DNA of 64,000 nucleotides, from positions 2,589,539 through 2,653,538 of the forward strand of contig VZDJ01000216.1 in NCBI GenBank assembly GCA_008694505.1, in the 5' to 3' direction. The stretch's first letter is position 1. Each line of letters starts with the position of its first letter. The notes under the pieces are model-generated. The model did not search any database. It was not told the DNA's origin and was given only the letters and a program-made list of their open reading frames with translations. Origin of the DNA: Cyanoderma ruficeps (Eukaryota; Chordata; Aves; Passeriformes; Timaliidae). Below, one piece after another: positions 1 to 64,000 of this stretch. A program made the translations under genes and the position numbers.

Positions 1-923
1 TTAATTGTTACTTATTCCCAGAGTCTAAAGGGTCATTTAGTAGCTGACTGATGCCGCACCTTTATCGAGGCACTCACAGCTGTCCCTAGATCACTAAACC
101 AGACCATTTATCTCTGGGACATATTCACAGCACCTCTGCCACTTAAAAATCTCTAAGCTAAGGGGCAGATTTTTAGCTCAGTGGTGCTGCTCCTCGGCAG
201 GAGGTTTCTCCCTTTCCCAGCTGGGCAGAGATCCTTGTTTCACATTTGCAGCACTAATGGGTGGGCAGCCCTGCAAGGAAAGGTGCTGCATCACCCCAGC
301 ATCACCCCAGCACCCATCCAGGCTCCTCCACATCCCTCTCCCCGGAGTACCATCTCTCCCATGCCAGGGCACAGCGGTGATGTGGCACTGGGGAAGTGAC
401 CACGTCTGCCTTGGGGGTTCACCTGGTGCACACAGGGCTTGCTCCATCAAAGGCACTTCGTGAGGAGCGTGCAGAAGGTGTCGATGAGGCAGCACTTAAA
501 AAGGCATCAGCAACAGAGTCTGAGATAAGGCACAAAGCATCTGCACAAGCTGCTGGGGCAGAGCAAGGAGAGGTGAAAGAGAGGGACTGGGCAAGTGGCC
601 AAGGCACAGCTCCAAATCCATGTGGCACTTCTGAGCAGCACACTTTACCAAGAAAGGCTGTCACAGTCCCTGATGTCCAGAAAGGGAAGCCGAGGGGCAG
701 GGAGCAGCACAGGGACTCGCCCAAGCTCACTCAGTGGCGGGGCTGGCGTTCAGATCCAGCCCCATCCTGGCCCCCAGCCCTGCCCATCAGGAGGCTTCAT
801 CCAGCCCTGAGTCCCCAACAGTGCAGAAAGGAGGGAGGGCTGCCACAGACAGACAGGGCCACCAAAGAGAGGTGGCAATAACCTGCAGGAGAGATTTTTG
901 TCCATGCCCCTCTCCCTGGGCAG
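1..923. other. TRIM47 3' side, no separate gene seen
   Basis: This stretch lies downstream of the TRIM47 stop codon on the minus strand and probably holds its 3' UTR. I see no canonical AATAAA or ATTAAA on the minus strand here, so the transcript end is not placed. The open frames present are short, overlap one another on both strands and show no recognisable protein. No repeat was recognised. Confidence 0.4.
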
Positions 924-3900
924 TCACCGGCGCTTCAGCACCGACACACAATCCTTCTTCAGCGGCCCGATCTGCAGGTGGGCATCCACACTCTCCAGGA
1001 AAAAGGCTGGCTTCAGCTTGCACGAGAAAAGAGAGGCAAACTGGCGGTTGATCTTGTTCTGGAATGGGTCAAGCTTCCCCTTGGCTGAAGGAGAGACCTT
1101 GAGCTGCTGCAGGCAGGTCATTTTGGAGTCCTTGACTCCGTAGAAGGTTAAAGCCCTTTCCGAATACTCCAGGAAGACGCCGATGGTGTGGAAAAAGGGC
1201 TGCTGGATGGTGCACTCGAAGCCACCAAACCAGGCCACGTAGTTCTGGCCGTTCCACTGCAGGCAGCAGGACCTGTCGTTCCTGCCCAGGCGCCCGTGGT
1301 TGTAGGCCTCGCGCGGGTCGAAGTCCTCGGCGATGACCCCGATGCTGACCCAGCCGTCGATCAGCTCCACCTCCCAGTAGTAGTTGCCCCTGTTCATGAG
1401 GTTCAAACCCAGCACCTGCTCGCAGTTGATGAAGCGGGTGGGGCTCTCCGGGTAGGGGATGGGGCACAGCACCCGTTTGGCCCCCTTGGTGCCGAACAGC
1501 TGGATGAACTTGTCGGCTGTGTCGCTGTCCAGGTCGATGATGAAGGCAACTGTGTGGGGCAAGAGGGAGAAGTGAGCACGCAGAGGGAAACGTGAGGAAA
1601 TCCTCCCTGCCCCAGCCTTTGGTGATGAGCATGATTCTTTCTGACCTTTCCCATCACTCTGCCCCCCTTGCTTTTAAGTCCCATCCATGAGGATGAAAGG
1701 CTGAAAGAGCTGATACCCCCCTAAGCAGGATGAATACAGGTAACTGCAGAGGAGAGAGCAGTGGGGCTGCTTGATGAGCTCAACAGTGATACCAGACATT
1801 GGAGAATCCACCTGACAGACTGGTGGTAAGAAAATCTCACATAAAAGCATATTTCAGGTAACTACAGATAAATGCAGTTGAGAGAGACCCAAAGAAGAGA
1901 GAGCACCCAGGTATGCCACAGCTATAAACAGGCAGCCCCCAGCAAGTGTGGCCGTGTGAGAACCACTGATAGATCCCAAACAGAGGGGATGCCCAAGGAA
2001 GTTCTTCCAGGGGACAACCCTGGACATAGATCACTATCAACCGCATTGCAGTCTGAACCATGGCATGTCCCAGCCTGACAGCAGAAGAGCACACCCTCCT
2101 TGAGCCCAGGTTTTGCTGCTCTGTGCCACTGAGACCCATCTTGTCCCCTATGGACATGTCATTAGGTGACCCCATATCCCCTGTAAGACTGGGGAAACAC
2201 AAGTGGGGTGTGGGAGCTCAAGCCCAGCCCTGCACCCTCAGCCTCTCCTGCCCTACTCTGCTCCACCACTGCATGATCCCTATCATTCTGCTGCTGCAGA
2301 CAACCCTCACCAGCCCAGGGTCCTACAGCAAACAAGGCAGATGCACCAACTCTGATCTAATTTAAAGAGGATCCGATTTGCCAAGGGCTGGAAAGCAGCA
2401 GAAATTACACAGGACGCCTGCAGCCTCCCTGGGGCTGCTGGGCCAGCAGAGCCCCAGACAAGGGAAAAAAACCATCACCTAACCAGGCTATGACTGTTGT
2501 CAGGAAAGCCAGCAGGCTTCCCTGTTAGCCACACAATATTTCCTCTGTTGGTGGCAGCGCTCCCGCAGCCGCTGGATCAGCGCTGCTGGGCAGGCGGGAA
2601 GGGGAGAGGAAAGGGAAGATGGGCCTTAGCAACAGCCGCCAAAACAAAAGTCCCCCGCTTACATTTCAGGAAATAATCGCGGCTCTCCAGGCAGGCAGGA
2701 CTGTTTGACTTGTCTGGAAATCGGGATTCGGCCAATGCTGCGGAGACAGGGACAGAAGGGTTTGCATCAGTAAAGGAACCAAACCGTCAACAAGGGGGGC
2801 ACCAAGCTGTCACAGCCCCAGCCAGCATCCCCACTCCCCTTGCACATCCCCAGTGGCTCCCACACAGGAAAGGACAGATGCCACTTTTGTCACCCCAAGG
2901 AGGTGGGCAGCAGGGCAAGGAACCAGCTGCAAATCCCATGGGTAGCCAAGAAAATGAGAAAGGAGAGAGCTCAGGTTAAAGGAGACAGCATGGGAGAGAG
3001 CTGCCACATCAGCTCTCTAAGCCTGGCATGTTTGGGAACCCACAGCCAGCCCCGTGAGGAGGATTGTCTGTCCTGGGAAGAAGAGTCCCCTTTCACAGGA
3101 GGCCACTTTGGCCATTTTCCCCCTCCCACAGGGCCCTGCCTAACTCCCAGGCTGTTTGTTGCCTCTCCAGTCTCCGGTCTCTGTGGAAAAATTCACAAAA
3201 CCTCAAAGAGGCGTAAGCCCAGACAGGGATTGTGCAACGTGCAGGGAACCCGTGCTGAGCAGCTTCCAGGGCTGGAATGACAGGGGCCAGAACTCACAGG
3301 GGCCATGGAGCCTGCAGCCACCTCCCACCCACGCAGGGAAGAGGGAAAGGAACAGGGAAACATCCAGGCAGAGGGGCCGGGTGAACACAAACCTTCCTCC
3401 ATCTCCTGGCAGTTCAATCCATCAATTCCTTTCCCCTGCAAGTGGTTCCGCTGGTTTTTGCAGGCAGTGGACAGCACATCCTTCATGGCGCCCACGGCTT
3501 GGGTGCACTTGGTGAAGTTCAGCTCTTTCTGGAAGCTCAGAGGTGGAGAGAGGTTTTCTTCCATTGCTACTTTCAAGGCCTGAAATTCCTGAGCCAAAAA
3601 AAGACAGAGTTTCAAGAGGTTTCAAACAAGCCAAAGCTGTCTCTTGTTCCACAACCCCACCCGGTCCTGGAGGATTTGGGATCTGGCAGCTCTCAGGACT
3701 TGGCCCAAGGACAGCATGGGGAGGAGAGCACTTTCCCAGCCACGTGTTCCTGGCACCTTCTCTTCACTCCCTTTCAAACCCAGACTCAGACCATGCCCAC
3801 CTCGCATGGAGCAGCGTCTCCTGCCTAAAATGTCTCCTCTTGCTGGGCTGTCAGGGAGAGGGGGGGATGCTGGAGGGGGCAGGGGGGCACCCCAAACCCT

Positions 3901-6900
3901 CACTCTCCCCCACACCCAGGTACCCACTCTGGGCAGCACATCAGCCTCTCCTGAGTCACAGACAGGACTGAGGTGAGGGCAATGAGGGGAAAATCCTGGC
4001 TGCCTGGTCCCCTTGTGAGAGGGGAGGGGAGACGACCATGCCAACAGGAGTGAGACTCTGCAGCCTGCACATCTCAGGGTTCCTGGCCCCCAGCTCCACG
4101 GGAAACGGGACAAAACCCCAAAACACAACATTGTCAGCTCCCTCTTGCCCCATCCCACCTGGAGGAAGTAGACGGTGTCGGTGCTGGGGACGTTCTCCAG
4201 GTTTTGCTTGCACTGTGCCAGCTTGGCTCGTCTCTCCTCCTTCCAGCGGAGATCGGCCTCGGCCTCCCCCAGCATGGAGCGCTCCCCGTCCTCGATGAAT
4301 CCCATCACCTCCTTCTGGAAGGTCGCCAGCACCTGGGAGGCCTCTGCAAAGAGCTTCTCCACCCTCTCCCTCTCCTTTGTGGCAGCACCCTGAGTGCAGG
4401 GAGAGAGGGGTCAGGTCCCACAGGTGAGGGTGCAGGAGGACAACCCTTGTGCCCTGCCCAGCAGGCACTTCTCAGCTCTGTGGAATTCCCCGACACTCCA
4501 TCACCTCCTTCACCCAGGAACTCAGATCATTTCACAGCACAGCTGTCAAGGGACCTGGCTGGGCACTGCCACTTACTGCTGCACCACATTTGGTGTCCCC
4601 AAGCAGGAAAGTGACGTGTTTGCACAAGGGCCAAGGGGGACAACCCCCCCATGAGCTTGGGGAGAGAAGGTGCAAGAGCCAGAGGATGCCCTGGCATGGC
4701 CCTTGTGCTGTGACTTCTTCCATGTTAAAAACTAAAGCAACCAGAGATGCCAAGAGTGTTAGCAGAGATGAGGAGAAAGAATCCCCAGGGATCTCTGCCA
4801 GGATCACTGTTGTTTCATGGTACACCCGTGAGCACCATCTTTACGCCCCATGCACCCCGAAATGTCACAGCCCCTTCTCCACCCCCAGCCCAGCAGAGCT
4901 GCACTAACAGAGCAAAGCCATTGCCGAGTCACCTTAATGAGCTCCACCATCTTCTTGGCCTGGGCGATGGTGACTGCCAGCTCCTCCAGCTCATTCTCCA
5001 CATCGCTGAGGAATTTGCCTTGCTGGGCCTGCAGACACGAAGGACAAACACTGAGCTTTACCCCCAGTCTCAGTGGGAGCCATAGGGCATTCAGCCTCTC
5101 CCTAAGCTCAACCCACAGACCCTCTCTGACTGTGACCTCGCTACCAGGCTTTGGTTGAAGGATTCACAGGGAACCATGAGTTGTTTTCCTGTTTTCCTTC
5201 CCTGCAATATCCAGCCTGAAAACATCCCTTCTCACTCAGCTGGAAAACGAAAGGGTCATGTCCAGCTCTGCATTCCCCACCCTGGTCCCAGTGGAAACTA
5301 AACAAAACAGGAATTTGAAAGCAAACCCGTCAGACACAATTGCAGTTAAGTGAGTGCTCTGAGTACCCAGGGCTAGGAAAAGTCCACCTGGGTTTGGTGC
5401 AGAAGCTGAAAGGCAGGCCTGGAGCACTCAGAAATTCAGCACTAAATCCCCTGGAGGTTTCTGTTTAGGAGCAAAGCAAACCAGCTCCGGAGCACGGGCT
5501 GCAAAGGAAGCACCTTCTGAACACGTTTCCTGAGACGCTATTGTTGGCTCAGCCATTGCCCATCACGAGGACGGGTCCCTCGGGAGCCAGGAGGGCACTC
5601 CCCAGCCACGACAGCTCCCTGCTGGTGCTCAGCCCCCTGGGCCTGCTCCTGCAGTGCCTGTGCCCGGGGAGCAGGTACAGGCGCTTTCCCTGTGCATCCC
5701 TCCCAGCCCGCAGCACGAGGGCGGTGCCGAGGGCAGTCACAGAGGTCCTGCAGGCGACATTAAGCAGCGCCTGCCGAGGTCTGAGAGCTCCTCGGGGCTG
5801 GGATTACACACACTTTCTATTTTAAGGCACCTCATGATTAATAATGCCGATAAAAGGGTTTTCCTGCAATCCTAGCAGTCCATCAGGAGTGGGAGCCGGC
5901 TTGGGGCTGTTGCTTGGGGCCGGGCTCCTCCTTGGAAAGGCAAACTATCCCAAGGTCTCCAAATGCCTCATGGCCATGTGAGATGCCACCACACTGTGAG
6001 CCCCACAGGTTCTCCTCTGCCTGCAGCCCCACAGAGGTCCCACACTTTTAAGGCAGCAGTGCCCAGGAAGGCAGCACCACGTTGGGACTGGAGCTCCTGG
6101 GAAGGCTCGTGGGTGTGAGTTTAGGAGGTGACTCAGTCACATCTGGGAATGGGAGTGATGGAAAAACCCCCGCTGCCAAAACGGCAGGATACAAAAGGCT
6201 GAGGGAGCGGGAGCGGCGGCCGGGCCGGCTGCCAGCGCGGCCAGAAAAACCGCCTTGACGGAGCTGTGGGAACGAGACGGAGGCGGCGGGTACCCCAGGA
6301 CTGCGGGGGTGGCCGCTGTGGGGTGTCCCAGGCAGCCTCGACCCAACCCTACACCCACGGGATTGCCAGTTCGGCTCCACAGTGGGAAGACTCCCCAGGC
6401 GATGCCTGGCAGCGGCTCTGCCTCGATACCCGTCCCCATCTGCCCATCCTGTCCCAGTCCCCGGGGTTCCCTGACCGCGCAGCGCCCTGTCCATATGTTG
6501 GGGTGGGATCCCCCGAGGGGTGAGAGTACAGCTTCCCCCCCACGTGGCGTTCCGCCATGCTGCACCTGCACACACTCCACGTAGGAAATGGGCTCCCCGT
6601 GGGGTCGTGGGTGCAGGATGAACCCCTCCGAGGGATGCCGCACCTCATACCACCCACGACACCCCCACACCAGGGTCCCACCCACGCAGCACCCCCGTGG
6701 GCACCCCCGCGCCCCTCCCCACCCCACGCACCTGCTTGTGCTCTCGCTCCTGCTCGAGGGGCACCACGTCGTGGGCGCGATGCTCGTGGGCGCGGCAGCG
6801 GGCGCAGACACAGCTCTGCTCGGTGCGGCAGAAGCCGTCGAGGGGCTGCAGGTGGCGGGGGCACAGCCCCTCTTCCAGCCGGCGCAGCGGGGCCACCAGC

Positions 6901-7448
6901 CGGTGTGCTCGGAACGCCGGGGCGCGCCGGTGCGGCTCCAGGTGCGCCCCGCAGAAGGACGCCAGGCACACCAGGCACGACCGCTCCGCCGCCACGCGGG
7001 ACTCCGGCGGGCACACATCGCACAGCACCGCCGCTCCTTCCTCCCTCGCAGCATCCTCCTCCTCGGCTCCCGGGGCCATCGGGGACGCGGCGGCCGGGGA
7101 CGACGGGGACGAGGGGGACGAGGCGCCGGTGGCGGCCGCCAGCAGCGGCAGGAGCTCGCACAGGGCGCGGTTCTTGCAGAGCCGCAGGGCCGCGGGGACG
7201 GGCTCCTGGCACAGCGGGCAGCGGGCGGCCCCGCCCGCCCCGCCGCCGTCGGGGGGGCCTGGCCGCTGACGGAGCTCCTGCAAGCAGCCCTGGCAGAAGT
7301 TGTGTCCGCACGGCACCGTCACCGGGTCCCGCAGCACGTCCAGGCAGATGGGGCAGCCGAGGGGACCCTCGGGCAGCCCCGGAGCCGCCAGCGCCAGCCG
7401 CAACGCCGCGGCGGAGGACGGCGGGGCGCTCCCGGGCGCAGCATCCAT
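924..7448 (-). CDS. TRIM47: TRIM47, RING/B-box/coiled-coil/PRY-SPRY E3 ubiquitin ligase (621 aa, 5 coding exons)
   Basis: Coding exons on the minus strand are 7448-6732, 5028-4933, 4389-4159, 3588-3393 and 1549-924. They sum to 1866 nt, with AG/GT at every join. The protein has a RING finger at about residues 32-80 (CPIC, CGHNFC, CPLC), an atypical B-box 1 at about 143-174, a B-box 2 at about 196-228, a coiled coil at about 240-385 and a C-terminal PRY-SPRY from about 413 to the end. The 96-nt and 231-nt coiled-coil exons are typical of TRIM genes. The last exon closely matches mammalian TRIM47, including the segment LKPAFFLESVDAHLQIGPLK. The family transfers ubiquitin to substrates chosen by the SPRY domain. 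The linker before SPRY is about 20 residues shorter than in human, so a small exon in the 1.8-kb intron 4 could have been missed. The start was chosen because the RING follows it and upstream in-frame codons are low-complexity GC-rich DNA. Confidence 0.93.
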
Positions 7449-7570
7449 CCCTAAACGCCCCGACCGGCCCCGGCCCCGGTCCCAGCCCCGGCGGAGGCGG
7501 GCGGCAGCCGCGCCCCGCCCGCCCGCTCCGCCTCCCCGCCACCGCAGCCGGGGCTCCGCTCCCCGCCGTG
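6640..7570. promoter_or_regulatory. CpG-rich island over TRIM47 exon 1 and promoter
   Basis: The block is strongly GC-rich and dense in CpG. It covers all of TRIM47 exon 1 and about 120 bp upstream of its ATG, where the minus-strand promoter and 5' UTR must lie. No TATA box is evident, as is usual for island promoters. The composition creates long open frames on both strands that are not genes. Confidence 0.6.
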
Positions 7571-8827
7571 CCTGGGGCGGTTGCTGCGTCCTCGGGACAC
7601 TGACCCACAGCATCAACCCCGGTCCCAGCCACTCGCCCTCCTGAGAAGCATCTCACCCCAAATGGAATCTGCTCCCCTCTGCTGCCTTCAGGGAGATCAG
7701 CAGCGGGGGGATGTCACCCTGCTGAGGATGTGCTACCTTCCACTCAGGGTCTGCTGCCTCCTAAAGGATCTGCCCCACTGGGCTCTGGACCCTCCCCAGT
7801 GTTCTACTGCTCCCAAGGGAAGCTGCTGACCTTCCTCACATCTCCCATCCGGGGAGGCTGTTCCCAGCCCATTCCAATCCCCCTCACAAGGATCTGACGC
7901 TCCTCTTGAGCATTCCTTCCCCCTCTAGGACCTGCTGCTACTCCACTGCTCCCCAGGTGCACCCCACCCTGGGGCCACACGGAATGTCCTGAGCCCACCC
8001 AGTGCATAGGTGCAGGTTTTTTCCCCGCCAGCCCTCGTGTCCACAGATTGACATCAGCTCTCTCCAGGGCCAAAAAGGGCTGCAGTGCCCAGGTCCTGTC
8101 CCTTTTTCCTCTGGGGTCTGGCAGGAGCTGGCAGGCACCAGAGAGGGATGGGAGACCCCGAAGTGCTTTTAGAGTGAAGATCTGCCTCATGAGATCTCTG
8201 GACCCCTTCTGTGCAGGATACACAGACAATTTTTTGACTTGGATAAGTTCCCAGGTGCAGGCTGGCCCAAGGCCTCACCCAAGGACAGGGCTGGGAGAAG
8301 CAGGGAGGTGTTGAATGAAGCAGGAAGCACAAGACAAATCACATCTGTTCTTGAAGAGGAGGATTGATCCTTTTAAGCTTTTTGTCCCCAAAGGAAAAAA
8401 TGATGTGATTCATTCCCCAGGCATTCACATCCCCAGCACCTTTGAACCCAGTGCCCAGTTTCACCCTGTTAATCCTCACCAGCACTCCCACAGGACGAGG
8501 AGGAGACGTTGGACCTGCGGTTTCACCCTTGGAAAAACATCAATGAAAACTTTAGATTTCCGTCTGTGCCAAATCAACCTTGGAGCAGACCAGTAGGAAA
8601 CCAGGTTTCCTTATCACAGTGTTACAGTAAATAAAGCACCTTCTGGCTCTGCTGCCAGCTGTCATTCCAAGGGTTGGTCACAGGCCCCACAGGGACATGG
8701 AGGAGCAGGATGGGGCCCTGCAGGGATGGTTGTGAGAGCAGGGGTACCCAGCTCCCCCTCACCCCCAGTGGTGCTGGGTCCCACATCTCCCAACAGCAGC
8801 AAGGTCAAACCAGTAAGAAAATAGAGC
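7571..8827. other. TRIM47-TRIM65 intergenic gap
   Basis: This stretch lies between the TRIM47 promoter and the TRIM65 polyadenylation signal. I see no exon-like structure, RNA gene or recognisable repeat. A plus-strand AATAAA at 8629-8634 has no upstream plus-strand gene to serve. Confidence 0.4.
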
Positions 8828-8833
8828 TTTATT
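8828..8833 (-). promoter_or_regulatory. TRIM65 polyadenylation signal (AATAAA)
   Basis: TTTATT on the plus strand reads AATAAA on the minus strand, about 535 nt after the TRIM65 stop codon. It is the first canonical signal downstream, so the TRIM65 mRNA probably ends about 10-25 nt beyond it. Confidence 0.65.
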
Positions 8834-9367
8834 GGGAAAAGCAGCATCGTACAAAGACCTGCAGCACAGAATCCAGTTGCTCTGTCAGGTCTGAGAACAG
8901 CAAGAGGAAACCAAGAAGGGGCTGGCGGGAGCAGGACCTGCCTGCACGTGAGCACACAGGTCCCTCTGAATTGTTTCAGAGCACCCTGTGATAGCAGCAC
9001 CTCCCTCTGGTGCTGCTGGGTTCCCCCTCATCCCAAACCTTCCCCCCAAGTTTGGGAAGTTTGGCAGGGATAGAAGAAAGAGAAAAATCTCATTTTTTTT
9101 CACCTTCCTTATTCCCCCTTGCCTTGCTCTGTCTGCAGGGACAGGTTCCCACAGTGAGCTCCAGCCCTGCCATGTGTCGCTAGTGTGATATTTGCATATG
9201 CAAATCAAACAGGTTAATTTACATGCCTGTCCTTGTTAAAACACTGCACTCCACACCTGCCTCAGCACTGAGGTCCCACTGTACCATGACAGCCTCAGCT
9301 GCAGCTCCACTATGGCACCAGCCTGGGACTTGCCAGCCTGCCTATGGCTCAGCGTGGTGGCTCTGGC

Positions 9368-12300
9368 TCAGTCCCTCTGGCACAGTGTCACCACCCGCCC
9401 CTCACACAGCCAAAACACGGGGTACAGGGGCTCAGTGAAGACACCATGGAAGGAGTGGATGAGCTTTGTCCTCTCCCCGAGGCCGTAGAAAGAGAGGAGC
9501 CCCTTGTTATAATCCAGGCTGACCCCCAGGTTCTTATAGAGCTGCTCCTGGATTTTCTGGGCCCGGCCCTTGTGCCAGGCCAGGTAACAATCCTCCCGCA
9601 CCTGCAGCCCCCACGAGCCCCCATCCAGCCCGATGTTGAACCTGTGGCCTTGCTGCTGCTCCCGGGGGAGCCCCCGGTAGGTGACCCCCAGGATGACGGA
9701 GTGGCTGGAGATCTTCACCTCCCAGTAGTGGTGGCCAGGGCCGCAGCTCTGCGTGCACAGCACCTGCCAGGGCTGGAAGCGAGGGCCCTGCTCCTGCCCG
9801 TGGACAGCACCGGTACCATGCTTGGCTTTCCGGGCACCTTTCGACAGCTCCAGGTACTTGTTGGCTGTGTCGGGGTCGAAGGTCAGGTTGCAGTAGTCTG
9901 GGGAGAGCAAGGGCATGGATGGGGCTGAAATGCTTCACCAGACCTTTACGCCCTCCCAGCACTGGTGGGGTTTGAATTCTGTACGGCTGCTTCCCAAAAT
10001 GGAAGGGAACAGGTTGTTTGGAGGGGAAGGGGCGTGGGGAGGAGGCAATACCTGCCCCAGAGGGAATGGAAAAGCCCAGAAATAGCTGCTGAAGCACTGA
10101 GACATGATGCTCTGCTCAGTCCTTGCACAACCCGGCTCACAACCAGTGAGTGGCCATTGTGACCACAATGGCTCTGTGGCCATTTTGGCAGGAATGTGCT
10201 TGGTTTTAAGAGCAAAAAATACCAGTGTGGGGTGGGAGAGGGGGAGAAAACCAGGTGTTAAATGAGCAAATATGGTACTGCAGGGAGTTACTCTCCTCTG
10301 CATGGGCTGTGATAGCTCCTGCTGTGGGCAGTCCCTGGCCACCAGCACCCCACCTTCCTCCCCCAACACCTGGGCCTGGCAGCTGGCTGGGCTTCTGCCT
10401 GCTGCCCATAAATAACAGAGGGTTCCTGTTAATAACCCTAAGAATGTTCTGTGGGGCCTGATGGAAGGAATTCCTCCAGGTCCCATAGGCAGCAACTGCC
10501 TCCTTGGCAAGAGTGACATGACCAACATGGCCTGAACATTACCCAACTCTCTTCCCAACAGAGAAGAGATGGGAAGAGGAGCACAGAAGAATTTCCTAAA
10601 AATGGGACAGGGATGGGCCTGGGGAGGAAAGGGGACATGAAGGACTGTAGCTAGGAATGCTAAAGCCATTTCCCTGGATAGAGAGCAATGATGGCAGGCA
10701 GGGCTCTGGACTGGGGCTATGCCATGCTGGACAGTGCTTGATCCAATAGCAGACAGACTCAGTCCCATGGGAAAGCACTTTCTGGTGCTGCTAAACCCCC
10801 TAATGAGTCCTTTCCCATCCCAGCCTATCCACCCTGTCCCTTTACCACCCTTCTCTGCATTTAGGGAGATACACTGGAAGAACCAGGGCAGGAGCCTCTG
10901 TCTCTGAGGCCACAACCACCCTCCTTGGTGACATCTCTTCCTGCTGGGGACTCCAGTGAGATGCTGTCCCTCCAGGCTCCCTGTGCTCCTTACCCTTCAG
11001 AAGCTCAGCTCGGAGCTGGCACCTGGGGAGAGGGGCCACACTGGGGACAGGGGCCACCATCTTCACCTCCAGCTCCTGGGGATGCACCGGGCCTGTGGAG
11101 GATGGGAACAGGCATTTTGAGTAATGCCACCCAAAAACTTCTTTCTCCCTGGCTTCATGGGAAGAAGAGGAAAAGGAGAAGGAGGAGGAACTCCATTGTA
11201 TCCAAACCTCGGAGCAGGCATGGAGCAGTGGACAAACCTGGGTGCCACCATGGTTCAGCATTCCCAGCAAGGAGGGGCCACAGGGAGGCCACCTGGCTCA
11301 TCCCACTTCATCTGCTGAACAGTAAATGTGTGTCCCATCCCAAACCCCTGTGCTCAGCAGCTGTGTCCCCAGCAGTGTCACAGGCCATGCTCATCTTCAG
11401 GATGACCCAGAGCCCTTCAAAGTACCCCTGAGAGGAGGAGGTTTACCTTGGCCAGTGGAGTCTGGGGCTTTGGGGGCCACAGAGCCAGGCAGGTCCTCCA
11501 GCAAGAGCCTGGAGATGCTGGTGAGGATCTCAGAGATGGGTTTGATCACAGCAGCCACATCAAACTCCACCAGCATCAGCTCCTCTGGACTCTCCAGAGG
11601 TGGGAGCAGGGGGAATTCCTGCAGATAGACACACAGACACTGTGCACCAGTCTGGGGAGGACTGTGCAAACCCATTTGCACTCACCATGTCTCCCCAGTG
11701 GGCAACAGGGACATTCCAGCATTGCCCACACAACTTTTCAGGAACCCTCAAAAAACAGCTCTTCCCCACAGCACCATCACATCCCTGAGCCAAACTGAGG
11801 ATGGATTCCCAGTGGGAATGGGTTGAACATGACTCTGCTGTCATCAAAAGGATGCAGGCCCAAGCAAATGGAAGGACACAGTGCCAGAGTGGTACCTGGA
11901 GGAAGGTCCTGTGGTCAGGGCAGGCCAGCAGGCTCTGAACCCTCTCCCTGTGCTGGCCAAGGACATCCAGGCGGTCCCTCCACAGGTTCCAGTTCTTGTC
12001 CACACGCTCCAGTGCTGCCCCCTGCTCTTGTTCAATCCTGGCCACTGTCTGACACTGGGAATCCTCCAGAGCTTTCCTCAGGTGGGTGAATTTGCTCTGA
12101 ATGCGAGCTTTGAACCCCTCAGAGCAGTCCTAGGCAGGAAGAGCCATGAGAACCAGTGTGCTCCCACCCACAGGTCAGCACAGGGAGGCTGCAGAGTTAC
12201 CTTGATGCTCTGTGTTTGCACCTCCAGCTCCTTCATTGCCAACTCAATCCTCTCTGATTCCTCCTGGGCTTTTTCCAGGGATTCTTGCAAAAAGGTCTGT

Positions 12301-13306
12301 GAAGGGAGGCACCAACATGGAAAAGACCTCCAAGATTATCGAGTTCAACCTATGACTGCACGTAGCAACGAGCCCAGAGCACTGAGTTTCATATCCAGTA
12401 ATTTCTCCCAGTTGTGTCCATTTGCCCATCCTGTGGAACAGCCCAATGCTGCCCACCCGGCCCTCAGGACCCTCTCCGGGCTGCAGGACAAGGCTAACAG
12501 GGAAGGAGGCAGCTGGGGAAGGGGACTCCGTCTCAGGATAACAAAGAAGTGATTTTTTGTGCCGCCTTTCTTAGCTGTTTCCTCTAGACCAGAGGGAAAC
12601 AAACACACATGGCACCATTCATCTCAACCTGCTGGATTTACCCAGCTCGCTGCTGCTCCTGGCAACACCTGGTTTCTCAAGGAGCAGCTGGGCACTGGTG
12701 GCATCTCCCTGGCCAGCCCCGTGTCCAGCTAAGGTTGGGCAGTCTGGCACACAGAGTGACATCACGTCCCTGCAGCAGGACACGGGGCGGTGGAGGTGGA
12801 TGTGGGCGTGCCTGAGCTGTCACAAGCTGTTCTCCCATCGCCCCAGCCCTGTCACCCACCTGCTTTTTGGCTCGTTCCTCCTCGAAGAGCACCCGCCGGT
12901 GCCGCTGGCAGTCCCGGACGGTGCAGATGCAGCAGATGCAGCGCCGCTCGTCCTCGCAGTACAGCTCCAGCGGGCGGCCGTGCTGCCGGCACAGCTCGGC
13001 GGGGGCCACCGAGCCCCGGGCCGTGGCCGAGCCCCGCGGGTCACTGTCCCGTGCCATCTCCACCACGCTGTACAGGGTGACATTCTTCTCCAGCTCCGGG
13101 CACCGCTCGAAGGCCCTGCGGCACTCGGGGCAGGTGCAGGTCGCATCGCTGCCGGCGGGCGCCTGCTTTTGCTTGTCCCAGTGGTCGCTGATGCAGCGCT
13201 TGCAGAAATTGTGGCCGCAGGGCAAAGTCACGGGCACCTTGAACAGCTCCAGGCAGATGGAGCACACCAGCTTCTCCTCCAGCTTCTGCGAGATGGGCGA
13301 TGCCAT
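9368..13306 (-). CDS. TRIM65: TRIM65, RING/B-box/coiled-coil/PRY-SPRY E3 ubiquitin ligase (525 aa, 6 exons)
   Basis: Coding exons on the minus strand are 13306-12860, 12296-12201, 12129-11896, 11618-11447, 11092-10994 and 9897-9368, summing to 1578 nt. The RING lies at about residues 15-62 (CSIC, CGHNFC, CPEC) and a single B-box 2 at about 105-140. The coiled coil is encoded by the 96-nt and 234-nt exons, and a PRY-SPRY domain opens with YCNLTFDPDTANKYLEL in exon 6. The C terminus, with LYPVFWLCEGRVVTLC, fits human TRIM65, which also lies beside TRIM47. Human TRIM65 ubiquitinates the RNA sensor MDA5, and a conserved antiviral role here is inference. Exon 5 (99 nt) was placed by its clean splice sites and unbroken frame into the PRY motif. 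The protein is about the length of the human one. Confidence 0.92.
12305..12490 (-). repeat. CR1-like fragment in TRIM65 intron 1
   Basis: The text beginning with gaaaagacctccaagattat and followed by a line of 'gttcaacc...agccc' resembles the terminal region of an old avian CR1 subfamily, read in the complementary orientation. It is diverged, its limits are approximate and it lies between TRIM65 exons 1 and 2. Confidence 0.45.
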
Positions 13307-13440
13307 CCTGCCTGTGCCGGAGATCGGGGCGAGAAGCCGGGGAAATAGAAACTCATGAGCGCAGAGGAAGAGGCGGTGACGCTGTGCCCAGAGGCGGGGC
13401 AGGACTCCCGGCCGGACGCTCTTCTAAAGTGACACCAGGT
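12860..13440. promoter_or_regulatory. CpG-rich region over TRIM65 exon 1 and promoter
   Basis: CpG density rises over TRIM65 exon 1 and about 130 bp upstream of its ATG. This marks the probable minus-strand promoter. No TATA box is apparent. Confidence 0.5.
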
Positions 13441-15107
13441 TGCTGCCCCGTCGTCACACTGGCTGTGCCACAGGCTGCGGAGACGAGATGACAGGGAGAG
13501 TTGGAGCTGGTCCCCTGTGGAAAGGGAGGGCTTGTGAAGCACAGTGGGAGACTCCGGAGAGGATGGAATGATGCAGTGACAGCACAGGGAGACACGGAGG
13601 AGGCTGACAGGGATCAGAGCAATGTGTATTTCCATGAACACGTTTGCTGGGCACACATCGATGTGCAATTGGATTTTCACTCCTTTATTGTCCTTGGAAG
13701 GAGCTTCCAGGCATCCCCAGCTCTGCCAGGACTGGGTCCCTGAGCTGAGTGTGGCAGTCCCCCCTGGCACAGAGCTCCTGCCTGGTAATCAGCAGAGGCA
13801 CACACTGCTGCTGCAGCCACATGTCACCTCCCTGTGCAGTGGCAAGGCTGTGACACATGCCAGCACCATGTTCTTCCCTTGCATCTTTTAAACCACAGCT
13901 CCTGCTGTTTGCCATGTCCCCATGCACACCCACAACACCTTTTCCTAAGAACTTCCTTGCAACACCTGTGCAGATCAACACCCTGAAACGCAATAAAGAT
14001 GCCACCTGGGCCACCTGGTCCCTGCTCAGGTGGTAGGTGGAGTCTCCTGTGCGGAGGCCAGAGCCTTCACCTCGTCACACAGTTCAGTTTCAGTTTTCCC
14101 AGCCCAAGCCTTATCTCTGCCCCAGGCCCACGTGCTATCTTGCACACATTCCCAGGCCACTGATGCTGAAGGCATGGCCTTGTATTTCAGCAGCTCTGCA
14201 GCCTCCCCTCATGAGCAGCTTCCCTTTCACCTGCACAGGTGAGGGCAAGCAGGGAGCAGGTGTCTGGTGGATCATCCACACCAGCTTCCATACTACAGGC
14301 AGGCTCAGAGACACGTCCCTGACCACAGTAGTGGACTTGGGGTATGTCACAACTCCCTGCATGTCCCAGCGAGCTTCAGCTCCAAAACATTCCTTTGGGC
14401 TGCATCTGTCAATTCTGGCCAAATATTTAAAGCCCAGAGAGGTGTGACATGAGCTGTGTGTCTGCCTGGAACCTGTGTCCCATCGTGGGCACCTCCCCAG
14501 CACCCTCACCCCAGCTTAAACCAGACCCCAGAACCCTTCAGGCTGGGAGGGGAGTTCAGGGAGCTCTGGAGTAACTGGTAACAGCCCTGAGCACAGGCAG
14601 CTGAAGGCTCCAATTTCCTGGTAAAAGGAACCTCAGAAAGTTACGGGGAACCAGAGCTGGGAAGAGGCAGCTGTACCAGCAGGAACATGCTGGTATTTGG
14701 GGGTCCATGTGAACAGGAGATGCACGGTGGAGCACAGCAGAGAGCAGAGGCCTCCAAGGCTTGGGAACAGGACCAGCAGCAGTGCCAGTCCACCACCAGA
14801 AGCAGCTCTGCTTCTGCTCCACCTGCCCATGCCAGGTATGTTCTGTCCAGGAAGAGAGGGGAAGGAGGCTGAGGTCCATGTGCTTGGGTAGCTGAAGCCA
14901 CCTCCACAAACAGTGACCTTGTGCAGGTTTACCACCTGTGTAGTCACACTCTTCCCAAACTACAACATCCAAGAAGGGAAGTGACTCCAGCCAGCGAAGG
15001 GCTGCCCCTCTCCCCTGCACCCTGCTGAGCTCCCCAGCTCTGTGCCAACTGGTCAGGGTAAAAGGCTCTTTGCAATAAAGACAGCTCTGCCAGCACTGTT
15101 CTGAGTG
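13441..15107. other. TRIM65-MRPL38 intergenic gap
   Basis: No gene is recognised here. There is a minus-strand AATAAA at 13684-13689 and plus-strand AATAAA at 13992-13997 and 15074-15079, but no exon structure to go with them. They may be chance or unannotated UTR ends. Confidence 0.35.
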
Positions 15108-15113
15108 TTTAAT
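15108..15113 (-). promoter_or_regulatory. Possible MRPL38 polyadenylation signal (ATTAAA)
   Basis: TTTAAT on the plus strand reads ATTAAA on the minus strand, about 430 nt past the MRPL38 stop. It is the common variant signal, and no canonical AATAAA was found nearer on that strand. The assignment is tentative. Confidence 0.3.
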
Positions 15114-15541
15114 CAAACTCATCTCTCCAGGAGGACTGCACAAATAAAATCTGACACAGTCCTGAACCACAGCACTGTGAGAGGAAGAAATCCAGGCTGG
15201 CCCGGCTTTGTTTGTTCCATAAACAGGCAAGAGGAGAACTGTGATCCTTGCAGAGAAGCAAGGCAAAGCATCTCTGGGGAGATGCAACCTGCCAGCCACT
15301 GCTCAGCTCCGCTGCAGCACCAGGAGCAAGGTTTCAGCCTGGCCATGGCTTCCCTTTGAATGTTCTTGTTAAGCAGCTCCTTGACCACACAGCTGCCAGC
15401 CCTGTGAGCACCCACTGCCAGCTCCCAGCACAGTGGAACTGGGGGCTGAGGGACTGAGACTTTGTCATTTCCCTCCTGAGGCACTGAGGGGAGTACAGGA
15501 AATCCAGGAGCCAGCAGCCCAGGGACAGAGGGGGACAGCTC

Positions 15542-18500
15542 CTAGTAAATGCCATAGGTGGGCTCCTGCGTGTCTCGGTACCTGTCCAGGTACCTCAGGG
15601 GCTGGTGCCGAGGGAACTTCACCTGCGGAGGGTGGTAGGGGGGCGGCCGCACGAACTCGAACACGGGCTCCCTCATGTCTGCAAAGGGAAACAGGGTCAG
15701 CAGGAGGGCTCACAGCTGAACCACACACCCCCCTACACCACACAGGACCAGGGCTGCTCAAACACGCCCTTGGAGTTATTTTAATATCCTCATCCAAGGA
15801 TTAGGGGTTGTTCCTTCAGGCTACCGTTAGTTTGGAGGAGGATGGCTCAGGAAGGGCTTAGTCTGTGCTGATCCTGGACAAGTGCCAAGATCAAGAGACA
15901 GCCTGCAGCCACAGGGCCATGTCCCACCCATAGATCCCCTCCAGCATCCCCACTCCTTACTGAGCAGCTGATGGAAGGTGGAAGTGACAGAGCTGTCCCA
16001 CTGACACTGGAAAAATGCCAGCCCTGCCGGGGTCATGGCGTCTGCGTGCTTTCTGTAGAAGTCAAATGTGCTAAAGGTTCTCATCTTCAGGCTGTAGCTG
16101 GAAACAAGACACAAGCACCAAGTGAACCTCTCCTTGCAGCAGCACTCTGCTCCACATCACCCTGGGGCATATGAAAGAGGTGGAAAAGGAAGCCACTAAA
16201 AGGAAATCTCCCAGTATCTCCAGCTCTGTGGACACTTCTGGGCACATTTCTCCTACAGCCTGTTCCGTAACAACAGGACCCTGCAGTGCTGGGACTGTGG
16301 CTGCAGAGCACACACAAACCCAAAGTCAGCCCTGGAGAACTCTGCAGAGTGACAGGAGCTGCTCCTCTACTGCAGTGACAGGCACATGAACCCCACGAGC
16401 AGCAGCAGCAGCCAAGCCCAGTGTGTGAGCAGAGGAATTACCAGGGCACCGGCCGAGCGTCCTGGCTGAAGTCGATGGGACCACGTTGCTTGAAGAGCAG
16501 GAAGATGAAGCGGTGATAGCCCGTGCCCATGGCAGGGAAGGGGGGCAGGTAATGGCACAGCTCCTTGCCAGCCCTGATGTCACTGCCTGGGATGTTGGTC
16601 CTGAACACAAACACATTTACATTCACTTCCCTCCAGCAGATTCATCCAGGACTGCAAAACACTTTGCCATGCTGGGATGTGATTTCTACCCCGTCTGATA
16701 AGGGAACAGATAGTAGAGATTGCTTTCACCACAGGAAAAATCCCACCCAGTGATTGGAATGCTGAACAACAGCAACATTTGGAACTCCTCCACCCTTAAA
16801 AGGACCCAAAACACAGGGCTAAAGGAGCTAATGGCAGGAGCACCAGGAAAAGCCATGGATTCTGAGCTGCTGGAGGAGTTTTTGCCCAGTCCACAAGCAC
16901 AGAGCACATGGCTCTGATGTACTCACACCAGCCAGTGGAGGTACTCTGAGTCTGCATCCCTCAAATGTCCATCTGCCAACACAGAACAGAGAAAAGTGAC
17001 TTAGAGACACCCTGGTGCAAGCATCAACTCCAAAGTGAGAATGCCCAGACCTGCTTTGACCAGAGGGAGCAGCTCAAGACCTCCCAGCATTCCTCCCCTA
17101 GCAGAAAAGGAACTCATTCCTATAGGGATGAGTTTAAAATGAGGAGCAAAGAACTCTGCAAATATAATTCCAAGATTCTTGAAATCTTCTTGGGCAGGTG
17201 CATCTCTTGGTCAGGGTGAACAGTGTCAGCAAAGCTGCCTTCCAGGCAGACTACCAAGGAAGAGGAGTTTGGAGGTAAACAAAGATGGGAGTCAGGAAAT
17301 TACTTCCTCTACAGTGTGAGTCCTGTTGTGTCACCGTCCCTTCTCTCAACTGCTACAGATTTAGGGAGCATACAATCTATCCTCCATATGTAATATGTCC
17401 CAATCTAACAGATATACCATCACAGATTTACAGAATAGTTTGGGCTAGAAGGGACCTTAAAGTTTATCTCATCCAACCCCCTGCCATGGGCAGGGACACC
17501 TTCCACTAGACCAGGTTGCTCCAACCTGGCCTTGAACACTTCCAGTATCCATCATCTCTGTGTAGCCAAAAGAATCAGGAGTTAACCAAAAGCTGAGTGA
17601 AACAACCCAGTTTAAACGTGTTCCTTTAAAGAACTTGCTTCTCACCTGGATTTGTGAGCAGCAAGGTCCAGAGGGAGCCTTTGTCTGCCTCGTATGACAC
17701 TGCAGGGGGACTGGAAGCCTAAAAGAGCAACATAAAGAGAATATAAATCACTCACACAACAGCTTCTGTGAACTGTGTCTGGGCAAGGCTTGGACACAAC
17801 ACAGACTGGGCACTGCCAGGCCACAGAGGAATCCACCTGGAGAGCTCCAGGGCATAAATAACCATCAGCCTCCTGACAGACAACCTACAGTGTCTGTCCC
17901 TATCACATCCATAAAATAGTTTCCTTCAGGACAGAGGAAACACTCTCATAAAAGGCACCCCCTGGAATGAACCATGCCCGTTGGAAGCCCCTGGCAGAAA
18001 AAGGCTTTCCAGGGGCTCCAGGTTGTTCCCAGCTCCCCTCACGCACCTCAGACGGAGTCACCATGTTCCCATAGTAGACTGGCACGAGGTGCTCGTCCTG
18101 CTGGCTGTAGTGCACCCTCAGGGGCACCCAGGGGGTGAAGGTGGCCCCCTTGAACAGGTCCCGGAACACCCCGCAGTGCTCGGCCACGCGCTGCTTGTGG
18201 AACGGGCCGCTGGTCCTCTCCCACTCAGCCCTGACGTCGTCAAGGGGAATGAGCACTGCAGGGAGAGAGGGAGGATGCCGAGGCAGCAGAGGAGAGAGGG
18301 AGGATGCAGAGGCAGCAGCTGGACACCCAGAGCAGCTGGAGCAGGAAGGGAGGTGCTGGGGCACTGACCAGTCCGGAGCCGCGCTGCTCGTTCCATCTCG
18401 GGATTCTGGCGGTTCTCCCTCAGGATCCTCTTTCTCTCCTTGATCTCCTTGGCCCGTGACACCTTCTCACGTGGCAGGCCAATGTCTGTCGGGGGCTCTT

Positions 18501-20706
18501 CAGAGAGGGGTGAAAAGAGAGGGGAAGAAACATGTGAACACCCAAATCAAACACAAGCCCCTGTGAAATGTCTGAGAGTGTGAGACAGAAACTTCCAGAG
18601 GTCAGGATCAGAGAAGGGTTTGAGCTGGGAGGGGCATTGAAGACCATCCACTTCCATCCCCTGCCATGGACAAGGACACCTCCCACTAGAAAAGACTTGA
18701 AAGGACAATCAGGCCTTGATTCTGTCCCCTCTGCACCTCCTTCCCCAGGTCATGGCCCTCCCATTCCCAGCTCCACCAGCTGCTGAGCAGCCCAGCTGTT
18801 ATCTGCTGCAGGCCTGATGCTCTGGCTCCTTGTCTGCTCCCTGTGGCACCACTGGTGACACTGTAGTACACCACAAAGACTCTGACCTCAGAAGGCTGAA
18901 AAAGTGACTCCTTTATTTTCAGAAAACATTTTCCCTTTTATACTATTTTACACAGACCAATTCGATCGGTGACAAGAAGACAAACCTCTCAATCACATTA
19001 GTCAGACCAGAGGACATCAAAAAGGAGTCCCTCCTAGGGCAAGAATGTAAACATTCCTGCCCTTCCCAAGACATGTCTCTTGTTTACAGAAAATTCCCTG
19101 GGAAAGGAATTTCAGAAACCAAAACATGTCAGGCACAAACCAGGGCTACACGGTGGGGCTCCAAGCAATCATTTCTTTGCTCCCTGTCTTTTGGCATTCC
19201 CTGGCCAGCCTCCCTCCCTCTGGAAACCCGCCACCCCCTTTCCCCGGAGATATTTGCACACGGGAAAGGGCTGAGCCCCGAGCAGCTGCCGGGGCGCTGC
19301 GGGGACAAAGCCGCGCTCCCCGGCGGGGCGGGTACCTGCGGGGGGGTCGGTGTGTCCGCGGTACGTGTTCCACCAGCGCGGTTTGCGGCTCTCCCGCGCC
19401 GCCTGCCTGAAGTACCGGGTGAAGCTCCGGTACCGCTGCAGCGCCTCCGCGTTCCCCACGGCCACATCCTCGTTGGGCATCGGCCCCAGCGGGGCTGCCC
19501 TCTTCCAGAGCACGGCTGGAGAGAAACACACATCCCAGGGGGTTCAGAGGGAGAGAAACGAGCCATCCCCACCTCCCACAGACACGTCCCACGTTCGTGG
19601 AGTCAGGGGATGGGTGAGGCTGGAAGGGACCAGAGTCATCTGATCCCACCTCCCTGCTCCAGCAGGGTCATCCCAGAGCACATGGGGCACGATTGTGTCC
19701 AGATGGCTCTGGAACATCTCCAGTGAAGGGAGACTCCACACCCTCTCTGGACAATCTGTTCAGGGCTTGGTCACTGCACAGGGAAGAAGTTCTGCCTCAT
19801 GTCCAGGTGGAATTTCCTGGGCATCACTTCGTGTCCGTGGCCTCTGGTGCCATTGCTGGGCCTCCAGGAGCAGAGCCTGGGCCCTGCTCTGCCCCTTCCC
19901 TGCAGACAGGGACAGACAGGGATGAGGGCCCCTCTCAGCCCCAGCACCCTCAGCCTTTCCCCAGGACAGAGACGGTCCCGTCCCCAGATCATCTTTGTGT
20001 CCCTCCACGGGACCCGCTCCAGGAGCTCCGTGTCTCTCCCATCCCGAGGAGCCCAGAACTGGACACTGCTCCAGGGCAGGCCTCGCCAGGGCTGAGCAGA
20101 GGGGCAGCATCACTCCTGACCTGCTGGAAATGCTCTTCCCAACACACCCGGGACACCAGTGCCCTCTTCGTCCCCTCGGGCACAGCGCTGGGCACGGACA
20201 GCTCATGGTCCACCAGGACCCCCAGCTCCTTCCCCACAGAGCTGCTTTTCCAGCCGGTCCGTCCCAGCCTGTGCTGGTGCCTGGGGTCGTTCCTCTGCAG
20301 GTGAAGGACCCTGCACCTGCCTTTGTTGAACTTCAGACAGTTCCTCTCTGCTTTTCTCCCCAGCCTGCCCTGGTCCCTCTGAAGGGCTCACAGCACTCTG
20401 GGCTATCGGCCACTCCTCCCAGCTTTATGCTGAGGAGGCATCGACCTCATCCATGTTCCTCATCCAAGTCATTGAGGAACAAATTAATCAACTCTGGGCG
20501 CAGTATTGAACCCTGGGGGACGTCACTAGTGACAAGGCCTGGCGTTCGGGACACAGCCGTCCTGGAGCACTCTCCCTTCGCCCCCCCCCCCCNCTTCCCC
20601 GGCGAGTTTCGGGGCTCCCCTGGTTCCCCCGACTCTCACCGGCCGTGCCGAAGCTCCGCCCGCCGCGGGCCCCGCGAAGCGCGGCGCTCAGCAGGGACGC
20701 CGCCAT
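15542..20706 (-). CDS. MRPL38: MRPL38, mitochondrial large ribosomal subunit protein mL38 (378 aa, 9 exons)
   Basis: Coding exons on the minus strand are 20706-20640, 19515-19336, 18497-18369, 18255-18047, 17718-17646, 16972-16927, 16600-16442, 16097-15961 and 15678-15542, summing to 1137 nt. The first 23 residues are rich in Ala, Arg and Ser, as expected of a mitochondrial presequence. The middle and C-terminal parts form the PEBP-like domain of mL38, with YLHWLVTNIPG, a FLLFKQ strand and the C-terminal PTYGIY conserved with human. In the family the protein sits on the central protuberance of the mitoribosome large subunit in the matrix. Each exon phase was checked, and the product is two residues shorter than the human protein. 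Introns 1, 2 and 5 carry repeats. The start ATG lies in a CpG-rich first exon. Confidence 0.94.
16395..16412. repeat. Short (AGC)n run in MRPL38 intron
   Basis: About five AGC triplets lie between MRPL38 exons 7 and 8. The run is a minor microsatellite with no coding meaning. Confidence 0.5.
17420..17565 (-). repeat. CR1 non-LTR retrotransposon fragment (MRPL38 intron 5)
   Basis: The plus strand reads a classic reverse-complement CR1 3' end. A 'gggctagaagggaccttaaa' block is followed by 'ccaaccccctgccatgggca' and the 'cttccactagaccaggttgc' and 'cctggccttgaacacttcca' blocks. The element's own 3' end therefore lies on the left. CR1 is the dominant LINE of birds and reptiles. The copy is 5'-truncated, as most are. 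Confidence 0.88.
18600..18700 (-). repeat. Short CR1 fragment (MRPL38 intron 2)
   Basis: The blocks 'gagctgggaggggcattgaa' and 'cccctgccatggacaaggac' followed by 'acctcccactaga' match the same CR1 3' region in the same orientation as the copy at 17420-17565. The fragment is more diverged. Confidence 0.7.
18862..19140 (-). mobile_element. Probable solo LTR of an endogenous retrovirus (MRPL38 intron 2), right end uncertain
   Basis: Read on the minus strand, this block has a TATA-like TATAAAA near 18942-18936 and an AATAAA at 18917-18912. It ends in a CA dinucleotide at 18862, which is the order expected for U3, R and U5. The left boundary begins TGTAGTACACC on the plus strand. The right boundary is approximate and no target-site duplication was found. 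It is in sense with MRPL38, so its polyadenylation signal is on the transcript strand. Confidence 0.5.
19600..20545 (-). mobile_element. Long (about 0.95 kb) CR1 copy in MRPL38 intron 1
   Basis: The stretch starts with the CR1 3' block 'ggctggaagggaccagagtc' and continues through 'ggacaatctgttcagggctt', 'gcccagaactggacactgct' and 'ttgttgaacttcagacagtt' to 'gaaccctggggga'. That order is the reverse complement of the last kilobase of a CR1 element, that is the end of ORF2 plus the 3' UTR. The 5' part is truncated on the right. Open frames across it on the plus strand are antisense shadows. Confidence 0.8.
20580..20594. repeat. Poly-C tract with an unresolved base
   Basis: A run of cytosines contains an N at 20593. 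It lies just beyond MRPL38 exon 1 in intron 1. Length and sequence across it are assembly-limited. Confidence 0.8.
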
Positions 20707-20790
20707 ATTGTGCGCCGCGCTCAGAGAAGGACCCCGTTGCCATCGTGACGGTCGCTGAGGCGCGCAGGCCTGGCTTGGAAGGCCCGCCCG
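20640..20790. promoter_or_regulatory. MRPL38 CpG-rich promoter region
   Basis: The first exon and about 85 bp upstream of the ATG at 20706 are CpG-rich, as expected for a housekeeping promoter on the minus strand. No plus-strand gene starts nearby. Confidence 0.5.
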
Positions 20791-22063
20791 CCATGGGGCT
20801 GCCCCTCGTGCCGCCTGACTCGGGCGGTGCCCGCAGTGAGGCTGTCCGCGGTAGAGCCTGTTTAGAAACCTCCCTCCAGCCGCAGGTCTTCTCTCGCCCC
20901 GGGCTCCCCATCCCCGCCCTCGCCCCACTGAGGGAAGTGTCCCAAACCTCCTTCATGCCATGAGCAGTTCACACCAAGGCTGAGTACAGGACAAAGCCAG
21001 CCCTGCTCGTACTCGAGTTCCTGCTTCCCACAAATCCCCGGGAACCATCTGCCTCTGGTATTTTATAACCTGCAGACCCATCCTGCAGTGCCTTTCACCA
21101 CACAGACTGCCAGTCCTTCTGGGAACATGGGCTCCTTATGAAGCCGTCTCCAAAAGGTGGCATTTTAAAGAGTCCATCGCCAACAGGCCCCTCGTTTCAG
21201 GACTCTGCAAGAACAGAGTCGCTTACAGCGTCATTGCCTGACAGTGAAATTACTCCTGCGCAGGGGCTCAGCACTCAGGGAATGGCACCATCCTGTTGCC
21301 CTAAGAGAGATGGGGCTGCAGGGCCGTCGAGCAGGGTTTTAAGCACAGTTTGCTGACCCTCAGACACAGCAAAGCACCCCAGGTTGTGGCATTCAGGCAT
21401 TATCACCAATCACAGCAAGATAAGTGCACAAAATCCTCACCAACAGCAAGGAAGGAAAACTGTTTCCCAATACATCAACTCCAAAAATGAATGGAAACCA
21501 ACTGCTGTGAGCTGAAGCTGCTGCTGCCCAGCACCAGAGTCAGACCCTTGCTGTGGGCTCTGATGAGCTTTTGCTGGTGTTGGAGCTGCAGTGACACGGA
21601 GCAAAGGCCACAGCCAGCCCTGCCCTGTGCCAGCTGTGCTTCCCCTGTGGCCGGGAGCAGCAGGAGAGGCTGGATCCCCATGGGATGGGGCTGGCTGCCC
21701 TACAACACTGCAGAGCACAGCCAGGGAGGTCACACTATATAAAACACCAAAATCCAACTGATTTGAGGTCTTCTGAATACTTCCCTCTACTTCCCCCATT
21801 ACTTTACATGAGATCCGCTGAAGTCAGCGTGTGAAAAGAGAGACATTTTGTCTGAAAACACATTTTTGTAATTTATTAGATCTGTACACAGCTAGTGCTG
21901 TTCTCATTAGCATATTTTAAACCTGCTCCTCCATCCCCCCTCCCTAGGCCAGGAGCCTGTTCCAGCCTGGACACAGGGAAGGCAGAGCCCTCAGCCTCCT
22001 CTGGCATCCTGAACTTCCATGGAGACCTGAAACACTCGGCAGTCAAAAGGCAAGTTCGATTAG
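20791..22063. other. MRPL38-ACOX1 gap; FBF1 not seen
   Basis: The gap from the MRPL38 start to the ACOX1 transcript end is only about 1.3 kb. I see no exon set resembling FBF1, which lies between these genes in human. No RNA gene or clear repeat is visible. A second minus-strand AATAAA at 21872-21877 could be an alternative ACOX1 end. Confidence 0.5.
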
Positions 22064-22069
22064 TTTATT
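22064..22069 (-). promoter_or_regulatory. Candidate ACOX1 polyadenylation signal (AATAAA)
   Basis: TTTATT on the plus strand reads AATAAA on the minus strand, about 1.46 kb past the ACOX1 stop. This fits a long 3' UTR such as the human gene has. A second candidate lies at 21872-21877. Confidence 0.45.
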
Positions 22070-23527
22070 TAAAATTAAACATTTCTTTCTGTTCAGCTAC
22101 TGCACATGGAGCCAAACCTGATGTCTGATCATTGTTAGTGCCAGAAAACTGATTCAAAATTAGAGACTAACAGAGACAAAAGCTGCAGAGAAGCGGCTTC
22201 TCTGGTTTTGCCTCAGAACTGCAGGATTTGGATTTATGGTGAAGCTTTTTACCATTTTAAACTCAGAGTTGCCCTTCTCTAGTGTGAAGAGGTTTTATGG
22301 CTACTGGACAGAGTTACTGGTGTGGAAAAACAGCAATGATTTTGCTTGGTTGTAGTTGCACTGATTTGCCTGGGCAGTAGGACATTCTCTTCCAAGCTAA
22401 ATTCTTTCTGTTCAATCAGACAGCATTGTGCAAGGCCCAAGTTGATATCAAAAGAAAATTAAGCAAATCAGAGAGAGCTCCTTGGAAATGCATGGGTAGG
22501 AAAAAACATCTGGACACTTCACTTGGGATTGTCATTTTCCTGACAAATGCCTTTAAAAAACAGGGCAACATCCCAGAAAAAACAGAAGACCTGAGGATGC
22601 TGGTCAGCTGATTTCTGCCCTCCAATACTGGCTTCATCATTCCAGGTCAAATTTGCAGCTTTTACCACTACATGTGGCTTCTTCCTCCCACCAAATCAAC
22701 ACAAGTAACATTTGTAAAGTGCTTTGAGATAGTGCTAGAAAATGCTGAGAGTGAAAAGAAGGGCAGAACATCTGTCATCAGCACCCAGCTGATTACTACG
22801 AGTTGGTTTTTATCCTCAGAGCAGCATCACTATGTTCTCCTTTGACCTGCTATTAACCAAGAGCTGGCACAAAGGGAAAAGGAGTTTGTGCAGGGCAGTG
22901 AAAGAAGGAAAACAAAGGAAACACGAGGATTTCTTCTGGAGAGATGCCTGAAGCACAGCTCCAGAGGAGGACGGGTATTTACTTCCCGGATCCATCAGGA
23001 AAACAGCGCCACACGCAGACTCACATGCACAGAGCTCTGCAGGAGGCTTCACACAGCACAAACATTTGCCAAATGAGGAGAGAGGTGGGGCTAATCTTAA
23101 AAAAAAATAATTAAGAAATCAAGACACTGATGCTTTTTTTGAGGGAAGGACATAACTGCTCACCAGAAGTTACTGCCTGAGGGCTGTCAGCTACATCATA
23201 GTAAAGTCCTGCCACCTTTTCCAGCTGACAGGAACTTCTCTCTAGTTAGCAGCTTCACAAAAGCAATCCTTGTATAAATCCATAAAGCTTTCTCAGATTT
23301 TTAAAAGGTTAATTTTACCATTATAATTGCACTTTAAAAACAGGCATCAATCTCTACGCACTCTTCCCAAACACCTTCTCCATTTATAAAAGAGGAAAGA
23401 AAGGCTACAATTATTCACTGTCCTACAGCTACAGGATTCAAAGGTTTGATTCAGGTGCCTGAAGGAAGGATGCAAACACCCAATTTTCAGGGCAGGACAA
23501 GAGTGCATTTCAAAAAACCTGCAGGCT

Positions 23528-42162
<18,635 letters not shown>

Positions 42163-42335
42163 CGCGGCGGCGGCTCTGCCCGGTCCCGATCCCGATCAAA
42201 ACCCCGGTCCCGATCCCGATCCCTTCCCGTCCCCGCTGCGCCGGCACCGCCCCCCGCCTGACGTCACCCCCGCGACGCCACGTGGGTCCCCACCACGTGG
42301 GTCCCGCGCCGTGCCCGCCCTTCCCGCGGGAGGCG
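42163..42335. promoter_or_regulatory. Bidirectional CpG-rich promoter between ACOX1 and TEN1
   Basis: The ACOX1 start codon (minus, 42162) and the first plausible TEN1 exon (plus, about 42336) are separated by about 170 bp of CpG-rich, TATA-less DNA. A shared divergent promoter is the simplest reading, and the two genes are also head to head in human. CACGTG E-box-like hexamers occur twice, at 42279-42284 and 42294-42299. On the ACOX1 strand, 42223-42202 carries four G-runs with 2- to 3-nt loops. Confidence 0.65.
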
Positions 42336-42346
42336 ATGGCGGAGCG
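42336..42346 (+). other. Possible end of TEN1 non-coding exon 1 with an upstream ATG
   Basis: ATGGCGGAGCG is followed at once by a good donor, GTGAGC. Spliced to the TEN1 exon that starts at 44085, this ATG would open an eight-codon upstream frame. The frame stops at 44098-44100, one base before the TEN1 start codon. The 5' end of the exon is unknown, and this is inference from splice signals only. Confidence 0.4.
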
Positions 42347-42439
42347 GTGAGCACGCGTTCTGTCGTGCTGCGAGCGGTGCCTTAAATCGCGCTGTGATGT
42401 GCATGGAGCGGCGCTGGGAGAGCGCCTCCACGTGCGGCT

Positions 42440-42740
42440 TCGGCATGGAGTAGTTAATTAAATAAACAGCTCATTAAATGCTGTTAGAGGGCTGCGTTTG
42501 TGCACGCGTTAAATACGGTGTGGGCTAGTGCTGTGGGTGTGCGCATTAAGGGCGTAAAGGGCTGCGATTGAGCCTGGGCCTGCCGTAAGTAAATCTCCCT
42601 GCAAGGTCCTGCAGTGGAGGTGCGCATGCATTAGGTAGCAGATTGGGTGGGCACAGGGTGTGTGGCGATTGGGGTATGGCTCTTACAACTTAAATGACTC
42701 TATGCGTTAAAAAGTGTATTAAATGTACACTGGGCATCTT
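42440..42740. repeat. Degenerate array of GCRTTAA-like motifs
   Basis: Motifs such as GCGTTAA (42506, 42704) and GCATTAA (42543) recur among near-copies spaced very roughly 37-45 bp apart. They suggest an old, decayed minisatellite just inside TEN1 intron 1. Further copies at 43089 and 43116 lie outside the array. Confidence 0.3.
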
Positions 42741-44101
42741 GCATCCCTGCCTGGTCCACCTGGCTGCACAATGTGATTCAGGAGCAAAACCCGAGCGGTA
42801 TAGAACAGTCTTTGCCCTTCTGGAGGTGCGGAATTGACCCCGCTTTTTAAATGTGAGGTGCGGCGGGGATGCAGGGAGCTGCAGAGGGCGGGGAGTTGGG
42901 TTTCCCCTCTGCCAGAGGGGTTTTTCCGCCCGATCTGGGTGTGCACAGCCTGGAATGGGACTGTGGGGCAGCAGACAAAGAGAGGCGTGTGCAGCAGGTA
43001 CGGGGTAAACCAGGATCGCCCTGGTTTCGGCGGCCTCCCACGGAGTCCTCTGTGGGCATTTTGCAAGGCTGTAATCCCGTGAGTTAATGCGTTAAGGGTG
43101 GGCAAGGAACACCAAGCATTAAAGCCACAGCATGTGTGTCAGCTCAGTGTCCCCACTGCTGAGTAATCACTGGGGGTCTTTGGACACCCAGCAATGGACC
43201 CACTTGTCTGAGTGCCAGGAGTCCCTGTCTGGGCTGTTGTGCAGCTCTTGGGGTCCCCCACAGAGAGGCAAAAAGAAGAAAAATAAATGAAGCATGGAAA
43301 TACTCCAAACACAGGCAGCCTGCAAGGGAGATCAGAGGGAAAATTATGCCAAAAAAACCACTTTGGGGCACAGCCAGGAGCCTAGCTACGACACTGACTG
43401 GGCAGGATTAGAACTTTGCTGAAGCTGCTTTGCATTCCTGCCTTTCTGTGTGTTCTGTGCTGTGGCTGACTTGCCTGTGCCAGTCCTGCTCCACCGCAGG
43501 AGCTCCCAGGAGATCCCACTTGAGCCTTGCCTTGGAATTAATCCTTCTCATTCATCTCTGTCTGCTAAACCCTACCAGACTTCTGATGAAATCAGGCTGG
43601 CTTGGATCCAATTTATTGTTCTCCACCTGCAGGATCAGACACTGCCAGAATTCTTTATGCTGGAGTAAGAGAACAGGCTCTGGATCATTCCTTAAATCTT
43701 GCTGCATAGTACTCTGTCACCCCAGCAGCTGTGGCTATCCCTGCATCTCAGTCCCTCACACTCTTTGTACTGCTCAGTCACTATTCTCCCCACTTCCTTA
43801 ACCTTTCTCAACTTGCCCATAGCCTGGGGGTGACCCTGATGACCTGGTGGGCTGCCTATAGTTCATGCTGGGTTGTGTGGGACTAGGCAGCTCCTCTCTG
43901 TGCCAGGATGCCCTGGGCTTGGCACATGCACTGAGCTGCAAATAGGATTCAGCAGGGAAGCTGTGAGGCTCTAGCAGCCCCCTGGATGGTGGAACCTGGG
44001 CAAGGAAGGAGTTGAAGGGCAGTATGACTTACAATTTGGATCAGGTACTGGAGAAGCACAGTCAGACCTTTTGCTTTACTGCAGGCCAGCCGTTGTGTGA
44101 G

Positions 44102-45822
44102 ATGCTGCCAAGTGCTGGTGTCTATTACTTCCCATGGGAGATCAACAGCTCGGTCCCTGAGGGGAAGACACTGAGGACATTTGGCAGGTGAGAAGGATAC
44201 TCTGCTCTCCTCGCAGGCCAGGGCTTTCCTTTACTGGCTGAGCAGCCCCTTTGGTCTGTAATTGGATTTCTGCACAGCTGAGCTTCCCAAATTGATCATT
44301 CCCAGGTTATGCTGCTATGACCTGGCCCGATCTGAAGCCATTCTCACCATGCAGCACAACTCGGCTCAGTACCAAGTCTGTGTTGACACCAAGTTTGTGG
44401 AGCCATTCCAAGCCCAAGAGGGATCTTTCTACCTAGTCCTGGGAGAGGCTGAACACAGGGAAGGTAAATGTTCTGGGAACTGGTGCCCTTTGCTGCTCTT
44501 CATGGTACGTCAGCTCTTTTGGGGTTCCCTGAGTCACTGAGGGCAGCCTGGGCCAAGGCTCCTCTTGTGCACCTCCTCTGGTCACACGAGTGTGTTATTC
44601 AACATAGGAGCAGCCTGTCTGTCCCTGCTGACCATGAGAAAATTTTCACCATTATCTTGGTGAAAATCTGGTCCTCTGGCACAGATTTTTTTTTAGAAAC
44701 AGGAAGCATTTCAGCAGCATTTCTGGGCTTGTGAAACCAGTGCTAAAAAGCCTTCTGGCATCACTGCCAGCCACCACACCAGCTGTCTTCACCCCAAACG
44801 TGACAGATTGCAGCAGTACCTCATTGCAAGTGGCTGGGTTGGTCTTTGCCGTCTTTGAAAGGCTCTAATTATTATACCAGCCCTCAGACATGTGAGGAAT
44901 GCAGGCAGGCTCTGTCATGCAGGGCACCCTGTTGTCCTTTCCTGGGGTGCCCTATGTTCCACTTGGTTGGTGCTTTGCTGGGGAGTTGATCTGAGCTGGG
45001 CCATGTGATGGTGAAAGAAATTTTTTGTTCTCTTGGCCTCACCTGATAAAAAGCATTCACATTCATGCCACAGGAGTCCTCAGTGGCACATGGAAAGCCA
45101 CACTTCACGTAGCCTCTATAAAGTGACCTGCTAAGGCACTGCTGCAAAATTCCTTTAGAAAATGGTTAATTTGGTCATCCCAGCCTAGGAGGGAGTTGCA
45201 GGGGTGGAAGGGGAGCAGACTGAGATGGTGGCTGTGTCACCAAGGTTTGGCCCCTTTTGTGCAGCTCCACGTTGCCACTTGAATGCCACCAATGAACTGT
45301 TGGTTGTAGCCAGCCTCTTTTAAGCCCTCATGTCTGCACAGGGGCATTTAGAAATGAGCTCAGACCCATCACTGCTGCTTTTCAGACAGGGAAAACCAAA
45401 GTGCATCCAGCCACAAAGTAGGCAGATGCTGTATGGCAGGCACTGGCACCGTTCCCCAGTGCAAGGGGAGTGCAGTGTCAGTCACCAGCATTTTGCAGCC
45501 ATCAGGCAGAGGGAATGTACGTCACTAAATTAAGCTGCTCCTGCTGCTCACATCAGTGGCAGCATGCAGCCAGTCTGGTCTCCTGAAGTTCTCAGGCTAT
45601 GGTTATTTACCCAGCTTGAGTCATATGTTGCCTGAGGGAACTCTCTGTCTCCAAGCTGCTCTGTCTGTTTTCCTTTCTCCAGAAACTTCCAGTCCTGTGG
45701 TAAAAGCACGAATATTGACCTGCGTGGAAGGGATGAACGTGCCCCTGCTGGAACAAGCCATACAGGAGCAGAGGAAATACTTCAATGAGAGGCAGCAGCA
45801 GAAGGAAAACAGCATATCCTGA
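44102..45822 (+). CDS. TEN1: TEN1, CST telomere complex subunit (127 aa, 3 coding exons)
   Basis: Coding exons are 44102-44187, 44306-44463 and 45683-45822, summing to 384 nt. The first coding exon begins at acceptor 44085, so 17 nt of 5' UTR precede the ATG. The product is a small OB-fold protein. It opens with YYFPWEI and TLRTFGRL, and ends with a segment matching human TEN1, VKARILTCVEGMNVPLLEQA. TEN1 binds STN1, and with CTC1 forms the CST complex, which binds telomeric single-stranded DNA and recruits DNA polymerase alpha for C-strand fill-in. Human TEN1 is 123 residues. CDK3 follows about 2 kb downstream on the same strand, and a TEN1-CDK3 readthrough transcript is known in human. Confidence 0.93.
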
Positions 45823-45874
45823 CAGCAGCTCCGAGGCCAGCCACATGCTGGTCCTTGCACTGCCATTTGCAACA

Positions 45875-45880
45875 AATAAA
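45875..45880 (+). promoter_or_regulatory. TEN1 polyadenylation signal (AATAAA)
   Basis: The hexamer lies only 53 nt after the TEN1 stop and is followed at once by a second AATAAA-like copy. This gives a very short 3' UTR. Confidence 0.8.
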
Positions 45881-51926
<6,046 letters not shown>

Positions 51927-52471
51927 GAGGACACAGCTCTCCCCAAGCTCTTGCACCTCCAGATAGCACTGCAGATCTGGTCTGGGGCATTTAGCAAGGG
52001 CCTGGCTGGAACCCAGTCTTGCTTCTCCTGAGGAGCCTGGAAGGGGACATTCTCAGTATTTAGAGACTTTCAGTCTATTGATGGGGGGAAGTTTGGGTTA
52101 CAGCCAGGAGAGCTGTTCTGAAGAGGTCATGTGCAAAAGGTGGGGGTAATTTATCAGCATAAATCACTGAAATGAAGAGAGCATCTCTCTGAGGTTTGTC
52201 CTTCTACTAGGAAGCTAAGGTGACACACAGTGATTTCTGTCTCTAGCACTGGAGCATTCCCAGGTCTGTTGGTGGAAGTTGCTGGCGTGAGGGAAGGGGG
52301 GCACTTAGAGAAGTGCTCAGCCCTTTGCTGCTGTTGTCAGCCAGGCTTCTCAACACTAGACAAGCTATTTAGCCAGAGCTGTTTAACAGAGCTGATGTCC
52401 TGCTCTTTCACAAGCTGAAGAGCACTATCAGGTGTCTTAGTTTGTGCCTTAGCTGGGACCAAGAAGCCAAA

Positions 52472-52511
52472 AGATCCAGTTAACATAAAGCAGATCCAGT
52501 TAGGATAAAGC
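52472..52511 (+). repeat. 20-bp tandem duplication in the CDK3 3' UTR
   Basis: Two adjacent 20-nt units, 52472-52491 and 52492-52511, are identical except for two bases. They lie between the CDK3 stop and its polyadenylation signal. Confidence 0.85.
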
Positions 52512-52695
52512 ACTTGCTGCATATGAGTGGAAACAGGGAGCAGCTAAACCACTGGCTTTCCATCATTGTTCCAGATATAATGCTGTTTCCTTTGCTTTAT
52601 TGTCTTGAAAATGTTTTTGCTGTTCAAATGTTTGGGGAATTGTCTCTGACCTTTGGTGTGATGTTGACATCTTAATTTCTTTTTCATCTGTATAA

Positions 52696-52701
52696 AATAA
52701 A
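52696..52701 (+). promoter_or_regulatory. CDK3 polyadenylation signal (AATAAA)
   Basis: AATAAA lies about 770 nt past the CDK3 stop. A TG/T-rich stretch follows, as expected of a downstream element. Confidence 0.75.
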
Positions 52702-53350
52702 TACTTGTCATTTGTTGAGAAACCTTGGTGTTCATTGTTTGGCAAAGCCCATCAGGCTGGTAAGGTAGGACAGCCTGGCTGGTCCTTTTTTCCACAGAGC
52801 CTTTCTCCCTTCCTCATCTCCTGCACTCTTTCTTTTATCCTTTCCAGCCCAAATCCTTGGCAGGTGTAGAGAGTTTTCAGTTTGCTGGCCTGTAAAATCA
52901 GCACTGGGATGCCTGTGATATAAAGCTCGTTTGCTGGAAGAGTAACTGACCGCTGGGGTTTCGAAGCAATCGGGGGTGTGAGCTATCGATTACTGATTTG
53001 TTTTCTGTGTGCGTGGCTGAAATTGCATTTTTGGACGCGAAGCGCCCTCTCGAGCCAGTGCTCCGATTCCCGGCGCGAGTGGGAGCGGGCGGGCAGGGGG
53101 AGCATCCTCAGTTGCAGCTCAGCCGTTCCCCCGCCGTCACCTTGGCTCAGAGAGGAGGAGGAGAAGAGAAGAAACCCAACAGACTCCCAGCACAGCAGCC
53201 CGGCCCGGCGGTTCTCGCCTGTTCCAGCACCAGCCTCCTGGGCAGCGTCACCCGCCCGCTGCAGCCCAGAGACAGCCGCGGGGACACCCCGCGCCCAGGC
53301 AATCATTGTATTCGCCTTCCAGCCGTTGTTATATACTTGTATTATTGAGT
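52702..53350 (+). promoter_or_regulatory. Leader of the ERV gag frame: TATA-like box and CpG-rich stretch, no 5' LTR
   Basis: No copy of the 361-bp LTR is found upstream of gag. Instead a TATAAAG lies at 52919-52925, about 430 bp before the gag ATG. The interval 53035-53300 is richer in CpG than its surroundings. I could not recognise a tRNA primer-binding site. It may be retroviral leader, host promoter, or a junction of both. Confidence 0.35.
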
Positions 53351-55165
53351 ATGGGAGCGGTCTGGTCTAAAACTAGAGTGGGAAATGATATCCCGAATTC
53401 TCCGTTGAAATGTATATTGAGCTACTGGGAAAAGATAGGGGGAGACTCGCTACTTAAATCCAGATTAATCCAATATTGTAACTACTGGTGGCCACTGTAT
53501 AAACTGGAAAATCAGGTGAAGTGGCTGGAGAACGGCACCTTAGATTTTCACAGCATGTTACAGCTGAGGCTGTTTTGTAGAAGAAAGGAGGATTGGAGTG
53601 AGATGCCTTATGCAGGCCTGTTCTTTACTTTAAGAGACCATCTGGAATTGCAAAGGGGGTGCCTACCCAGCCTGTCAAACCCTCTCATGTTAGCTTCTGG
53701 AAAGGAAGGGGAAAAGGATACGAGATTGAAGGGATGTTGTTGTTCTTGTAGTATTGGGCACCACTGTTTGACGTGCCACAGCCGATGGGAGGAGGATGAT
53801 GTAAAAATGATAGAAATGCCAGATGCAGGAGACAGGGGGATAGAGAATTGGGGTGTGCCTGATAAGGGGGAAGCACAAGGAGGGGATGNAGTCCAGGGGG
53901 AGGGGTCTGGGAAACACTGCTCCAACAAATGGCTCATGAAGGTGGTGATAGAATACTTCTGCAAATTCTATACTACAACCCAGGACAAAGATTTAATTTC
54001 CAGTCCAGTGGTGGGGAGAACCCAGGGTGAGCAGGAGGAGAGAAAGCAGGAGGTTGGTGAGCAGGAGGTGAGAAAGCAGGAAAGGGATAAGCAGGAGGCC
54101 ACAGCTCAGCTCTGGGCAGGGGTGGGATCTCACAGCCTGGTAGTGGGGAAGGCACCTTTCTCCCCTGTCGATCTTGAGGCATGGATGAGACTGGCAGGGC
54201 CCTACAGAGAAGATCCAGAGAGAGTATTTAGGGTATTTGAAACCATCCTCAAGACCCAGAACCCAGACTGGGGGGTTATAAAAGTTCTATTAGATACTCT
54301 ATTAGACTCCACAGAAAGAGGGATGGTACTCAGGACTGCTAGGAAAGAGGTGGACAGGATAGGCACAGCAGATATATTACCAGAAACTGTGGAAGAGCAT
54401 TTTTCCTCCCAGGACCCCCATTGGGACCCTAACACAAAGGAGGGGAGGGTTTTTCTGGTGCAATATCAACAGTGGATATTATTTGGCTTTAGACATGCAA
54501 TGCCAAAGGCAATCAGTTGGTCTAAACTTTATGAGGTGAAACAAGAACCGCATGAGACTCCAACTGCATTTGTGGAACACCTAAGGGCAACTGCCAGGAG
54601 ATACACTAATATTGATCCGGAAAAAACAGAGGAAGCTATACAGCTGGCTTCCATTTTCATAGGGAACTCAGCACCGGATATTAGAAAGAAGTTACAAAAA
54701 CTGGAGGGAGCAGAGTCTTGTGACCTAGGAGAACTTTTACAAGTGGCCTGGATAGCTTTAAATAATGGGGGAGAAGAGGAAGAAAACAAGATCCGGGAGA
54801 GAGAAAAGGAGAAGGAGCAGAAAGAAAAGAGATGGGAAATGAAATGGGAGGGGAGAGAAAAGAAGTGGGAAATGGAAAGGGAGGAGAGAGAAAGGAAACG
54901 AGAGGTGGAAAGAAAAAGATGCAGGGATGCAATGCTCAGTGCAGCCCTGCAGAGAGCGCTATTTAACCGCAGGACGGAGCGGGGCTCGGCCCGCGGGGCG
55001 TTGCAGCCGAATCAGTGCGGGTTTTGTCGGGGACTTGGGCACCGGGAGAGGGAATGCCCCAAGAACCTGAAAGCGCCCATGGTAACCGAGCTAACCCTCC
55101 ATCAGGGAGGAAAAACCCCAGCTAAACCCCTGGTTACAGCAGACCTGGGGGAAAGAGAAAAATGA
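53351..55165 (+). CDS. gag: Endogenous retroviral gag, gammaretrovirus-like, intact 604-codon frame
   Basis: The frame runs uninterrupted from ATG 53351 to TGA 55163-55165, with one unresolved base at 53889. Residue 2 is glycine, as in myristoylated Gag. Residues 1 to about 115 are matrix-like and Trp-rich. An unusual Cys/His cluster sits at 129-143. About 226-250 is a short Glu/Lys/Gln repeat. The capsid-like region runs from about 268 (PFSPVDLEAW) to about 475. A strongly charged helix covers about 477-530, as in gammaretroviral capsid C termini. A single CCHC zinc knuckle (CX2CX4HX4C) lies at about 556-569. Pol remnants follow in the same frame after the stop, the arrangement expected of readthrough retroviruses, but here the stop is TGA. 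No PPxY or PTAP late motif was noticed. It could be a co-opted host gene or a chance survivor. Confidence 0.85.
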   Translation: MGAVWSKTRVGNDIPNSPLKCILSYWEKIGGDSLLKSRLIQYCNYWWPLYKLENQVKWLENGTLDFHSMLQLRLFCRRKEDWSEMPYAGLFFTLRDHLELQRGCLPSLSNPLMLASGKEGEKDTRLKGCCCSCSIGHHCLTCHSRWEEDDVKMIEMPDAGDRGIENWGVPDKGEAQGGDXVQGEGSGKHCSNKWLMKVVIEYFCKFYTTTQDKDLISSPVVGRTQGEQEERKQEVGEQEVRKQERDKQEATAQLWAGVGSHSLVVGKAPFSPVDLEAWMRLAGPYREDPERVFRVFETILKTQNPDWGVIKVLLDTLLDSTERGMVLRTARKEVDRIGTADILPETVEEHFSSQDPHWDPNTKEGRVFLVQYQQWILFGFRHAMPKAISWSKLYEVKQEPHETPTAFVEHLRATARRYTNIDPEKTEEAIQLASIFIGNSAPDIRKKLQKLEGAESCDLGELLQVAWIALNNGGEEEENKIREREKEKEQKEKRWEMKWEGREKKWEMEREERERKREVERKRCRDAMLSAALQRALFNRRTERGSARGALQPNQCGFCRGLGHRERECPKNLKAPMVTELTLHQGGKTPAKPLVTADLGEREK

Positions 55166-56520
55166 CTTTTAATAGACACTAGGGCTACTTATTAGGTATT
55201 AGATACAAATCATGGAAAATTAAAACAAGAAACTGTACGTGTTGTTAGTGCGACAGGAAAAGAGGAAAAAAAAAACATTCTTTAACCCCATTAACTTTAA
55301 ATTCGGCAAATGGTGGACATCACACCAATTTTTATATATGCCTGAATGTCCAGATCCTCTGTTAGGAAGAGAACTGCTACGTAAATTGGAGGCATGGATT
55401 TTGTTTAAAGATGGAGAAATGCAATTATTGGTATCTGAGACTGAAGCCATTGAGGCAAGAACTTTTATGTTGCAGGGAACACTGGAACCAGACATTTCTG
55501 GAGGAATAGCAGAAACAACAGAGAATGCAGTAAAAACACCCTTGATTTGGACCAGTGGAACTCCAGGCCATTCCAAATAAGCTCGGCCTGTAAGCGTTAC
55601 CCTAAAACCTGGATCAAAACCAGTAAAGCAGAAACAATATCCTTTAAAATTAGTAGCTAGGAGGGGAAGTGAGAGCCTAACTGAAAATTTCATGAAATTA
55701 GGATTATTGATAGACTGTAAATCAGAACACTCCCATTTTGCCAGTTTAAAAGCCTGGGATGAATAAGTACAGGTTGGTACAGGACCTATGAGCAATGAAT
55801 CAAATATTTCAGGATATCCACCCTGTTGTAGCCAATCCCTTTACCCCGTTAAATCTCTTACAGAATATCACCAATGGTTTGCAGTGATAGGTTTGAAGGG
55901 TGCCTTCTTTTGCATACCTCTTGATAATCAAAGCCAGGGCATTTTTGCCTTTGAATGGGAAAATCCTCAGACTGGCAGGAAGACTCAGCTTACCTGGACT
56001 GTGTTACTAGAAGAATTTTAAAATAGTCCAATGATTTTTGGGAACCAACTGGCAAAAGAATTAGAGACCTGGAAAAAGGAGTACTCTGAAGGGTTGGTTC
56101 TGCAGCATGTTGGCAAAATGTGTCAGGAAGCTTTTTAAAATGGCCACAGGTGCTACCACCAGGCTTGCTATGAGTTAGAGTACAGCCCCAAACTAACCTG
56201 AAGGTGGGCCTATATGAATTGAGGTTTGGGAGATCATATTCTGCTGCAACTTTCCCTGGATCTGAGGAGCAAATTGGAAATCAGGAAATAGAACAATATT
56301 TAATTTTATTAGGGAAACCCTTGAATGAACAAAAAAAATGGTTTATCATTCTCTCAGAACCTCTTACCCTAGACACCCCAGTTCACTCATTTCAGCCTGG
56401 GGATCACATACACGTACAGATCTAGAAACCTGAGCCACTTCAGGAGCAGTGGAAAGGATCTTATCTGGTTCTGGTGACTACAAAGACCAGCTTTGAAAGT
56501 GAAAGGAATTAACTCCTGGG
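55166..56520 (+). pseudogene. Decayed pol remnant (protease, part of RT, end of integrase)
   Basis: Directly after the gag stop, in frame, lies the protease active-site region. It reads LLIDTR where active enzymes have DTG, and a stop codon follows four codons later. Near 55320-55390 the protease C-terminal CPDPLLGRELLRKL is visible. Reverse transcriptase blocks appear at about 55620-56080 (AFFCIPLDNQSQGIFAFEWE, TGRKTQLTWTV) in shifting frames. The catalytic YxDD region, RNase H and most of integrase are missing. At about 56190-56500 an integrase C-terminal segment (HSFQPGDHIHVQI) remains. Several stops and frameshifts make this non-functional. Confidence 0.8.
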
Positions 56521-57249
56521 TACATTGCTCCTGAATTCAGAGGTCTCCCAACCAAGAGTGGACAGTGGAAAACACTGGACCCTTGCAGCTGAAAATGTTG
56601 AAGACATCTGCAAAACCATCAGCGAAATGTATAGACTAATATTTATGGGAATTATTTTATCTTTAGGTGGAGGTGTTGAAGAAAATTTAATATTGACTTG
56701 AATCCAAGGGTTTGGTGAGATGCACAATCTGTCCAGCATTACAGCCTGCTTCCCTATCCTCAATTCAGCAGGGGAACCTATTCCTGGATAATTGTCCCTA
56801 TAAATCTGTGAATGGTGACTCAATGTGATAATCTGACATGACAAAACAGAATGGCCTTAGATCTATTGCTGGCCAAATAACAAGGAGGTTGTGGATATTT
56901 AAAATTGGATAGAAAATGTTGTTGTCTACACGTCCCAAATGTAACAGAAGTTCTCCAAAGACCACAAAATGTGGCCAGTTGCTGAGGATAGCAATGCTAT
57001 CCTGAAACTAATTGGTTCAGTAAAATTCTTTAAGGAATAGTGTGATGGTCCCTAAAAGGAAGGCTGGCTGGAATACTGGAAACTATTGTAACTGTCATTG
57101 TAGTTGTAATGATTATCAGCATTGCTATTGGTTGTGTTCACAAAATGATCAGTCATAATCTTGCTGGAATATAGGTGGCTATAGATAGAAATTGAGTTGG
57201 AACTTATCGGATGGCTTTAAGGAATTTGAGACGTTTCAAAGGAGGGAAT
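56521..57249 (+). pseudogene. Decayed env remnant and polypurine tract
   Basis: Only the C-terminal part of a gamma-type env is visible. A cysteine-rich stretch near 56890-56940 sits where the CX6CC motif of the transmembrane subunit would be. A hydrophobic segment at about 57080-57145 fits a membrane anchor. Stops occur throughout. A purine-rich tract at 57238-57249 (AAAGGAGGGAAT) directly precedes the LTR, as a polypurine tract should. Confidence 0.65.
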
Positions 57250-57610
57250 TGATACCAAAAGGGTTAATGCAATTTCTGCTGTGTCTTTGTACTTTTAGCA
57301 AAAAGAAATGGGGCATGCAGGAGCTGCTTTCTTGGCAAGGACCTACTGAATTCCTAAAACATCTGGCTTAGGAATGCAGCTACAGCCAAAACAAGGCTAT
57401 AAAAATCCCTGAGCCTGGGAGCAGGGGGAGGGTTTTATGGTAATGGGCACTGATAATATGCATGGAGTGACTGTATGTAAGCAATGCACTTGTAGAGAAT
57501 TTTGTGCACAGTAGGTGGAGCTTATCCTGTAATAAATGATGCCTCTTCTTAACACTACATTGATGTTAAGGAGTTTTATTTTACTCGGGTTTTGGTGAAT
57601 TTCAGTGACA
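57250..57610 (+). mobile_element. 3' LTR of the gag-carrying provirus
   Basis: The LTR begins TGATACC after the polypurine tract and ends GTGACA, 361 bp in all. It has a TATAAAA at 57398-57404 and an AATAAA at 57531-57536, in U3 and R order. The solo LTR in ACOX1 intron 9 confirms the boundaries. GGACG follows it, and the same five bases occur at 53033-53037 upstream of gag, which may be coincidence. The AATAAA is the first plus-strand polyadenylation signal after gag. Confidence 0.85.
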
Positions 57611-59869
57611 GGACGAGGGGCCGATGGTTCTGCAGCCCGGTGATGTATCACTGTGGGGTTGTTTTCTATTAGAAGTTGCCACACGCTATTTCAGAGTTAT
57701 GTTCTACTTATTTAAATACTCAAAAGACAGATCTCATTTATGGAAGCCAAACTTCCTCACTCCTGTTTTTCATACAAGTGCACACATGTGCTCTCCTAGT
57801 AACTGCAATCCCAAAAAAAACAATTTCAGCACAACCTGACAGCTGTGCTTCTGCATCTCATGGCCTCTGGGTGGTGACAACCAGCTTGGAGGCACATATT
57901 TGTGGATGAATCCATGGAGACATGGATGAATTCTGCTGTGGGAATCATTTCCCTGCCTTTGCATACATGTTGTAAAGTCAATGCTCTGCTGTTTGCTCTA
58001 TGCAAACAATGCTCACGTTGTACCAGACAAACTGTTTGCAGAACAGTTTCCTTTTTGTTTTGTTTATAAAAGATCTGCAGTAAAAAATAAATACCAAGGA
58101 TATTCATCCAGTCCAGAAACATAAATAAAACACTAGAGCAAACCTAGCCCAAAAATTGAAGCAACTGACTTAACTTTAAACATTTCTTACCAACTCCACT
58201 GCCAGCAAAGGGAACAAACAGCAGCTGTGTTGAAATAACTGCTCTGGGGAAGCCACAGTGCAGCACCATCACTCTGTGCCTGGGAAGGGAGGAAAAGTCC
58301 TACCTGGCTCCTTCTGAGCAGCTCACAACCCTGCCAGGCAGCAAGGCTTTGGGGAAAGCCCCGTGGCTGAGTGGTGCTTCCCAGGGGCACATCAGGATAG
58401 ACATGAGCTACTTTCTGCAGATAAGGGGCACTTGGTAGCAAACAAAAGGATTTTTAGTGGGTGTTTTTCAGACTAGTCTAAGCTGCTCTGCCACCTAATC
58501 ATCCCTTAACAACTTCCCCCAACCCCAGCTAAATCCCTCCCACCACACGGTTTTGTCCAAAATTATTAACTACCTGCCTAATTACCAGAACTCCAAGTCT
58601 CATGGTTGCAGAGCACTCCCCCAAACCATTAATCACCCCACAGGGCAGAGTGAGGAAGGCTGGCAGCAAACTCACCTGCTGGGCTGAGCTGAGCTGCAGG
58701 AAAGGCAACAGCTCCATTGCTGATGGATGCTCCAGCGTTCAGCCAGCCCAGGGGAGCAAAGCCAGGGCACAGTGAGGCTGCTCCCAGCAGCTTTGAGGAG
58801 GTTTCCTGGGAACAGCACTGCTCCTGGGTTGTGCTGTGATAGGATCCTCACCTGGCTGTGCTTCTTTGCTTCAAGGGCTGGTGGGCAGATTCTCTCCTGG
58901 CCCGTGACAGTGCAGCTCCAGGGCCTTGCTGCTGGCCCAGACCAAAGGAAACAGGCTGGGAGTGGATGCTCCAGGCTGTGTGCTATGGTTTTCCCTACTG
59001 TGAGGCAACAAATTGCCCAGCATTGATCATGGCAGCTGAGATGGCCACCAACAGCAGTGATAGGCCTGACAATAACCAGAGACCCTGCAGAGCCTGGGAC
59101 AGAGCCTGGGCAGATCTCAGACTGGAAACTTGCTGTTACAGATTACTAATGCTGGGCACCACCTACAGCAGGAAGGTAATGGGAGCTGAGTGTGCTGAGC
59201 CTGCCAGAGTGGGAACAGTTTCCTTCTGGAACCCAGACTTCAAATTCCAGCTGGGTTATATGGAAATAGAGGCTATGCTGCTGGTCTGGTGGGTGAAGGA
59301 GGGGGAGAAAGCCTCTACTCTCATGGATTCTTTTGGGTGTGTTTGAGTTCCTGAATAGCATCAGCTGAAAAAGCCCTTGGGAGAGGGGAAGGAGCAGTTG
59401 ATATGAATAGAAAGTAATTTTCTCATCTCATAAACCCAGGGGATGCTCCACAATAGGAAGAACATTTGAGATATGAGAATTGCTTGTTTCAGGAAGGACT
59501 GAGTAGTGGAAGTTACAGAGGAGTAACTTCCTTTTAGTTCACCTGAAGAAATAGCAAGTGCAGATTTTCAAGTACTGCTGGGTGGGACTGTAACCCTTTG
59601 GTGTTCAGGTCCCTCTTTTAGAAGTGCCCAAATGACCAGGAAGCAAAGTCCCATTGGTTTTCAGTTTTAAAGACAAATATAACAAAATTTTTAAAAATAT
59701 AGAACAGAAGGACACTTTAGGGGGTTCAGTGCTGGGAGATCAGGGAGAGCAAGAGTCTGCAAAACCTGTGTGGATTGGGCTGCAGGGCATGGGATTGCAT
59801 GAGGGAGAAGTAACTGCCTTCAGCCACAGCCTGCAGAGACAACACAGCCACAGACACTCACTTGCTATG
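57611..59869. other. ERV-EVPL intergenic gap
   Basis: No gene, RNA or recognised repeat is seen. A plus-strand AATAAA lies near 58085. The open frame at 58858-59346 on the plus strand (162 codons) has no recognisable family or splice context. Confidence 0.4.
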
Positions 59870-59875
59870 TTTATT
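59870..59875 (-). promoter_or_regulatory. EVPL polyadenylation signal (AATAAA)
   Basis: TTTATT on the plus strand reads AATAAA on the minus strand, about 340 nt beyond the EVPL stop. It is the nearest canonical signal. Confidence 0.65.
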
Positions 59876-60215
59876 GCATGCAGAATGACCCAACTGGAAA
59901 ACACTCTGGCTTTCCCCCTTTCTGGGCATAGCCACATTTAACCTACTCCCTGTGAAGTTCTCCCAGTCAACCCCTCTCTGGGCTGATTAGGGAACAGCAC
60001 CCAGGGACAGTGGGGACCCCCCCATAGCAGACCCACGACCACGTTTTCTTCCTCGCACGGCCGAGCTGTGTTGGGAGGCAGGTAGCTAAGAGAGAAGAGT
60101 AGGCAGCCCTAAATTCTAGATGCTCCATTCCTGTGAGCCTGCTGCCTTTGTGGGGAGACGTGTTCTGAAGGGATGAACTCCTGAACTCCGAGCCCCAGGA
60201 TCTGCCTTGGTCCAT

Positions 60216-63200
60216 TCAATGCCTGAATCGCGAGAGCCTGGGGGAGCGGCTCGCCTGGTGGTACCGCTGATACCCCTCCGACGCGGCCGGGAGCAGCAGG
60301 AGGTGGCTCAGAGGATCCTTCTGGCAGAGGGCCATGGCCTCCTTGTAATTCATCTTCTCTTTAGTGACAGGGTCAACGAGATCTTTTTCATAGTTGGACT
60401 CATCCTGGAGCCTATTGGCCAAGTTGCTTGTTATCATCCCTGTCTGGACAGCTTCCAGCACAGGGATGCGACCGGTTTTCTTGGGATCGATGAGCCCTCC
60501 AGTTAGATGCTGGACTTGCAGGTAGGGGAAAGCACTGTCCTTGGTCATCCAACCCTTCTGAACTGCTTCCCCCACAGACAGCCTTCGCTTGGTCACTGGG
60601 TCCTCAATGCCTGTGAAAGCCTTCTGGGCATTGAGCAGTCTCTGCATGTAGGTCCTGTCAATCAGCCCCCTCTCGATCGCCTTATGCACCGAGAACCGGT
60701 CTCTGGAAATGAGGTCTATGATGCCCCCCGTGGCAGCCTGGGCCTCCAGGAGCTTCTGACCTGTCATGGGATCGAGCAGCTTCTTTGCAACGGCAGTTTT
60801 GATGTTGTACTTGGTGTTGGTGGTGGTGTCATACACCCCGGCGATGGGGGATGTGTCATCACATATGCCCTTCTGTGAGGCTGGGGGGAAGAAGGTTTGG
60901 GTTTGGTGGGTGGTGGGTGATGTGAGTGGGGATTTGGAGATGATGGAGCCAATTGAGAGGGACGAGGGAGGCTTGGTTTCCCCGGCCACCAGCAAGGCAA
61001 ATTCAGAGATGGGAATCTTGCCATCCCGGTACAGCTGGTACTCCTCCTTTGTGATCCTCCTCAGCCTTAGTGCATCATCGATGGAATACTGCTTCCCACT
61101 TTTCTTGTCAAGGAGAAGTGAGATCTCCCCATTTGGGCCCAGGGTGGTGATTTCTTCCCAGTCACACTCCAGCTCTTGCAGCTGGATGTACTGGCCTCTG
61201 TCTATGATCCCTCGCTTATAGGCCTCGTAGGGGGACATGTCCTTCCCTGTGTCAGGGTCCAAAATAGAGATCTTGGTGGAGAGGTTCGTCTCTCTCATCT
61301 GGGTCTCATGATTGATTTCTTCACGGTTGACCTTTGACTGGAGATCCCGAATGAACCTCTCCTTGTTGTAGATCTGGTCCTTCTCCCTAAGGATTTCTGC
61401 CTCCAGCAGGGAAACCTCATGTTCCAGCTGCTTCTTCTTCTGCCTGTCATTCTCAGTCCTCTGGCTGAGCAGTTTGGATTCCTCCCGAAGGAAGAGAACT
61501 TTCTGCTGCTTTTGCCTCTCCAGCTCCCGCAGTTCACTCTCCAAGTTGGCTCTCTCCTGGATGGCCACATTCCTGGCTTTCTGCAGCTCCGTCTCTTCAC
61601 GAGCCCATGTCCTCTTCATGCCTTCAGCCCTCTCGATCCTCTCCCGGAGCCGCCGTACCTCTTCTTCTGCCTTTTGCTTGGCTCCCCTCTCCCTGCTCAG
61701 CAGCTCCCAGATGCGTGCACGTTCACTCTCCAGTGCTCTGTCCTTTTCCACTCGAATCACCTCCTTGTAGATGGTCTTTTCCTGGGATTTAGTTTTCTGC
61801 AGGACATCGACTTGCACCTGCAGGTTCTTGCATTCTCTCTGCAAGCTCAGCACCTCCATCTTCTCCCGGTCCAGCTCCAAGCGCAGGCTGCTGGCAGACT
61901 GTTCCAGGACTGGATCCTTCTCCAGCTTGACCACTTCTTCCATAATGATTTTTTCTTGTACTGGAGCTGGGCTCTCCTCCAACTCCTTTATTCTCAGTGT
62001 AATTTGTCTCATCTCCTTCTCCAGTGCAAGCCTCTTGCTTCGATCCTCCTGAAAGTTGAGCAACTTCTCTTGCTCTTCCACCAGCACACGAACCTGCTGC
62101 ACCTCACGTTCCAGGCGACGCCTGTTGCTCACCTCCTCATCCAGACTGCGCCTCAGCCTGCTGTGCTCATCTCGGAGCTTTGGATCCTTTTGGGTCACTA
62201 TCACCTCTTGAACAACCACCTTCTCCTCTGGCTTCCGCCTCTCCAGTAGCATGTATTTATTCTGCAGGTCATAGATGGCATCCTCTGCAGCTCTCCTCTT
62301 CTGGGACATGTTACGCACCTCCTGACGCAGGCGATCGGCTTCTTTTTCCAAGAGTGGATCGTTCTCGTATCGGATGACTTCCTTGTTGACCAGCTTGGTT
62401 TCCACCTTGGATCTCTCCCTCCTCCATTCATCCCTTTCCCCCTGAAGCCTAATGAGCTGCTCCTGGGTCCTGCCATTGGTGTTCACAAGTTCATTGAGCT
62501 GCTCTTTCAGCCTGTCAATTTCCCTGAGAATTTCTGGACTCTTCTCATGTTTCACCACCTCCTCTATGACCTCTTTAAACTCCACCTCTGGTTTTTGTGA
62601 CCTGAGGACTTTGAGCTCTGCTAAGGCCTCTTCCACTTCACTGTCAATCTTTGTCCTTTTCAGAGTGACTTCCTGCAGCTCCCTTTTGAGCTGTGCAATC
62701 TGCCGCTCTGTTTCAGGGTCCACCATGAAGATCTCATTGACCCTTTCTTTCACCTCTATCCTGGGCTTTTGCTTCTCTGCAATACTGTATTGGCTCTGCA
62801 GCTCTCCCAGCTCACCTGTCAGCATCAAGTTTTTGCTCCTCTCTTCTTCGATCAGAGTTTTAAGCTTGGAAGTCTCTTTCAGTAACTCTGGGTCCTGCTC
62901 TACCTGTTTCACCTCCTTAACAATAATTTTGGGTTCTGCTGTTTCAATCAATCTTTCCACCTCTTCAATCTTGTTCTTCACTTTCACTATTGCTTCTTCT
63001 GCAGACTTTCTTTTGAAGGATTCCTCATCGATTTGTAACTGCAGGGTCCTAACAGACTTCAGCATTTCTGGGTTTTTCTCCAGTTTGATGAGCTCCTTCA
63101 CCACCACCTTCTCTCGGATGTTGGGCTGCTTTCGCTCCAGCATGTGCAGCTCCCTCTTACGCTGCTCAAGCTCAGAAGAGGCAGCCAAGCTTTCCTCCTG

Positions 63201-63665
63201 GAGACGCCTGATCTTCTGACGAAGACTGGCTGCTTGGCCATCCAGGCTTGGATCTTTCTCAATTTTTGTGATCTCTTTGGTGAGGAGCTGAGCAGGAGCG
63301 ACCTTCTTCTCACTCTCCATCTGGGCAAGCTTACGGCTCATCACATCAATGTCTTCTTGCAGGCTCTGCCTCTTTTTGCCTTCCTCTTCAATCTGCTGTA
63401 CCATCCTAGACAGGTTGCTCTCCACCTGTGGGTCTCTGTAGTATTCAATCACCTCTTTTTCTTCCACTCTTTCAATGGGCTTCTGAGTTTTCAACATCAG
63501 CAGTTTGTTTCTGTGTTCCTCCAGGTCCTCTTCAATCCTGGCCACTTTCCTCCTTTCCTCCTCCAGCTGCAATTTCAACCCCTGAGAGTCCCTGCTTGTT
63601 GTGGCTTTGTTTTCAGCTTTCTGGGTTTGCTCACGTACAGCTTCAATGTCCTCATGCACTTCCTT
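60216..63665 (-). CDS. EVPL: EVPL, envoplakin, last coding exon (C-terminal 1149 residues; 5' part outside the window)
   Basis: One 3450-nt exon runs from acceptor CTTGCAG (exon base 63665, phase 0) to the stop at 60216-60218. The upstream exons lie beyond the window. Residues 1 to about 790 of the exon form the coiled-coil rod, with a repeating EV(I/V)xxEKDP-like motif. About 795-880 holds a plakin-type linker (SILDPDTGKDMSPYEAYKRG). About 943-1110 holds the C-terminal plakin repeat modules, with DPVTKRRLSVGEAVQKG-like units. A basic Arg/Ser-rich tail ends SRFRH. In epithelia envoplakin pairs with periplakin, joins desmosomes to keratin filaments and is cross-linked into the cornified envelope. 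EVPL ends convergently with CDK3, as in human. The giant last exon is typical of plakins. Confidence 0.94.
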   Translation of the reverse strand, partial: KEVHEDIEAVREQTQKAENKATTSRDSQGLKLQLEEERRKVARIEEDLEEHRNKLLMLKTQKPIERVEEKEVIEYYRDPQVESNLSRMVQQIEEEGKKRQSLQEDIDVMSRKLAQMESEKKVAPAQLLTKEITKIEKDPSLDGQAASLRQKIRRLQEESLAASSELEQRKRELHMLERKQPNIREKVVVKELIKLEKNPEMLKSVRTLQLQIDEESFKRKSAEEAIVKVKNKIEEVERLIETAEPKIIVKEVKQVEQDPELLKETSKLKTLIEEERSKNLMLTGELGELQSQYSIAEKQKPRIEVKERVNEIFMVDPETERQIAQLKRELQEVTLKRTKIDSEVEEALAELKVLRSQKPEVEFKEVIEEVVKHEKSPEILREIDRLKEQLNELVNTNGRTQEQLIRLQGERDEWRRERSKVETKLVNKEVIRYENDPLLEKEADRLRQEVRNMSQKRRAAEDAIYDLQNKYMLLERRKPEEKVVVQEVIVTQKDPKLRDEHSRLRRSLDEEVSNRRRLEREVQQVRVLVEEQEKLLNFQEDRSKRLALEKEMRQITLRIKELEESPAPVQEKIIMEEVVKLEKDPVLEQSASSLRLELDREKMEVLSLQRECKNLQVQVDVLQKTKSQEKTIYKEVIRVEKDRALESERARIWELLSRERGAKQKAEEEVRRLRERIERAEGMKRTWAREETELQKARNVAIQERANLESELRELERQKQQKVLFLREESKLLSQRTENDRQKKKQLEHEVSLLEAEILREKDQIYNKERFIRDLQSKVNREEINHETQMRETNLSTKISILDPDTGKDMSPYEAYKRGIIDRGQYIQLQELECDWEEITTLGPNGEISLLLDKKSGKQYSIDDALRLRRITKEEYQLYRDGKIPISEFALLVAGETKPPSSLSIGSIISKSPLTSPTTHQTQTFFPPASQKGICDDTSPIAGVYDTTTNTKYNIKTAVAKKLLDPMTGQKLLEAQAATGGIIDLISRDRFSVHKAIERGLIDRTYMQRLLNAQKAFTGIEDPVTKRRLSVGEAVQKGWMTKDSAFPYLQVQHLTGGLIDPKKTGRIPVLEAVQTGMITSNLANRLQDESNYEKDLVDPVTKEKMNYKEAMALCQKDPLSHLLLLPAASEGYQRYHQASRSPRLSRFRH

Positions 63666-64000
63666 CTGCAAGGGAAAAAAAAAATCACTCTTTTAAGGTG
63701 ACTCAGAGGTCTCTTAAGTGACATGGCATGGTGGGAGACAAAATTGGCACAGAATCCTCAGGCAGTCTTCAAATAAGGCTGTTTGTAAATGGAAAGTGAG
63801 CACACAATCCCATCATCTCAAGCAACTGACTTGGTGGGTCTTCCCCTTGAGATGGAGGTGCTGCAGCAGCCCAAAAATGTGCTTTGTGCTGCCTTTTGTA
63901 TCTGCAGCCAAGGGAGAGCATCACAGCCAGTCCCCAGTTTAGTCTCTTGTGCTTCCTGAACCCACTAAAAGTCACCTGCTCCTGACACCTTTCCTACAGG
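63666..64000 (-). other. EVPL intron upstream of the last exon
   Basis: A polypyrimidine tract and CAG acceptor directly precede the exon on the minus strand. No further exon is recognised before the window edge. Confidence 0.6.

Follow-up and report, generated by a model that had tools for sequence, protein, structure and literature searches.

The most familiar examples of co-opted gag genes come from mammals. Mouse Fv1, a host gene of this kind in which the capsid has been kept, derives from a class III (ERV-L-like) Gag, and the ancestor of Arc and of the RTL genes was a Metaviridae gag. The Gag of murine leukemia virus (MLV) carries a PPxY late domain, and in sheep the defective Gag of the betaretrovirus enJSRV joins and blocks related particles. 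Arc, PEG10 and the RTL genes are likewise host genes for a Gag of the assembling type (PMC11011659). The window considered here, viz. the entire stretch of 64,000 nucleotides of Cyanoderma ruficeps DNA that was analysed, contains a gag gene for which the original prediction proposed a comparable origin, as a candidate co-opted gene within an otherwise wrecked provirus. This reading is supported by the presence of orthologs in other oscine birds, by synteny of the locus, by conservation of the capsid and by the decay of pol, and based on these sequence comparisons it is highly probable that gag has been co-opted as a host gene. Among the papers listed in searches of the open-licence part of PMC, none dealt with a songbird gag locus between CDK3 and EVPL, although a wide catalogue of vertebrate co-options may already include it.

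The provirus is of the class-I (gammaretrovirus-like) type and it is situated, in this oscine bird, between the genes CDK3 and EVPL. The CDK3 exons (47843..51869, + strand) were located by tblastn with the CDK3 parts of protein models from Zosterops and Lonchura, showing 84-100% identity exon by exon, and ahead of them lies a TEN1-like exon (44304-44462), named from the precomputed Pfam assignment PF15490 of the Zosterops model (P0008); we take PF15490 to be TEN1, and the human gene order is likewise assumed. On the other side, the large terminal exon of EVPL (60216..63671, - strand) shows 97% identity to oscine envoplakins. The gag gene (53351..55165, + strand) consists of 604 codons followed by TGA, with one ambiguous base (N) at 53889, and its frame was confirmed to be free of stops and frameshifts. 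It is followed by a protease-reverse transcriptase remnant (55166..56113, +), where tblastn revealed 5 stops and 3 frame changes and where the protease motif reads DTRA as against DTGA in a relative from the same genome (L003), by an integrase C-terminal remnant (56345..56491, +; tblastn with P0042, E=2.7e-12; 1 stop) and by a piece of what is presumably env TM, so labelled from a motif and its position (56830..56979, +; tblastn, 76% identity over 50 residues; 2 stops), which is also present in the Corvus moneduloides model P0190. A purine-rich tract stands just ahead of the 3' LTR (57250..57612, +), for which there are 29 other matches in the bird's own genome, several of them covering query positions 50-413. 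With 6 stops and 3 frame changes in the pol remnant of the window and none in gag, and with the damaged env piece, the earlier claim that the other genes are broken is borne out. If pol and gag had decayed equally, a count of 5 stops plus 3 frame changes over 365 codons of pol, versus 0 in 604 gag codons, would have P = 4e-4 (P 0.008 for stops alone), and the better count of 6 stops would lower both P values. A second (5') LTR was sought by local alignment and the score was at chance level, in agreement with the earlier statement that none is visible. At 26861-27230 (- strand) the window contains a further member of this LTR family, with 71% identity (C140:2616399-2616768 in the genome).

Immediately upstream of gag there is a CpG island (52900..53500), which constitutes a candidate promoter together with the gag 5' leader. 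Over 52900-53349, it has a CpG observed/expected ratio of 0.80, a GC content of 0.60 and 32 CpGs, and its edge is abrupt, with 0 CpG in the 100-base windows over 52600-52899. Four stretches sampled from the element have ratios of 0.13-0.34, although single 100-base windows within gag reach 0.68, and the island is one of 8 island-like stretches listed for the 64 kb of the window, among which two overlap. A pattern scan placed a candidate TATA box, TATAAA, at 52919..52924 (+), with another TATAAA at 52691. The leader of 426 nt that follows the box (52925..53350, +) contains no ATG as against 4.4-5.1 expected (P0 = 0.0045, mononucleotide shuffles), the ATG of gag has A at -3 and G at +4, and a candidate poly-A signal, AATAAA, lies within the 3' LTR (57531..57536, +). 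Taken together, the TATA box, the ATG-free CpG-island leader and the LTR poly-A signal form a plausible transcription unit. CpGs that have been kept suggest a promoter that is unmethylated in the germ line.

The predicted product retains the successive parts of a retroviral Gag. Its N-terminus, beginning MGAVWSK (53351..53680, +), is termed MA-like based on its position and its relatives; it was described from the alignment and the private-change count, and Pfam gave no match to an MA domain in the window Gag. All 9 ortholog models with a complete N-terminus begin with MG and have Cys5; in the window MG is kept and position 5 is Trp. There follow a linker containing a tandem repeat with a 15/30-nt unit (54030..54098, +), the length of which varies strongly among species and is greatest in Serinus, and a capsid (residues 267-466; 54149..54748, +) that is the slowest-evolving section of Gag, that Pfam detects as a retroviral p30 capsid (Gag_p30 type) and for which the closest solved structure is the capsid of MLV. 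Residues 474-545 (54770..54985, +) are predicted to form a single long charged helix. A CCHC zinc knuckle, CGFCRGLGHREREC (residues 556-569; 55016..55057, +), was recognised from its pattern and from the ortholog alignment; it is the single C-x2-C-x4-H-x4-C match in the window NC, and Pfam zf-CCHC gave no match to the window Gag at E 1. The corresponding sequence is CAYCR(G/A)LGHWKREC in all 10 other orthologs that cover it. Structure prediction for the full protein with 12 alignment rows gave a pLDDT of 42.8, and for the capsid-NC part with 45 rows a pLDDT of 84.6, with an MLV-like capsid and the long charged helix after it. None of the late-domain motifs PPxY, P[ST]AP and YPxnL is found in the 13 ortholog models (some partial), and of the 21 further related Gags that were listed, 16 also lack a late-domain motif. 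PPxY itself is absent from the window, the 13 ortholog models and the 21 other related Gags, and due to its absence throughout the group it cannot separate members within it. A product formed in the absence of a protease would presumably stay immature.

A protein search with the window Gag gave 62 matches, of which 13 form one oscine group (viz. Cyanistes, Ficedula, Geospiza, Zonotrichia, Junco, Zosterops, Serinus, Malurus, Taeniopygia, Lonchura and three more). Twelve of these 13 proteins show 71-87% identity and every match outside the group is at or below 56%; the 54% listed for Lonchura stems from a model that consists in part of CDK3, and in the capsid part it differs from the window at 7 of 85 residues. 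When only the capsid was taken as the query, in a second search aimed at short or broken models, 28 matches were obtained, including two crows at 86% (P0183) and 76% (P0190); the others were Gags with 49-70% identity across the part that matched. By these protein searches, Gag orthologs are present in 12 named oscine species, ranging from fairywren and crow to finches, including zebra finch, which is kept as a laboratory animal and the model of which is partial. An oscine Gag piece of Lamprotornis superbus (P0186), with 59% identity to the capsid, is intermediate between these orthologs and the remaining Gags; it may be either an eroded ortholog or a further copy from this family. No Gag from a named suboscine or from Acanthisitta was found in either protein search, although EVPL of these birds is present in that database, and the missing matches are weak evidence of absence. 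Scans of viral and genome contigs for DNA of orthologs gave no relative.

The locus itself was seen for Zosterops, Lonchura and crow, and the remaining named species are represented by protein only. The models Zosterops P0008 and Lonchura P0021 consist of CDK3 exons followed by gag, both halves being collinear with the window; such fused public models may reflect either annotation error or read-through transcripts. In crow, gag (P0183) and EVPL (P0072) are each on a contig of 3,412,780 bases, and the crow model P0190 also reads a leader like that at 53008-53271 (E=3.4e-7) in addition to the env TM piece, due to which it very probably represents the same insertion. Synteny is thus supported for these three birds, and the interval, which the original prediction proposed to examine in other birds, is not empty. 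The expectation that gag should be unbroken in relatives holds in part: in 7 of the 13 orthologs the span from MA to NC is complete (the other 6 models being partial), but the crow models may be broken. In a gag tree, for which Malurus was fixed as the outgroup by the analyst, known relatives grouped together (Zonotrichia with Junco, support 100, and these with Geospiza, 93; Ficedula with P0003, 100; Taeniopygia with Lonchura, 64), although four inner nodes had supports of only 27-43. In the EVPL tree, the window bird falls among the oscines, where it adjoins blue tit in the sample with a modest support of 69, and Malurus falls outside crows and Passerides with a support of 83.

A published timescale places the split between oscines and suboscines at 47.3 Ma and the crown of Corvides at 25.7 Ma (PMC11111414). 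Since Malurus lies outside crows and Passerides in the EVPL tree, on this timescale gag should be older than 25.7 My, and with a rate of 2.0e-9 per site per year given for zebra finch (PMC12047795), this minimum corresponds to a neutral distance from Malurus to the other birds of no less than 0.10 substitutions per site. Neutral evolution was simulated on 200 window codons, taking the minimum time and ignoring indels and CpG effects, and at d=0.10 it changed 18.7% of capsid amino acids (2.5% quantile 14.0%). The observed differences from Malurus in 182 capsid residues are 12, 13, 13, 13, 16, 16, 17, 18, 20, 22 (the window), 23 and 27, i.e. 7-15%, with 6/67 for the partial Lonchura model. Of these 12 near-complete comparisons, which are non-independent as all share the Malurus branch, 11 are under the neutral lower bound, and Ficedula (27/182, 14.8%) is within the range that neutrality allows at the minimum age. 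The remnant of env TM, with only 50 residues, is too short to serve as a yardstick: between window and crow, 13 of 101 capsid residues differ as against 12 of 50 in this dead piece (p=0.10), and p ranges from 0.007 to 0.18 by species. At the amino-acid level, the comparisons with Malurus would be in accordance with purifying selection on gag, as would the rates of its parts: the tree length for the same 10 sequences is 0.40 substitutions per site in the capsid and 0.77 in the MA-like part, and the linker has a rate of 1.67 (10 rows, from a partly different set). This pattern bears on the suggestion that it is the CpG island or the RNA, as a regulatory element of CDK3 or EVPL, which is under selection, with gag as a passenger. 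The adjacency of the island to CDK3 and the fused CDK3-gag models agree with this suggestion, but a passenger frame would not hold its capsid residues against rates of change that are two- to fourfold higher in the MA-like part and the linker, and a purely regulatory role is thus very improbable.

Another reading that must be considered is that this is an ordinary old provirus in which gag is open by chance, and that it is visible elsewhere only since open copies get annotated. Databases list what annotators found open, so that broken orthologs are under-counted and the protein sample is biased, and relatives with open gag frames do exist in the bird's own genome (e.g. L002-L006). However, several families share the same neighbouring gene, the gag tree unites known relatives and the capsid falls under the neutral expectation in nearly all comparisons with Malurus. 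The number of stops expected under neutral decay, a check that the original prediction had proposed, points in the same direction: at d=0.05 a neutral gag would acquire 3.8 stops on average, with P(no stop)=0.017 per lineage, and none is present in this gag beside a heavily broken pol. Additionally, L003-L006 look young and are near-equal in score, but the window gag has no close copy among the best candidates. Based on these considerations, persistence by chance is distinctly improbable, and co-option of gag remains the preferred interpretation. The absence of close copies is based on a search of the own genome with gag that gave at least 90 matches and in which 73 of 2113 candidates were scored, due to which the match counts are lower bounds. 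The window copy aside, the best identity among these best 73 of 2113 candidates is 60%, over a fragment of 122 residues, and most are at 27-51%. For LTR matches of more than 200 bases the identity is 67-76%, and values of up to 93% occur only in short matches of about 40-130 bases; a re-alignment of LTRs with loose gap costs displaced the ends and was left out of dating. The reservation in the original prediction that gag might be open because the element is young is thus answered: near-identical copies were not found either for gag (among the best candidates scored) or for the long LTR matches, a recent insertion is ruled out on these grounds, and the element, as judged from its sequence, is old. 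Separately, the four Gag copies L003-L006, of nearly equal score, lie in frames that are open over 885-1812 codons and appear to be young relatives. Another open Gag, 495 codons in length (L002:1471-2955; C478:7211656) and 53% identical to an annotated penguin Gag (P0013), is followed by an RT-like piece and possibly marks another old avian gag locus.

The window copy also differs from its orthologs in ways that could indicate relaxation. At 304 sites that are invariant in the others it has 25 private changes (Malurus 28/236; the rest 1-18), including C5W, G341D, P352S and W565R, with a mean BLOSUM of -0.28, and both Cys5 and the conserved Trp of the knuckle are lost. It runs 18 residues beyond the HQE/HHE end that is seen in 7 of the 10 orthologs covering the C-terminus. 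A linker insertion of ~27 residues (53880-53990), with the N at its start, is seen only in this bird among the aligned orthologs. On the branch of the window lineage, the knuckle has a length of 0.22 versus 0.07 for the capsid, which suggests relaxed or altered constraint in this bird. In the crows, the Corvus moneduloides model P0190 has no MA-like part and passes from the capsid directly into the dead piece of env, and it has 1 private change in 64 otherwise invariant capsid sites as compared to 6 in 94 for P0183 of C. brachyrhynchos; gag may have been lost in these birds. It is possible, though doubtful, that gag was co-opted in early songbirds and is now being lost in some lineages (crows, and perhaps the window bird, whose copy would be recently relaxed and still open), as the private changes, the knuckle branch and the crow models would indicate. 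However, the frame of the window copy is open over its full length and its CpG island is retained. Further, the EVPL branch of the window (0.019, versus 0.008-0.014 in three other Passerides) is the longest among the sampled oscines, due to which part of the excess of changes reflects a fast lineage, and as close sisters in the set lower private-change counts, the excess is also partly a sampling effect.

In the explanation that we favour, viz. that of a co-opted, interfering Gag, a class-I retrovirus would have entered the CDK3-EVPL interval in an early ancestor of the songbirds, and the host would have retained gag as a gene while pol and env decayed. The TATA box and the CpG-island leader would drive gag, with translation from the first ATG, and the transcript could end at the AATAAA in the old 3' LTR. 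The product would be an unprocessed, protease-free Gag, in which Gly2 would direct it to membranes, the capsid and the long charged helix would mediate assembly and the CCHC knuckle would bind RNA. Such a Gag most likely would poison related retroviruses, whether infecting or endogenous, by joining or binding their lattices. Transcription, protein, assembly and antiviral action are all proposed here from the features of the locus; interference appears the simplest role for such a protein in a bird whose own genome holds many related retroviruses. For a restriction factor engaged in an arms race, a slow capsid would not be expected. If co-option is granted, the antiviral mechanism has about an even chance of being correct, and we regard the statement as a whole, combining co-option, own transcription and an interfering antiviral Gag, as equally likely to be right or wrong. 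Alternatively, the co-opted Gag could form a capsid that carries RNA or other cargo in the manner of Arc and PEG10, with no antiviral role. The occurrence together of the Gly2 N-terminus, capsid and CCHC knuckle in 7 of 13 orthologs (the others being partial models), and the slow evolution of the capsid, as a structural role would predict, are in accordance with such a carrier, but all 13 ortholog models lack a late-domain motif (as do most of the other related Gags) and the knuckle's conserved Trp is gone in the window copy. A cargo carrier is therefore considered rather unlikely, and an interfering Gag would be the likelier of the two.

If these interpretations are correct, then a whole Gag (MA-like part, capsid and NC) has been maintained through much of the songbird radiation, with possible losses in some branches, and it would represent the birds' own case of gag co-option; the locus is noteworthy in that gag spans the songbirds and carries its own promoter-like island, and it would allow one to ask whether host Gags serve antiviral interference or capsid-based transport. 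More tentatively, a Gag gene specific to songbirds and dating from near the base of the oscines, with its own CpG-island promoter and with independent losses, might either form membrane-associated, RNA-binding capsids, as a bird counterpart of Arc and PEG10 of gammaretroviral origin, or be a capsid-based antiviral factor common to songbirds. OVEX1 of chicken is also an avian endogenous retrovirus, the title of its description referring to sex-specific expression in gonads and the paper mentioning gag, passerine, orthologous and purifying selection (PMC2717909). The mode proposed here is the same as that of the sheep enJSRV Gag, but the window Gag is a songbird class-I protein and in its case interference is only proposed. 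It differs from the MLV Gag in lacking PPxY, in the broken state of its protease and RT and in its linker, which is a tandem repeat of variable length. In contrast to Arc and the RTL proteins, it is a retroviral Gag_p30 protein whose closest matches are retroviral p30 capsids rather than products of Metaviridae descent. As compared to Fv1, it is a class I Gag with an MLV-like capsid, it is found in songbirds, and it has kept its MA-like and NC parts.
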